From positions 30,013 through 94,012 of the forward strand of contig CANIRZ010000001.1 of the NCBI GenBank assembly GCA_947470185.1: a stretch of 64,000 nt of DNA, read 5' to 3'. This document shows positions 1 to 64,000 of the stretch, in pieces (position 1 is the first letter of the stretch; each line of letters begins with the position of its first letter). The notes beneath the pieces were generated by a model, which searched no databases, was not told where the DNA came from, and saw only the letters and a list, made by a program, of their open reading frames with translations. The DNA is from Sphingomonadales bacterium. Lineage in GTDB: Bacteria > Pseudomonadota > Alphaproteobacteria > Sphingomonadales > Sphingomonadaceae. The position numbers and the translations under genes were made by a program.

Positions 1-105
1 TTTGGTCGCGAGCGGTGCAATTTTGTCCGTTGCGAACCGCTTGGTCGTGGCACGGATCATGTCGGCGTTTTCGCCAAGAGCGAAGTCTAAGGTCATGCTT
101 GTCAT
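1..105 (-). CDS. Acyl-CoA dehydrogenase (isovaleryl-CoA dehydrogenase-like), N-terminus only, runs off left edge
   Basis: Reverse complement from ATG at 105 reads MTSMTLDFALGENADMIRATTKRFATDKIAPLATK, typical N-terminus of the family; open to window edge. Confidence 0.7.
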   Translation of the reverse strand, partial: MTSMTLDFALGENADMIRATTKRFATDKIAPLATK

Positions 106-214
106 CCCATCGCTCTGCCATTTATTTGGATATGCTGCAAGCATGGGGCTAGCCAGTCAGTTACCTTTTGCCTACCGCTTGTAACATGATTTCCAAGCGA
201 GCGAATCTTCACTG

Positions 215-1450
215 ATGCATTATGATATTCTCATCGTCGGCGGCGGCCATGGCGGCGCGCAAGCGGCAATTGCACTTCGGCAGGTCAAATATGAAGGCAG
301 CATTGGCATAGTGAATGCCGAGCCTGAATATCCTTATGAGCGCCCGCCATTGTCCAAAGACTATTTTGCTGGTGACAAGGCGTTTGAACGCATCATGATC
401 CGACCCGCAGCCTTTTGGGCCGAGCGTGCCATCGACATTATGCTGGGACAGCGCGTCGATAGCGTTGACCCCGCTGCTCATCAGGTGACCGTTTTTGACG
501 GTACAATTATCTCATATGGCAGCATGATTTGGGCAACGGGCGGCAGTCCGCGGCAATTGCCCGTTGAGGGGGGCAATCTGTCCGGTATGCATGTCGTGCG
601 CACCCGTGCAGATGTCGACCGGATGCTTGATGGCCTTGATGATGTCGCGGAGGTTGCGATTGTTGGCGGCGGCTATATCGGGCTTGAGGCGGCGGCCGTG
701 CTGCGCAAAATGGGTAAGAAAGTGACTGTGCTGGAGGCCATGGACCGCGTGCTGGCGCGGGTCGCTGGCGAACCGCTGTCACGCTTTTACGAATCCGAGC
801 ATCGCGCGCATGGCGTCGACGTTCGGTTGGGCATTGAAATCACCGCTGTTGAAGGCGAGGGCTTTGTCACTGGCGTTCGCTTGGCGGATGGTGAGGTGAT
901 CCCCGCGCAGATGGTCATTGTCGGAATTGGGATCATTCCCGCCGTCGCGCCATTGCTCAATGCGGGCGCAGCCGGCGGGACAGGGGTTGATGTCGATGCC
1001 TATTGCCGGACGTCGCTGCCAGATATCTTTGCCATCGGTGATTGCGCGGCGCACGCCAACGCCTTTGCCGGCGGCAACATCATGCGCGTTGAATCTGTGC
1101 AAAACGCCAATGACATGGCGAATGCTGTGGCCAAAAGCCTGACGGGCGAGCTTACGCAATATCACGCTGTGCCATGGTTTTGGTCCAACCAATATGACCT
1201 GCGATTGCAAACCGTCGGGATCAGTGCGGGTTACGATACGACCATATTGCGCGGTGACCCCAACACACGCAGCTTTTCACTGATTTACCTAAAAGCGGGC
1301 AAAGTCATCGCGCTCGACTGTGTCAATGCCACCAAGGATTATGTGCAAGGCCGTTTGTTCGTGACCGATGGCCTTTCGCCCACGGGTGATCAATTGGCTG
1401 ACACAGCTGTTACCTTGAAGGAACTCGCCGCAGAATTGGCGGCCACCTAA
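215..1450 (+). CDS. FAD-dependent ferredoxin reductase (rhodocoxin/putidaredoxin reductase-like)
   Basis: 411 aa; N-terminal [10 protein letters not shown] and internal [11 protein letters not shown] dinucleotide-binding motifs; FAIGDCAAH. Confidence 0.9.
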
Positions 1451-1454
1451 ACAT

Positions 1455-4241
1455 TTGCCTCCGGTACGTTCCGCCCTCACGGCCATATTAGGCCCTACCA
1501 ACACAGGTAAGACACATCTTGCCGTCGAGCGGATGTGTGCGCACTCCAGCGGTATGATCGGCTTTCCCCTGCGCTTGCTGGCGCGGGAAATTTACGACCG
1601 CGTTGTGGCCATGAAAGGCGTGCAGAATGTCGCGTTGATCACAGGCGAAGAACGCATCGAGCCGCCGCAAGCGCGCTGGTATTGCTGCACCGTTGAAAGC
1701 ATGCCCATCCAGAAAGAATTTGCCTTTGTCGCGATTGACGAAGCGCAATTGGGTGCCGATCCCGAACGCGGGCATATCTTTACCGACCGCATATTGCATG
1801 CGCGCGGACGCGAGGAAACGATGATCTTGGGGTCGGAAAGCCTGCGCCCGATCATTCGGTCGCTGCTGCCCGATGCAGAGATAATCTCCCGCCCGCGCTT
1901 CTCGACGTTGAGCTACGCTGGTGCCAAGAAACTGTCGCGCTTGCCAAAGCGGTCCGCCATCGTCGCCTTTTCTATTGAACAAGTATATGCCGTGGCCGAA
2001 ACCCTGCGCCGGATGCGTGGCGGTGCGGCGGTCGTGATGGGCGCGTTGTCGCCGCGTACACGAAATGCGCAAGTGGCGATGTTTCAATCGGGCGAGGTGG
2101 ATTATCTCGTCGCCACCGACGCGATCGGCATGGGGCTGAACCTTGACGTTGCCCATGTTGCCTTTGTCAGCCTCTCCAAATTTGACGGCTCGCGCCGCCG
2201 CCGATTGACGGTTGCAGAAATGGCGCAAATTGCAGGCCGCGCTGGCCGGCACCAACGTGACGGCAGTTTTGGGACGCTGGCTGGCGAAGGCAGCGAATTC
2301 ACACCCGAAGAAGTTCTGGCGATTGAAGGGCACAGCTTCCCACGTCTGGATTGGCTCTTTTGGCGGGAGGCAAAGCCGCGTTTCAACGATATTGCCACAT
2401 TGATCGCCGATCTGGAGAAAAAGCCACATCGTCCGGGGCTTTTGCCCGCGCCAAAGGTTATCGACCTGTTGGTGTTGAAACGCTTGGCTGAATTGCCCGA
2501 TGTGAAAGCGCTCATTCGCCACCCCGTCGACGTTGCGCGCCTGTGGGAAGTCGCATGTCTGCCCGACTTCCGGCAAATGGGTGAGGAGCATCACAGCCGT
2601 TTCGTCGCGTCTTTGTGGCAGTATCTAGGCCAGAATGAACGCGTCATTCCACAGGGCGTCTATGCCAGCGAACTTGCACGGCTGGATAACATCCAAGGTG
2701 ATGTGGATACGTTGTCGGCGCGAATCGCGGCGGTGCGGACTTGGACCTATATTGCCCACCGAAGCGATTGGCTGACCAATCCGCCTGCGATGGCCGAACG
2801 TGCTCGAGCGTTGGAAGAAAAATTATCTGATGCGCTGCACGATGCGCTGCGTCAGCGGTTTGTCGATAAACGCACATCAATGTTGCTTCGGAAAGGCGCG
2901 AAAGATGTCGGTTTGCTGCCCGTCGAGATTCAGGCGGACAACCGTGTTCTGGTAGATGGCGAGGACATTGGCACTTTACAGGGCTTCGCCTTTCGGGTTG
3001 ACCCAGCGGCCAAAGCGGGTGACCGTAAATTGTTATTGGCTGCCGCCGAACGGCATTTGGCAGCCATTTTGAGACAAAAGGCAAAGGACGTAAGTATGGC
3101 AGAGGACAGCGAATTCTCGCTCGCAGCCGATGGAGAGGGCAAGCCCGCGATTTTCTGGAAGGGCGAACTTCTTGGCGCGTTGACTAAGGGTCGGACACTG
3201 CTTCAACCCGCATTTACCCCAGTGAAGGCCGTTTCCGGACTTGAAGGCGACGCTTTGCGGGACATCACCACCCGCGCCGAAGGCTGGATAGAAGCGCAAT
3301 TGGCCAAGGCAATGGGCGGCATCGTCGGGCTTTTGGACCTTGCCCAGCAAGCCGATGTCGACGGCAATGTGCGTGCACTTGCGGTGCGCTTAGCCGACGA
3401 GGGCGGTATCGCTGGCCGGCACTATCTAGCCGATGCGATTGCGGCATTGCCAAAGGAAGCACGCGGCGCAGCGCGCAAGGGCGGCATCGTGTTTGGCGCG
3501 CTTGATATTTATCACCACGCCGCGTTGAAACCTGCGGCGGCCAAATGGCGCGCAGCATTATTTGCGGCGCGTGACAGCCTTGCGATGCCCGAACTTCCGC
3601 CTGAAAGCGCGGTGCATTTGAAGGCGTGGAACTTTGCTAATGCATCCGAAGCACGCAACGCTGGCTACAGGCGCATTGGCGACGAGTATGTCCGCATTGA
3701 TTTGGCCGAACGCGTCATTAAAAAAGCGCATGAAGCCCGTGGGCAGGGCAATTTGGTCAGCATGGACATGGCCTTCGCAACGTCGCTGGGCATTAGTGAG
3801 GCTGGGTTAAAGGCATTGATGCGCGATGCAGGCTTCCGCCCTGCGGAAAAGGCACAAGAGCCGCAGGCTGAACCTGAGCCTGCATCTGACGCGGTGGCAG
3901 ACGCAGCGCAGGGTGTTGCGAGCGACGTTGCGCCAGCATCCGAAACTGAAAATGTTCAACCCGACGTCGCTGGCGAACAAGAGGCGATCGCCACCGAACC
4001 TACCGTTGCCCCTGCACCCGAACCGCAAGCTGTCACGCTCACACACTGGCGCTGGGTCGGCCTGCCAAAGCCGCGTCCGCCCGAGCAGCGTCAACAGCGT
4101 GCCAAGCCACAACATCACAAAACACACGCTGCAGGTAAGCCGCAGGCCAAGCCAGATCGCATGCCTGTTGCGCCAAAGCAAAATGCCCAGCCATCATCCT
4201 TGGCGCTGCAGTTGGCGGCGCTTAAGGGCCTCAAGCTTTAG
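1455..4241 (+). CDS. SUV3-like DEAD/DExH RNA helicase (TTG start)
   Basis: LGPTNTGKTHLAVERM Walker A, IDEAQ, ATDAIGMGLNLD, QIAGRAGR motifs; A/P/E-rich then basic C-terminal tail. Confidence 0.88.
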   Translation: MPPVRSALTAILGPTNTGKTHLAVERMCAHSSGMIGFPLRLLAREIYDRVVAMKGVQNVALITGEERIEPPQARWYCCTVESMPIQKEFAFVAIDEAQLGADPERGHIFTDRILHARGREETMILGSESLRPIIRSLLPDAEIISRPRFSTLSYAGAKKLSRLPKRSAIVAFSIEQVYAVAETLRRMRGGAAVVMGALSPRTRNAQVAMFQSGEVDYLVATDAIGMGLNLDVAHVAFVSLSKFDGSRRRRLTVAEMAQIAGRAGRHQRDGSFGTLAGEGSEFTPEEVLAIEGHSFPRLDWLFWREAKPRFNDIATLIADLEKKPHRPGLLPAPKVIDLLVLKRLAELPDVKALIRHPVDVARLWEVACLPDFRQMGEEHHSRFVASLWQYLGQNERVIPQGVYASELARLDNIQGDVDTLSARIAAVRTWTYIAHRSDWLTNPPAMAERARALEEKLSDALHDALRQRFVDKRTSMLLRKGAKDVGLLPVEIQADNRVLVDGEDIGTLQGFAFRVDPAAKAGDRKLLLAAAERHLAAILRQKAKDVSMAEDSEFSLAADGEGKPAIFWKGELLGALTKGRTLLQPAFTPVKAVSGLEGDALRDITTRAEGWIEAQLAKAMGGIVGLLDLAQQADVDGNVRALAVRLADEGGIAGRHYLADAIAALPKEARGAARKGGIVFGALDIYHHAALKPAAAKWRAALFAARDSLAMPELPPESAVHLKAWNFANASEARNAGYRRIGDEYVRIDLAERVIKKAHEARGQGNLVSMDMAFATSLGISEAGLKALMRDAGFRPAEKAQEPQAEPEPASDAVADAAQGVASDVAPASETENVQPDVAGEQEAIATEPTVAPAPEPQAVTLTHWRWVGLPKPRPPEQRQQRAKPQHHKTHAAGKPQAKPDRMPVAPKQNAQPSSLALQLAALKGLKL

Positions 4242-4256
4242 ACGGTCGGGGCGACT

Positions 4257-4505
4257 TTGCGGATCGACAAGCTCCTTTTCTTTCTGCGCTTCGCCAAGAG
4301 CCGAACGCTTGCCCAAGGCTGGGCCGAGGCGGGGCATATCCGCGTCAATGGCCGCCGAGTTGAAAAGGCAAGCCTGCCGATCGTCACGGGGGACGTCATT
4401 ACCATGCCAATTGGTGAAACCGTTGTGACCCTAAAGCTTCTTTCGATGCCCTTTCGGCGGGGTCCAGCGTCTGAGGCACAGCTTTGCTATCAACTGATAG
4501 ACTAA
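4257..4505 (+). CDS. RNA-binding S4 domain protein (HslR-like; TTG start)
   Basis: MRIDKLLFFLRFAKSRTLAQGWAEAGHIRVNGRRVEKA S4 motif. Confidence 0.8.
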   Translation: MRIDKLLFFLRFAKSRTLAQGWAEAGHIRVNGRRVEKASLPIVTGDVITMPIGETVVTLKLLSMPFRRGPASEAQLCYQLID

Positions 4506-4611
4506 AAATTGGCAGGCATTTGCATTCGGCCGTTGACTTCCCCCCGCGCCTCGCAATAGGCACTCGGAGTGAAGTGGCTTACGTACCGCCACCTATAGGA
4601 GAGTTCCGCAA

Positions 4612-4950
4612 GTGACTTATGTTGTTACCGATGCCTGCATCCGCTGCAAATATATGGACTGCGTTGAAGTATGTCCGGTGGATTGCTTTTACGAAGGCGA
4701 CAACATGCTCGTCATTAACCCCAATGAATGCATCGATTGCGGCGTTTGTGAACCAGAATGCCCCGCAGAAGCCATTTTGCCAGATACCGAAAGCGGTCTT
4801 GAGCAATGGCTTGAATTGAACGCCACCTACAGCGCCGAATGGCCGAATATCACCACTAGCCGTGAACCACCTGCCGATGCAGATGAGTTTAAGGGCGAAG
4901 AAGGCAAATTCGACAAATATTTCAGCGCTGATCCCGGCGAGGGCGACTAA
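4612..4950 (+). CDS. fdxA: Ferredoxin FdxA (7Fe-8S type), GTG start
   Basis: [29 protein letters not shown]...[12 protein letters not shown]. Confidence 0.95.
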
Positions 4951-6239
4951 GCCTTTTCGGTGCGGTGCGCCTTCAACCAGCTTTTTTGATAGCTTTCGAC
5001 TTCACGAAGCGCGGCAAACACCGTGAGGTCGGATTGTACCCTGCCAGTGCGGCCAAGCGCATAAATCTGGCTGTAGAACCAATATTGGGTCGCAAAACCT
5101 TCTATGCCGCGTATCATCTTGAGCTTGCGCAAGGACGAAAGCCATTCGGGCAGCAGCTTCAACTGGTTTTCGACCCTAGGAAGCATAGCCATGCCGCCCA
5201 GCAGCCGCTTGGGCGCCTCGGGCATTACACATAATGGCCTGGCAAGGCCGATGACGTCGGCGGCACCGTTACGCAGCGCTTGCTCCATGGCGGATGCACT
5301 GCGGAAACCGCCAGTCACCATCAGTGGTATTGTTAATTCGGCCTTCATTGCTTGCGCAAAATCAACAAAATAGGCCTCACGCGCGAGCGTGGTGTCCGCC
5401 ACATTTTGCGTTTCTTCGACTTCCATGCCTTCGAGGCCCAGAAGTTTTGGCTGTTCATAGGTACCGCCGGAGATCTCGATGAGGTCAACGCCAGCTTCCT
5501 GCAACCAGCGTGCAACCTGAAGGCTGTCTTCAAAGGCGAAACCGCCGCGCTGGAAATCGGCACTGTTCAATTTGACTGAAATGGGGAAGTCACGCCCAAC
5601 CAAAGTACGCACTGTATTCAGCGTGAACATCAGAAAACGTGCGCGATTGACAAGGCTTCCGCCCCAACGGTCCGTGCGCTGGTTGGACCGTGGGCTCAAA
5701 AACTGCGAAATAAGATAGCCATGTGCGGCATGGATTTGGACGCCGGTGAAACCGCCATTTTTGCAGTGCAAAGCCGCCTGACCAAAACGGCCAATCAAGT
5801 TCAAAATTTCGTCTTCGGTGAGCGCGACCGGTATGCCAAATTGTCCACCCGGTAGCCCCAATTTGACAGCGGAAGGCGCCTTGGGGTGCGGATTGACCGC
5901 GCGCATGGTTTGCCGTCCGGCGTGGCTAATTTGCGCCCAAAAATGGTTGCCATTGCGTGTTGCTGCTTTAGTCCACGCCTGAAGCGCATCCATCATCTCT
6001 TCGTCCGGCTGTCCGTTAAAAAAGACGTTACCGGGACGTTCCAGATGATTGGCATCAATATGGATATTGCCCGAGATATGCAGGCCAGCCCCGCCATCTG
6101 ACCAAATGCCATATAATCGCTGCAGTTCGGGCGTCGGACGACCCATTGGATCAGCCAACCCCTCGGTCATCGCGGCCTTTGCGATACGATTATTCAAAAC
6201 CGCCCCGCATGGCATTGTCAAAGTGCTATTTAGTCTCAC
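4947..6239 (-). CDS. NADH:flavin oxidoreductase / old yellow enzyme family
   Basis: 430 aa; N-terminal [40 protein letters not shown] motif. Confidence 0.9.
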
Positions 6240-6541
6240 TTTGGTTCGCTTGCTGTATCGGGTTTTGTGGTGCCAGCGGGTTCCGTTTCCATCGGTGGCG
6301 CTTTGGCGGCATCCGTCTTTGGTGCTTCGACGTTGGCTGGTTTTGAAGCCGCAGGCGCGGCATCAAGCGTTGCTTCGTCGGTCGATTCATCGGTATTAAT
6401 CATGTCGTCGCTGATCGTACCTTTCAGACTTTCGAGATTATCCATACGTGTTTCTGTGACTTGATTGTCTTCCTTGGAACTGCCGCAGGCAGACACCAGA
6501 AGCAGTAGGGCAAGGGCCGGCATTAGTCGGGAAAAGCGCAT
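6236..6541 (-). CDS. Hypothetical lipoprotein
   Basis: MRFSRLMPALALLLLVSACGSS lipobox; stop overlaps start of OYE gene. Confidence 0.6.
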   Translation of the reverse strand: MRFSRLMPALALLLLVSACGSSKEDNQVTETRMDNLESLKGTISDDMINTDESTDEATLDAAPAASKPANVEAPKTDAAKAPPMETEPAGTTKPDTASEPK

Positions 6542-6556
6542 GATATCCTCGTTCAT

Positions 6557-7234
6557 CTATTTCGGCGCGACCGTACAATTTCCGGTCGTTTTCGCAAGAC
6601 TATTGAGAAAGCTGACAAAAGTGGCGCGCAATGCGGCGTCAAAATCTGCGAGCGTTGCCTCAATACCCAAAGCGGCAAGGCTCGTGACCGGATATTCGGA
6701 TATACCGCATGGTACGATGCCCGAAAAATGGTTCAGATCGGGTGCGATATTAACCGCAAAGCCGTGCATCGTGACCCATTTGCGGATCCGCACGCCAATG
6801 GCGCCAATCTTTGCCTCTTGGCCGTTTTTTGTGTCGCACCAGATACCCACGCGGCCCTCTGCGCGGCGCGCTTCGACCCCAAAATGTCCAAGGGCTTCGA
6901 TTACCCAGCCTTCCAACGCATGGACGTAGCAGCGCACATCTTTACCCCTATGCGCAAGGTCAAGCATGACATATCCCACGCGCTGGCCAGGGCCATGGTA
7001 GGTGTACCGCCCACCGCGTCCGGTGTCATAAACCGGAAACTGTTGGCTCAGCAGCTCGGCAGGGTCTGCACTCGTTCCGCTGGTGTACAAAGGCGGGTGT
7101 TCAAGCAGCCATACAAGCTCGCGCGCGCCGGTATCGCGTATTGCAGCCTGCAACGCTCCCATACGCGCGACCGCGTCGGGGTAAGGGGTCAGGCCTTCGG
7201 AAACGTCCCAGTCGATATTGCCATCCAAAATCAT
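6557..7234 (-). CDS. lipB: Octanoyltransferase LipB
   Basis: [57 protein letters not shown]; start at MILDGNIDW. Confidence 0.93.
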
Positions 7235-7310
7235 GTAGCAGCCTTTAGCATGGCGCAAGCGCCTTGCCACCGCATATGTCTATCTCTACGCCCCAGCTAT
7301 GCAGACGAAC

Positions 7311-8057
7311 AAAATGCCAAAGAAGCTTGATTACCGGACCGTGTGGTCTGATGCGCGCAATATGTTTGCGGCGGACAAAGACGCGATTGTTGCAATCGCC
7401 GGCTTCTTCATCTTTTTGACAGCTTGGATTTCTGGTTTTCTGGTGCCGCCATTGATGATCGACACTTTGGAAAATGCGGACACGGCAGTTGCAACGCTCA
7501 GCAGCTATTTTGAGGTCAATTGGCCTATATTGCTGCCAAGCATGATGGTGACGATGTATGGGAGTTTGTCGCTCTATGTCCTGCTGTCGGGGCGTACTTT
7601 GACCAAAGTAGGGGACGCCCTTGGCGTCGCGGCGGCATTGTTTGTGCCCTATCTGGTGGCAAGTTTGTTGGTGGGATGGGCCACATTGGCTGGATTTTTC
7701 CTCCTCGTGATACCCGGGCTTTATCTGTCAGGGCGGTTTGCATTGCTGCCTGCGGTGATCGCGGGGGATAGTCGCCGCGGCATGCATGCATCGGTCCTTC
7801 GCACTTGGAACGTCACGCGTAACTATGGTTGGGCGATTTTGATATTGATGCTGTTCGTTGCGCTCGCAGTGCGCCTAGCATCCGGGATCGCGGGCGGCGC
7901 AGTTGATGCCGTTTCCCAATCCATCGCAGGCGAGGCGGGGATTCCGATCCTTCAGTCAGGCGTTAGCGCGCTCTTCGTCACTGTCGAGGCCGTGGCTTTC
8001 ATCTTGATGCTCGCTGCCGTCAACCGTCAACTTTCGGCGCAAACCCCTCATCAATAA
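7311..8057 (+). CDS. Hypothetical multi-pass membrane protein
   Basis: Long hydrophobic segments; starts MPKKLDYRTVWSDARNMFAADK. Confidence 0.65.
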   Translation, partial: KMPKKLDYRTVWSDARNMFAADKDAIVAIAGFFIFLTAWISGFLVPPLMIDTLENADTAVATLSSYFEVNWPILLPSMMVTMYGSLSLYVLLSGRTLTKVGDALGVAAALFVPYLVASLLVGWATLAGFFLLVIPGLYLSGRFALLPAVIAGDSRRGMHASVLRTWNVTRNYGWAILILMLFVALAVRLASGIAGGAVDAVSQSIAGEAGIPILQSGVSALFVTVEAVAFILMLAAVNRQLSAQTPHQ

Positions 8058-8634
8058 GCGGGATGTGCGGTGCTGCATCGCGGGGGATGAGGCCAGTGAT
8101 GCGCGGGTCGGGGAAAGTTTCCAACTGTCGTTGGTAGGCGACGAAGCCCGATCTCTGATAAAAAGTGAGCGCATGCGGGCCGTCTAGCGTGCAGGTATGT
8201 ACCCACAACCGTTGCATGTCAGCCTCTGCCCAAGCCATTTGCAGCGCCATCGCCATCAGCCATTTGCCATGCCCCTTGCCGGTGAGTTCTGGCACCAGGC
8301 CGAAAAAGGCAATTTCACATTGCTCAGGCAGCCGAAAGTCGAGTTCCAAAATGCCGACCTCAATTCCCCGCCGGTCAAGAACGGCCCAAATGCGCACCAT
8401 TGGGTCATGAATGATCTGCAACAGATCGGCATCGCTCAGCTCAAGCCGTGAGAACCAAAGCCACGGCTCACCAATGCGACGATAAAGCGTGCGATATCGC
8501 TCGGCCGTTGGTGCCAGCCACCGGTCCAGTTGCAATTCCGACGCCGGCATAGCCCGCAGGGGCGGGCGGCTGGTCATTTCCAGCGATGTAACAATTGCCC
8601 CAAGGTCGCCAATGGCAATCGGACTATACACCAT
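8020..8634 (-). CDS. GNAT family N-acetyltransferase
   Basis: PELTGKGHGKWLMAMAL acetyl-CoA motif; HTCTLDGPHALTFYQRSGF; start may be internal at 8577. Confidence 0.82.
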   Translation of the reverse strand: MVYSPIAIGDLGAIVTSLEMTSRPPLRAMPASELQLDRWLAPTAERYRTLYRRIGEPWLWFSRLELSDADLLQIIHDPMVRIWAVLDRRGIEVGILELDFRLPEQCEIAFFGLVPELTGKGHGKWLMAMALQMAWAEADMQRLWVHTCTLDGPHALTFYQRSGFVAYQRQLETFPDPRITGLIPRDAAPHIPLIDEGFAPKVDG

Positions 8635-8640
8635 TGGGGA

Positions 8641-9498
8641 TCAGTCCCACGCAACTTGCGGCGGAAGGCTCATCAATATGGCGTCCACATTACCGCCGGT
8701 CTTTAGACCAAAGGTCGTGCCGCGGTCATATACCAGATTAAACTCGGCATAGAGGCCGCGCCAGCGCAATTGCGCCTGCTTTTCTTCCGCTGTGAACGGC
8801 TGGTTCATCCGGCGGCGAACAAGCTTTGGGAAGATGTCCAGAAAGGCATTGCCGACATCGCGGGTCAAAGCGAAATTTTGTTCAAACAAGGCATCGCTGC
8901 TATTTTCGAGATGATCGTAAAATATGCCGCCCACGCCGCGATGGATATTGCGATGCGGAATCCAGAAATAATCCTCTGCCCATTTGCGATAGCGTTCATA
9001 CACATCGGGGCCATAAGGCGCGCAAGCAGCACGCAGCCGCGCATGGAAATCGGCAGTATCCTCTTCATAGGGGATCGGAGGGTTCAGGTCAGCGCCGCCG
9101 CCAAACCAGCTTTTCGTCGTAACAAGATAGCGGGTATTCATGTGGACGGCTGGCACATGCGGGTTCGCCATATGCGCAACCAAGCTGATACCGGTAGCAA
9201 AGAAATTAGGGTCTTCCGCCGCGCCATGAATGGTTTTGGCAAATTCGGGGTTAAAACTGCCGCCTACGGTGGAGACGTTTACGCCGACTTTTTCGAAGAC
9301 CTTGCCCTTCATCACGCCGCGTACGCCGCCGCCGCCGGGGGAGCCGTCATGATCATTGCGATCCCATGGCATATATTCAAACGAGGCGTCCGAGCCTGCT
9401 TCGCGCTCAATGGCTTCAAACGCGGCGCAGATGTTGTCGCGCAGCGATTCGAAAGAGGTTCGTGCGGCCTGTTGGCGATCATCAAGGATCAGGGTCAC
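8641..9498 (-). CDS. hemF: Oxygen-dependent coproporphyrinogen III oxidase
   Basis: GGGVRGVMKGKVFEKVGVNVSTVGG; WFGGGADLNP; RRGLYAEFNLVYDRGTTFGLKTGG-type C-terminus. Confidence 0.95.
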   Translation of the reverse strand: MTLILDDRQQAARTSFESLRDNICAAFEAIEREAGSDASFEYMPWDRNDHDGSPGGGGVRGVMKGKVFEKVGVNVSTVGGSFNPEFAKTIHGAAEDPNFFATGISLVAHMANPHVPAVHMNTRYLVTTKSWFGGGADLNPPIPYEEDTADFHARLRAACAPYGPDVYERYRKWAEDYFWIPHRNIHRGVGGIFYDHLENSSDALFEQNFALTRDVGNAFLDIFPKLVRRRMNQPFTAEEKQAQLRWRGLYAEFNLVYDRGTTFGLKTGGNVDAILMSLPPQVAWD

Positions 9499-9956
9499 AA
9501 ATTACCTCCTGGAAATGAATGAGTTTGTCGCAGACCTTCGGCAAGAGCGATGCCAGCCGACACAGAAATGTTCAAGGACCGAAATCCTGCGGCCATGGGG
9601 ATATATACCCGCGCATCGGCTCGTGCATGGACTTCGGGAGGCGCACCGCTGCTTTCGGACCCCATCAAAATAACGTCGTCAGGTTGAAACGCGAACTGGG
9701 GCAGGGGCGTAGACGCTTTACTCGACATCAAAACGATCCGTGCGCCCTCCAATGAACCCAGAAACGCGGTCCAATCGGGATGCCGCTGAATTTTCACATG
9801 GTCGATATAATCCATAGCGGAACGTTTCAGCGTGCGTTCGGAAAACGCAAAACCACATGGTTCGATAATGTCGCATGTCACGCCAAAACAAGCAGATGTG
9901 CGCAAAACCGCACCGACATTCCCGGCCATGTCCGGCTGATACAGCGCGATGCGCAT
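9495..9956 (-). CDS. trmL: tRNA (cytidine(34)-2'-O)-methyltransferase
   Basis: MRIALYQPDMAGNVGAVLRTSACFG; LMGSESSGAPPEVH; SPOUT family. Confidence 0.92.
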   Translation of the reverse strand: MRIALYQPDMAGNVGAVLRTSACFGVTCDIIEPCGFAFSERTLKRSAMDYIDHVKIQRHPDWTAFLGSLEGARIVLMSSKASTPLPQFAFQPDDVILMGSESSGAPPEVHARADARVYIPMAAGFRSLNISVSAGIALAEGLRQTHSFPGGNL

Positions 9957-10369
9957 GCGACACTCCTCACTAAAAACCTATCGTGCGGCAATTAGCGTGT
10001 ATCGCGGCCGACCTACAAACGGTTATTGCGTTAAAAATGGAGCGCGCTGACAAGATGCAGTCGCGCGCCACAGGGATAGATCGGAATACCAAAATAGCGG
10101 CACATAAAAAAATTAACCACGTCTCTAAGTTTGTCGGATTAACTGCCGTATAATTGAATTAGGCCATAAGGTCATGATTTCGTCAACTTCAATGTTGTGA
10201 CACTGGACCGTCAGAAATCATGGCCTCATTTGGCCGATTAAGCTGCGCTGCTTGGCAGCCATGCTTGAACATATCGGCTTCCGGATGCCGCCCACCCACA
10301 CAGCACCGGAAGCCGGTACATCTCAATATGGGCACGAAACCATAAGCGCGCGGGGGTTGCGCTCTAAAC

Positions 10370-10909
10370 TTAGCGCATCTTGCGCGCGGCCTGACGTTCT
10401 TCAATTGAAATGCTGTCGTCTTGATTGGCATCTACATTACTAAAGCGTGCGTCAATCGCAGCGCGAAATTCTGATTGTGACACAGCCTTGTCCCCATTGA
10501 TATCGGCGCGTGCCATCATGACCATGGCGCCCAAACGGCGAGGTTGGCGGCCTTCACGCATGCCCGCCCCGATGCGTTCCATTCGCTTTTTGCGTCGGTC
10601 TGCACGTCGCTCTGCGCCTGCTTCATGTATGGCCATAAACTCACTTTGACTAATCGAGCCGTCACCATTGCTATCCATCTTCGCGAAATGCTTTGCCATC
10701 ATGGCGGTCCGGTCGGCTGCGTTTAATGTGCCGTCGCCATTTAGATCCATCTTGGCAAAGCGCGCATCTGCTGCTGCTATGGCTTCGGCCTTGGTGACAA
10801 TGCGATTTCCGTCTGCATCGGCTTTAACTGGTGCCGCATGCAGCACCCCTGCGGAAGAAACAGAGAGGATCATTAGGCCAGTATAGATTGAGAGTTTATT
10901 CACCGTCAT
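10370..10909 (-). CDS. Secreted EF-hand domain protein
   Basis: Signal peptide plus loops DADGNRIVTKAE, DLNGDGTLNAAD, DSNGDGSISQSE, DINGDKAVSQSE, DANQDDSISIEE. Confidence 0.85.
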   Translation of the reverse strand: MTVNKLSIYTGLMILSVSSAGVLHAAPVKADADGNRIVTKAEAIAAADARFAKMDLNGDGTLNAADRTAMMAKHFAKMDSNGDGSISQSEFMAIHEAGAERRADRRKKRMERIGAGMREGRQPRRLGAMVMMARADINGDKAVSQSEFRAAIDARFSNVDANQDDSISIEERQAARKMR

Positions 10910-11050
10910 AGCTCCTTGTTATCATCTGCATATTTGAAGATCGCATTTTATAGGATGTATCATTCACACCTGCCTGTCGAGACAATGGCTGCTTTGTCGC
11001 AAGCTGTATTAGTTTAGCGGTGCAAATAATGAGATGAAATCAAGAAAAGT

Positions 11051-11124
11051 TGGAGCGGGTAAGGGGAATCGAACCCCTCTAGCTAGCTTGGAAGGCTAGT
11101 GCATTACCACTATGCTATACCCGC
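11051..11124 (-). tRNA. tRNA-Gly (anticodon TCC), CCA encoded
   Basis: Reverse complement gcgggtatagcatagtggtaatgcactagccttccaagctagctagaggggttcgattccccttacccgctcca; acceptor gcgggta/tacccgc, anticodon loop cttccaa. Confidence 0.95.
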
Positions 11125-11202
11125 GACGGACCAAGTGGCCGTTGGAAGCGCAGCTATTGCCATTATCCGGCGCAAGCGTCAACGCCCTCATTTGCAAAAG
11201 AA

Positions 11203-11222
11203 AGGGCCGCAAAAGCGGCCCT
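11203..11222 (-). terminator. Intrinsic terminator of the petABC operon
   Basis: Minus strand AGGGCCGC-TTTT-GCGGCCCT followed by TTCTTTT. Confidence 0.8.
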
Positions 11223-11244
11223 GTCCATTATCTGTTATATGGCA

Positions 11245-12108
11245 TCAATGCTTCTTATCTGCCCAGATGGTCCGATATGACATGAACGCCAATATGGTGA
11301 AGATTAAGAGGAAGCCGAGCGCAGCCCAACCCGCGCTCTTGCGGTTTTCCATCTTCGGTTCAGCGGTCCAAGTTAGGAAAGCCGAGACGTCTTTCGCCAT
11401 CTGCGCTCTGGTTGCCTTGGTACCATCATCATAGGTGACCAAATCGTCAGATGCGATTGGGTTAGCCATTGCGATGTTCAAATTGGCAAACCACGGGTTG
11501 AAGTGAAGGCCAGGAGGTGTGGCAGCGTCAGGAAATTCCTTCAGCAGCTCTTTGCCTTCTTCATTCTTATAGCCAGCTTGATCACGGTAACCGAGCAGCA
11601 ACGAATACACATAAGCAGGACCGCCTTCACGCGCTTTTGTGATCAAGGAGAGATCAGGTGGAAGCGCATTGTTGTTGGCCGCACGTGCCGCAGTTTCGTT
11701 CGCAAATGGCGAAGGAATTTTATCGGCGGGGATGCCGGGACGTGTTGCGGGCTCGCCCGTTTCAGGGTTAATGCTTGGCACTTCGGTTTTCCAACCCTTG
11801 GCCAACGCCTTCACCTGATCTTCGGAATAACCCAAAGCGGCAAAGTCGCGGAACGCAACCAGCTTCATACTGTGGCACGCCGCACAAACTTCGGAATACA
11901 CCTTCAACCCGCGCTGCAGTTGACCGCGGTCAAATTTGCCAAGCGGACCGTCATGCGCGAATGTGACCGGCAAGGTCTCCTCGTGGAACCCAGCTTCAAC
12001 CGTAGGTAAAGCAGGCTCCTTAATCGCCGAAACGACCGTGTCCCCAAGACCAAGTAACAGCATGCCGCTGAAAAACAGGCCTACTAAAAAAGCAATTAAA
12101 CGAACCAT
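11245..12108 (-). CDS. petC: Cytochrome c1
   Basis: VCAACHSMKLVAFRD haem motif; ubiquinol-cytochrome c reductase C1 architecture; follows petB. Confidence 0.93.
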   Translation of the reverse strand: MVRLIAFLVGLFFSGMLLLGLGDTVVSAIKEPALPTVEAGFHEETLPVTFAHDGPLGKFDRGQLQRGLKVYSEVCAACHSMKLVAFRDFAALGYSEDQVKALAKGWKTEVPSINPETGEPATRPGIPADKIPSPFANETAARAANNNALPPDLSLITKAREGGPAYVYSLLLGYRDQAGYKNEEGKELLKEFPDAATPPGLHFNPWFANLNIAMANPIASDDLVTYDDGTKATRAQMAKDVSAFLTWTAEPKMENRKSAGWAALGFLLIFTILAFMSYRTIWADKKH

Positions 12109-12126
12109 GATTATGCTTTCCCTGTT

Positions 12127-13419
12127 TTACGCAGCCGCTGGAAGCGGTTTGCCAGTGACGGCTTCGGTGATTGAATTAGGCAACGCAAGCGGGCGTTCAA
12201 TGCGCGAAACAATCGGCAGAATGATCAAGAAGTGGGCGAAATAATACGCCGCTGCAATCTGGCTGAGCACGACCCACTGTGTGTACGGCGGCTTGCCACC
12301 GCAATAGGTCAGGACGACCAAGCTTGGGATCAGGCCGTACCAGAAAAACTTGCGGAACAACGGACGATAGTGACCCGAACGTACTGGTGATGTGTCGAGC
12401 CAAGGCAGGAAGAACAACAGCAGGATCGAACCAAACATCGCAAGTACGCCCATAAGCTTTGCTGGGATAATGATAATACCAGTGAACGGAATGCCGAAGT
12501 CGACGGTGAATGCCTTCAAAATCGCGTAGAATGGCAAGAAATACCATTCAGGTACAATATGCGCTGGCGTCGAAAGCGGGTTCGCCGGAATATAGTTATC
12601 TGGATGACCCAACATATTTGGTGCAAAGAATGTCACTGCAACAAAGAGGATCAAGAAGATGCCAAGGCCGAAGCCGTCCTTCGCGGTGTAATAGGGGTGG
12701 AACGGAACTGTGTCCTGTTCGCCCTTTACGCTGACGCCGGTTGGGTTCGAAGATCCAGGAATGTGCAATGCCCAAACGTGCAGGATGATGACGCCTGCAA
12801 TAACGAACGGCATCAGATAGTGCAGCGAGAAGAAACGGTTCAGAGCCGCTTGGTCTGGCGCAAAGCCGCCAAGCAACAACTGACGCAGTGGTTCGCCTAC
12901 CAGAGGAATCGCGGAGAAGAAGCCAGTGATAACCTGCGCACCCCAGAAGCTCATTTGGCCCCATGGAAGCACATAGCCCATGAACGCGGTCGCCATCATC
13001 AAAAGGAAGATAGTAACACCAAGCAACCAGATCATTTCACGCGGCGCTTTGTATGAGCCGTAGAACAGACCGCGGAAGATATGGATATACACCACGATAA
13101 AGAAGAAGCTTGCGCCGTTCATATGCGCATACCGCAAGAACCAGCCAGCATTCACGTCACGCATGATATGCTCAACGCTGTTGAATGCGCCGTCGACGCT
13201 TGCATAATAATGCATGGCAAGGACAATGCCGGTAACAATCTGTATAACCAAAGCGACGCCCGCAAGGACGCCGAAATTCCAGAAATAGTTGAGATTGCGC
13301 GGAACCGGATAACCGGCACCAACTGCGTTATAAACGAGGCGCGGCAAGGGGAGGCGTTCATCCACCCACTTAGATACCGTGCCCTGCGGCTTATACTCTT
13401 GTGCCCAAGGGAAGCTCAT
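12127..13419 (-). CDS. petB: Cytochrome b of bc1 complex
   Basis: NYFWNFGVLAGVALVIQIVTGIVLAMHY; HMNGASFFFIVVYIHIFRGL; PEWYFLPFYAILKAF. Confidence 0.95.
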   Translation of the reverse strand: MSFPWAQEYKPQGTVSKWVDERLPLPRLVYNAVGAGYPVPRNLNYFWNFGVLAGVALVIQIVTGIVLAMHYYASVDGAFNSVEHIMRDVNAGWFLRYAHMNGASFFFIVVYIHIFRGLFYGSYKAPREMIWLLGVTIFLLMMATAFMGYVLPWGQMSFWGAQVITGFFSAIPLVGEPLRQLLLGGFAPDQAALNRFFSLHYLMPFVIAGVIILHVWALHIPGSSNPTGVSVKGEQDTVPFHPYYTAKDGFGLGIFLILFVAVTFFAPNMLGHPDNYIPANPLSTPAHIVPEWYFLPFYAILKAFTVDFGIPFTGIIIIPAKLMGVLAMFGSILLLFFLPWLDTSPVRSGHYRPLFRKFFWYGLIPSLVVLTYCGGKPPYTQWVVLSQIAAAYYFAHFLIILPIVSRIERPLALPNSITEAVTGKPLPAAA

Positions 13420-13433
13420 TAGATTCTAGCTCC

Positions 13434-14066
13434 TCAACCGATTTTTACGACTGTGTCAGAAAGGAATGCATATTCCGGAACGTTAAGGTTCAGCGGCGCT
13501 GGACCCTTCCGAATACGCGCGGCGGTATCATAATGCGAGCCATGGCATGGGCAGAAATAGCCACCAAATTCGCCCTTAACTTCGCCAGAGGCGGCGCCCA
13601 GCGGCACACAACCCAAATGGGTGCAGACGCCAAGTGTGATCAACCAATTTTCTTTGCCAGGCTTGGTACGCTCGGCAAGTGTTTGCGGGTCACGTAGTGA
13701 ACCCACATCAACCTTGTTTGCCGCTTCGATTTCAGCAGGCGTGAGGTTGCGAATAAATACGGGCTGCTTGCGCCAGCTGGTCTTGATAGCTTGACCAGGC
13801 TCGATAGCCGCAATGTCAAACTCGACAGAGGCTTGCGCGAGCACGTCGGCGCTAGCGCTCATTTGCGAGACCAACGGCATGGCGACCGCTGCGGCGCCAA
13901 CGCCGGCAAAACTTACGGTTGCGATATGGATGAAATCGCGGCGACGCACGCCTTCACCCTCGGTTGTATCCTGAGCCGCGCTTACAACAGGGGCTGCGGG
14001 CTTTACCTTGCTGGCTGCCTTCGCAGGCTTTTTTCCTGCGCCATTCGTCTTTTTGACTGTCGACAT
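13434..14066 (-). CDS. petA: Rieske iron-sulfur subunit of bc1 complex
   Basis: [10 protein letters not shown] and CPCHGSHYD Rieske motifs; TAT-like [20 protein letters not shown] signal. Confidence 0.95.
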
Positions 14067-14351
14067 AATCTGCCCTTTTTGCGTCGCGGAACGGGCCCGC
14101 GCAATATCTTCAAAATCCTATCGCTTTCGCCATGCGTGCTCATTTCGGCGCATGGCTAAGGCGATTCAGCGGCCTGATAGACGGCTTTCAAGCAATTTGC
14201 CAACAAGGAATTTAGCCGCCAATGTGACAAATGACGCCAGCTTAGTTGCATTTTACAAAACCAACGCAAATTGGCCGCAAAAGCTTGCTTATGGCAACAT
14301 AATGGGCCTAAAGGGCGCAAATTTTAAACGATTATTGTTGGAGTATACGCC

Positions 14352-15722
14352 ATGGCGACGTGGACGCCGGACAGCTGGAGAGACGCAACGGGCATTCATA
14401 TGCCTGTGTACAAAGACGCTGCTGCGTTGGCTGCAACAGAACATACGCTGCGCAATTACCCGCCGCTGGTGTTTGCAGGTGAAGCACGCAACCTGACGGC
14501 GGACCTCGCCAAGGTTGCGGATGGCAAGGCGTTCCTGCTGCAGGGCGGCGACTGTGCCGAGAGCTTTGCCGAGTTTCACCCCGACAATATCCGCGATACC
14601 TTCCGCGTTATCTTGCAAATGGCAGTCGTGCTAACCTTTGCTGGCAAGCTTCCCGTTGTGAAGCTTGGCCGGATGGCAGGTCAATTCGCCAAGCCGCGCT
14701 CCACGCCGACTGAAACGATCAATGGCGTTGAGCTGCCAAGCTATTTTGGCGACATTATCAACGATATTGAATTCGTTGCCGAAGGTCGGGAGCCCGACCC
14801 AGCGCGTATGGTCCGCGCCTACAGTCAGGCGGCGTCGACGCTTAATCTACTGCGCGCCTTTTCCAACGGCGGCTATGCCAATCTGCAGCAGGTCAATGCC
14901 TGGACGCATGATTATATGGGCCGGTCTCCATGGGCGCAGAAATACAAAGAAACGGCTGATCGTATCAGCGAGGCTTTGGCCTTTATGGAGGCGTGTGGCA
15001 TCACGCCAGAGACCGTGCCGCAAATTAAGGGCACCAGTTTCTATACCAGCCATGAAGCTTTGTTGCTGCCTTATGAGCAGGCGATGACGCGGCAGGACAG
15101 CCTGACCGGTGGATGGTATGACACTTCAGCGCATTTCCTATGGATTGGCGATCGTACGCGGTTCGAAGGGTCGGCGCATGTCGAATTCCTGCGCGGTATC
15201 GGTAACCCGATTGGTATTAAGTGCGGGCCAAGTCTTGAGCCCGATGCCTTGCTGCGCATGCTGGACACCGTGAACCCCACCCGTGCGGCAGGTCGCGTGA
15301 CACTTATCTCGCGTTATGGCTATGACAAGGTTGAGAGCGGGTTGCCGACGTTGGTGCGCGCTGTGCAGCGTGAAGGGCATCCCGTCATTTGGTCTTGCGA
15401 CCCGATGCACGGCAATGTCGTAAAATCCGCCAGCGGTTACAAGACGCGGCCGTTTGAACGCATCTTGGCGGAGGTTCGCGGGTTCTTCGCGGTGCACCGT
15501 GCCGAAGGTACTTTCGGTGGCGGCATCCATATCGAAATGACGGGCCAGAATGTTACCGAGTGTACGGGCGGCGCGGTCGATGTGACCGACGAAGGTCTGG
15601 CTGACCGGTACCACACGCACTGCGATCCACGGCTGAACGCAGCACAGTCACTTGAACTGGCATTCCTGCTGGCTGAAATGCTGAACCAGGAAATGACTGA
15701 GCGCGCCAAAAAGGCAACCTAG
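14352..15722 (+). CDS. Class II 3-deoxy-7-phosphoheptulonate synthase
   Basis: [58 protein letters not shown]. Confidence 0.95.
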
Positions 15723-15753
15723 GCTGGGCCCGCCTTTTAGCACCTGCCGCTCC

Positions 15754-16443
15754 TTATGTTTTTAGAGACTCAAGCCGGTATCCATAGCCGAAAACCGTAA
15801 CAATCCGAAAACCGTTCTGAAGCTGTAAGTCCAGCTTCGAACGGACGCGCGACACGTGCATGTCCAGCGTGCGTGATGCCATACTTTCCGGAGTTCTCCA
15901 GATGGTTTTGATGATATTATTGCGGGATAATGTGCGATTGGCGTTTTTGAAGAACATCTCGGCAAGCTCAAATTCTTTAGCGGTCAGGAGAATGGTCTTT
16001 CCATGCAAGGTAACGCTCTGATCGAGCCTGTTCATCAGGTAGAGCCCGTAGCTTACCTCGGTATCAAAGGCGCCAGTTGGGGCACTTTTGTGTAACAAGG
16101 CACTAACCCGCGCTGCAATAACGGAGCGGACTTCAGGCTTCGTAATATATTCATCCGCGCCCGCTGTTAACGCTTCTGTGATATCGCGCTTTGCCGCCCG
16201 GTTGGTCATGATAATGACAGGAGGTCTTTTCGGTAGCGCCTTGCACATCCAATTGAAAAGGGGGGTGCCATTTTTGCTCCGAATATTCCAATCCAGAATA
16301 ACAAGATCAAATATTTCGCGTGATATTGAATCGGAAAAAGCTTCGCCGTCAGTGAAACCGACTGCGTCATGCCCTAGTTCTTCAATGATCTCTTTCAGGT
16401 GCACCACGACATCCGGCTGGTCGTCGGCAATAACTACTCTCAT
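15754..16443 (-). CDS. OmpR-family response regulator, no adjacent kinase
   Basis: N-terminal receiver (IADDQPD; DLVILDWN; YITKPEV) plus C-terminal winged helix (LTAKEFELAEMFF; LDMHVSRVRSKL). Confidence 0.9.
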   Translation of the reverse strand: MRVVIADDQPDVVVHLKEIIEELGHDAVGFTDGEAFSDSISREIFDLVILDWNIRSKNGTPLFNWMCKALPKRPPVIIMTNRAAKRDITEALTAGADEYITKPEVRSVIAARVSALLHKSAPTGAFDTEVSYGLYLMNRLDQSVTLHGKTILLTAKEFELAEMFFKNANRTLSRNNIIKTIWRTPESMASRTLDMHVSRVRSKLDLQLQNGFRIVTVFGYGYRLESLKT

Positions 16444-16587
16444 GACTTAATCCACCCTTCACCAAGTGCCAACCCTTTGAACTAAAAAGGGTAAATAAGT
16501 CATGAATCATCCGGCAACCCGAAAAAGTTGAAACTTTTGCTTTGATTTACAGGGTCTTACGAAATTCATTAGAATTTCTTTAAAGAA

Positions 16588-16662
16588 TGGCTGGGGCGGC
16601 AGGGATCGAACCTGCGAATGGCGGCATCAAAAGCCGCTGCCTTACCGCTTGGCGACGCCCCA
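16588..16662 (-). tRNA. tRNA-Gln (anticodon TTG), CCA encoded
   Basis: Reverse complement tggggcgtcgccaagcggtaaggcagcggcttttgatgccgccattcgcaggttcgatccctgccgccccagcca. Confidence 0.95.
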
Positions 16663-16724
16663 GCAAGCCAGTAATCTGGCCGTTGCGGGCGGCTTATATC
16701 GTGGTAATCCTATTGCGCAACAGC

Positions 16725-17813
16725 TTAATCGACGCGCTGCACCCAGCCATGGGTATCTGCGGCAATTCCGCGCTGAATATCCACAAGTTTTGCCCGGATT
16801 TGCTGAGTCATCTGCCCCGCACCGCCCGCGCCTATGGTAAAGCTGCCCTGTGCGGACTGCACCTTTCCGACAGGCGTGACGACAGCGGCGGTGCCGCAGG
16901 CGAATGCCTCTAATAATCGGCCTGATTCCGCATCCGCACGCCATTGGTCAATCGCATAGCGTTCCTCGCGCACATTCAACCCCTGTTCCCGCGCTAGGGT
17001 CAGTACAGAATCGCGCGTGATGCCCTCCAATATCGTCCCATCGGCTGGCGGGGTGATGATGGACCCATCATCGAACAAGAAAAACAGGTTCATGCCGCCC
17101 AGTTCTTCGACCCAGCGGTGTTCGGCTGCATCAAGAAACACAACTTGGTCGCAGCCTTGCTTAATGGCTTCCGATTGCGCCACGAGGCTTGCAGCATAAT
17201 TGCCGCCGCATTTCGCCGCGCCAGTGCCGCCCGGTGCAGCGCGGGTATACTGCTCGGAGACCCAGATGGATATCGCGGGCGCGCCGCTTTTGAAATAATT
17301 GCCAGCGGCCGACGCGATCACCATGAACAGATATTCGGCGGATGGCTTCACCCCCAGAAACACCTCGCTCGCGATCATGAAGGGCCGCAGATAGATTGAG
17401 CCTCCATCCACCGGTGGGAACCATTCCTTGTCGACCGCAATCAATTGTTTGCAGGCCTGCAGGAACATATCTTCAGGCAATTCTGGCATCGCTAGCCGCT
17501 TGGCCGACCGTTGGAAACGACGGGCATTTTGCTCTGGGCGGAACAGCGCCATTCCGCCGTCCGCGAGGCGATAGGCTTTCAGTCCTTCAAAAATCTCTTG
17601 AGCGTAATGCAACACGGCAGTCGCAGGATCGAGCGTCAATGGTCCGCGTGGCCCGACTTTCGCATCATGCCAGCCCTTGGCGTCCGAATAGCGGATTGTG
17701 ACCATATGGTCTGTAAACACCCGACCAAAACCAGGGTCGGTTAACCGCGCGGCGCGCTCGGCTGGATCAACCCGATTCGGGTTGGCTTCAAAAGGAAAGG
17801 CGCCAGCGGTCAT
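16725..17813 (-). CDS. ilvE: Branched-chain amino acid aminotransferase
   Basis: ATAVLHYAQEIFEGLKAYR; GGTGAAKCGGNYAAS; EELGGMNLFF. Confidence 0.95.
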   Translation of the reverse strand: MTAGAFPFEANPNRVDPAERAARLTDPGFGRVFTDHMVTIRYSDAKGWHDAKVGPRGPLTLDPATAVLHYAQEIFEGLKAYRLADGGMALFRPEQNARRFQRSAKRLAMPELPEDMFLQACKQLIAVDKEWFPPVDGGSIYLRPFMIASEVFLGVKPSAEYLFMVIASAAGNYFKSGAPAISIWVSEQYTRAAPGGTGAAKCGGNYAASLVAQSEAIKQGCDQVVFLDAAEHRWVEELGGMNLFFLFDDGSIITPPADGTILEGITRDSVLTLAREQGLNVREERYAIDQWRADAESGRLLEAFACGTAAVVTPVGKVQSAQGSFTIGAGGAGQMTQQIRAKLVDIQRGIAADTHGWVQRVD

Positions 17814-17873
17814 GAATGTTCTCGTCTATTAGGGTCTTGCACTGTTCTATGGGCTAGGCCAAGATACGTCAAT

Positions 17874-18383
17874 ATGGCTGTCCCATCTTCTGTTTCTGTC
17901 CCGCCGACTGCGTCGCCTCTGTTCCTGCGTGAACATGAAGTGCGGCGTGGGGTCGAGCTTTTGTTTTTTGGCTACACGCGGCTTACGCGTGCGATTGATG
18001 ATGGCTTGGCTGAACATGGCCTTGGCCGCGCGCATCATCGCGCACTCTACTTCATCGCACGTCAGCCTGATCTGCCAATTAGCGCATTGCTAAAGATTCT
18101 GGCCATTACCAAACAATCGCTTGGTCGCGTGCTGAATGATTTGGCGGACAAGGGCTTGGTGGAAACGCGCACAGGCACCATCGACCGCCGGCAAAAACTG
18201 CTGCGCCTGACGCCGGAGGGCGTTAAATTTGAAGCGCAGTTGTTTGAAGCCCTGCGGAGTAGCCTTGCGTCGGCTTATGCTGCGGCAGGGCAGGAGTCCG
18301 TTACCGGCTTTTGGCGTGTCCTCGAAGGGTTGATCCCCGCCGAGGACAAGGCCATGGTCATAGCCCTGCAAAAGGATATTTGA
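17874..18383 (+). CDS. MarR-family regulator, PetP-like
   Basis: FLREHEVRRGVELLFFGYTRLTRAIDDGLAEHGLGRAHHRALYFIARQP; wHTH DRRQKLLRLTPEG. Confidence 0.88.
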   Translation: MAVPSSVSVPPTASPLFLREHEVRRGVELLFFGYTRLTRAIDDGLAEHGLGRAHHRALYFIARQPDLPISALLKILAITKQSLGRVLNDLADKGLVETRTGTIDRRQKLLRLTPEGVKFEAQLFEALRSSLASAYAAAGQESVTGFWRVLEGLIPAEDKAMVIALQKDI

Positions 18384-18709
18384 TGCCCGACACACTCAAA
18401 CGGCTCGAACACACCATCGCGCAGCGTTCTGGCGCCGCGCCGGACAGCAGCTATGTCGCATCTTTGTTCGCCAAAGGTCGTGGCAAAATTGCCCAGAAGG
18501 TTGGTGAAGAAGCCACGGAAACTATTATCGCTGCGCTGTCAGGGGACGCGCAGCAGGTAACGGCAGAGTCCGCTGATCTGATATTTCACCTTCTGATATT
18601 GCTGCGCGAATGCGATGTGTCATGGGATGACGTGCTGGCCGAGCTGGATCGCCGGGAAGGCGTGTCCGGCCTCGTCGAAAAGGCGGCGCGCAGCAATATT
18701 GGGGAGTGA
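18383..18709 (+). CDS. hisE: Phosphoribosyl-ATP diphosphatase
   Basis: MPDTLKRLEHTIAQR...SYVASLFAKGRGKIAQKVGEEATETIIAA; TGATG overlap with upstream MarR gene. Confidence 0.93.
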   Translation: MPDTLKRLEHTIAQRSGAAPDSSYVASLFAKGRGKIAQKVGEEATETIIAALSGDAQQVTAESADLIFHLLILLRECDVSWDDVLAELDRREGVSGLVEKAARSNIGE

Positions 18710-18712
18710 GAC

Positions 18713-19090
18713 ATGCCGATTGACCCGACTTTGGAATATGATGACCAAAATATCTTCGCCAAAATCCTGCGCAAAGAAATACCATGCCGCCAAGTTTTTG
18801 AGGATGAATGGGCACTCGCCTTTCACGACATAAACCCGCAAGCGCCTGAGCATGTCCTTGTCATTCCCAAGGGCGCCTATGTCAGCTGGGATGATTTCAG
18901 CACCACAGCCACCGACGCCGAAATAGCCGGATTTGTGAGGGCCGTGGGCCATGTTGCGTGCGAAATGGGGCTGGTTGAGACCGGATATCGCCTGCTCGCC
19001 AACATCGGAATTGATGCCCATCAAGAAGTTCCGCACCTTCATGTCCATATTTTTGGTGGAAAACCGCTCGGACCGATGCTTGTTCGGTGA
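18713..19090 (+). CDS. HIT family protein (HinT-like)
   Basis: DDQNIFAKILRKEIPCRQVFED; HLHVHIFGGKPLGPML histidine triad. Confidence 0.93.
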   Translation: MPIDPTLEYDDQNIFAKILRKEIPCRQVFEDEWALAFHDINPQAPEHVLVIPKGAYVSWDDFSTTATDAEIAGFVRAVGHVACEMGLVETGYRLLANIGIDAHQEVPHLHVHIFGGKPLGPMLVR

Positions 19091-19155
19091 AATTAAGTTG
19101 CGCGGAGACAATTTGAGGCTAGGTTCCGCGCGATAAGAAATCCATCGGGGAGAAT

Positions 19156-20715
19156 ATGATGGCCGTTGAGCAGCAATCCGTGATGCAGCGCATGTTCGCG
19201 CGCAAGACGATCGCACAAGTACAAAGAGAGTCAGCGAATAGCGAACTGAAGCGCTCGTTGGGCAAATGGAACCTTCTGCTGTTGGGCGTTGGTTGCATCA
19301 TTGGTGCGGGTATCTTCGTCCGTACCGGCAGTGCAGCAGCTTTGCATGCTGGCCCAGCGGTTATGTTGTCCTTCGTTGTAGCAGGTATCGTCTGCGCTTT
19401 TGCAGGTTTATGCTACGCAGAACTCTCCTCGACACTGCCTGTGTCGGGTTCGGCTTATACATACAGCTACACCACGCTGGGCGAATTTGTCGCCTGGATC
19501 ATGGGGGCACTTCTCCTCCTTGAATATGGCTTGGCGGCTTCCGTAGTTGCCGTTGGCTGGGGCGGCTATGTCGTCAGCCTGCTGGCGGACTTCGGCCTTG
19601 TCATTCCCCCGCAATTCACCGGACCCACCGGACATGCCGTGATGCGAGACGGTGTTCCGATGGTGGTTGATGGCGCAGCTGTTACAGCAATCTTCAATCT
19701 ACCCGCCTTCCTCATCTGCATGGTGCTCGCGGTTTTGCTGATGGTTGGAGTGTCGGAATCGGCCAAGGTAAACAATGTCATTGTGGCGATTAAAGTCAGC
19801 GTGCTCGCTGCGTTCATTCTGGTGGGCGGATATATCGTATTGAATAATCTGCCTGAATTGATGGCGAAGAATTGGACGCCTTTCATTCCCGAAAACACAG
19901 GCGATGGCCAATTCGGTGTCGACGGAATTATGCGTGCAGCCTCCATCGTGTTCTTTGCATATATCGGCTTCGAAGCGGTTTCGACCGCTGGTCAGGAAGC
20001 GAAAGACCCGAAGCGTGATATGCCATTTGGTATCATCGGTTCGTTGGTTGTCTGCACCGTCATCTATATGCTGGTTGCAGCAATTATGACTTTGCTCGTG
20101 CCTTATGCATCGCTCAACGTTCCAGACCCTGTAGCCGTCGTTGTCGATAGCTTTGGCCCACAATGGTCTTGGCTGGCAAAGACGATCAAGGTTGGTGCAA
20201 TCATCGGTCTGACATCTGTTGTGCTTGTTTTGATGTACGCGCAAACCCGTATCTTCTACACCATGGCCCGCGATGGCCTGTTGCCGAAGATATTCTCAAA
20301 GGTGCATCCAAAGTTCCACACGCCTTATATCAATACGATGTTGGTTGGCACGATCACCGCGGTTGCTGCTGGCTTTTTTGACATCAACGTTCTGGGTGAC
20401 ATGACTTCGGTCGGGACATTGGCTGCATTTGCCATCGTCTGCCTATCGGTGATTTACCTGCGCCGTGCAGCACCAGAATTGCCACGTGGTTTCTCTGTGC
20501 CTCTGTATCCTGTCGTTCCGATCCTTGGCATCCTGTCATGCTTGTATCTGATCACGTCGGTGCCTTACAATGTTCTGCTGTTCTTCGTATATTTCCTCGT
20601 CGGGGCAATCATATTGTATTTCATCTATGGCATGCGCAACTCAAACTTGCAGCATGACCAAAGCATGGATGATGCGGCGGATATGGGTGAGTTTCCTGGT
20701 CCAGTTGTGGACTAA
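19156..20715 (+). CDS. APC-family amino acid permease
   Basis: ~12 TM; LLLGVGCIIGAGIFVRTGSAA; GFEAVSTAGQEAKDPKRDMP. Confidence 0.92.
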   Translation: MMAVEQQSVMQRMFARKTIAQVQRESANSELKRSLGKWNLLLLGVGCIIGAGIFVRTGSAAALHAGPAVMLSFVVAGIVCAFAGLCYAELSSTLPVSGSAYTYSYTTLGEFVAWIMGALLLLEYGLAASVVAVGWGGYVVSLLADFGLVIPPQFTGPTGHAVMRDGVPMVVDGAAVTAIFNLPAFLICMVLAVLLMVGVSESAKVNNVIVAIKVSVLAAFILVGGYIVLNNLPELMAKNWTPFIPENTGDGQFGVDGIMRAASIVFFAYIGFEAVSTAGQEAKDPKRDMPFGIIGSLVVCTVIYMLVAAIMTLLVPYASLNVPDPVAVVVDSFGPQWSWLAKTIKVGAIIGLTSVVLVLMYAQTRIFYTMARDGLLPKIFSKVHPKFHTPYINTMLVGTITAVAAGFFDINVLGDMTSVGTLAAFAIVCLSVIYLRRAAPELPRGFSVPLYPVVPILGILSCLYLITSVPYNVLLFFVYFLVGAIILYFIYGMRNSNLQHDQSMDDAADMGEFPGPVVD

Positions 20716-20741
20716 GGTTGTCGCCAAATAACAATAGGACA

Positions 20742-20767
20742 GGGGCGCTTCGGTGCCCCTTTTCTTT
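20742..20767 (+). terminator. Intrinsic terminator after amino acid permease
   Basis: GGGGCGC-TTCG-GTGCCCC followed by TTTTCTTT. Confidence 0.85.
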
Positions 20768-20770
20768 GCG

Positions 20771-22045
20771 TTAATTATGAGGGTTGGCGGGAATAGGTTG
20801 CGTGGTGCCGGGCCGCGTGAACAGCTTGCCCCTCTCGCACCATAGGACAAGGCCAAGCGCCACAAGCCCGCAATAGAAAAAACCAAGCGCTACGGGAAAG
20901 ACCGTGCCGTCAAACTGTTGCCCGATCAAGGCGCCCAGCGATGCGGCCAGAACCGTGCGGACAAAAGTCTGGAACGATGATGCCGCGCCTGCAACATGGC
21001 CAAAGGGCGTCATTGCAATCGACGAGAAGTTCGAACCGATAAATCCGATCATCGCCATATTACCCGTGAGCAGTACCAAGAAGATCGGAAGCGAGGTTGG
21101 CACAAAAGTGGCCGCAAGCAATTGCAAACCACCCAGCGCGATAAAGGTCAGCAGCGCAGTTTGCGACACACGGCGCGCGCCAAAACGTTCGACGATGCGC
21201 GAATTGGTGAAGTTCGATGCGGCAATGCCAATGGCGATTATGGCAAAGCCAATGGTGAAGAAATCCGCGGCATGGAAGACTCGATCAAACATCTGCTGCG
21301 AGCTGTTGAGATAGCCAAACAGGGCACCCTGCGTGACGCCGGCCCCAATCATATAGCCAGCCGAATTGCGGTTCAGGACAACTATCTTCCATGCTTTGGC
21401 CAGCGCGTGTGGCTGAATGGGAATGACATTTTCTGGCGCCAAGGTTTCGGGCAACCGCACATAGACCCAGATCGACGCGGCGACGGCCATGAAGGCCATG
21501 ATGTCGAAAATCGTGCGCCAGCCTGCAAATAGCAACACCATCTGACCAATCGTTGGCGCGACGATGGGCACGATCATGAATATGAGAAAGATTGTCGACA
21601 TCCGCCGCGCCATGGCATCGCCTTCAAACTGATCGCGAATGACCGAGATGACGAGAACCCCCATCGCTGCCGCCAACAGCCCATGTGCAAACCGCATCAT
21701 AAGCATGATTTCAAACGTTGGCGCTATCGAGCAGGCCAATGAAAAAATCGCAGCGCCAAGTGTTGCGATCAGCAATATCGGCTTTCGGCCATAACGATCA
21801 GACAGTGGACCGTAGATCAGCGCACCAATCCCGGTGCCTGCCAAAAATGTCGAAATTATGTATTGAATCTGGTTCGGGTCAGCGATGCCAAGGCCGCGGA
21901 CCATCGCGGGGAATGCGGGTAACATGGCATCAATCGCAAGCGCGTTGAGCGCCATGAGAGATGACATCATGACCGTGAGTTCGCGTGGACCGATAGTTTT
22001 CTTAGCTGGATTCTGTGATGCCATGTCGGGCCTATGCGGGAGCAT
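20771..22045 (-). CDS. MFS multidrug transporter, Bcr/CflA family
   Basis: MLPAFPAMVRGLG; GALIYGPLSDRYGRKPILL; ~12 TM. Confidence 0.9.
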   Translation of the reverse strand: MLPHRPDMASQNPAKKTIGPRELTVMMSSLMALNALAIDAMLPAFPAMVRGLGIADPNQIQYIISTFLAGTGIGALIYGPLSDRYGRKPILLIATLGAAIFSLACSIAPTFEIMLMMRFAHGLLAAAMGVLVISVIRDQFEGDAMARRMSTIFLIFMIVPIVAPTIGQMVLLFAGWRTIFDIMAFMAVAASIWVYVRLPETLAPENVIPIQPHALAKAWKIVVLNRNSAGYMIGAGVTQGALFGYLNSSQQMFDRVFHAADFFTIGFAIIAIGIAASNFTNSRIVERFGARRVSQTALLTFIALGGLQLLAATFVPTSLPIFLVLLTGNMAMIGFIGSNFSSIAMTPFGHVAGAASSFQTFVRTVLAASLGALIGQQFDGTVFPVALGFFYCGLVALGLVLWCERGKLFTRPGTTQPIPANPHN

Positions 22046-22071
22046 TGGTTATTTTGCCACCCGCTAAATCG

Positions 22072-22770
22072 TTACAGTAGCCCGGAGCTGCGCATACTGT
22101 TGAAACCGTTTTTGCCGATAATGATATGGTCGTGCACTGCAATTCCGAACTTTTTCCCCGCGTCGGCAATGTTGCGGGTCATCGTAATGTCCTGCCGGCT
22201 TGGGGCGCTATCCCCGCTTGGATGATTGTGGACAAGGATGATCGCAGCGGCGCCCAGATCCATCGCGCGCCGGATGACTTCGCGGGTATAAATCGCGGCT
22301 TCGTCGATTGACCCTTCGCTTGCAACCTCATCACGGATCAGCATGTTTTTGCTGTTGAGATACAAGGTGCGCACACGCTCAATCGTAAGATGCGCCATGT
22401 CGGCGCGCAGATAATCGAGCAAAGATTGCCATGAGGACAAGATCGGCAGTTCACGCACTGGTTCGCTCAACAGGCGAAGCGCCGCAACCTGAACGATTTT
22501 TAAAGCAGCAACGCTCGTTTCGCCCATCCATTTTTCTTGCAAGATACTGTCGGCGTCGGCGGTCAGCAAGGCGGCGAGACTGCCATATCGGCGAATTAAG
22601 TCTTTCGCAATTTGCTTGGTATCGCGGCGCGGAATGGCGAGCGCGAGCAAATATTCGATCAGTTCATGGTCGTGGAGGCTGTCGCCATTTTTCTCCAGCA
22701 AACGTTTGCGCAAACGTGCGCGGTGGCCAACACCATGGTGCTCTGTCTTGTCCGCGCTATCCGTCATCAC
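22072..22770 (-). CDS. radC: RadC/JAB-domain DNA repair protein
   Basis: HDHELIEYLLALAIPRRDTKQIAKDLIRRYGS; LVHNHPSGDSAPSRQDI. Confidence 0.94.
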   Translation of the reverse strand: MMTDSADKTEHHGVGHRARLRKRLLEKNGDSLHDHELIEYLLALAIPRRDTKQIAKDLIRRYGSLAALLTADADSILQEKWMGETSVAALKIVQVAALRLLSEPVRELPILSSWQSLLDYLRADMAHLTIERVRTLYLNSKNMLIRDEVASEGSIDEAAIYTREVIRRAMDLGAAAIILVHNHPSGDSAPSRQDITMTRNIADAGKKFGIAVHDHIIIGKNGFNSMRSSGLL

Positions 22771-22800
22771 TGCTATCCTGTTGTGATAGAAGCCTTTTCT

Positions 22801-23106
22801 GTGAATTTTGCATCGAGCGCAAGCGGCTTAAAGCGAATGGCGTTGCAACCAGACGGTTATCTTGGCTTTGCAACCACGCCGTCCCCCGCAACCCGCGCGT
22901 TGGTTGAGGACATCAATATCAAGCGTAGGGCGGCATATTCGAAAGAAGCGCTCACCAATGGCGCAACGGTTGAGGAAATGGCGCTGCGTAGCGGCTGTTG
23001 CTTGATTGCAGAACGCACGGTTGCGGGCGAAAAATACCAAACACCTTCGGGCCAATGGAAAACCCGCGATGGCAGTGCGCCGGAATTGGACCCGCGCTGC
23101 CCCTAA
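22801..23106 (+). CDS. YdbL-family (DUF1318) protein, apparently lacking the usual signal peptide
   Basis: QPDGYLGFATTPSPATRALVEDINIKRRAAYSKEALTNGATVEEMALRSGCCLIAERTVAGEKYQTPSGQWKTR; GTG start at 22801 uncertain. Confidence 0.6.
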   Translation: MNFASSASGLKRMALQPDGYLGFATTPSPATRALVEDINIKRRAAYSKEALTNGATVEEMALRSGCCLIAERTVAGEKYQTPSGQWKTRDGSAPELDPRCP

Positions 23107-23226
23107 AGCTGAAATAAGCGTCAGGCGCGTGTTCCCGAATAAGGGATGATACCGTCTTAAAACCCCGCTGGGGCACGGATGCCCGGCGCCGGCCTGTTGC
23201 ATTGCAACATTCTTGCGTGCGCGCTG

Positions 23227-23255
23227 TTGACTTGGCGCAGACGCTCTCCTAAAGC
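23227..23255 (+). promoter_or_regulatory. Candidate sigma70-like promoter upstream of atpI
   Basis: TTGACT - 17 nt - TAAAGC; no experimental support. Confidence 0.35.
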
Positions 23256-23321
23256 GCCGATGCCTAGGCGGGGTTGCCCCGATTTCGTGGTGGTTCCCTT
23301 TGTTAAAGAGGATGGAATCAC

Positions 23322-23639
23322 ATGATGTCGGACAATTCCGGGCAGGATGGCAAAGGCAAAAGTGACGCTCGGCTCGATTCGTTAGACATGCAGCTGAAAG
23401 CGGCGCGGAAGGCCGAAGCAGAACGCGCAGGTAAAGATCAGGTTCCAGCCAAAGGAATGCGGCAAGGGAACAGGGTTTTAACTGAGCTGATCGCTGGTCC
23501 TGCTGGTGGTGCACTGGTTGGGTGGTTGTTTGACCGCTTGCTGGGTACTTCGCCTGCGCTTCTGTTGGTCTGCATGTTTTTGGGCATCGCAGTCGCCTTC
23601 AGGAACATTATAAAGATCTCAGGGGAGCGTCCGGAATAG
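23322..23639 (+). CDS. atpI: ATP synthase protein I
   Basis: ELIAGPAGGALVGWLFDRLLGTSPALLLVCMFLGIAVAFRNI; directly upstream of atpB. Confidence 0.88.
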   Translation: MMSDNSGQDGKGKSDARLDSLDMQLKAARKAEAERAGKDQVPAKGMRQGNRVLTELIAGPAGGALVGWLFDRLLGTSPALLLVCMFLGIAVAFRNIIKISGERPE

Positions 23640-23703
23640 TCTGGGCGCTTAAGTCGTATAATATGCCCACGCGAAATCGCTTGGGTGTGGAAAAAACAGG
23701 GTA

Positions 23704-24495
23704 GTGAACGTGGCAGGCGAAAGCGGCAAAATCGATCCGATGCACCAGTTCCAGATTGAGCCGCTCGCGCAGCTCAATATTGCTGGATACGACGTCTCCT
23801 TCACAAACTCTTCGTTGTTCATGATCCTCGTATTGGGCGCCTTGTGGCTGTTCATGTGGGGCGGAATGAAACGTGACCTGGTTCCCGGTCGCTGGCAGAT
23901 GGCGGTCGAAGGCGTAACCGGCTTCGTCAACAATATGCTGACCTCAAGCGTTGGTCCCGAAGGCAAAAAATATGTGCCTTTGGTGTTCTCGCTGTTCATG
24001 TTCATCCTCATGGCAAACTTCATGGGCATGATGCCATTTGGTATCGTCCCCGGCGTGCACCCATTCACGGTCACCAGCCACCTGACAATCACCGCCGTGC
24101 TTGCGGTCATCAGCTTTGGTACGGTTTTGATCGTTGGCTTTTGGAAGCATGGCCTGCACTTTTTCAGCCTGTTTGTTCCACATGGCACACCTTGGTGGTT
24201 GCTGTGGCTCATCCCGCTGATTGAGCTGTTTTCGTTCCTTATCCGCCCATTCAGCCTCGCACTTCGTCTTTTTGTCGCCATGACAGCTGGGCACGTGTTG
24301 ATGAAGGTGTTGGCGGGCTTCGTCATCAACGGCCTGAACGCAGAAGCTGCGTGGGTGCCATTGGTGGTCAGCATCCCTTCTTTCATCCTGATGATTGGTA
24401 TCACGCTGCTTGAGCTGCTGGTATGCGCCATTCAGGCCTATGTATTTGCACTTTTGACTTCGTTGTACATCAACGACGCGGTTAATTTGCACTGA
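23704..24495 (+). CDS. atpB: F0F1 ATP synthase subunit a (GTG start)
   Basis: MHQFQIEPL; PFSLALRLFVAMTAGHVLMKVLAGF; LLELLVCAIQAYVFALLTSLYINDAV. Confidence 0.95.
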   Translation: MNVAGESGKIDPMHQFQIEPLAQLNIAGYDVSFTNSSLFMILVLGALWLFMWGGMKRDLVPGRWQMAVEGVTGFVNNMLTSSVGPEGKKYVPLVFSLFMFILMANFMGMMPFGIVPGVHPFTVTSHLTITAVLAVISFGTVLIVGFWKHGLHFFSLFVPHGTPWWLLWLIPLIELFSFLIRPFSLALRLFVAMTAGHVLMKVLAGFVINGLNAEAAWVPLVVSIPSFILMIGITLLELLVCAIQAYVFALLTSLYINDAVNLH

Positions 24496-24539
24496 GTTTT
24501 TTCTACTACCCATATGTATTTTTGACAGGAGTTATTATC

Positions 24540-24767
24540 ATGGACGCAGAAGCAGCAAAATTGATCGGTGCAGGTCTTGCAGCAATTGGTGCCGGCCTCG
24601 CCGCTGGTGGTGTTGGTAACGTTTTCGGTTCGTTTCTTCAGGGCGCTTTGCGCAATCCTGCAGCAGCTGACGGTCAGCAGGGTCGTTTGTTCATCGGCTT
24701 CGCAGCTGCCGAACTTCTCGGTCTGCTTGCGTTCGTTGTTGCGATGATCCTGATCTTCGTTGCCTAA
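24540..24767 (+). CDS. atpE: F0F1 ATP synthase subunit c
   Basis: MDAEAAKLIGAGLAAIGAGLAAGGVGNVFGSFLQGALRNPAA. Confidence 0.96.
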   Translation: MDAEAAKLIGAGLAAIGAGLAAGGVGNVFGSFLQGALRNPAAADGQQGRLFIGFAAAELLGLLAFVVAMILIFVA

Positions 24768-24778
24768 TTGACGGTTTC

Positions 24779-24799
24779 GCCCCGGCACAATGCCGGGGC
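24779..24799. other. Perfect GC hairpin between atpE and atpF'
   Basis: GCCCCGGC-ACAAT-GCCGGGGC, followed by ATTCTTTC. Confidence 0.7.
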
Positions 24800-24826
24800 A
24801 TTCTTTCATAAGGACAAGCGCGTAAT

Positions 24827-25321
24827 ATGCCCCAGATTAGTCAGATCCTTGAAACCTATGCATCGCAGTTTTTTTGGCTGCTTATTGTCTTTGGCCTGAT
24901 CTATTTTACGATCGGTCATGGCATGTTGCCAAAAATTGAAGCGAGCATGGACGCGCGTGATCGCAAGATTGCGGACGACCTTGCTGCGGCTGAGCGTGCG
25001 CGGGCAGAGGCAGACAATCTGGGCGACAGCGGTGCTGCCGACCTCACGGCGGCACGGACCGAGGCGCAAGCCAAATCCTCCGCTGCCAAGGCGAAGGCCG
25101 CAAAGGACGCCGATGCGCGTCTGGCGAAGGCCGATGCCGAAATCAGCATTAAGGTCGCTGCGTCTGAAGCCGAACTGGCGAAGGCGACAGCCAAGGCATT
25201 GGCAGGCATTGAAGCCGTTGCGGCAGACGCTGCGGCGGATATCGTTGCCAAGGTTTCCGGTGCTAAGGTGACATCTGCGCAAGCCGCAACAGCAGTGAAG
25301 GCGGTAATGTCGCATGGCTAA
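24827..25321 (+). CDS. atpG: F0F1 ATP synthase subunit b'
   Basis: MPQISQILETYASQFFWLLIVFGLIYFTIGHGMLPKIEASMDARDRKI. Confidence 0.92.
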   Translation: MPQISQILETYASQFFWLLIVFGLIYFTIGHGMLPKIEASMDARDRKIADDLAAAERARAEADNLGDSGAADLTAARTEAQAKSSAAKAKAAKDADARLAKADAEISIKVAASEAELAKATAKALAGIEAVAADAAADIVAKVSGAKVTSAQAATAVKAVMSHG

Positions 25322-25973
25322 TCCCACTATTGCAACCCAAGCGGCCACCGCCGCGGCACCTGCAAGTAATATGGCAGCACCCGCAGCCAAAATGCAGGAA
25401 GCCGAAAAGACGCTTGATATGTTGGAGGACGACGCCGTCCCTGTGACCCATTCGGGTACAGAGGCAGCACCGGCCGGCGAACATGCCACGCCATCGGCGC
25501 TAGGCTTTGACGCCACGATGCTCGTCGCGTTGGCGATGTTGGTGGTGCTTGCGCTGGCCATCTGGAAAAAGGTTCCTGCCATGATCGCAGGTGCGTTGGA
25601 CAAACAGATTGCAGGCATCAAGCAGCAGTTGGACCAAGCAACAGCGCTGCGCGCCGAAGCTGAAGCCATCAAGGCCGAATATGAAGCCAAGGCAAAGCAG
25701 GCGGCAATTGACGCCGAAGCGATGAAGGCTGCGGCGGAAGAAGAGGCCAAGTTGATTGTTGCCCGAGCCAAATCCGATGCAACGGCATTGATTGGCCGTC
25801 GTGCACAGGCAGCCGAGGAAAAAATCGCCGCCGCTGAACGCGCCGCGATTGCCGATGTGCGTAAGACTGCGGCCATGGCTGCTGCTGCTGCTGCTACGCA
25901 ACTTATCGCTGCGCATCATGACGCAAAGGCCGACGCCGCGCTTATCGACGAATCGATCGCGCAGCTAAACTAA
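25314..25973 (+). CDS. atpF: F0F1 ATP synthase subunit b with long N-terminal extension
   Basis: TM MLVALAMLVVLALAIWKKVP followed by Ala/Glu-rich coiled coil; ~65 aa Ala/Pro-rich region before the TM. Confidence 0.88.
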   Translation: MANPTIATQAATAAAPASNMAAPAAKMQEAEKTLDMLEDDAVPVTHSGTEAAPAGEHATPSALGFDATMLVALAMLVVLALAIWKKVPAMIAGALDKQIAGIKQQLDQATALRAEAEAIKAEYEAKAKQAAIDAEAMKAAAEEEAKLIVARAKSDATALIGRRAQAAEEKIAAAERAAIADVRKTAAMAAAAAATQLIAAHHDAKADAALIDESIAQLN

Positions 25974-26042
25974 GCTTACATCCCGCACATTCGCGGGATT
26001 GAGATTGAGTCTGCCAATGGCTCCGCCTACATGGCAGGCATC

Positions 26043-27986
26043 ATGTCCAAAGCCGAACGTCCCGACCAGCCAAACGCGGCCTCCCGCTTTAACGAGGAAA
26101 AGGCGACCTATGCGGTTCGCGGCGCCGACACGCCTGATCTCGACACCGGCATTGCCGCGATCCGCAATGTCCTCAAGACCCTGCCGCTAAAGCCCGGCGT
26201 CTATCGCATGCATGATGCACGCGGCGATGTGCTCTATGTGGGCAAGGCCAGGGCGTTAAAGAACCGGGTCGGCAACTATGTGCAGATCGACCGGATGCCC
26301 AACCGCCTGCGCAGGATGGTGGCGCTGACGCGTTCCATGACTATCGTCACCACCAACAGCGAGGCAGAGGCCCTGTTGCTTGAGGCGCAGTTGATCAAGC
26401 GTTACCGCCCCGCCTACAATGTTCTGTTGCGCGATGATAAAAGCTTTCCCTTCATATTGTTGCGTGCGGACCATAAATTTCCACGCATTCAAAAACATCG
26501 CGGTGCACGGCGGCATAAGGGCCAATATTATGGGCCGTTCGCCAGCGCCGGCTCCGTCAACCAGACGCTGAACGCGCTGGAGAAACTGTTCCTGTTGCGC
26601 AGTTGCTCCGACAGCTTCTTCAACAACCGCGACCGGCCTTGCTTATTGTATCAAATCAAACGGTGTTCGGCGCCGTGCGTCGGGCGTATCGATGACAGCG
26701 CGTACGAAAGCCTTGTCGCCGACGCCAAATCCTTTCTCGACGGCAAATCCTCCGTTGTGCAGGCAAAGCTGGCGCAGGAAATGGAGACCGCCGCCGAAGC
26801 GCTTGATTTCGAACGCGCCGCTATGGTCCGTGACCGGTTAAAGGCGCTGACCTTCATTCAAGGGTCGCAGGCGATTAACGCCCAAGGTGTTGGCGATGCA
26901 GACATATTCGCGCTGGCGCACCGCAATGGCGTAATGGGTATTCAGGCGTTTTTTATCCGTGGTGGGCAGAATTGGGGGCATCGGTCCTTCTTCCCCGCCC
27001 ATGTCGCCGAAATAAGCGAGGATGAAGTGTTCACCAGTTTCCTTGCGCAATTTTATGAAGATGTCCCGCCCGCAAAATGCATTTTTCTGGACAGGCAACT
27101 GACGGAGGCGGATTTGTTGGCGCAGGCGTTGTCCGAACGGGCCGAGCGCAAGATTGAGATTAGCGTGCCGCAACGCGGTGACCGGGTGCGCCTTGTAAAA
27201 CAAGCCACGCGCAACGCCGAAGAAGCGCTCGATCGCAAGCTGGCCGAAAGCACGACGCAGGGCAAATTGCTGCAAGAGGTTGCTGACCTGTTCGAGCTTC
27301 CGGAACCGCCGCGTCGTATCGAAGTATATGACAACAGCCATATTCAAGGGACCAACGCCCTTGGCGCGATGATCGTCGCGGGGCCGGAAGGCTTCATTAA
27401 GGGCCAGTATCGCAAGTTTAACATCAAAAACCCCGACACTGCGCCGGGTGATGACTTCGCCATGATGCGCGAAGTGATGGCGCGGCGCTTTGGCCGGTTG
27501 ATGGCAGACGATGCCGATCAGGAACGCGACGAAAACTGGCCCGACCTCGTCCTGATCGACGGCGGCAAAGGGCAAATGAGTTCCGTTATGCAAATCGTAC
27601 GCGAATTGGGGGTCGAGGATGTTGCCTTTATCGGCATATCCAAGGGCCCCGACCGTCATGCCGGTCGCGAGACATTCCACTTTCCCGATGGCCGCGAGTT
27701 TACGCTGCCCGTCAACGCACCTGTCATGTTCTATTTGCAGCGATTGCGCGATGAGGCGCACCGCTTTGCCATTGGCGCGCACCGTGCCAAGCGCAGCAAG
27801 GCCATTACCGTCAGCCCGCTTGATGAAGTGCCGGGCATTGGCCCGTCACGCAAAAAGGCGTTGCTGATGCATTTTGGCACGGCCCGCGCGGTGCGCAACG
27901 CCAGCCTTGAAGACCTGCAAAAAACGCCGGGTGTGTCCGCCGCCGTCGCGCAAACGGTATATGATTACTATCATAGCAACGGATGA
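26043..27986 (+). CDS. uvrC: Excinuclease ABC subunit C
   Basis: KPGVYRMHDARGDVLYVGKARALKNRVGNY GIY-YIG; EVYDNSHIQGTNALGAMIV; C-terminal HhH. Confidence 0.96.
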   Translation: MSKAERPDQPNAASRFNEEKATYAVRGADTPDLDTGIAAIRNVLKTLPLKPGVYRMHDARGDVLYVGKARALKNRVGNYVQIDRMPNRLRRMVALTRSMTIVTTNSEAEALLLEAQLIKRYRPAYNVLLRDDKSFPFILLRADHKFPRIQKHRGARRHKGQYYGPFASAGSVNQTLNALEKLFLLRSCSDSFFNNRDRPCLLYQIKRCSAPCVGRIDDSAYESLVADAKSFLDGKSSVVQAKLAQEMETAAEALDFERAAMVRDRLKALTFIQGSQAINAQGVGDADIFALAHRNGVMGIQAFFIRGGQNWGHRSFFPAHVAEISEDEVFTSFLAQFYEDVPPAKCIFLDRQLTEADLLAQALSERAERKIEISVPQRGDRVRLVKQATRNAEEALDRKLAESTTQGKLLQEVADLFELPEPPRRIEVYDNSHIQGTNALGAMIVAGPEGFIKGQYRKFNIKNPDTAPGDDFAMMREVMARRFGRLMADDADQERDENWPDLVLIDGGKGQMSSVMQIVRELGVEDVAFIGISKGPDRHAGRETFHFPDGREFTLPVNAPVMFYLQRLRDEAHRFAIGAHRAKRSKAITVSPLDEVPGIGPSRKKALLMHFGTARAVRNASLEDLQKTPGVSAAVAQTVYDYYHSNG

Positions 27987-28041
27987 CTATCGCTTGCAGT
28001 TGTGAATTGGCTGAGTACAAAAGCGCGACAGGGAGAGACAT

Positions 28042-28929
28042 ATGCCAACCGTCCGCGCGAACAATATCGATATCTATTATGAAGAAAGCGGACCTGCCGA
28101 TGCGCCAGTGATCCTGCTCGTCATGGGACTTGGGACGCAGATGATTGCGTGGCCCGAGGATATGATTCAAGGGCTGGTGGCGCAGGGCTTTCGCGTTATC
28201 CATTATGACAATCGCGATGTTGGCCTGTCGCAACGCATGGATGGAGCGCCCGCACCCAATCTGATCTGGACGATGGTCAAGGCGCGCGTTGGCTTGCCGA
28301 CGCGGGCAGCGTACACGCTGACGGACATGATGCAGGACGGTATTGCCTTGCTGGACGCGCTTGGCATAGAAAAGGCGCATATTGCTGGCGCATCAATGGG
28401 TGGCATGATTGTGCAATTGATGGCCGCACATCATCCGGACCGGATATTGACGATGACGTCCATCATGTCCACCAGCGGAAGGGCGGGGCTTCCGGGGCCG
28501 CGCGCCGATATACGCAAGCGGCTGATGGCGCCGCGCCCGTCCAATCCGACGCGCGAACAGGCAGTGCGCTTGGGCGCTGAGTCTCTCGAAACGATTTCCT
28601 ACGCCGATAAGAAACGGCCCAATAGTGCGTTTGCGGATATGGCTGCACGCGCGTTTGACCGGAGTTATTATCCCATCGGTATGAAGCGGCAGCTGCTGGC
28701 GATTATGGCCGACGGTAGCCGCGTAAGCCGCCTGAAAACCATCAATGTGCCGACCTTAGTGGTACATGGCGGCGCTGACCCGCTTGTCCCCAAAGAGGGA
28801 AGCGAAGACATTGCGCGGCTCGTGCCCAATGCGCGTTTGGAGATTATCCCGGAAATGGCCCATGATTTGCCGCCGTCGCAAGTGGGGCGCATGGTTGATC
28901 TGATCGCGGGGCATGCCAAAGCACAATAA
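28042..28929 (+). CDS. Alpha/beta hydrolase
   Basis: GASMGGMIVQLMAAHHPDR nucleophile elbow; VVHGGADPLVP. Confidence 0.9.
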   Translation: MPTVRANNIDIYYEESGPADAPVILLVMGLGTQMIAWPEDMIQGLVAQGFRVIHYDNRDVGLSQRMDGAPAPNLIWTMVKARVGLPTRAAYTLTDMMQDGIALLDALGIEKAHIAGASMGGMIVQLMAAHHPDRILTMTSIMSTSGRAGLPGPRADIRKRLMAPRPSNPTREQAVRLGAESLETISYADKKRPNSAFADMAARAFDRSYYPIGMKRQLLAIMADGSRVSRLKTINVPTLVVHGGADPLVPKEGSEDIARLVPNARLEIIPEMAHDLPPSQVGRMVDLIAGHAKAQ

Positions 28930-28991
28930 ATATATGGCGCGCCGCACAGTATATTGATTGCGCCGCACTGCGGGTTCGATACAGACAGCGC

Positions 28992-29303
28992 ATGACAAAC
29001 AATCAGCTATTGCTTGAAGCTATCGCGCTCAAAAAATGTGTCACTGCGGTGTACAATAATGTGGCGATGAAGCTGGCCCCGCATGTCCTCTATTCCAAGC
29101 ACAGCGCCTTGTTCGTGGATGCCGTGATACTGGAAAAAAATGGTGAGCTTCGCCGTGAGAAGAAGTTGGGTGCGTTTCATTTGTCGGGGCTGAACGACCT
29201 CCAGTTGACAGACCAGCCGTTTGCAATCGACGCCTTGTTCGATCCGGCTGCCGAAAAATATCAGGACGCGATGTTATTCGTGGTCGACGCGGACGCAGGA
29301 TAG
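28992..29303 (+). CDS. Small stand-alone WYL-like domain protein
   Basis: MTNNQLLLEAIALKKCVTAVYNNVAMKLAPHVLY...LGAFHLSGLNDLQLTDQPF; WYL-like pattern. Confidence 0.6.
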   Translation: MTNNQLLLEAIALKKCVTAVYNNVAMKLAPHVLYSKHSALFVDAVILEKNGELRREKKLGAFHLSGLNDLQLTDQPFAIDALFDPAAEKYQDAMLFVVDADAG

Positions 29304-29340
29304 CACTTCCCCTCACGCCGCAGTCTTGGCATGATGGCGC

Positions 29341-29931
29341 ATGGATATTTCGGCATCTGCCATCATCTGCGCTGTCCGTAACCATGGTGAAACGGGTGCG
29401 ATCGTGCGGGCATTTACGGCGGAGCACGGCATGCTCGCTGGCTATGTGCAAGGCGCGCGCGGGCGGCAGTTGCGGCCGGTCCTTATCCCCGGCAATGTCA
29501 TTAAGGGTGAATGGCGCACCCGCATAGCGGGTCAATTGGCGCGCCTTACGCCCGAACCATTACACAGCCGCGCGCATTTATTGGGCGAGCCGCTGGCGAT
29601 TGCGGCAATTGACTGGGTCACGGCGCTGACGGCGGCTACATTGGCGGAAGGCGTGCCATATCCGCGGGTACACAGCGCTGTTGATGGGTTGCTCTCAGCA
29701 ATTGAGCTTGCCCCTGCGGCACGGGTGTGGGCGGGGGCTGTTGCCCAATATGAGACGCTGTTGCTCGCCGAGCTTGGCTATGCCGAGGACCATGATACCG
29801 ACAGCGCGCCCGTGGCGATGATGGCGCAGACGCGCAAACGTCTGGTGGCGCATGTCCTAGGCGACCGCCGCGCCGACGTGATGGCCGCGCGCGAACGCTT
29901 GGTGGAACGCTTGAAAAGGGCGGTTGCATAA
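29341..29931 (+). CDS. recO: DNA repair protein RecO
   Basis: [46 protein letters not shown]. Confidence 0.92.
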
Positions 29932-29969
29932 GCCCGCTGCTATTGGCAGGGGAGGGATAAAGTTTGGCC

Positions 29970-30042
29970 TGTCACCCTGAACTCGTTTCAGGGTCTTAAT
30001 CCAGCTTTGAAAGTAAGATGCTGAAACGAGTTCAGCATGACA
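29970..30042. repeat. REP/BIME-like imperfect inverted repeat
   Basis: Arm 1 tgtcaccctgaactcgtttcagggtctta; arm 2 is reverse complement of tgtcatgctgaactcgtttcagcatctta; 15-bp perfect core CTGAACTCGTTTCAG/CTGAAACGAGTTCAG. Confidence 0.85.
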
Positions 30043-30058
30043 AGAAAGTTTTATACGG

Positions 30059-31111
30059 ATGTCTATGCTTATTGCCTTGTTACCCGGGGACGGAATCGGC
30101 CCCGAAGTCATTACCGAAGCTCGGCGCGTGCTGGATGCGTTGCGCATAGATGGACTGACGTTTGAAGAAGCGCTCGTGGGTGGTGCGGCCTATAAGGCGA
30201 CGGGCCATCCTTTGCCTGCGGATACGCTGGCCCTCGCCAAGCGCGCCGACGCGATTTTGTTTGGCGCCGTGGGCGACCCCGATTGCGACGCGCTGGAACG
30301 CCATCTGCGCCCTGAACAGGCTATCTTGGGCTTGCGCAAGGAACTGTCCTTGTTCGCCAACTTGCGCCCAGCCACTTTGTTTCCCGAGCTTGCCGACGCA
30401 AGTGCGCTTCGGCCGGAGGTGGCCACGCAAATCGATATGATCATCATCCGCGAATTGAACGGCGACGTCTATTTTGGGGAAAAAGGCATGCGCAAAACTG
30501 CCGATGGCAAGCGGGAAGGCTATGACATCATGTCCTATAATGAGGATGAGGTGCGCCGCATCGCCCGCGTCGGTTTTGAAACCGCCATGGCGCGCGGCAA
30601 GAAACTCTGCTCGGTGGACAAGGCTAATGTGCTTGAGACGTCGCAATTGTGGCGCGATGTTGTGATCGAAACCCATGTCGAATATCCCGAAGTTGCGTTG
30701 AGCCATATGTATGTCGACAATTGCGCGATGCAGCTGGTGCGCAACCCTGGCCAGTTTGATGTCATCGTCACGGGCAATTTGTTCGGCGACATCTTGTCCG
30801 ATCAGGCAAGCATGTGCGCGGGTTCCATTGGTATGTTGCCCAGCGCGTCCTTGGATGCCGCGCAAAAGGGTCTGTATGAGCCTATTCACGGCAGTGCGCC
30901 CGATATCGCGGGGCAGGGCAAGGCCAACCCACTCGCCACCATATTATCCGCTGCGATGATGCTGCGATACTCGCTTGGCCTGGCGGAGCATGCCGACCGT
31001 ATCGAAGCCGCTGTGGCCAAGGCACTTGCCGCAGGTGCACGTTCGCCTGACCTTGGCGGCAGCCACTCAACCCGCGAAATGGGTGATGCGGTTCTTGCTG
31101 CCTTGACCTGA
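30059..31111 (+). CDS. leuB: 3-isopropylmalate dehydrogenase
   Basis: [51 protein letters not shown]. Confidence 0.96.
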
Positions 31112-31138
31112 GCCCCCCACTCCACGAAAAGCGAACAC

Positions 31139-32347
31139 ATGAAGAAAACTACAGGCCAGAATCGCGAAATTACGAAGCATTGGCGACCCGCCACCCAAGC
31201 GGTGCGTGGCGGCACATGGCGCAGCGAGCATGGCGAGACGTCTGAAGCGTTGTTCCTGTCGTCGGGCTTTACCTATGACGATGCGGAAACCGTTGCGGCC
31301 CGCTTTGCTGGTGAACAAGACGGCATGACCTATTCGCGGTTGCAAAACCCGACTGTCCAGATGCTCGAAGAACGCATTGCGCTGATGGAAGGGGCCGAAG
31401 CCTGCCGCGCGCAAGCCACGGGCATGGCCGCCATGACAACGGCGTTATTGTGCCAGTTACAAATGGGTGACCATGTTGTCGCCGCGCGCGCGGCCTTTGG
31501 CTCATGCCGTTGGCTGACCGACAATTTGCTTCCCAAATGGGGCATCAGCACGACCACGATAGACAGCCGCGACAATGATGCGTGGAAGGCGGCGATTCAG
31601 CCGAATACGAAAGTGTTCTTCTTTGAAACGCCTGCCAACCCGACGATGGACATTGTCGACATGGCCTATGTCTGCGGGCTGGCGAAGGAACACGGGATCA
31701 CCACGGTGGTCGACAATGCCTTTGCGACTAGCGTGCTGCAGCGCCCGATGGACTTTGGCGCCGACGTTGTTGCCTATAGCGCGACGAAGTTGATGGACGG
31801 GCAGGGCCGCGTTCTGGCCGGCGCAGTGTGCGGCTCGCAACAATGGATCGATGACGTGCTTTTGCCATTTCAACGCAACACGGGACCCAATTTGTCACCC
31901 TTCAACGCTTGGGTGGTGCATAAAGGGCTTGAGACGTTGGAACTGCGCGCCATGCGGCAGTCGGAGAATGCGCTTAAGGTTGGTAGATTCCTTGAGGCGC
32001 GGGTGCCGCACATCATGCACCCCGGGCTTGAAAGCCATCCGCAACATACACTCGCGATGCAGCAGATGAAGGCATGCGGCCCGATCTTTGCGTTTTCCGT
32101 AGATGGAGGCCGCAAGCAAGCGCATGCCTTGCTCAATGGGCTGCAGTTGATCGACATCTCGAACAACATTGGCGATGCGCGCAGCCTGATGTGCCACCCC
32201 GCGTCATCGACGCACCATGGCATGGGCCCCGAAGCCCGCGAAGCCATGGGCGTGGGCGAAGGCTTGATCCGGATCAACGTTGGTTTGGAAGACCCTGCAG
32301 ATTTAATCGAAGACCTTGATCAGGCTTTGAAGGCAGCGGGTTTATGA
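31139..32347 (+). CDS. metZ: O-succinylhomoserine sulfhydrylase / PLP Cys/Met metabolism enzyme
   Basis: FTYDDAETVAARFAGEQDGMTYSRLQNPTV; DNAFATSVLQRPMDFGADVVAYSATKLMDGQGR. Confidence 0.92.
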   Translation: MKKTTGQNREITKHWRPATQAVRGGTWRSEHGETSEALFLSSGFTYDDAETVAARFAGEQDGMTYSRLQNPTVQMLEERIALMEGAEACRAQATGMAAMTTALLCQLQMGDHVVAARAAFGSCRWLTDNLLPKWGISTTTIDSRDNDAWKAAIQPNTKVFFFETPANPTMDIVDMAYVCGLAKEHGITTVVDNAFATSVLQRPMDFGADVVAYSATKLMDGQGRVLAGAVCGSQQWIDDVLLPFQRNTGPNLSPFNAWVVHKGLETLELRAMRQSENALKVGRFLEARVPHIMHPGLESHPQHTLAMQQMKACGPIFAFSVDGGRKQAHALLNGLQLIDISNNIGDARSLMCHPASSTHHGMGPEAREAMGVGEGLIRINVGLEDPADLIEDLDQALKAAGL

Positions 32348-32754
32348 CCAGCATCCTGGATGCATTCTTTGCGATCAGCGCCACCACCGATGGCATTACC
32401 GTGCGCGTATCGCCGAATTTTTTAGAGGAGCAATCCACGCCAGCCCAAGGGCGTTGGTTCTGGTCCTACCATATCCGCATCGAAAATGGCGGTGCAGAAT
32501 CGGTGCAGTTGATGACACGGCACTGGCGGATTACCGATGGCCGCGGCACGATAAGCCATGTTGATGGTGACGGCGTTGTTGGTGAACAGCCACTTCTTCT
32601 CCCTGGTGAAAGCCATGATTATGTCTCCGGCTGCCCGCTGCCGACCCCCAGCGGCATGATGGAAGGGCAATATCGCTTCGTACGCGAAGACGGCACGACA
32701 TTCCTTGCGGAGATTCCGCGGTTCACACTGGTGGCACCGGCCACGGCACGATGA
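32344..32754 (+). CDS. apaG: Co2+/Mg2+ efflux protein ApaG
   Basis: ITVRVSPNFLEEQSTPAQGRWFWSYHIRIEN; RHWRITDGRG. Confidence 0.94.
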   Translation: MTSILDAFFAISATTDGITVRVSPNFLEEQSTPAQGRWFWSYHIRIENGGAESVQLMTRHWRITDGRGTISHVDGDGVVGEQPLLLPGESHDYVSGCPLPTPSGMMEGQYRFVREDGTTFLAEIPRFTLVAPATAR

Positions 32755-32764
32755 GCATGCAGCG

Positions 32765-33556
32765 ATGAAGCGCACGCATCTCCCCTTGAACGGTTTGCGC
32801 GTGCTGGACGCAGCGGCCCGCCATTTAAGCTTTACGAAGGCTGCGGACGAGCTTGCCGTGACGCCAGCAGCCGTAGGGCAACAGATACGCGCGCTTGAAG
32901 ATATGTTGGGCGTTGTCCTGTTCCGCCGTACCCCCAAAGGGCTTGAGCTCACAGACGAGGCCGCAAATGGCCTTGATGCCTTGCGCGCAGGGTTTCTTCA
33001 GTTCGAAGAATCGGTTCGCGCGATGCAGGCGGGGCAATCGTCCAATGCGCTTACCATCGCCGCGCCGCGTGATTTTACCGCCAAATGGCTGGCCGGCCGG
33101 CTGGCGATCTTTAGCAAGGCGAACCCCGACACGCGATTCACGTTGGTCGCTGCGGACGAAGATGTGGATTTTACCGAGGCCAATCTCGACCTCGCCATCC
33201 GCCTGACAACGGGCCCCGGCGAACATGAGGGCGTTCGGCTTGCAGCGGGAGCGTATGTCACCGTTGCCGCGCCAGAGGGCGGGGCAGAAACACCAATCAG
33301 CTGGCCCAATTGTCCTGTAGTCGATGGGGTTGCGGCCTTGCGCCTCGCCGATGCTGGCCTGGCCATTGAGGCTGCCGCGATCGGGTTGGGCAAGGCAACC
33401 GTTCCGCTTCTGCTTGCCGAGGCCGATTTGGCGAGCGGCAAAGTCCGCGCTACGGACAATGCGCGGGAAAGCGATGAAGCTTACTGGCTACTCGCCCCCT
33501 TGCCACAATGGCGCCAGAAAAAGGTGAAGGCGTTGGTTGAGGCATTGACGGGGTAA
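32765..33556 (+). CDS. LysR-family regulator (GcvA-like)
   Basis: LPLNGLRVLDAAARHLSFTKAADELAVTPAAVGQQIRALEDMLG. Confidence 0.92.
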   Translation: MKRTHLPLNGLRVLDAAARHLSFTKAADELAVTPAAVGQQIRALEDMLGVVLFRRTPKGLELTDEAANGLDALRAGFLQFEESVRAMQAGQSSNALTIAAPRDFTAKWLAGRLAIFSKANPDTRFTLVAADEDVDFTEANLDLAIRLTTGPGEHEGVRLAAGAYVTVAAPEGGAETPISWPNCPVVDGVAALRLADAGLAIEAAAIGLGKATVPLLLAEADLASGKVRATDNARESDEAYWLLAPLPQWRQKKVKALVEALTG

Positions 33557-33571
33557 GAAACTACCTCCGTC

Positions 33572-35560
33572 TTAAGCGTCAATCGTGTCTTCATCTAGCT
33601 GCGCGGCGTTTTCTTGGATGAAGTTGAACCGGTGCTCCGGATTTTTGCCCATCAGGCGGTCGACCAAATCGTTCACCATGGCGCGGCGTTCATATTCATG
33701 CGGCAAAGTGATGCGGATCAGCGATCGGGTCGCTGGATCCATCGTCGTTTCTTTCAACTGGTTGGGGTTCATTTCGCCCAATCCCTTGAAGCGGCCAACA
33801 TCGACCTTTTTGCCCTTGAACACGGTCGCTTCCAATTCGGCGCGATGGGCGTCGTCGGCGGCGTAAACGCTTTGGCTGCCATGCGTCAGGCGGTATAGCG
33901 GTGGGCGGGCGAGGAACAGATGTCCAGCCTTCACAATTTCCGCCATCTCCTGAAAGAAGAATGTCATCAGCAAGGTTGCGATATGCGCGCCATCGACATC
34001 GGCGTCGGTCATGATGATGATGCGTTCATAGCGCAGATTGTCGGGGTTACAGTCCTTGCGTATGCCACAGCCAAGCGCGAGTTGGAGATCGGCGATTTCA
34101 TTGTTCGCGCGGATCTTCTCGGCGGTGGCGGAAGCAACGTTCAGGATTTTACCCCGGATCGGCAAAATCGCCTGCGTCTTGCGGTTGCGCGCTTGCTTGG
34201 CGCTGCCGCCTGCGCTGTCGCCTTCGACGATGAACAATTCGGTGCCGGTGGGGTCATCCGAAGCACAATCGGTAAGCTTGCCAGGCAAGCGGACCTTGCG
34301 CCCTGAGGTCGCGGTTTTGCGCTTCACTTCGCGCTCCGCTTTCCGGCGCAGGCGGTCGTCTACTTTCTCAAGAATGAAGCCCATCAACGCCTTGCCGCGT
34401 TCCATATTGCCGGCAAGATAATGGTCGAAATGGTCACGCACGGCGTTTTCGACAAGCCGCGTGGCTTCAGGCGAGGTCAGCCGGTCCTTGGTCTGGCTTT
34501 GGAATTGCGGGTTGCGGATGAACACCGACAGCATCAACTCGGCTTCGTTGAAGATATCCTCCGCGGAAATCTGCGCTGCCTTTTTCTGGCCAATCAATTC
34601 ACCAAAGGCGCGCAATCCCTTTGTAAGCGCCGCGCGCACGCCCGCTTCATGCGTACCGCCATCGGGCGTGGGGATGGTGTTACAATACCAGCTATAGGCA
34701 CCGTCCGAATATAAGGGCCATGAAATCGCCCATTCAACACGCCCTTGCGCGTCGGGAAAATCCTGCGTTCCGGCGAAGAATTCGGTTGTGGCGCATGCGC
34801 GTGTACCAAGCTGCTCGCGCAAATGATCGGACAGACCGCCGGGGAATTGGAACACCGCTTCGGCAGGCACATCTGCGCTGGCCAGTTCCGCATCGCAGCG
34901 CCAACGAATTTCCACGCCCGCAAATAAATAGGCTTTTGACCGCGCAAGGCGGAACAGGCGCGCAGGCTTAAACTTCGCGTCCGCACCAAAAATTTCGGGA
35001 TCGGGGGTAAACGCAATCGTCGTACCGCGCCGGTTGGGAGTCGGGCCCAGCTCCTCCAGCTTGCCCACCGGATGCCCTTGGGCAAAGCGTTGGCGATATA
35101 ATTGCTTATTGCGCGCCACTTCAACCAAAGTGTCGATCGACAAGGCATTGACAACCGACACACCAACACCGTGCAAACCACCTGAGGTTGCATAGGCCTT
35201 GTCCGTGAACTTCCCGCCGGAGTGCAATGTGGTCAATATGACCTCAAGCGCGGATTTATCAGGGAATTTAGGATGGGGGTCGACGGGAATACCGCGCCCA
35301 TTGTCGGTGATGGTTAGTCGGTTGCCAACGCCCAAATGCACTTCAATTCGGCTGGCATGGCCGGCCACAGCCTCATCCATGGAGTTGTCGAGTACTTCTG
35401 AGGCAAGGTGATGCAGTGCCCTTTCGTCGATGCCGCCAATATACATTCCGGGACGACGGCGAACCGGCTCAAGTCCCTCCAGCACTTCAATCGCTGAAGC
35501 GGTATAATCATTGGATGCGGCGGTTGCGGCTGCGCTCCCGCCAAACAGGTCATCGGTCAT
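33572..35560 (-). CDS. parE: DNA topoisomerase IV subunit B
   Basis: GHKL motifs VLDNSMDEAVAGHA, DNGRGIPVDPHP; LFIVEGDSAGGSAKQARNRKTQAILPIRGKILNV; start at MTDDLFGG. Confidence 0.95.
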   Translation of the reverse strand: MTDDLFGGSAAATAASNDYTASAIEVLEGLEPVRRRPGMYIGGIDERALHHLASEVLDNSMDEAVAGHASRIEVHLGVGNRLTITDNGRGIPVDPHPKFPDKSALEVILTTLHSGGKFTDKAYATSGGLHGVGVSVVNALSIDTLVEVARNKQLYRQRFAQGHPVGKLEELGPTPNRRGTTIAFTPDPEIFGADAKFKPARLFRLARSKAYLFAGVEIRWRCDAELASADVPAEAVFQFPGGLSDHLREQLGTRACATTEFFAGTQDFPDAQGRVEWAISWPLYSDGAYSWYCNTIPTPDGGTHEAGVRAALTKGLRAFGELIGQKKAAQISAEDIFNEAELMLSVFIRNPQFQSQTKDRLTSPEATRLVENAVRDHFDHYLAGNMERGKALMGFILEKVDDRLRRKAEREVKRKTATSGRKVRLPGKLTDCASDDPTGTELFIVEGDSAGGSAKQARNRKTQAILPIRGKILNVASATAEKIRANNEIADLQLALGCGIRKDCNPDNLRYERIIIMTDADVDGAHIATLLMTFFFQEMAEIVKAGHLFLARPPLYRLTHGSQSVYAADDAHRAELEATVFKGKKVDVGRFKGLGEMNPNQLKETTMDPATRSLIRITLPHEYERRAMVNDLVDRLMGKNPEHRFNFIQENAAQLDEDTIDA

Positions 35561-35632
35561 AGATATGCTATAGGCGCGGGAGAGTCGGCGGCGCAACAGC
35601 CGAACGATACTCGGCTGTGGAAATAAACCGGA

Positions 35633-36016
35633 TCAGCGTCTTTCCGGGGGCGTGGACATAATGGCAAAATTGCCACTCGCCTGTGCAATCAACTTGTCAT
35701 TCTGTGTGATACGGGCGGTTAGATGGGCGACCGTTCGGCCCTTGTTATCCAAAACGGTTTGGCACAGCAACTGGCCCTCCATGACTGGCCGGAAATAACT
35801 GATGGAGATATCAACTGTTGCGCAGGCATATCCTGCATCAAGCGTCGAATAGAGCGCCGCGCCCATGCCAGTGTCTGCCATTGCGTAAATGACAGCGCCA
35901 TGCACGACCCCGTGCGGATTGAAATGTCGGCCATCAATCGGCAGCAGAAGCGTGCTGCTACCGTCGCCTTGTTGTTCTACAGTCAACCCGATGAGATCAG
36001 CAAATGGATGAACCAC
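35633..36016 (-). CDS. PaaI-family hotdog thioesterase
   Basis: HFNPHGVVHGAVIYAMADTGMGAALYS. Confidence 0.9.
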   Translation of the reverse strand: MVHPFADLIGLTVEQQGDGSSTLLLPIDGRHFNPHGVVHGAVIYAMADTGMGAALYSTLDAGYACATVDISISYFRPVMEGQLLCQTVLDNKGRTVAHLTARITQNDKLIAQASGNFAIMSTPPERR

Positions 36017-36035
36017 GCTTTATCTCGCCGCTGTC

Positions 36036-36713
36036 TTAACGAACCCGTGGTCCGCCAAATGGCATGGGGGGTGGAGGACGACGCACACCGCGCGGAAGCT
36101 GCGCCTGATAGGCACGGCCGCAATGTTCGACGCAATAGGGAAAGCCAGGGTTCACGGGCACGCCGCAGAAATGGAAATCCGCCTCACCGGGGTGGCCAAG
36201 TGGCCAGCGGCAAATACGCTCGTTCAAATCGAGCAAGGAGGTTTTATCCGCCATTTCGGGACTTGGCTTAGCAGGCACAAGACGACGTGGCGGGGCAGGC
36301 GGGATGGGTGCCTGCTGATCGCCGGGGCCCTGACGCATGAAACCGCCGGGTCCGATCGACACGATGCGTGGTGACGACGAAACGCGCGGTGCGGGCGCTT
36401 CTGCGGCATCGTCATCGGCACGTAAGGGCGCAACTGGTTCCGCAACCGGCGCTGCTGGGCGGGGACGGGCAGGTGCTGCAGCGGCAGGCGCTTTGGCTGG
36501 AGCCGCGGCAGGCGCAGCCTTTTTAGGCGCAGCTTTCTTGTCGGCGTCATTGGCCTTAACAGGGGACGGGCGGGATTTCAGGCCCAAGCGATGTGCCTTG
36601 CCGATAACTGCGTTGCGGCTCACGCCACCAAGTTCCTCTGCAATCTGGCTCGCGGTCAGGCCTTTGTCCCAAAGCGCCTTTAATTGATCAATCCGCTCGT
36701 CGGTCCAGGACAT
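36036..36713 (-). CDS. gcrA: GcrA family cell cycle regulator
   Basis: MSWTDERIDQLKALWDKGLTASQIAEELGGVSRNAVIGKAHRLGL; C-terminal ICRWPLGHPGEADFHFCGVPVNPGFPYCVEH. Confidence 0.95.
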   Translation of the reverse strand: MSWTDERIDQLKALWDKGLTASQIAEELGGVSRNAVIGKAHRLGLKSRPSPVKANDADKKAAPKKAAPAAAPAKAPAAAAPARPRPAAPVAEPVAPLRADDDAAEAPAPRVSSSPRIVSIGPGGFMRQGPGDQQAPIPPAPPRRLVPAKPSPEMADKTSLLDLNERICRWPLGHPGEADFHFCGVPVNPGFPYCVEHCGRAYQAQLPRGVRRPPPPMPFGGPRVR

Positions 36714-36804
36714 AAATTCGATTCCAATAGCTAGTTGTATATGCCGCGCATGCGGCGCAATTGCGCCTTGCGGTTATCGCTGCAAGCCGATAGTCGATTG
36801 CGCC

Positions 36805-37662
36805 ATGACTATCCACCATAAAAGCGCTCTTGGCCAAGATAGGGATGCACACCCTGTTGTGCAACTGCCTGATGGCGAACGCCATATCCGGAATGTAAAC
36901 TGGATCGGGTTGCAAACCTTATATATGAAAGAGGTGCGCCGCTTTTTTAAGGTGCAGCTGCAAACCGTGTGGGCACCTGCCATCACGACGTTACTCTACC
37001 TCATCATTTTTACTGTCGCGCTTGGTAAGGTTAAGCCAACAGTGTTGGGTGTTTCCTTTGCGGATTTCATTGCGCCGGGCCTGATCATCATGGGCATGAT
37101 GCAAAACGCCTTTGCCAATTCCAGCTTTTCGTTGCTTGTGGGCAAGGTTCAGGGGACGATTGTTGATTATCTGATGCCGCCTTTGTCTAATGCAGAAGTG
37201 CTGGCGGGGCTTGTCGGGGCGTCCGTGACGCGGGCATTTCTGGTCGGGGCGACCATCTGGCTCGCTATGGCAATCTGGCCAGGTGTTAATGTCACACCTG
37301 CGCATTTTTGGGCGGTGTTGTGGTTTGGTTTGATGGGGTCGACGATGCTGGCGCTGATTGGCGTCCTGACGTCCATCTGGGCGGAGAAGTTTGACCATGC
37401 CGCCGCGGTAAGCAATTTCGTTGTTGCTCCAGCAGCGCTTTTGTCTGGTACCTTTTACTCGGTCGATAAGCTTTCGCCGACCTTTCAAGCGATCAGCCAC
37501 GCCAATCCGTTTTTCTACGCCATATCGGGTTTTCGTTATGGCTTCATCGGCAGTGCGGACAGCCCCGTTGTGTTGGGTGCGCTTTTGCTGCTGGCGTTGA
37601 ACACCACGCTTGGGCTGATCTGTTATTTCCTCCTCCGTTCAGGATGGAAATTGCGCGCTTAA
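36805..37662 (+). CDS. ABC-2 type transporter permease
   Basis: Six TM; FIAPGLIIMGMMQNAFANSSFSLLVGKVQGTIVDYLMPPLSNAEVL. Confidence 0.9.
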   Translation: MTIHHKSALGQDRDAHPVVQLPDGERHIRNVNWIGLQTLYMKEVRRFFKVQLQTVWAPAITTLLYLIIFTVALGKVKPTVLGVSFADFIAPGLIIMGMMQNAFANSSFSLLVGKVQGTIVDYLMPPLSNAEVLAGLVGASVTRAFLVGATIWLAMAIWPGVNVTPAHFWAVLWFGLMGSTMLALIGVLTSIWAEKFDHAAAVSNFVVAPAALLSGTFYSVDKLSPTFQAISHANPFFYAISGFRYGFIGSADSPVVLGALLLLALNTTLGLICYFLLRSGWKLRA

Positions 37663-37723
37663 CTAATGTTTGGGAACTAAATTCTGCACGCAGATGGTCG
37701 TAATCCCCGGAAAGGGGAAAACG

Positions 37724-37987
37724 ATGACAATGATGGCAGAGGCCAAGCTGGAGCATTGCAGTGCGCAGCTGCAAACCGCGTTAATGAAGGGCAATAGCGC
37801 CGAAATCATCGCGGCGCGTGAACTGCTTCGGCTGTCATTGGAGGAGATGCAAGAATCGGGATATTGGCGCGACAACCCCGATCAACTCCAAATCCAGATG
37901 CGCCTCTATCGCATATCAGCAAAAATGATGTTCAACCCGCCGGCGTCCATGTCTGGGCCTGACAAAAAGGTCCAATACATCCCTTGA
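37724..37987 (+). CDS. Hypothetical protein
   Basis: MTMMAEAKLEHCSAQLQTALMKGNSAEIIAARELLRLSLEEMQES; overlaps 3' end of convergent gene by 56 bp. Confidence 0.55.
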   Translation: MTMMAEAKLEHCSAQLQTALMKGNSAEIIAARELLRLSLEEMQESGYWRDNPDQLQIQMRLYRISAKMMFNPPASMSGPDKKVQYIP

Positions 37988-38351
37988 CTACGAGATTGCC
38001 GGATTTGCCTTTGTAGACAATCGAGCGGTAGGTTTTTCCAGACTTCGGATCGTAAATTTGGCCCTTATATTGTTCGCCATCGGCTTTAAAACCAGTCAGG
38101 ACATTCAGACCCAAAATAGTCCTGCTGCGTAATGCCTTATCGGGATTGTTAATGTCCTTTGCGCCCGGACCAGCAGGAGGATTAACCAAAAACTTCGCAA
38201 GCTTACCGCACAATGCCGCGCCGCATTGGTAAATCTCAACTACGCCATCCTTGCTTTGCGTGATCCAGCGGCCGGATATCGGTGCCGCCGCCTGTGCAGG
38301 GATGGCTGTAACAATACATGCGGCAATCAAATATTTTTTCGCGAAATACAT
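37932..38351 (-). CDS. Secreted DUF2147 protein
   Basis: Signal peptide MYFAKKYLIAACIVTAIPAQAAAP; ISGRWITQSKDGVVEIYQCGAALCGKL. Confidence 0.82.
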   Translation of the reverse strand: MYFAKKYLIAACIVTAIPAQAAAPISGRWITQSKDGVVEIYQCGAALCGKLAKFLVNPPAGPGAKDINNPDKALRSRTILGLNVLTGFKADGEQYKGQIYDPKSGKTYRSIVYKGKSGNLVVKGCIGPFCQAQTWTPAG

Positions 38352-38445
38352 GGGGCTTCCTCTCATTTTACGGTCGGCATAAACGGCTGCGGGGTAAGCT
38401 GCAATGCTTTTGCCTTTTGTGTGTGTCATGCTAATCGCGTTGATC

Positions 38446-39078
38446 ATGAAAGACATTATCCTGTTTGACTATTGGCGTTCCTCGGCAAGCTATCGCGTGC
38501 GGATCGTACTGAACCTCAAAAATGTGCCCTATACGCGTGTGCCGACAAGCCTGTTGGACAATGAACAAAAGGCGCCCGATTATGTTGCACGCAACCCGCA
38601 AGGTTTCGTGCCCATGCTGTCGATTGACGGTCATGATCTGACGCAGAGCCTTGCCATCATCGATTATCTCGATGCCCATTATCCTGACCCCGCAATGGTA
38701 TCATCGAACCCGGCGGATCGGGCGAAAACTTTGGCGCAGGCGTTGATTATTGCCGCGGACACACACCCCATCGATAATCTGCGTATCCTGCGCTATTTGA
38801 AGGAGCAGATGGGGCAATCGCAAGAGGCGGTGGACGCATGGTATCGGCACTGGATCATCGAAGGCTTTACTGCTTTGGAGGCTATGGCCCCCGAAGAGGG
38901 TCTATTCGGCGGTGACCTGCCTAATCTGGCCGATGTGTGCCTTGTGCCGCAAATGGCCAATGCGCGCAGGGTCGACACGCCATTTGTGCAATTTCCCAAA
39001 TTAATGCGGATTGACGCCGCGCTTACCGCGTTACCCGCCTTTGTCGCTGCACATCCTGATCAAGTGAAGCCGGACTGA
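38446..39078 (+). CDS. maiA: Maleylacetoacetate isomerase (zeta-class GST)
   Basis: LFDYWRSSASYRVRIVLNLKNVPY; NPQGFVPML; LTQSLAIIDYLD. Confidence 0.92.
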   Translation: MKDIILFDYWRSSASYRVRIVLNLKNVPYTRVPTSLLDNEQKAPDYVARNPQGFVPMLSIDGHDLTQSLAIIDYLDAHYPDPAMVSSNPADRAKTLAQALIIAADTHPIDNLRILRYLKEQMGQSQEAVDAWYRHWIIEGFTALEAMAPEEGLFGGDLPNLADVCLVPQMANARRVDTPFVQFPKLMRIDAALTALPAFVAAHPDQVKPD

Positions 39079-39524
39079 TGTCTGCCAAGAAACTGAGGCT
39101 TAGTGCCTTTCTTCCGTACCAATTGTCGATTACGTCGAACGCCGTAAGCGATCTGATCGCGCGTGCCTATCGTGGCAAATTTGCGCTTAAGGTCCCCGAA
39201 TGGCGGGTCATGGCGCTATTGGGCGAAGGCGATGTGGCCACGCAGCGGCAATTGGTTGCTGCCACCGCTATGGACAAGGTTACGGTAAATAGGGCCTGCA
39301 AGGCGCTGGAGGAACGGGACTTGATCAGCCGCGTGCCAAATACAGCGGACGGGCGATCGCACCATCTGGCGCTGACGCCGGCGGGCCGCGATCTGTATGA
39401 ACAAATTGTACCTGAGGCGCTTAGCTTAGAGGCTGAGCTTGAGACAATATTGGGCAGCGGCGAGGCGAAGATGCTTGAGGCGATGCTTGCGCAATTGCGC
39501 GCCAGGGTAACTGAACTCGGCTAG
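39078..39524 (+). CDS. MarR-family regulator
   Basis: PEWRVMALLGEGDVATQRQLVAATAMDKVTVNRACKALEERDLI; TGATG overlap with maiA. Confidence 0.9.
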   Translation: MSAKKLRLSAFLPYQLSITSNAVSDLIARAYRGKFALKVPEWRVMALLGEGDVATQRQLVAATAMDKVTVNRACKALEERDLISRVPNTADGRSHHLALTPAGRDLYEQIVPEALSLEAELETILGSGEAKMLEAMLAQLRARVTELG

Positions 39525-40447
39525 TCCGAACTAATCGCAGGACGGCCAACTTTGGCGGTCGGGGTTTTGGGCATCCTATCTTCCAACGCATCAAGCCAGA
39601 CGCGCGCGTTGTCACCGACAAAAACCTGCGGCCGTGATGGGACAAGCCTTAATTGGCCTTCCCAGTCAGAGATCAACCGTGTTGCTTCCCCCACAGCGAC
39701 GTCGAATGTCTGCGGCTTGCGCAGAGCATTGTTAACCAACGCGTCGCCGAAAAAGGTCCAGTCATTGCCCGGCGCGCATCCAAAAGATGTACGTTGCGAT
39801 GATGCTGCGGTGACGATGACGGTTTGGTCATTGGTCAGCAGCGGAAGGAAAATCCCTGAAAAGCATGCCGACAGCAGCACCATGCGGCGTTTTATGCCGA
39901 CGCCATCAATCAAATTGGCCAGACGCTGTGGCCCAATCATGCCCCCGGCATATTCCCCATCGCGATAGGCAAGGCCCGATACCGGGTCGCCATGAGTGGT
40001 GGCAAACAGGATGAGCACATCCTCCCTAGGATCCATCTTCGCGGCAATAGCTGCCAGACCTATGGCCAGGTTAGATGGTGACCCTTGCGCGGGGCCTGTG
40101 GCCTTGTCGTCTGCGCCCGCCGCCAGATGAAGTGTGCGACCCGCCGCGCCATAGCGCCGTGCCAACACATTGGCGGCTTCGGAAGACTCGCGGGTGAATA
40201 CAGGGTCGGAATCGAGGCCAATGGAAAGAACATAGGCATCCACAACACCGGGCCGTTGCGGTTGCAATGCGGCAATGGCAGTGGTGAGCCGTTTATGCTG
40301 TGACATATACCATGTCGCCGAACGGCTTTGCTCGGCAAACCACCCATTTTTAGCGGCTTCGATCGTGTTGAAACTCTGCTGCTGGCTGAAGGCAGAACCG
40401 CTGACAAGCAGTGAAAGCGCCAATACCCCGAATTGTGCCAACCGCAT
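39521..40447 (-). CDS. Secreted C13-family (legumain/caspase-fold) peptidase
   Basis: Signal peptide MRLAQFGVLALSLLVSGSAFS; His motif VLILFATTHGDP; Cys motif RRMVLLSACFSGIFLPLL. Confidence 0.85.
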   Translation of the reverse strand: MRLAQFGVLALSLLVSGSAFSQQQSFNTIEAAKNGWFAEQSRSATWYMSQHKRLTTAIAALQPQRPGVVDAYVLSIGLDSDPVFTRESSEAANVLARRYGAAGRTLHLAAGADDKATGPAQGSPSNLAIGLAAIAAKMDPREDVLILFATTHGDPVSGLAYRDGEYAGGMIGPQRLANLIDGVGIKRRMVLLSACFSGIFLPLLTNDQTVIVTAASSQRTSFGCAPGNDWTFFGDALVNNALRKPQTFDVAVGEATRLISDWEGQLRLVPSRPQVFVGDNARVWLDALEDRMPKTPTAKVGRPAISSD

Positions 40448-40548
40448 TTTGACAATCCCCCGTCCCATGCCGAGCAATTCTAGACACACAGTCGCGGTTG
40501 CCGCAACTGCAATATGGTTGCATGATGAGGAAAATCAGGAGAACAATC

Positions 40549-41559
40549 ATGAAACTTGCATCATTGAAGTCGGGCCGTGACGGACATCTGGTTGTCGTGT
40601 CGGACAATCTCGCTTGGTATGCGGATGCTGCGCATATCGTTCCGACAATGCAGGCAGCGCTTGATGATTGGGACGATGTCGCCCCCCGGCTGCAAGCACT
40701 GGCGACCGACTTGGAACATGCGGTTATCCCGCGCGAACGTTTCCACGAACATGACGCGGCGGCACCCCTTCCGCGCGCCTATCAGTGGGCAGACGGTTCG
40801 GCATATGTGAACCATGTGGATTTGGTCCGCAAGGCACGCGGCGCAGTGCTGCCCGAAAGCTTCTGGCATGATCCGTTAGTATATCAGGGCGGTTCCGACG
40901 CATTCATGGGCGCGCGCGACGACATTCCTATAGCGGACGCAAATTGGGGCTGCGACTTTGAGGCGGAGATTGTTGTCGTGACGGGCGATGTGCCAATGGG
41001 AACATCCGCCGCCGACGCCTTGGCTTACGTCCGTCTGATTGGGCTCGTGAACGATGTGTCCTTGCGCAACCTTATCCCCGCCGAGTTGGAAAAGGGCTTT
41101 GGCTTTGTCCAGTCAAAGCCTGCCAGCACTTTGTCTCCGGTATTCGTCACGCCCGATAGCCTTGGGGATAGTTGGAAGGATGGAAAATTGCACCGGACGC
41201 TGCATGTTGACCTTAACGGCGCGCCATTTGGCAGGGCTGTTGCGTCGGATGATTGCACCTTTGATTTTGGCACATTGATCGCCCATCTCGCCAAGACCCG
41301 CAATGTCGGGGCAGGGTCTATCATTGGGTCAGGGACAGTGTCCAACCGCGATGCCGACGGCGGTCCCGGCAAACCCATTGCCGATGGTGGCCTTGGCTAT
41401 AGCTGCTTGGCCGAAGTGCGCATGGTTGAGAAAATACAGACTGGCGAGATGGCAACGCCATTCCTGAAAGACGGCGACATATTGCGGATTGAAGTGCTCG
41501 ACGACGCTGGCCACAGCATATTTGGCGCTATCGAACAGAGCATACGCACGACCCAATAG
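40549..41559 (+). CDS. Fumarylacetoacetate hydrolase family protein
   Basis: MKLASLKSGRDGHLVVVSDN; DFEAEIVVVTGDVP; GAGSIIGSGTVSNRDADGG. Confidence 0.92.
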   Translation: MKLASLKSGRDGHLVVVSDNLAWYADAAHIVPTMQAALDDWDDVAPRLQALATDLEHAVIPRERFHEHDAAAPLPRAYQWADGSAYVNHVDLVRKARGAVLPESFWHDPLVYQGGSDAFMGARDDIPIADANWGCDFEAEIVVVTGDVPMGTSAADALAYVRLIGLVNDVSLRNLIPAELEKGFGFVQSKPASTLSPVFVTPDSLGDSWKDGKLHRTLHVDLNGAPFGRAVASDDCTFDFGTLIAHLAKTRNVGAGSIIGSGTVSNRDADGGPGKPIADGGLGYSCLAEVRMVEKIQTGEMATPFLKDGDILRIEVLDDAGHSIFGAIEQSIRTTQ

Positions 41560-41590
41560 GGCGGCCTATTGGCTATCCTTTCTGCCCCAT

Positions 41591-42589
41591 TTATTTGTTA
41601 CCGGAAAATGCGTCGCTGATCGAGCAGGCAGCTGGCCCAAGAATAACAATGAACAAAGTCGGCAGAATGAACAGGATGAGCGGAATGGTCATAATGGCTG
41701 GCAAACGCGCCGCTTTTTCCTCGGCACGCATCATACGATCGTTGCGGAATTCGGCCGAAAGCACGCGTAAGGCAGAGGCCAAAGGCGTGCCGTATTTTTC
41801 GGTCTGAATCATGGTGGTCACAACGCCGCGGATCGAGTCCAAATTCACGCGATATGCGAGATTTTCAAAAGCCATCCGGCGTTCAGTTAAAAAGCCAAGC
41901 TCAATAGCTGTGAGCGTAAACTCGTCGCCCAATTCGGGATAGCCGCGTCCTAATTCTTTAGCCACGCGGTTGAACGCGGTGTCGACGGTCAAGCCAGCCT
42001 CGGCGCAGATCACGAGCAAGTCTAAAGCATCGGGAAGTCCCTTGCGAATGGCCTCCGTCCGCTTGGTGACTAAATTGGCAACATAGATATCTGCCGCTTT
42101 ATAACTTAAAATTGCGGCAGCGGCGAAGGCAGCAAATTTTTTGAATGCGCCCCATTCAGGGACACCGTTCATGGCATAGATGTAAATGGCCGCGCCCCCG
42201 CCAAGGATAATCGGAAGCACCATGCGGCAGAAAATAACGGTGACGGCCAATTCCTTGCGGCGGATGCCGGCTTGCGCCAACCGCTGCTGCACAGCCTTGA
42301 CCTGGTCATCCTGAAGAACCTTAAGCTTCGACAATAACTGCTGAATCTTGTCCGTGGTTTCGTGCGTACGCACCAACTTTGGGCGCTTTTTGGACGTGCT
42401 CGCTATGATGCCAGCCTTCAGCTGTTCACGCCGTTCGCTCAGCGCCTTTACCCGTTTTGCCATGGGGTTGCGTACAGTCACGGCAGAATAGATGGCAATA
42501 ATAACCGCCATGCAGGCCACTGCCGAAAGCATTGTGGCGACCCACAATAAGTCGATGCCCATCCATTGAGGTCCACCCGCGTTGGTCAT
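41591..42589 (-). CDS. tadC: Tad/Cpa secretion inner membrane protein TadC (T2SSF)
   Basis: PDALDLLVICAEAGLTVDTAFNRVAKELG; downstream of tadB. Confidence 0.92.
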   Translation of the reverse strand: MTNAGGPQWMGIDLLWVATMLSAVACMAVIIAIYSAVTVRNPMAKRVKALSERREQLKAGIIASTSKKRPKLVRTHETTDKIQQLLSKLKVLQDDQVKAVQQRLAQAGIRRKELAVTVIFCRMVLPIILGGGAAIYIYAMNGVPEWGAFKKFAAFAAAAILSYKAADIYVANLVTKRTEAIRKGLPDALDLLVICAEAGLTVDTAFNRVAKELGRGYPELGDEFTLTAIELGFLTERRMAFENLAYRVNLDSIRGVVTTMIQTEKYGTPLASALRVLSAEFRNDRMMRAEEKAARLPAIMTIPLILFILPTLFIVILGPAACSISDAFSGNK

Positions 42590-42610
42590 ATGCCCTGCCC
42601 CGTCCCCAAC

Positions 42611-43573
42611 TTAAATTTCAAAGCTGACCATTTTGGCCATGATGAACACGCCCATAGACATCCATAAGGCGCCGCCTAGACCCGCAATAATCAAGCGTTG
42701 CTCATAGAAAAAGCCGGCGAGATATTGCGGATTAACGATCCAGACCATGCCGAAAACGAAAAATGGCAAAGAGCCCACGATATAGGCAGATGCCTTGGAT
42801 TCAGACGACATGGCGCGTATTTTGAGTTTCATTTGCGCACGTTTGCGTAAGACGTCAGCCAAATTAGCTAGCGTTTCTGCAAGATTGCCTCCGGTCTCGC
42901 GCTGAATGGCCAGGGTGATTACAAAAAACTGGAATTCTGCCGTACCTAAACGGTCGGCCGTTTCCTGCAGCGATTCTTCCATGCTCTTACCGATTTTGAC
43001 CTTTTCGGTGACCAATTTGAATTCTTCACCAACGGGGCCCGGAACTTCTTTTGCAACAACGCTCAGCGTCTCACCCACGGGGAGGCCCGACTTCAACCCG
43101 CGCACCAAAAGTTCTATGGCGTCGGGGAAGTTGGCGGTGAATTTGTTAATCCGTCGTGCGATGAAAAAATCGAGCAATATATGTGGCAAACCAGCACCAA
43201 CCAGCAGCCCGCCAAAAAGCGCCAACAACAACGGTGCGTCTTTTAGCCACAATAGCACCATCACAAAAAACGCCAGTCCACCCGAAACGTTCAAATATTG
43301 TTGCAGTGTCCATTTTTTGCCAGTCTGGGCAAGTCGCAGGCGCAGCTTGTCAGTCCTGCTAATATCCCGGCCATCGGTAAAAATCATCGGGCGGCGTGAC
43401 GCTACCGCCTTGCGCATCTGTTGTTCAACGCGGGCATCCGCACTGTCGGAGTGGCGCATTTTTATGGCACCCAGACGCCGAGTTGTCGCCTGACCAACAT
43501 TAGGTCCCATGAAGGCGACAGCCAGCAGAACAAAAATGAGAATTATTCCGGCGCCGAATGTTAAAATCTGCAT
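42611..43573 (-). CDS. tadB: Tad/Cpa secretion inner membrane protein TadB (T2SSF)
   Basis: FPDAIELLVRGLKSGLPVGETLSVVAKEVPGPVGEEF; TLAIQRETGGNLAETLANL. Confidence 0.92.
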   Translation of the reverse strand: MQILTFGAGIILIFVLLAVAFMGPNVGQATTRRLGAIKMRHSDSADARVEQQMRKAVASRRPMIFTDGRDISRTDKLRLRLAQTGKKWTLQQYLNVSGGLAFFVMVLLWLKDAPLLLALFGGLLVGAGLPHILLDFFIARRINKFTANFPDAIELLVRGLKSGLPVGETLSVVAKEVPGPVGEEFKLVTEKVKIGKSMEESLQETADRLGTAEFQFFVITLAIQRETGGNLAETLANLADVLRKRAQMKLKIRAMSSESKASAYIVGSLPFFVFGMVWIVNPQYLAGFFYEQRLIIAGLGGALWMSMGVFIMAKMVSFEI

Positions 43574-43614
43574 ATTGCTGTGCTCTGTTGTTGTGGCCTT
43601 AAGCGCCCGCCGTT

Positions 43615-44874
43615 TTATTTCTTCATCAACATGGTTTTGAAACCGGCGAAGACAGTCTTCTTGGCTTTGGCAGAGGTCAATTCGGCTTCAGCTGTTTCAG
43701 CAAGGCTTCCAGAAATCATATCTGCCAGCGCGACAATGCCTGACGATAGCTTGCTGCTGCGCATGGCTTCGACAACGGGTTGCCCCAGTTTTGCTGCCTG
43801 TGCGGTCGCCTTGGGATCAGCCGGAAGCAACAGGTCTATCTTGGATTCAATCGTATTTTCAAAATCCTTACGGCTGATTTCGACAACCGCACTTTGCACG
43901 TTGTTGGCAACGATTAGTATTTTGCAATGCGGTGCATTTTGTTTCAACCACGCAAGTATACGAATGCTGTCACGCGCCGCCGCCAGTGTCAGTTCCGTTG
44001 TAAGGACTGCGATGTTCACGTCGTGCGTTAGATGTGGATAGGCAATTAACATGCTCCGCGGTAGGTCGATGACGGTGTTGTCGAATGCTGCGCGGAATTC
44101 TTCCTGCAACTGGAAAAATGCGGAGCCATCGGTTAGCACTGGGCTATTCATCGGTGCTTCAGCCGACAAGATCGAGAGCCGTTCATTCGCTTTAATCATC
44201 GCGCGCTCGATAAAGAGGCCGTCAATTCTGCTTGGATTGTCGATTGCATCGGTAAGACCGCGGCCTGGCTCCAGATCCATGGCCAACGCGCCGGTTCCGA
44301 AATGGACGTCCAGATCCAGAAGCCCTGTCGAATGCCCTTGCGCCCGCGAAAATATCCATGCCAGAGATGCTGCAATAGTTGATGCACCCGATCCACCGCG
44401 TGTACCGATGACTGCAGTTGAAATATGGGGGCGGTCGGTATTGCTATCGTCTTGCTTTGGCGCATTCAGCATAGATTGCGCGTTGGCGAAGGCCTCGCGC
44501 AGCGCATCTGCGCTCAGCGGCTTAAGCAGATAATCCTGCAGGCCCGACATCAACAAATCGCGATACAGGCGCACATCATTGACTTGGCCCACGGCGATAA
44601 CGATGGTTCCGGGCTCGCATACCTCGGCAAGGCCGTTGATATCTCCGATCGGATCCCCCGATTCGGAAAGGTCAACGAGCAAAGTATGCGGGCTGGCAGA
44701 AACCGAAAGCGACTGTGTCGCATTACGCAAGCCGCCCTTATAGGCTTTGTCTTGGCTCCAGCCCATTTCTTCACAGACGCCCCGAACGATTTCAAGCGTC
44801 GCGTCGTCACAGACATACGCGTGAATAGGGTCACGTGTTCCGGCCACGCCGGATTTCCAAGGCGCGTTCATCAA
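43615..44874 (-). CDS. cpaE: Pilus assembly protein CpaE/TadZ
   Basis: Receiver-like N-terminus then GTRGGSGASTIAASLAWIFSRAQG ParA/MinD-like ATPase. Confidence 0.92.
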   Translation of the reverse strand: MMNAPWKSGVAGTRDPIHAYVCDDATLEIVRGVCEEMGWSQDKAYKGGLRNATQSLSVSASPHTLLVDLSESGDPIGDINGLAEVCEPGTIVIAVGQVNDVRLYRDLLMSGLQDYLLKPLSADALREAFANAQSMLNAPKQDDSNTDRPHISTAVIGTRGGSGASTIAASLAWIFSRAQGHSTGLLDLDVHFGTGALAMDLEPGRGLTDAIDNPSRIDGLFIERAMIKANERLSILSAEAPMNSPVLTDGSAFFQLQEEFRAAFDNTVIDLPRSMLIAYPHLTHDVNIAVLTTELTLAAARDSIRILAWLKQNAPHCKILIVANNVQSAVVEISRKDFENTIESKIDLLLPADPKATAQAAKLGQPVVEAMRSSKLSSGIVALADMISGSLAETAEAELTSAKAKKTVFAGFKTMLMKK

Positions 44875-45458
44875 TTTCCTCCGGTCTTATTTTTATAAGC
44901 GTTGACCGCTGCTTTTCCGCTGTTGCGGTCAAGTCGGCTGCTTTCGCGGCCACGGACGAGATCTTCGGGATCTGCAACCATCGCTGCTATGTTCGCATTG
45001 GTGGCACAGCCGTAGTTGCTGTGGTTGCCGGCGTTGAAATTGCTTTCCGTGGTTGTGCTCCAATCGGGGCAGGATGGCACAGAAGCTTGTGAACGCGTGA
45101 CAACAACCCTGATAGTGCCCGGGGCAATTGCGCCAGTTGTTTTGGGGGCTGTCTGTGTAATCAACATGCCGCGTTTTTGGGCCGCAGCAGCCACATCGCG
45201 ATATGCATCGCTGCTGGCATAGCCATCATCGTCGATCGAGATACGGTCGCCATATCCCAAATTGAGAGCATCGAGCCATTCGGCCAGACGTTTCTGATCC
45301 GCAGAAGCCACGCCGCTGCCATCCGACGCCAAGTCGATTGCATAGTTCGTCCGTTGAACCACCGGTTGGTGCGCCGAATACATGGATGTGTTGGTCGACA
45401 CTGCCCCGCAGGCTGCCAAAGTGAGGCTGGCAGCGATCAGGAATATTGCTTTCTTCAT
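44871..45458 (-). CDS. cpaD: Pilus assembly lipoprotein CpaD
   Basis: ASLTLAACGA lipobox; CPDWSTTTESNFNAGNHSNYGCATNANIAAMVADPEDLVRGR. Confidence 0.93.
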   Translation of the reverse strand: MKKAIFLIAASLTLAACGAVSTNTSMYSAHQPVVQRTNYAIDLASDGSGVASADQKRLAEWLDALNLGYGDRISIDDDGYASSDAYRDVAAAAQKRGMLITQTAPKTTGAIAPGTIRVVVTRSQASVPSCPDWSTTTESNFNAGNHSNYGCATNANIAAMVADPEDLVRGRESSRLDRNSGKAAVNAYKNKTGGN

Positions 45459-45481
45459 ATATAGTCTCCTGAATCTTGCGG

Positions 45482-46987
45482 TTAGTTATCGAAGCTGAAC
45501 CCGGGACCGTTGGCGACGGTCGCGAAGGCTTCTAGTTGTGGTGCCGCGGCAAGTTTTGGTCCGGATTTGCTTACTGAGCTGAGCTCTGCGCCGTTCGAAA
45601 CGCTTGGCGCAACCGTCGGCATTGGGCGTGTTTTTTCGCCTTGGTTGCTTGATATCTTGCCCAGCAAGACGCGCTCAAGGTCATTGGGTGTATGCATTCC
45701 GTCGGTCGGCAAGACAATCTGGTTTTCGGATACCGGTTTGACCAGATAGGGCGTTATAACGATCATCAACTCGGTCTCGTTCCGACGCCAGCCATTGGAT
45801 TTGAACAAGGCGCCCAATATAGGAATGTCCCCACCGCCAGGCATTTTCGATACCGAGCTACCCATCTGATTGCTGAGTAATCCGGCGATCATCATGCTTT
45901 GTCCCGAACCCAGTTCGACGGTTGTTTCCGCCATCCGTGTCGTGGTGGCAGGAACCTCAAGTCCGTTGAGGCGGACTGCGCCTTGCGATGAAATGTCCGA
46001 AACTTCCGAGCGCACCCGCAAGGAGATTCGACCATCCGACAACACTACAGGCGTGTAGGTTAGGTTGACGCCATAACTTTTATACTCGACGCTGGTGCCG
46101 TTGTTCGATGATGTTACGACAGGAAACTGACCACCGGCCAAAAACTCGGCCGTTTCGCCGGATACGGTTGTAAGGTTTGGATTGGCCAATGTAGACACCA
46201 AACCGGCTTTTTCCGACATGTCGAACGCTGCTTCGATATCAATGCCAAACAAACGGCCAATCGCAGCAACGGTGCTTCCGCCTTTCTGATAATTTACTAC
46301 ATTGTTGTCATTTACCAGGTCGCGTCCCTGAGCCCCGCCAACGAAATACGGATTGCCATTACTGTCAAATCCTCTCTTCACGGACTTCAAATTGCCGCTG
46401 ATTTCTTTTGACAGTGATCGGCTGACTTCGGCAATCCGCACTTGCAAGTTGATCTGCAGCGGGGTTGCGTTTTTAAGGCGACTGACGACTTGCGTCGTAC
46501 CACCTGAAAAGGTCTTCACCAGATTCTCGGCCTCAACTGCTTCTTCCGGTTCATTGACCGTACCAGTTAGCAAAATGACCCCGTTCATTGTGGTTACAAC
46601 GATTTGCGCGTGTGGCATTGCAACGGCGAGCATTTGCCCAATGGAATCCATATTGCTGCCAACGCGGACGTTCGCCTGATATACCGTGCGACCCGCAGCA
46701 TCGGTTGCATAGACTGTCGTCTCACCCGGGCCTTTGCCCAAAATGTAAATCTGCCGGCCAGATTTGACTGCAACATCGGCAATAGCGGGATCAGCGACGA
46801 CAACGTCGGTGATGTTCGCGCCAAGGTTGACTTGTTGGCCACGCCCGATGGACAGAATAAGCAGCTTTCCGTCTTTTGCGGACTGCGCGGCGGCTGGCGA
46901 TGGTAATGCGACCAAAGCCGGCACGCACAGCGCAGCGGTCATGGCGACCGCGGCAAAGCCCGATTTTAGTGATGTAAAACGTGCCAT
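45482..46987 (-). CDS. cpaC: Outer membrane secretin CpaC/RcpA
   Basis: GETAEFLAGGQFPVV; YGVNLTYTPVVLSDGRISLRVRSEVSD; MIAGLLSNQ. Confidence 0.94.
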   Translation of the reverse strand: MARFTSLKSGFAAVAMTAALCVPALVALPSPAAAQSAKDGKLLILSIGRGQQVNLGANITDVVVADPAIADVAVKSGRQIYILGKGPGETTVYATDAAGRTVYQANVRVGSNMDSIGQMLAVAMPHAQIVVTTMNGVILLTGTVNEPEEAVEAENLVKTFSGGTTQVVSRLKNATPLQINLQVRIAEVSRSLSKEISGNLKSVKRGFDSNGNPYFVGGAQGRDLVNDNNVVNYQKGGSTVAAIGRLFGIDIEAAFDMSEKAGLVSTLANPNLTTVSGETAEFLAGGQFPVVTSSNNGTSVEYKSYGVNLTYTPVVLSDGRISLRVRSEVSDISSQGAVRLNGLEVPATTTRMAETTVELGSGQSMMIAGLLSNQMGSSVSKMPGGGDIPILGALFKSNGWRRNETELMIVITPYLVKPVSENQIVLPTDGMHTPNDLERVLLGKISSNQGEKTRPMPTVAPSVSNGAELSSVSKSGPKLAAAPQLEAFATVANGPGFSFDN

Positions 46988-46991
46988 CTGC

Positions 46992-48008
46992 TTATCTCCG
47001 GCTAATGTCGATTTCGGTCACAGTGCCGCCACGCGATACGCGGACCACTGGACCCTTCGCAATTTTCTCGACTTGCTTTTGCGTGCGCGCTTGTTCTGCG
47101 GCGACCGCGAGCGGCATTTGTGGCGGCACGCTGCTGCGTTGGAAGCGCGACACATCGCCGCCCGTGGCATAGCTGCTACGGTCTGCGCTTGGCCGTTCCG
47201 CCACTTGGCGCATGATGGCCTGTTCCTGCTCGGCGGTTGCGCCTTCCGGAATGTTGACTTCACCAGAGACCATAGCCTGCTCCAGTTCAGCCGCGTTGTC
47301 GGTCAAGGCGCGCAGCGAAAGGCTGATGGTGCCTATTGATTGGGCAACGGTAATCTTTTCCGCGATGCGCGGTGTTGCTTCGACAGTTACCAATTTATAT
47401 TCTGTGACAACGGTGTTGCCCTTGTCATCCAAAGTTGGTGTTACCCGTTGGTCGGTTGCCAGCACACGTAAATTGCGTACGATGGTTTCCGACACTTTCA
47501 GCGGCGGACCGCTGCTGGCGTTGACATTTTGGGTGAGGACGAGGTCAACGCGGTCACCTGGGAACACAAAACCGGCAACGCCAGTCAACGCTGATACAGG
47601 CACAGTGACGGCGCGCATGCCGGGGCCAAGTGCCGCAGCGAGGAAGCCGCGATCGCCCGGCTTCACAAGTGACCCTTGCGTTAATGGCTGACCAGCGGTC
47701 ACCGCATTGCGAACGACTGTGCCGACAAGGCTGTCGATGGATGCGCCTTCGTCGCCTTCTTTGAAATAGGCTGCTTGGATCAACTCTTTTGGCCATGGTT
47801 GGTAACGGACACTATCGGCTGTGATTAGCGTGCCGGGGGGCAACGCCCGCGTTGCAACGAGAACCTTTGGTCCGGTCGGCACCGGCGCTACTGTCGCTGC
47901 TTCAGCCTGTGGTGTTGAAGCGCCTGTAAACATGCTGCGTGCCATGAAGGCGGTGATGACTGCGATTAAAAGCGCCGCCACCAGCAATGCGACTTTTTTC
48001 CTATCCAT
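46992..48008 (-). CDS. cpaB: Pilus assembly protein CpaB/RcpC (SAF domain)
   Basis: VLVATRALPPGTLITADSVRYQPWP; FVFPGDRVDLVLTQN. Confidence 0.93.
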   Translation of the reverse strand: MDRKKVALLVAALLIAVITAFMARSMFTGASTPQAEAATVAPVPTGPKVLVATRALPPGTLITADSVRYQPWPKELIQAAYFKEGDEGASIDSLVGTVVRNAVTAGQPLTQGSLVKPGDRGFLAAALGPGMRAVTVPVSALTGVAGFVFPGDRVDLVLTQNVNASSGPPLKVSETIVRNLRVLATDQRVTPTLDDKGNTVVTEYKLVTVEATPRIAEKITVAQSIGTISLSLRALTDNAAELEQAMVSGEVNIPEGATAEQEQAIMRQVAERPSADRSSYATGGDVSRFQRSSVPPQMPLAVAAEQARTQKQVEKIAKGPVVRVSRGGTVTEIDISRR

Positions 48009-48052
48009 GACAAACTGTCCCTTGAGCGGCGCCCTGATTGAACGTCTCTATT

Positions 48053-48526
48053 TCATGCAAAATGGTTAAAGAACCGTTCACCGACTATCCACAGGCCCGA
48101 CAGGGAAATAGCCACGCCATAGGGGATGCGCGCACGCCCATTGCGCTTTTTCAATTTGAAAATGACCAGGAATATGATGGTTACCAAGGCGCCAATTATG
48201 GAGGCATATAAAATGAGCCGGATGACCTCAATCCAATGAAACCAGAGCGCCAAGGCGCTAAAAAGCTTCACATCTCCGCCTCCCATCGCGCCAAAATGAA
48301 ATGCCGTGGCGAAGAAGGTCAATGTGACCGTGGCGGTCACAAGGTGGATGCCAATTTCAGACACGCTAAACCCGCCCGTCGCCAACCAAAACAACGGCGC
48401 GGAAAGTGCAATGCCAAGCGTTATTACGTTGTAAATCAGCCGGTATCGGATGTCGGTATATATCGACACCAACAGCGCAATTGCCAAGCCGCCAAGGGTA
48501 AAGTAAGCGAGAGTTTCACTGGTCAT
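48053..48526 (-). CDS. cpaA: A24 prepilin peptidase CpaA/TadV
   Basis: SIYTDIRYRLIYN; GAMGGGDVKLFSALALWF (GxGD family). Confidence 0.92.
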   Translation of the reverse strand: MTSETLAYFTLGGLAIALLVSIYTDIRYRLIYNVITLGIALSAPLFWLATGGFSVSEIGIHLVTATVTLTFFATAFHFGAMGGGDVKLFSALALWFHWIEVIRLILYASIIGALVTIIFLVIFKLKKRNGRARIPYGVAISLSGLWIVGERFFNHFA

Positions 48527-48566
48527 CTGGGCAGTATTAACTAAGAAAGATTGCCAAATCGTAACT

Positions 48567-49523
48567 ATGCACGCACCAAATACCCCGATGAACCGACGTA
48601 TTATTCCCGCTGAAGCAGTGGAAAGCCGTTGGCATGCCGCCGATAACTGGGCGATCCGCCGTATTGATTGGCAAGGGGCTAACCCGCCGCGTGGATCCTT
48701 ATTGTTCCTGCCGGGTCGCGGTGACCATTATGAAAAATATCTGGAAACTCTGGCTTATTATGCCGACGCCGGTTGGTGCGTTACCGCGATTGATTGGCGC
48801 GGGCAGGGCGAGTCCGGGCGCTTATTGGATGACCGCGAAGTCGGACATATCGATGATTTTGCGACGTGGATTGCCGATCTGCGGATGTTTTGGAGCGGCT
48901 GGAAATCGGAAAATCCCGGCCCTCATGTCGTTATGGCGCACAGCATGGGCGGGCATTTGGCGATGCGGGCTTTGGTGGAAAAGGCGATTGACCCCGATGC
49001 CGTGGTCATGAGCGCACCCATGTTGAGCATTCAAACTGGCGGCCTGCCGCTGAGCTGGAACCACGCGTTTGCAAAGCTCATGGTCACCTTGGGCAGGGGT
49101 GAAGTCGCCGCATGGAAAGTCAGTGAGAAGCCCATGTCGCCGCTAAGCATGCGCGGCAAAATGCTGACGCATGACGATGATCGCTATGAAGATGAAATTG
49201 CATGGTGGAAACTGCGCCCGAACGTCAAATTGGGCCCGCCAAGCTGGCACTGGGTCGAACGTGCCATAGCATCCATCCGGATGCTCGAGGCGCCGGGCCT
49301 GTTGGAGGCGGTGCAAACACCTATCCTGTTGCTCGCGACCACGGGCGACCAACTCGTCAGTACCCCGCGTGTCATTGCCGATAGCAAGCGCTTGCCGCAT
49401 GCCAAAACCTTGATTTTCGGCAAAGAGGCTGCGCATGAATTGCTGCGTGAAGCCGATCCTGTGCGCAACCAGTGCCTATCGCGTATCAACAGCTTTCTGG
49501 ATGCACACGCGCCGCGAACATGA
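48567..49523 (+). CDS. Alpha/beta hydrolase (lysophospholipase-like)
   Basis: FLPGRGDHYEKYLETLAYYADAGWCVTAIDWRGQGESGR; MAHSMGGHLAMRAL. Confidence 0.9.
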   Translation: MHAPNTPMNRRIIPAEAVESRWHAADNWAIRRIDWQGANPPRGSLLFLPGRGDHYEKYLETLAYYADAGWCVTAIDWRGQGESGRLLDDREVGHIDDFATWIADLRMFWSGWKSENPGPHVVMAHSMGGHLAMRALVEKAIDPDAVVMSAPMLSIQTGGLPLSWNHAFAKLMVTLGRGEVAAWKVSEKPMSPLSMRGKMLTHDDDRYEDEIAWWKLRPNVKLGPPSWHWVERAIASIRMLEAPGLLEAVQTPILLLATTGDQLVSTPRVIADSKRLPHAKTLIFGKEAAHELLREADPVRNQCLSRINSFLDAHAPRT

Positions 49524-50629
49524 GCGACTTTGACTTTGCCATTATCGGTGCTGGCATCGCTGGTGCAAGCCTTGCCGCCCAATTGTCTGCCCGCCACAAG
49601 GTATTGCTGATTGAGGCAGAGGCGCATCCCGGCTATCATTCGACCGGCCGATCAGCCGCCTTTTGGGTCGAATGCTATGGCGGGCCGGGGGTGCAACCCC
49701 TGACCACTGCGTCAGGTCCCTTTTTGGCCATGCCACCCGCCGATTTCCATGATGGCCCATTGATGCACCGACGCGGAGCGCTGCACATCGGCACAGCAGA
49801 GCATTTGTCTTTGGCGGATGATATGCTGGCCGAGTTTGCGGAGAGCGGGGTGCGTATCGAACATATCGATCGCCGCGCGGTCGCCGCCCATGTGCCAGGT
49901 CTGCGCGAAAATTGGACGCACGGGCTTTGGGAACCGACCTGTTGCGATATTGACGTCGCCGCACTCCACGGGGCCTATTTGCGCCAAACCAAAAGACACG
50001 GCACCCAACTGCACTGCAACAGCCGCCTGCATGCCGCAAAGTGGCACAGCGGCACATGGCAGATCAGCGCCGGCAGCTTGAACTGTTCGGCCAACATCAT
50101 CATCAACGCTGCTGGCGCATGGGCCGACGCAGTGGCGCAGATCGCGCAGGTCCGCCCCTTGGGTATTCAACCCTATCGCCGCACTATTTCGCAATTGGCT
50201 GTGTCGCCTCAGGTTCCGGCGGAATTGCCCTTGGTCATCGGACTGGATGGCAGTTTCTATTTCAAACCCGACACTGGCGGACGGCTATGGCTCAGCCCGC
50301 ATGATGAAACCGCAACCCCCGCTTGCGACGTGGCGCCGGACGAGATCGACGTCGCCATGGCCATTGATCGGCTGCAACAGGTGGTCGACTGGGATATTCG
50401 CCGCGTGGAGCGCAAATGGGCGGGGCTGCGCAGTTTTGCGCCCGACCGGCTTCCCGTCATTGGCCGTGATAGCGTGCATGACGCATTTTTCTGGTTTGCA
50501 GGGCAGGGCGGCTTTGGCATTCAAACTGCGCCTGCCGCAGCGCAGCTTGCGGCATCGTTGTTGGATGCAGACATCGCCGCGCCGCAAGGCGTGAACGCAG
50601 CTGTGTACACACCGGCGCGCTTTCACTAA
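49520..50629 (+). CDS. FAD-dependent D-amino acid/glycine oxidase family
   Basis: MSDFDFAIIGAGIAGASLAAQLSARHKVLLIEAE; ATGA overlap with upstream gene. Confidence 0.9.
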   Translation: MSDFDFAIIGAGIAGASLAAQLSARHKVLLIEAEAHPGYHSTGRSAAFWVECYGGPGVQPLTTASGPFLAMPPADFHDGPLMHRRGALHIGTAEHLSLADDMLAEFAESGVRIEHIDRRAVAAHVPGLRENWTHGLWEPTCCDIDVAALHGAYLRQTKRHGTQLHCNSRLHAAKWHSGTWQISAGSLNCSANIIINAAGAWADAVAQIAQVRPLGIQPYRRTISQLAVSPQVPAELPLVIGLDGSFYFKPDTGGRLWLSPHDETATPACDVAPDEIDVAMAIDRLQQVVDWDIRRVERKWAGLRSFAPDRLPVIGRDSVHDAFFWFAGQGGFGIQTAPAAAQLAASLLDADIAAPQGVNAAVYTPARFH

Positions 50630-50633
50630 AATC

Positions 50634-51074
50634 TTAAGGCTTGGCTATTGCCTCTGCAGCATCGCTTGCTAACCGGTCGGCACGTTCATTTTCGGGATGG
50701 CCATTATGCCCTTTGACCCAAATCCATTCAACCTGATGACGGGCCGTGGCCTCAATCAGGTCATGCCATAAATCGATATTGCTGACGGGCTGCTTGGAGG
50801 CGTTTTTCCATCCATTGCGCTGCCAACCGTGAATCCATTTGGTTATCCCGTCGATGACATATCGGCTGTCCGTATGCAATTTGACCTCGCATGGCTCGAT
50901 CAGGATTTTAAGCGCCTGTATCGTGGCGGAAAGTTCCATTCGGTTGTTTGTGGTATCGGCATCGCCGCCCGAAATTTCCTTTTCATGCTTGCCATAACGG
51001 ATGACAGCGCCCCAACCGCCAGGGCCGGGGTTGCCCTTGCAGGCGCCATCCGTGAAAATCTCAAGCTGCTTCAC
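50634..51074 (-). CDS. rnhA: Ribonuclease HI
   Basis: [41 protein letters not shown]. Confidence 0.96.
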
Positions 51075-52045
51075 GCATAATGCCTTAACATATTTTCGAC
51101 CGCTGCAGGGTCGCTGTAGACATCCAGCCGGCGCAGAAACGCCAGCGGGTCTTTGCGCGTCACAAGCGCGTTGGCTGGTGTATTAATCCAGTCATAACAA
51201 CGAGTTAGAAGAAACCGTAAGCACGCCCCGCGCAATAATATGGGCAAGGCATCGCGCGTCGCTGCGTCCAATGGCACAATATCGGCATAGCCTGCCAGCA
51301 AGCCCGCGCTCACATCGGCGTCAAACACCGCGCCGTCGTTGGAAAAGCACCACGCACTGTGGGTCACCGCCAAATCATAAGCGCGGATTTCGGTGCAGGC
51401 GAAGTAAAAGTCGATGAGGCCGCCGACATGGTCACCCAGCATCAGCACATTGTCGGGAAACAAATCCGCATGGATTGCCGCAACGGGCAAATAATTTGGC
51501 CAATGCGCGTCCAGATAATCGCATTCTGCAAATACCCGCGCCGAAAGCCCCTTAGAGATAGCCTCCAGCCCGTCGACCGTGCAGCGCATCGCCAAGGGCC
51601 GCCACGCGGAAATGCCAAGGCTATTGGGCCGCCACAGAGTGAAGTCGGCCAGTGCCTTGTGCATTTGTCCCAATGCCGCGCCGGTCGAATATGCTTGCGC
51701 TGCCGTAGGTTCTGTCACCGACACGCCGTCGAGAAATTCGATAAGGCAAGCAGGGCGGCCAGCGACGGTCTGAAGCCATGCACCCTTGCGGTCGGCCATG
51801 AATTGCGGAACCTTGCAGCCCGCGTCATGCAAATGCTTTAACAAGGCATAGAAAAACGGCAGATCATCGGGATTTACGCGGTTCTCATAGAGCGTCAGGA
51901 TGAAGCGGCCTTGCGTGGTCTGCACGAAAAAATTGCTGTTTTCGACGCCCTCGGCAATGCCTTTAAGCGCGACCAGCTCGCCCACATCATAATGCGCCAG
52001 CAATTCATTAACCTGTTCGGGCCCCAACTGCGTATAAACCGCCAA
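51071..52045 (-). CDS. thrB: Homoserine kinase (ThrB type II), TTG start
   Basis: [74 protein letters not shown]. Confidence 0.93.
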
Positions 52046-52046
52046 A

Positions 52047-53018
52047 TCAGTTCGCCGCGCCAGCCAGTTCGCGTGGCAGTTTAAACGTGACAGTCTCTTC
52101 AGCGGTTGTGACCTGCTGTTCATCCAGGTCAAAATGCAGGGCGAGCGCGTCAATAATCTCGCGCACCAACACTTCAGGGGCAGAGGCGCCTGCGGTCAGG
52201 CCAAGCGTGCGGACATCGTCAAACCAGTTCAGGCTAATCTCTTCCGCGCGCTGCACCAGATAGGCCTTGGTGCCGGATCGGGCCGCAACCTCAACCAAAC
52301 GTAAAGAATTCGAGCTGTTGGGTGCGCCGATGACAAGGACAAGGTCGCATTCATGCGCAATCGCCTTCACCGATTCTTGGCGGTTGGACGTCGCGTAACA
52401 AATATCCTCACCCTTTGGCCCGACGATATTGGGGAAGCGCTGCTGAAGGACCGATACGATTTCCGATGTATCATCGACCGACAAAGTCGTTTGCGTAAGA
52501 AACGCAAGATTGTTGGCATCGGCAGGTTCAAGCAAGCGCGCGTCATCGGCAGTTTCAACCAATGTCATCGCGCCGACTGGAACTTGGCCAAATGTGCCGA
52601 TGACTTCGGGATGCCCTTCGTGGCCCACAAAGATGATATGACGGCCAGCCTCAACTTGCCGTTCGGCTTGCTTGTGGACTTTCGAAACCAAAGGGCATGT
52701 GGCGTCAAAATAGGCAAGGCCGCGCTGTTGCGCGTCGGCGGGCACTGATTTTGGTACGCCATGCGCAGAAAATACGACATGGCCGCCATCGGGTACTTCA
52801 TCGAGTTCTTCGACAAATATCGCGCCTTTGGCTTTCAGGCTGTCGACCACATAGCGGTTATGGACGATTTCATGGCGGACATAGACAGGCGCGCCATGCT
52901 GTTCGAGCGCAAGCTCGACAATCTTGATGGCGCGGTCAACGCCCGCGCAAAATCCACGTGGCGCGGCCAGAAGCAGCCGAAGCGATTTCTTAGGGAGCGA
53001 TTGTTCAGTCATTTGCAA
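52047..53018 (-). CDS. ispH: 4-hydroxy-3-methylbut-2-enyl diphosphate reductase
   Basis: [43 protein letters not shown]. Confidence 0.96.
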
Positions 53019-53148
53019 TAGCCTTTAGATAAAGTCGCTGCATCCGCCAAGACCTTTCCCCTGTTGCGCAGGCCGCGATGGGCGGATAAGGACGAACGCA
53101 CGTTTCGCACCCGCGACCCAAGCTTAAGAACCCCAAGGATTAGCCTGT

Positions 53149-53799
53149 ATGAAATTTGCCGCCAAAGCCCTGACCGTCGGTATCGTTGCAGCTGCTTTGG
53201 CTGGCTGCTCTCGCGAAGGCGATTTGGACGTCGGCGCTGGTGTCGGCGTAAACGTTACGCGTTCGGGCTGCCCGACGGTGGCGGTGCCCGATGGCACCGG
53301 TGACATTACGATTTTCAATCCAGTGAGCAGCCAAGACGCGGACGCGATAGATATCGTTGCAACGGTGACCAATGTGCGCACCACATGCAACGAAAGTGGC
53401 GAGAAAATCTATGCGCAGGCCACCTTTGATGTGCAGGCGCGGCGCAGCGATGCAAACGGCAGCCGAACGGTAACTCTGCCCTATTTTAACACCGTGGTGC
53501 AGGGCGGCAGTGCCGTTATCTCCAAGCGTGTTGGTCAAGTCACAATCCAGTTCGCCGATGGCCAGCAGCGTGCGTCCGCACAGGCGCAAGCCGCGAGCTA
53601 CATTGATAAGGCCTCGGCAAGCTTGCCCGCCGAAATCATCCAAAAGATCACCAAAAAACGTAAGCCCGGTGATCCGGATGCCGCTCTCGACCCAATGGCC
53701 GATCCAGAAGTGCGCGCAGCGGTCGTCCGATCAAGCTATGAAATGCTCCTCGGCTTTCAGCTGACCGAAGATCAGCTGCGTTACAATGTCACGCGTTGA
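53149..53799 (+). CDS. Hypothetical lipoprotein
   Basis: MKFAAKALTVGIVAAALAGCSREGD lipobox. Confidence 0.75.
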   Translation: MKFAAKALTVGIVAAALAGCSREGDLDVGAGVGVNVTRSGCPTVAVPDGTGDITIFNPVSSQDADAIDIVATVTNVRTTCNESGEKIYAQATFDVQARRSDANGSRTVTLPYFNTVVQGGSAVISKRVGQVTIQFADGQQRASAQAQAASYIDKASASLPAEIIQKITKKRKPGDPDAALDPMADPEVRAAVVRSSYEMLLGFQLTEDQLRYNVTR

Positions 53800-53824
53800 T
53801 CCGCGTTAACTTCAAGGCACAGTC

Positions 53825-55546
53825 ATGACCCTTTTTGAACAATATGCAGCGCATGTCGACCATGCGTTGGACGCACTTGTGGCGCTCGGAACGCTGCCTG
53901 CGGACATTGACCGGAGCAATGTAACGGTCGAGCCCCCACGCGACGTGACGCATGGCGACATCTCCACCAATGCAGCCATGGTCTTGGCCAAACCCGCCGG
54001 AACCAACCCGCGCGCATTGGCAGAGGCTTTGTCAGCCGAACTGGCCAAGGTCGCAGGCGTCACGGGCGTTGAAATCGCTGGGCCAGGCTTCCTGAATCTG
54101 CGGCTGGCTGCATCGGCATGGCTGGATGAATTGCGCGCGATTGCGGCGTCGGGTGACGATTATGGCCGATCGCATCTGGGTGATGGCAAGTCGGTGAATA
54201 TCGAATATGTTTCGGCTAATCCGACTGGCCCCATGCATATGGGCCATTGCCGTGGCGCTGTGGTCGGTGACGCGCTGGCCAAATTGCTGGAATTTGCCGG
54301 TTACCGCGTGATCCGCGAATATTATATCAACGATGCTGGCGGACAGGTCGATGTGCTCGCCCGCTCCGCGCATCTGCGTTATCGTGAGGCCTTGGGCGAA
54401 AGCATCGAAATCGCCGAAGGGTTATATCCCGGCGATTATCTTATCCCGGTAGGCCAAAGCCTCGCTGAACGCTTTGGGGACGAATATGTCGCCGCACCCG
54501 AAAGCGTATGGCTAGTCATGTTCCGCAAGGCGGCGGTTGCAGAAATGATGGAGATGATCAAGGCAGACTTGGCCTTGCTTGGTATCCACCATGATCTGTT
54601 CTCGTCCGAAGCCGAACTGCATGCGGCGGGCAAGGCCGATGTCGCGGAAAAGGAACTGCGCGCCCGCGGGCTTGTCTATGACGGCGAACTGGAAAAGCCC
54701 AAGGGCAAGGAAATCGAAGACTGGGAGCCTGTGACTTTGCCCTTGTTCCGGTCAACGCAGTTTGGCGATGATCAGGACCGGCCCATCAAGAAATCCAACG
54801 GCAGCTGGACCTATTTCGGCGCTGACCTCGCTTATCATTTCCAGAAAAGCCAAGGCGTCGATGCCATGATCGACATTTGGGGTGCTGACCATGCGGGCAC
54901 GGTCAAGCGGATCAAGGCGGCGGTCAATGCGTTGACCGGTGGTAAGGTCGATTTCGATATCAAGCTGGTGCAAATGGTTCGCCTGCTGCGTGGTGGCGAG
55001 CCTGTCAAAATGTCGAAACGGTCGGGTAGCTTTGTGACGCTGGCCGAAGTGATTGAAGAGGTCGGCAAGGACGTCGTCCGCTTCACGATGCTGACGCGCA
55101 AGTCCGACGCGCAGATGGATTTTGACTTCGCTAAGGTGGTTGAAGCGTCGAAGGACAATCCGGTATTCTATGTGCAATATGCCCATGCGCGGATTGCATC
55201 GACCATGCGCAAGGCAGAGCTTGAAGGGCTTGGCCCCAACGGCGCGCATGTTGCGATGTTGGGCGATGCAGAGATTGGCCTCATCCGCGAAGCCGCCAAC
55301 TTCCCTCGGATCGTGGAAGCTGCGGCAAAGTCCGGCGAACCGCACAGAATTGCATTTTATCTCAATGATCTATCGGCTGCGTTCCACGCTTATTGGAACT
55401 TGGGCAATGACCAACCTGACAAGCGCTTCATATTGGCACAAAATCCCGAACTGACGGGCGCAAGGCTTTTCATGGCGCACAATATCGGGCAAGTCTTGCG
55501 CAACGGGTTGCGGTTGATGGGGGTCGAAGCCGCTTACAACATGTAG
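53825..55546 (+). CDS. argS: Arginyl-tRNA synthetase
   Basis: VSANPTGPMHMGHCRGAVVGDAL HIGH-like motif; MSKRSG; C-terminal DALR region. Confidence 0.96.
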   Translation: MTLFEQYAAHVDHALDALVALGTLPADIDRSNVTVEPPRDVTHGDISTNAAMVLAKPAGTNPRALAEALSAELAKVAGVTGVEIAGPGFLNLRLAASAWLDELRAIAASGDDYGRSHLGDGKSVNIEYVSANPTGPMHMGHCRGAVVGDALAKLLEFAGYRVIREYYINDAGGQVDVLARSAHLRYREALGESIEIAEGLYPGDYLIPVGQSLAERFGDEYVAAPESVWLVMFRKAAVAEMMEMIKADLALLGIHHDLFSSEAELHAAGKADVAEKELRARGLVYDGELEKPKGKEIEDWEPVTLPLFRSTQFGDDQDRPIKKSNGSWTYFGADLAYHFQKSQGVDAMIDIWGADHAGTVKRIKAAVNALTGGKVDFDIKLVQMVRLLRGGEPVKMSKRSGSFVTLAEVIEEVGKDVVRFTMLTRKSDAQMDFDFAKVVEASKDNPVFYVQYAHARIASTMRKAELEGLGPNGAHVAMLGDAEIGLIREAANFPRIVEAAAKSGEPHRIAFYLNDLSAAFHAYWNLGNDQPDKRFILAQNPELTGARLFMAHNIGQVLRNGLRLMGVEAAYNM

Positions 55547-55556
55547 TGAATAAGGA

Positions 55557-56225
55557 ATGGGCATGATGGATAGCAGGGACGATGGACTGAATTTCGACGA
55601 CAATAATCGTCTGCCTTGGCTTGAAACTGCTGATGGTAATGAGGGCACGGACGGTGGATCGCTGTTGAAGATTGTTTTCATGGTCGTGTTTGGTCTTGCC
55701 CTGCTCGCGGCGATTGCCGGCGGCGCGTATTGGTTTGAGAATAGCCAATCCCGCGGTGCAAACGGCAATGGCGCGCTGATCGCTGCGCCAAAGGGCGACT
55801 ACAAAGAAAAGCCCGTGGATGCCGGCGGTAAAAGCTTCGAAGGCGAAGGTGATTCCGCCTTTGCCGCAAGCGAAGGTCAGAAAACGGGCGCCGTGCTCGC
55901 GCCGCGACCAACTGGACCAGATGCTGCACCTCAGCTTGCCATTGCTGCGCCGGTAGTCCCGGTTAAAACCGACGTCGCGCCTGCCAATGTCGTGATGGTT
56001 CAGCTTGGCGCATTTGGTGATTCCGCCAAGGCCGAAAGCGCGTGGGTTGCGCTCAACAAACGCTTTGGCTTTCTTTCTGGCGTGAGCCGCAAAATCGCCG
56101 AAGCCAAAGTCGAAGGGGGGCGCGCTGTGTTTCGGTTGCAGGCGATTACGTCCAATTCATCCGAAGCGCAGCAGCTTTGCGCAAAGCTTAGGGTTGCGGG
56201 CGAAAACTGCCTAATCGTGCGCTAA
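55557..56225 (+). CDS. SPOR domain membrane protein
   Basis: Single TM; VMVQLGAFGDSAKAESAWVALNKRF...ENCLIVR SPOR repeat. Confidence 0.9.
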   Translation: MGMMDSRDDGLNFDDNNRLPWLETADGNEGTDGGSLLKIVFMVVFGLALLAAIAGGAYWFENSQSRGANGNGALIAAPKGDYKEKPVDAGGKSFEGEGDSAFAASEGQKTGAVLAPRPTGPDAAPQLAIAAPVVPVKTDVAPANVVMVQLGAFGDSAKAESAWVALNKRFGFLSGVSRKIAEAKVEGGRAVFRLQAITSNSSEAQQLCAKLRVAGENCLIVR

Positions 56226-56297
56226 TCGCAGTGGCATAAAGGTTGAATAGTTTTAAATTGCAACTTATGCGGCGCACTGCTTCCAGAGGAGAATAAA

Positions 56298-56804
56298 ATG
56301 CCTGCTTTATATGACGCCGCCATGCCAACCTTTATCCGCGGTCTGAAAAACCTCTCCAACATGCTCGAAAAGGGCAAGGCCTTTGCCGCTGCGCAGGGCA
56401 TGGAGCTTTCCGAATTGCTGGATGCGCGCCTGATTGACGACATGGCCTCGCTTACGAAGCAGGTGCAGATGACAACCGATACCGCAAAGTTCGTCGCGGT
56501 GCGCGTTGGCCAGATCGAAAACGACCCATGGGCCGATGATGAAGCCAGCTTCGCCGATGTGCAGGCCCGTGTGGCAAAAGCGATTGCGTTTCTGCAAGCC
56601 GCATCGCCCGATGGCTTCGAAGGCCGCGAAGACGCAACGGTCGTGCTCACGACCCCAAGCGGCGACATTCCTTTTACCGGCAGCAATTATGTCCATGGCT
56701 TTGCCATCCCCAATTTCTTTTTCCATCTGAGTATGGCCTACGCATTGCTGCGTATGAAGGGCGTGCCCTTGGGCAAGCTCGATTTCTTGGGCGCTATCCG
56801 GTAA
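56298..56804 (+). CDS. DUF1993 family protein
   Basis: LYDAAMPTFIRGLKNLSNMLEKGKAFA; GSNYVHGFAIPNFFFHLSMAYALLR. Confidence 0.85.
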   Translation: MPALYDAAMPTFIRGLKNLSNMLEKGKAFAAAQGMELSELLDARLIDDMASLTKQVQMTTDTAKFVAVRVGQIENDPWADDEASFADVQARVAKAIAFLQAASPDGFEGREDATVVLTTPSGDIPFTGSNYVHGFAIPNFFFHLSMAYALLRMKGVPLGKLDFLGAIR

Positions 56805-56879
56805 TTATACACAGGTTAAAGGCCGCTGTGCTCTGCTCCATGCTTGCCTTGGGGCGGCAGCGGCCTTAGCAATCTGTTC

Positions 56880-57929
56880 ATGAAGCCGGTAATTTTTGGC
56901 CTATCGGGCCTGACCCTGACGGATGATGAAAAACGCCTGTTTCGCGATGTCGAGCCAGCAGGCTACATCCTGTTCAAACGCAATATCGAAGACAAAGCGC
57001 AGGTCCGCGCGTTGACCGACAGCTTGCGGACCTTGCATGGCCGCGACACGGTGCCGATCCTGATTGATCAAGAGGGCGGCCGCGTTGCGCGTATGCGTCC
57101 GCCGGTCTGGCCTGACTTTCCCGCCGGTGGTGCATTCGACGCGCTGTACGACATTGCGCCCATCACCGCGATTGAGGCCGCGCGGTGCAATGCCGAGGCT
57201 ATTGCGCTGTCGCTCAACGAAGTCGGCATCAACGTCGATTGCTTACCCGTGCTTGACGTCCGCGTGCCCGAAACACATTCCGCCATTGGCGACCGCGCCT
57301 TGGGCAGTGAACCACTGCGCGTGGCGGCGCTTGGCCGCGCAATCCTGGATGGCCTTGCTTTGGGGGGCGTCATTGGCGTGGTGAAGCATATGCCGGGGCA
57401 GGGCCGCGCCAATGTCGACACCCATCATGATTTGCCGCATGTCACCGCGACTGCGGCTGAACTTGCACAAGACCTTGCCCCCTTCCGCGCATTAAATCAC
57501 GCCGCAATGGGTATGACAGGCCATGTTGTTTACGACGTCTGGGACGATCAGCATACAGCCACCATGTCACCCTTTGTTATCGACACGATCATCCGCGCGC
57601 AGCTTGGGTTCGACGGCCTGTTGATGAGCGATGATCTCGATATGAACGCGTTGCAGGGCGATGTTGCGACGCGCGCCCTGCAATGTGTTGTGGCCGGCTG
57701 CGACCTTGCGCTCAATTGCTGGGGCCGGTTTGACGAGATGGTTGCGATTGCCAATAATCTTCCAGAGATTACCGCCGCTGCGCGCACGCGGCTTGACCGA
57801 GCGATGGCCCTGCCGCCGGTGGCATTTGACGCCGACCGGTTGGCCCATCTGCTTGATAAGCGCGACCAATTGCTGGCGCTGGCCGATGCAAGCGCCAAGC
57901 TAACGGATGGAGCCACTGGCGCGGCATGA
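56880..57929 (+). CDS. nagZ: Beta-N-acetylhexosaminidase
   Basis: ILIDQEGGRVARMRPPVWPDFPAG; GVVKHMPGQGRANVDTHHDLP. Confidence 0.95.
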   Translation: MKPVIFGLSGLTLTDDEKRLFRDVEPAGYILFKRNIEDKAQVRALTDSLRTLHGRDTVPILIDQEGGRVARMRPPVWPDFPAGGAFDALYDIAPITAIEAARCNAEAIALSLNEVGINVDCLPVLDVRVPETHSAIGDRALGSEPLRVAALGRAILDGLALGGVIGVVKHMPGQGRANVDTHHDLPHVTATAAELAQDLAPFRALNHAAMGMTGHVVYDVWDDQHTATMSPFVIDTIIRAQLGFDGLLMSDDLDMNALQGDVATRALQCVVAGCDLALNCWGRFDEMVAIANNLPEITAAARTRLDRAMALPPVAFDADRLAHLLDKRDQLLALADASAKLTDGATGAA

Positions 57930-58720
57930 GCGAGCCAATGCTCTTTGACGAGGAGGAGGCCCTTCGCGATGAGAGCAGGCGCGACGCTGGATCTGGCCCG
58001 AATGTCCTGACCATCGACATTGACGGCTGGGAAGGACCGTTGGACCTGTTGTTGGCGTTGGCCCGCACCCAAAAAGTCGATTTGCGGCAATTGTCCATTC
58101 TCGCTTTGGTCGAACAATATCTGGTGTTCATTGATGAGGTGCGCGCGCTGAAGCTTGAGCTTGCCGCCGATTATCTGGTGATGGCGGCGTGGTTGGCCTA
58201 TCTCAAATCGGCGTTGCTGCTGCCCAAGGACCCGACAATTGACCCATCGCCTGAGGAACTGGCACTGCGGCTGCAATTGCGGCTTGAGCGGTTAAACGCG
58301 ATGCGTGAAAGCGGCGCGCGGTTGATGGCGCGCGATAGGATCGGACGCGATGTGTTCCTGCGCGGTGCGCCTGAAAAACTGCGCGTGGTCAAAGCGCGGG
58401 CGTGGGAATGTGATTATTTTGAACTGATCACCGCTTACGGCCAAATCAATGCACGGACGCAGCCAGCGATGCATATCGTCAAGAAACGCCAAGTCATGAC
58501 GCTGGAACAAGCGTTGGACCGCGTGTCGGCCATGATTGGCCGTGCGATCGACTGGACCACGATATATGCGTTTCTGCCACCGATGGCGGATCCGGCCTTA
58601 CGCAAATCGGCATTGGCCTCCAGCTTTGTTGCCGCGCTTGAACTTGCCAAACGCGGTATGGTTGATTTGCAGCAGGAGCCGACCTTTGCGCCATTGATGT
58701 TGAGGAAAAAGGCAACATGA
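57926..58720 (+). CDS. scpA: Segregation and condensation protein A
   Basis: DGWEGPLDLLLALARTQKVDLRQLSILALVEQYL; YLVMAAWLAYLKSALLLP. Confidence 0.95.
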   Translation: MSEPMLFDEEEALRDESRRDAGSGPNVLTIDIDGWEGPLDLLLALARTQKVDLRQLSILALVEQYLVFIDEVRALKLELAADYLVMAAWLAYLKSALLLPKDPTIDPSPEELALRLQLRLERLNAMRESGARLMARDRIGRDVFLRGAPEKLRVVKARAWECDYFELITAYGQINARTQPAMHIVKKRQVMTLEQALDRVSAMIGRAIDWTTIYAFLPPMADPALRKSALASSFVAALELAKRGMVDLQQEPTFAPLMLRKKAT

Positions 58721-59322
58721 TTGAAACCGATCCCGATATGCGCGCGGTTGAAGCGACCTTGTTTGCCAGTGACCAGCCCATGACTGTCGAGCAGATCCGC
58801 GGCTATGTCGGGGATAGCGTGGATGTATCTGCTGCCCTCACGCAACTTGCGGCACATTATCAAGGCCGCGGCATAGAAATTGTCCAGCGTGGCAAGGCAT
58901 GGCATTTTCAAACCGCGCCAGACCTTGCCCATTTGTTGCGGCGTGAGCGCGAGGAAAGCCGCAAGCTAAGCCGCGCTGCGGTGGAAACATTGGCTATTAT
59001 CGCCTATCATGAACCTGTGAGCCGCGCCGAGATTGAAGCCATTCGCGGTGTGCAGATTTCAAAGGGTACGCTGGATGTGTTGATGGAGGCAGGATGGGTG
59101 CGTCCGGCTGGCCGCCGCGAAGTGCCGGGGCGGCCTCTAATCTACGCGACCACACCGGGCTTTCTGACGCATTTCGGGCTGAACAGTCGTAAAGATTTGC
59201 CGGGGATCGCTGACCTGAAAGCCGCAGGCTTGCTGGATCCAATTGATAGCGCCATGGGTGATATGCTGTTTACGGGCGAAGAAAGTGACAGCGAACTGGA
59301 AATTAACGAAAACAACGCCTAG
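58717..59322 (+). CDS. scpB: Segregation and condensation protein B
   Basis: VEATLFASDQPMTVEQI; AAVETLAIIAYHEPVSRAEIEAIRGV. Confidence 0.95.
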   Translation: MIETDPDMRAVEATLFASDQPMTVEQIRGYVGDSVDVSAALTQLAAHYQGRGIEIVQRGKAWHFQTAPDLAHLLRREREESRKLSRAAVETLAIIAYHEPVSRAEIEAIRGVQISKGTLDVLMEAGWVRPAGRREVPGRPLIYATTPGFLTHFGLNSRKDLPGIADLKAAGLLDPIDSAMGDMLFTGEESDSELEINENNA

Positions 59323-59387
59323 ATAAGATAAAGACAGGCGGGAATTTTGTTCGCATCATCGGGGGGATACCTCGTTAGGAGTTTGAA

Positions 59388-59609
59388 ATGGGTGGTTTTA
59401 GCATCTGGCATTGGCTGATTGTTGGCATTCTGGTGTTGCTGTTGTTCGGCAAAGGCCGTTTTTCCGACATGATGGGTGACGTCGCCAAGGGCATTAAAAG
59501 CTTTAAAAAGGGCATGAGCGAAGACGAAGAAGCGCCCAAGGCGCCGCCGCAAATTGGTGCGACAACCGTCATTGACGCCGAAAAGCAGACAGACAAGACC
59601 CAAGGCTAA
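59388..59609 (+). CDS. tatA: Sec-independent translocase TatA
   Basis: [43 protein letters not shown]. Confidence 0.96.
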
Positions 59610-59656
59610 TCCATTGATAGCGCGGCCAAACCTGCCCTCGATATCGGGGGCCTGAC

Positions 59657-60004
59657 GTGTTTGACGTTGCTTCGTCGGAGTTGATGCTTGTCGTCCTTGT
59701 GGCGTTGCTGGTTATCGGGCCAAAGGATTTGCCCCGTGTGTTGCGCGTCGTCGGCAAATGGGTTGGCAAGGCACGCGGCGTTGCGGCGCATTTTCGTTCA
59801 GGTTTTGACGAGATGATCCGTCAATCGGAACTCGAAGAGCTGGAAAAAAAGTGGAAGTCCGAAAACGAACGCATCATGCGTGAACATCCGGCTGATCCAC
59901 GTGCTGACGTTTTGGGCGATGATAGTATTTCGGGTGAAGCCGGACCGCCGGTGGAACAAACTGCGCCGGACTCTCCATCTGCCGAAATGGCTCCCAAGAT
60001 ATGA
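59657..60004 (+). CDS. tatB: Sec-independent translocase TatB (GTG start)
   Basis: MFDVASSELMLVVLVALLVIGPKDLPRVLRVVGKWVGKAR. Confidence 0.94.
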   Translation: MFDVASSELMLVVLVALLVIGPKDLPRVLRVVGKWVGKARGVAAHFRSGFDEMIRQSELEELEKKWKSENERIMREHPADPRADVLGDDSISGEAGPPVEQTAPDSPSAEMAPKI

Positions 60005-60768
60005 GCGAGATCGACGACAGCAAAATGCCCTTGCTCGATCATTTGATTGAGCTGCGCAGCCGCCTGCTATGGAGCTTCCTTGCGCTTGCCGTGACTTTTG
60101 CCGCAAGCTTGTATTTCGCGCGGCCGATTTTCGGATTTCTGGTGCAGCCTTTGCTTGCGTCGGGGCAAACCAAGCTCATTTATACGGCGATATTCGAAGC
60201 GTTTTTTGTCGAGATCAAGGTCGCATTTTTTGCCGCGACCTTCTTTTCCTTTCCGGTGTTTGCGACGCAATTGTGGCGCTTTGTGGCGCCTGGCCTCTAC
60301 AAAAAGGAAAAAAACGCGTTTTTGCCGTTCCTGCTCGCCACGCCAGTGCTCTTTCTGCTTGGTGCGGCGATGGCGTATTATATGGCGATACCCGTCGCGC
60401 TGAAATATCTGCTTGGCTTTGGCGGCACAGTTGGCGGTGTCCAGCAAGAGGCGTTGCCCGGTGTCGACAATTATTTGAGCTTCGTCATGAAGTTCATTTT
60501 CGGTTTTGGCATTTCCTTCTTGTTGCCGGTGTTGCTCATGTTGTTGGAGCGCGCTGGCTTGGTTACGCTCGAGCAACTGCGCGGCGCGCGCCGTTATGCG
60601 ATTGTCGGCGTATTCGCGATCGCCGCAGTCTTAACTCCGCCTGACATTGTGTCGCAACTGCTGCTCGCCATCCCCTTATGCTTGCTTTTCGAACTGGCGC
60701 TCATCGCCATTTGGTTCACCCGCCGCCGCCGTAAAAAAGCAGCAAGCGTCGAAGAAGCCGCGACGTAG
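60001..60768 (+). CDS. tatC: Sec-independent translocase TatC
   Basis: MPLLDHLIELRSRLLWSFLAL; six TM. Confidence 0.96.
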   Translation: MSEIDDSKMPLLDHLIELRSRLLWSFLALAVTFAASLYFARPIFGFLVQPLLASGQTKLIYTAIFEAFFVEIKVAFFAATFFSFPVFATQLWRFVAPGLYKKEKNAFLPFLLATPVLFLLGAAMAYYMAIPVALKYLLGFGGTVGGVQQEALPGVDNYLSFVMKFIFGFGISFLLPVLLMLLERAGLVTLEQLRGARRYAIVGVFAIAAVLTPPDIVSQLLLAIPLCLLFELALIAIWFTRRRRKKAASVEEAAT

Positions 60769-60793
60769 AATTTATACAAAAAACACTTTCCTA

Positions 60794-60816
60794 CAAATAA
60801 CCATATCGGTTATTTG
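60794..60816. repeat. Perfect 9-bp inverted repeat downstream of tatC
   Basis: CAAATAACC-ATATC-GGTTATTTG. Confidence 0.7.
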
Positions 60817-60849
60817 ATTCGCGTCATTCAGGCTGCGGTCTAGAACGTG

Positions 60850-61166
60850 GGTCGGGATGATGGGAACGCTGGCGGGGCAACTCGCTGGCACGGCCGGCGC
60901 GATAGGGTGCTTGCTTCAGCCTTCAAAAAGGGCCTGTTGCATCAAGCTCTGAACAGCGCACAAGAGGCTGGGTGTGGCGGGAGACCGCCCCGTCTGTGAT
61001 GGACGGCCTTGGGGTCTTTAGGAACCTTCACCCCCAAGGAAAGCAGCCCTGCCAAGATAAAGGCGGCTCCGAGTCATAGACTGATGGAACAAGAGAGCCT
61101 TAATCAACCAACACCATCAGCCGGAAGCAGCACCAGCGCTTCCGCGTCGGCCGTCCCCTTTTTTTC
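60850..61166 (+). ncRNA. Candidate structured intergenic RNA, class unknown
   Basis: No plausible ORF; hairpins GGCGG(GAGA)CCGCC, CCGTC..GACGG, CCTTGGGG..CCCCAAGG; ends in GGAAGC..GCTTCC hairpin plus T7; 5' end approximate. Confidence 0.55.
61120..61165 (+). terminator. Intrinsic terminator at 3' end of the RNA candidate
   Basis: GCCGGAAGC..GCGCTTCCGCGTCGGC then CGTCCCCTTTTTTT. Confidence 0.65.
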
Positions 61167-61356
61167 CGCATGCGAAACTGCGCGCCACGTTTGTAGGAAA
61201 TAATGATGCGCGTGTTGGATATTATTGGTGGATTGATGGAGGTGTGTGCAGCTCCCCCTTCGTCTCCAGGGTGACGAGGCTATCCACACGGACAAAAGCC
61301 GTTCGTGTCGAGCGAAGTCAAGGCACCCTTAACGCACCCACCGAACCCAAACAAAA

Positions 61357-61382
61357 AGGGCCGGAGATTTCCCTCCAGCCCT
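61357..61382 (-). terminator. Intrinsic terminator downstream of entericidin-like gene
   Basis: Minus strand AGGGCTGGAG-GGAAAT-CTCCGGCCCT followed by TTTTG. Confidence 0.75.
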
Positions 61383-61406
61383 CATGCCACGTCAATTGAC
61401 ATGCAT

Positions 61407-61532
61407 TTACATCGCGCGGTCGCCAGCTTTGCCGACCGATTCAATATCTTCGCCTACGCCCTTAACGGTGTTGCAGGCTGCGGCCAGCAAAGATGCCGAA
61501 AGCAGAATGATCGTTGCAATTTTGCGCATCAT
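61407..61532 (-). CDS. Entericidin A/B family lipoprotein (41 aa), not in ORF track
   Basis: Reverse strand MMRKIATIILLSASLLAAACNTVKGVGEDIESVGKAGDRAM*; lipobox LAAAC and NTVKGVGEDIESVG core. Confidence 0.88.
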   Translation of the reverse strand: MMRKIATIILLSASLLAAACNTVKGVGEDIESVGKAGDRAM

Positions 61533-61674
61533 ATTCTCCAAAAATTTTGACCTCGATTGGCCCTTATGAAGAACGTGAGGCGGTGGGAAATGTTCCGCTT
61601 ACCGTTTAGGGTAAGTCCCGCGGTCGCCAGCCTGACCAACCGGTGCAACCGCCTTCATGAATACGCGCCAGCAA

Positions 61675-63810
61675 TCAGAAGCTCACCCGTGCAGTCACCC
61701 GAAAGTCGCGCCCGCTTAAGGGGACAAAATCCTTAGTGAAAGATGCAGAACGCCGCGCAGTAACGTCGAAAATATTGTTCGCAGAGGCAATGATTGCGAC
61801 ATTGCGATCCCGCCCGAACGGCCGCCATGTTGCCGAGGCATTGACCAATGTGAAACCCGCGGTTGGCGTTTCAAATGCGGCCGTCTTGGTCTGCGCATCG
61901 CTCCATTCGACTTCGCCGCGCAGGTCAATCTGGCCGCCGCTAAGTTCGGCTCCGCCCAAAAGGCGCAAGGGCGGAATACGGGGCACATTGCCGCCACCCG
62001 AAGAGATTTTGGAGCGGGTGTAATCGGCAACGCCATCGACCGAGAGGTTCATATCGCCAAAGCTCGCTAGGCGTTTTGACCCCTGAAATTCGACGCCCCA
62101 GACCACGGCATCCTTTTGGAAATATGCAAATACGGGCAGATTGTCCTCTACTGCGCCGGTTTCGGCCTCATAAATGAAGCTGTCGAAGCGGTTGGTGTAT
62201 AGGGTCGCACTCAACGCCGCACCGGGGGCGTCGTAACGCGCATATAATTCGCCATTCCACGCCCGCTCACTTTTCAAATTGGGGTCGCCCAACTCATAAG
62301 CTTGCGTGGCAATATGCGGCCCGTTGGAAAACAGTTCCTCAACGGCTGGCGCACGACCGGTGCGCGAAACATTGGCCCCGATTTTCAAATCGCCAATATG
62401 GTAACCAACACCCAATGCGGCAGAGACATTCTGGAATGACCGCGCAAGGCCCAGCGTATCGGCGCGCAGTTCGACACTGTCAAAACGCACGGCGACTTCG
62501 GCGTCCAAATTGCCGGTGGTATATTCCTGCAAACTGAAAAGGCCATATTGCCGTGTCTTGTTCGGCGGCACAAAAGCTTCAGCGCCAATCGCTTCGAAAT
62601 CGCGGGTTTGATATTGCACGCCGCTCGCGCCGCGCCAGCCGCCCCGGTCATTTTGAATTAGCTCGGCCCGGCCCTCTATACCTTGGCTGATAAACACAGT
62701 GCCGATTTCGGAACCTTCAAATTCCGTGTGCGTGTAATCGGCGTAGCCAGCGCGCAGGCGTAATTTATCAAACAGTCCGTCGCCCAAATTCACTTCACCA
62801 CGAAAGTCCGCCCGATACTGACGCATGCCAATGGTAACGGGCACTTCGCCTTCGACAATCTCTTCGCCTGTATGCGCATGTTCTGCGCCGGGACGGGCAG
62901 GGATGCCATAATTGGTGTCGTAAATGCTGTAGGACAGGCCAAGATTGCCGCCCTCGTCGATAAACGCGATACCGCCCGCTGCGGTCCATGTCTTTACCGC
63001 GCTGTTGGGAATGCGGCCCCGTTGGTCCGCACGTTCTTGGGCTTCTGTGGCTTCTTCAAAATGGCCTTCGCTTGCTTCCTCCGCGGCAAAGTCCAACAGT
63101 TCTGTGCGCAAGCTTGGGGCGAATATATAGCCGCCCGTGCGGGTATCGTCGGTATTGCGATAGCTGCCGTCGACATGGACAACGATCCGGTCGGACACAG
63201 GCACATCGACGGACGCACCGCCCGAATAATCCCGCGCTGCGCTGCCATAAGCGACCAATGCATCGACATGCACAGGCTCATCGGGAACCGCGCGCGGTAT
63301 GCGCTTGTCGAGCGCGTTGACGGCGCCGCCAACGGCCTGACCGCCAAAGAGGAGAACCGCAGGACCGCGCAGCACTTCAATCCGCTCAACCGTCAACGTA
63401 TCGATCGTAACGGCATGATCGGCCGATGTGTTGGAGGCGTCAATGTTGCCAATACCATCCGTCAGGACAGCGACCCGATTGCCTTGATAACCACGCAATA
63501 CGGGCCGCGATGCCCCAGGCGAGAAGCTGGTTGCCGATACGCCGGGCAAGCTTGCCAAAATATCGCCCAGTTGCGCGCGTGTTTTTTCGGCGAGGATATC
63601 ACCCGTCACTGCCGAAGTGCCCGACAGAAGGTCGAGCCGTTCGACATAAGGCGCGGTGACTACAATTTCGTCGGCGCTGTGAAAATCATCGGTCTTTGTA
63701 TCTATCGTTGATGAATCCGGGCTGCTTTGCTGGGCATAAGCGGGTGCGGCCAAAGCCAGAGATAAAGCGGTGAGGCTTGCGGAGAAGGCGCGAACCGGAA
63801 CAGTTTTCAT
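61675..63810 (-). CDS. TonB-dependent receptor, ZnuD-like
   Basis: Plug LPGVSATSFSPGASRPVLRGYQGNRVAVLTDGIGNIDASNTSADHAV; acidic/His loops (EHAHTGEEIVEGE); C-terminal RDFRVTARVSF. Confidence 0.9.
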   Translation of the reverse strand: MKTVPVRAFSASLTALSLALAAPAYAQQSSPDSSTIDTKTDDFHSADEIVVTAPYVERLDLLSGTSAVTGDILAEKTRAQLGDILASLPGVSATSFSPGASRPVLRGYQGNRVAVLTDGIGNIDASNTSADHAVTIDTLTVERIEVLRGPAVLLFGGQAVGGAVNALDKRIPRAVPDEPVHVDALVAYGSAARDYSGGASVDVPVSDRIVVHVDGSYRNTDDTRTGGYIFAPSLRTELLDFAAEEASEGHFEEATEAQERADQRGRIPNSAVKTWTAAGGIAFIDEGGNLGLSYSIYDTNYGIPARPGAEHAHTGEEIVEGEVPVTIGMRQYRADFRGEVNLGDGLFDKLRLRAGYADYTHTEFEGSEIGTVFISQGIEGRAELIQNDRGGWRGASGVQYQTRDFEAIGAEAFVPPNKTRQYGLFSLQEYTTGNLDAEVAVRFDSVELRADTLGLARSFQNVSAALGVGYHIGDLKIGANVSRTGRAPAVEELFSNGPHIATQAYELGDPNLKSERAWNGELYARYDAPGAALSATLYTNRFDSFIYEAETGAVEDNLPVFAYFQKDAVVWGVEFQGSKRLASFGDMNLSVDGVADYTRSKISSGGGNVPRIPPLRLLGGAELSGGQIDLRGEVEWSDAQTKTAAFETPTAGFTLVNASATWRPFGRDRNVAIIASANNIFDVTARRSASFTKDFVPLSGRDFRVTARVSF

Positions 63811-63840
63811 AAAAAGGTATCATCCAAGGGAGGCAGAAGG

Positions 63841-63876
63841 ACATTGATTAATGGTAATGATATAATATATCAATGT
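63841..63876. promoter_or_regulatory. Nested inverted repeats upstream of the TonB receptor, candidate operator
   Basis: ACATTGAT(63841-63848)/ATCAATGT(63869-63876) and 15-bp palindrome TGATATA-A-TATATCA (63858-63872). Confidence 0.5.
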
Positions 63877-64000
63877 AAAAATTGAACTTTGTTGGCTTCC
63901 CTAGTTTGTATGCGCCAAATACACTGTCTTTTGGCATGGCATGGGCCAGACCGACTTGCGATTACCCATGAACGCGCCTAGCTGTCTGTGGTATGAACAC

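Follow-up and report, generated by a model that had tools for sequence, protein, structure and literature searches.

A sphingomonad Tad pilus locus without cpaF, and a stand-alone CpaF paralogue as its probable motor

Introduction

The textbook picture of Tad is a type IV filament encoded at one locus, which makes a tad locus without a gene for the motor ATPase CpaF a puzzle: what, if anything, drives its pilus? Such a locus lies in a 64,000-nucleotide stretch from a Sphingomonadales bacterium (NCBI GenBank assembly GCA_947470185.1, contig CANIRZ010000001.1, positions 30,013 to 94,012 of the forward strand), which was analysed as a whole and is called the window here. A preliminary description of the window, made from the sequence alone, had offered three fates for cpaF (relocation, loss, or supply in trans from a second Tad locus) and had reported pilin and pseudopilin genes as missing. 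We searched the rest of the genome for the absent parts, compared the locus across named relatives and the order, and followed the fate of cpaF on CpaF and core gene trees.

Results

The locus consists of seven genes, all intact, in the order cpaA-B-C-D-E-tadB-tadC on the minus strand (Table 1). The open reading frames are as first described, and Pfam and NCBIfam profiles assign them to the expected families, with the platform pair TadB and TadC encoded as two adjoining T2SSF proteins. The 41 bp reported between the cpaE stop at 43615 and the tadB start at 43573 were borne out, and no cpaF remnant is visible in this junction. The preliminary description had also seen no VirB11/GspE-like reading frame, flp, tadE/F or tadG in the window. 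This holds: searching the genome for T2SSE in all six frames gave only two matches, both elsewhere, and Flp and TadE matches likewise fall outside the window. When CpaF, Flp, TadE, TadF and TadG from the same genome were used as tblastn queries, the window gave no match at E<=0.01.

Table 1. Features of the window locus, the motor and pilin genes elsewhere in the same genome, and the core deletions found in the window's genus (window coordinates unless a contig is named).
Feature	Product or carrier	Position	Strand	Evidence or remark
cpaA/tadV	prepilin peptidase, 157 aa	48053..48526	-	Pfam Peptidase_A24 3e-17
cpaB/rcpC	338 aa	46992..48008	-	NCBIfam TIGR03177 3.6e-62, over its cut-off; Pfam RcpC 6.5e-31
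cpaC/rcpA	secretin, 501 aa	45482..46987	-	Pfam Secretin 8e-42; T2SS-T3SS_pil_N 5.7e-20
cpaD	pilus lipoprotein, 195 aa	44871..45458	-	Pfam Pilus_CpaD 2e-43
cpaE/tadZ	localisation ATPase, 419 aa	43615..44874	-	ParA/MinD-like; best NCBIfam CpaE_hom_Actino 5e-13; place in locus
cpaE-tadB junction	41 bp	43574..43614	-	spot holding cpaF in other families of the order (G028, G031, others)
tadB/cpaG	inner-membrane platform, 320 aa	42611..43573	-	Pfam T2SSF 7.8e-27
tadC/cpaH	inner-membrane platform, 332 aa	41591..42589	-	Pfam T2SSF 6.5e-18
stand-alone cpaF	516 aa, complete	G000:C19:16729-18276		T2SSE match
flp	two tandem genes	C2:53061-53458		Flp match
deletion A	sisters G018 and G017	41696..48430		cpaA codon 32 joined to tadC codon 295; tblastn and blastn
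deletion B	G015 and G024	41969..48260		cpaA codon 91 joined to tadC codon ~205; tblastn and blastn

The window genome (G000) is a draft, 63% complete and in 19 contigs, and its two T2SSE matches lie on contigs C14 and C19. The C19 protein is a stand-alone CpaF whose best matches among solved structures are CpaF hexamers of the C. crescentus type (E = 3e-138). Its gene sits beside polA and genes for an EamA-type permease and a nitrilase, and because the same neighbours are found in relatives G006 and G018 the contig is sound. The C14 protein is GspE, its gene lying between a secretin gene and gspF, and this placement led us to reject it as a substitute motor; the type II secretion operon concerned (secretin, gspE and gspF, L001:258-4121) stands apart from the Tad system.

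The pilins and pseudopilins are encoded elsewhere in the genome rather than lost. In genome-wide six-frame searches Flp was found only on C2, where the first of the two tandem genes scores below the Pfam cut-off, and TadE only on C6 and C7, each time within a tadG-tadE-tadF cluster whose TadF-like protein falls just under the Pfam cut-off. Transposase- and recombinase-like reading frames occur a few kb upstream of the tandem flp genes (L022:3446-7777). The two tadG-tadE-tadF clusters (L203:3443-7003 and L204:5690-9242) are similar to each other, against one Tad core. Genome-wide, the Tad (type IVc) components found comprise TadB/TadC, TadA/CpaF, TadZ/CpaE, secretin and RcpC/CpaB, Flp and TadV/CpaA, and TadE/TadF/TadG. 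With the core, cpaF, flp and tadGEF all on different contigs, this is not a single-locus system but one scattered over the genome.

A TadB scan of named genomes placed the window in or beside Sphingorhabdus. The scan yielded 80 named loci from Sphingorhabdus, Sphingomonas, Erythrobacter, Croceibacterium, Aurantiacibacter and others, and from it we infer that the window's family (f1) is Sphingomonadaceae in the broad (GTDB) sense. The cpaE-tadB junction was empty in 80 of 80 loci, across many genera, and in none did the fetched DNA, up to 10 kb on either side, hold a cpaF at any other point. In the more contiguous relatives G005 (core at 2.02 Mb, cpaF 2.07, flp 1.88, tadE 1.68), G016 and G022, distances of tens to hundreds of kb separate the Tad islands. 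In 50 family genomes with both genes on one contig, cpaF and tadB are separated by 14 kb to 2.9 Mb (median 312 kb), as coordinate distances that ignore circularity. Three genomes from other families of the order (G028, G031, G037) have the whole Tad set in one compact locus, within about 15 kb.

One account of a cpaF outside its locus is that the in-locus gene was transposed within the family, the same gene at a new address, and a family genome usually does hold just one CpaF close to the stand-alone type at an address that varies by lineage. The CpaF trees (53 rows, and 79 rows with outgroups from across the class) argue against it. In both, the stand-alone copies form a single clade (support 100/99) that spans seven families of the order (f1, f2, f3, f5, f6, f7, f8), and the family's in-locus copies nest among the in-locus copies of the order. 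Stand-alone copies from basal family members and from the six other families group with one another, apart from all in-locus copies, and a tree constrained to unite the family's two kinds of copy loses 145 log-likelihood units (AU p = 0.0003). Moreover, eleven genomes carry both genes, inside the family (G121, G045, G077, G093) and outside it (G026, G038, G141, G142, G144, G145, G170). By these trees the stand-alone CpaF appears to be a separate paralogue and not a moved locus gene. Transposition within the family is thus rejected, unless long-branch attraction misled the tree, and we regard it as improbable.

Three addresses of stand-alone cpaF were recognised: pepP-S9 peptidase, the ATP synthase operon, and polA/EamA/nitrilase, the last in the window's closest relatives. 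The order pepP - S9 peptidase - cpaF is common to G121 and G133 in the family and to G038 and G036 in two other families, a shared neighbourhood that fits vertical descent of the gene; given its patchy occurrence outside the family, some horizontal transfer may also have taken place. This synteny was seen in three families at loci L121 and L130 (family) and L118 and L119 (others). The neighbour is the ATP synthase operon atpHAGDC in about half of the examined family loci (L026-L030, L032, L135-L137, L147, L148, L150, L152, L154, L157). None of the three addresses is pilus-related, so the neighbourhood was rejected as a clue to function and informs descent only.

On a core tree built from concatenated CpaC, CpaE, TadB and TadC, two changes are required to explain where in-locus cpaF is absent. 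One falls below the bulk of the family, the other in G133, whose genus-mate G045 keeps both genes. The in-locus gene was thus lost twice, at the base of most of the family and inside a genus. G089 is the reverse case, with in-locus cpaF present and a stand-alone copy not found. Among the fates first proposed for cpaF, loss from the locus therefore stands and relocation does not.

Core and stand-alone gene are inherited together. Stand-alone cpaF was found in 81 of 81 family genomes with a cpaF-less core and in 1 of 15 without a core in either form, five genomes with an in-locus copy being left out; the Fisher p of 6e-16 overstates the association, since the genomes are related, and is an upper bound on its strength. 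One of the 81, G071, has its copy cut by a contig end. Another, G096, retains the core and has its stand-alone cpaF in two frames (G096:C1:1624111-1625617), by sequencing error or recent loss. Within the window's genus the gene was present in 14 of 15 genomes with the core, the exception being G002, a 72% complete draft. Two further genomes count against the link, with an intact stand-alone cpaF but no core: G018, where this state may be recent, and G107.

Between members of the genus, the dN/dS of the stand-alone gene is 0.02-0.09, indicating strong purifying selection, and K305, E326, E375, R365, R377, D226 and E349-G350-x-G352 are invariant in all 26 family CpaF copies. These positions are the Walker A lysine, the catalytic glutamate, arginine fingers and residues of the platform-contact loops; the platform-contact residues tested in Caulobacter CpaF were D208 in Loop 8 and E331, G332 and G334 in the Central Loop (PMC11300603).

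In the window's genus the core has been removed by two independent deletions (Table 1), both at one site flanked by genes for an FAH-type hydrolase and an alpha/beta hydrolase. Each scar is marked by a cpaA 5' stub and a tadC 3' stub (L236:5359-5556, L237:8894-9091, L238:7755-8387, L239:8004-8638). After deletion A, cpaF is intact in G018 and was not found in G017; after deletion B, it carries a stop near codon 71 in G015 and a frameshift in G024, both draft assemblies. No intact TadE was found in these four genomes, and their Flp genes remain. A further four genomes (G003, G004, G007, G020) have an empty core site without remnants and no CpaF of the stand-alone type. Loss of the core is usually followed by decay or disappearance of the distant motor gene.

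These observations bear on the idea that a second, distinct Tad locus supplies the CpaF that drives the core, while the stand-alone CpaF serves something else. Many family genomes do possess a second Tad locus, with a roughly 50% identical CpaF beside its own tadB. However, no second CpaF of this kind was found in the window genome or in several genus members (e.g. G008, G014, G016, G022), where the other CpaF-like matches are 30-40% identical and VirB11/TrbB-like, and it is the stand-alone gene that core presence tracks and that decays once the core is lost. We therefore rate a second-locus motor as somewhat less probable even than transposition. The earlier proposal of a motor supplied in trans from a second Tad locus keeps its first part, in the form of the stand-alone paralogue; a second Tad locus was not found in the window genome, which is 63% complete.

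We rate it as very unlikely that the locus is a motorless relic in decay. The core has indeed been deleted repeatedly in the genus, but the window's own seven genes are whole, their layout recurs in all 80 named loci, cpaF is under strong selection, and the pilins and TadE/F/G are intact elsewhere in the genome. A cpaF collapsed in assembly, conceivable in so fragmentary a draft, carries negligible probability and is refuted: 80 named contigs have this junction as well, as do complete genomes assembled as one contig, G001 and G005 among them.

Taken together, co-occurrence, low dN/dS, conserved residues and co-decay support a stand-alone CpaF working for the core locus. The window very probably holds a Tad (type IVc) core whose motor is encoded elsewhere, the stand-alone paralogue having replaced the in-locus CpaF as sole motor for the pilus. 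The protein is thus predicted to assemble with the window's TadB and TadC and to drive the pilus.

Discussion

A two-step history would account for this arrangement. The ancestor of the order would have had two CpaF ATPases, one encoded between cpaE and tadB in the tad operon and one encoded alone; most of the Sphingomonadaceae would then have lost the in-operon gene, leaving the stand-alone CpaF as the only motor. As a soluble hexameric ATPase it could dock on TadB/TadC in trans and power both extension and retraction of Flp pilins that are encoded at yet another place.

By gene content and order the window's core resembles canonical Tad/Cpa systems (cpaABCDEF-tadBC of Caulobacter crescentus; G028 and G031), and it shares with them a CpaF-type bidirectional motor, Flp pilins and TadE/F/G pseudopilins. 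It differs in that the sphingomonad operon lacks cpaF and probably relies on a stand-alone paralogue, with pilins and pseudopilins at further separate places. One filament machine made from scattered genes recalls type IVa pili (PilB/PilT/PilC/PilQ), whose genes normally occupy several loci (Denise et al. 2019, PMC6668835), whereas the sphingomonad components are Tad-type by sequence. The MacSyFinder Tad model permits several loci, a single locus being usual and not defining (PMC6668835). In our literature search on sphingomonad Tad, cpaF paralogues and split loci, which covered few subscription journals, we did not find this arrangement described.

The compactness of Tad has been invoked to explain its frequent horizontal transfer (PMC6668835), and an ecologically common family with a scattered Tad system and a paralogue motor offers a direct test case for that idea. 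In practice, locus-based tools will call sphingomonad Tad pili incomplete. The two lineages with core deletions provide a natural before-and-after record for an unlinked motor gene.

The finding that CpaF of C. crescentus is a bifunctional motor for extension and retraction (PMC11300603, PMC12019362) raises the question of two motors per Tad pilus, and genomes with two CpaF genes allow a direct experiment on it. The ancestral sphingomonad Tad might have used both, for example one for extension and the other for retraction or surface sensing by analogy with PilB/PilT, as G045, G121, G144, G145 and G170 might still do, with most of the Sphingomonadaceae keeping only the unlinked one. We consider this rather unlikely.

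The stand-alone CpaF resembles that of C. crescentus (PMC11300603, PMC12019362; PDB 8rkd, 8rjf, 9e24) over a similar-length core at about 55-60%, with Walker, arginine and platform-contact residues invariant, and differs in that the stand-alone copies form their own paralogous clade. Between the two CpaF clades, 32 columns are fixed differently, among them Pro/Arg at 340 and Gln/Glu beside the Loop 8 aspartate. A point against our reading is that this otherwise invariant aspartate is itself changed in three of the eight stand-alone CpaF copies examined from outgroup genomes with both cpaF genes (L187-L191, L118, L119, L037), although these three keep all the catalytic residues.
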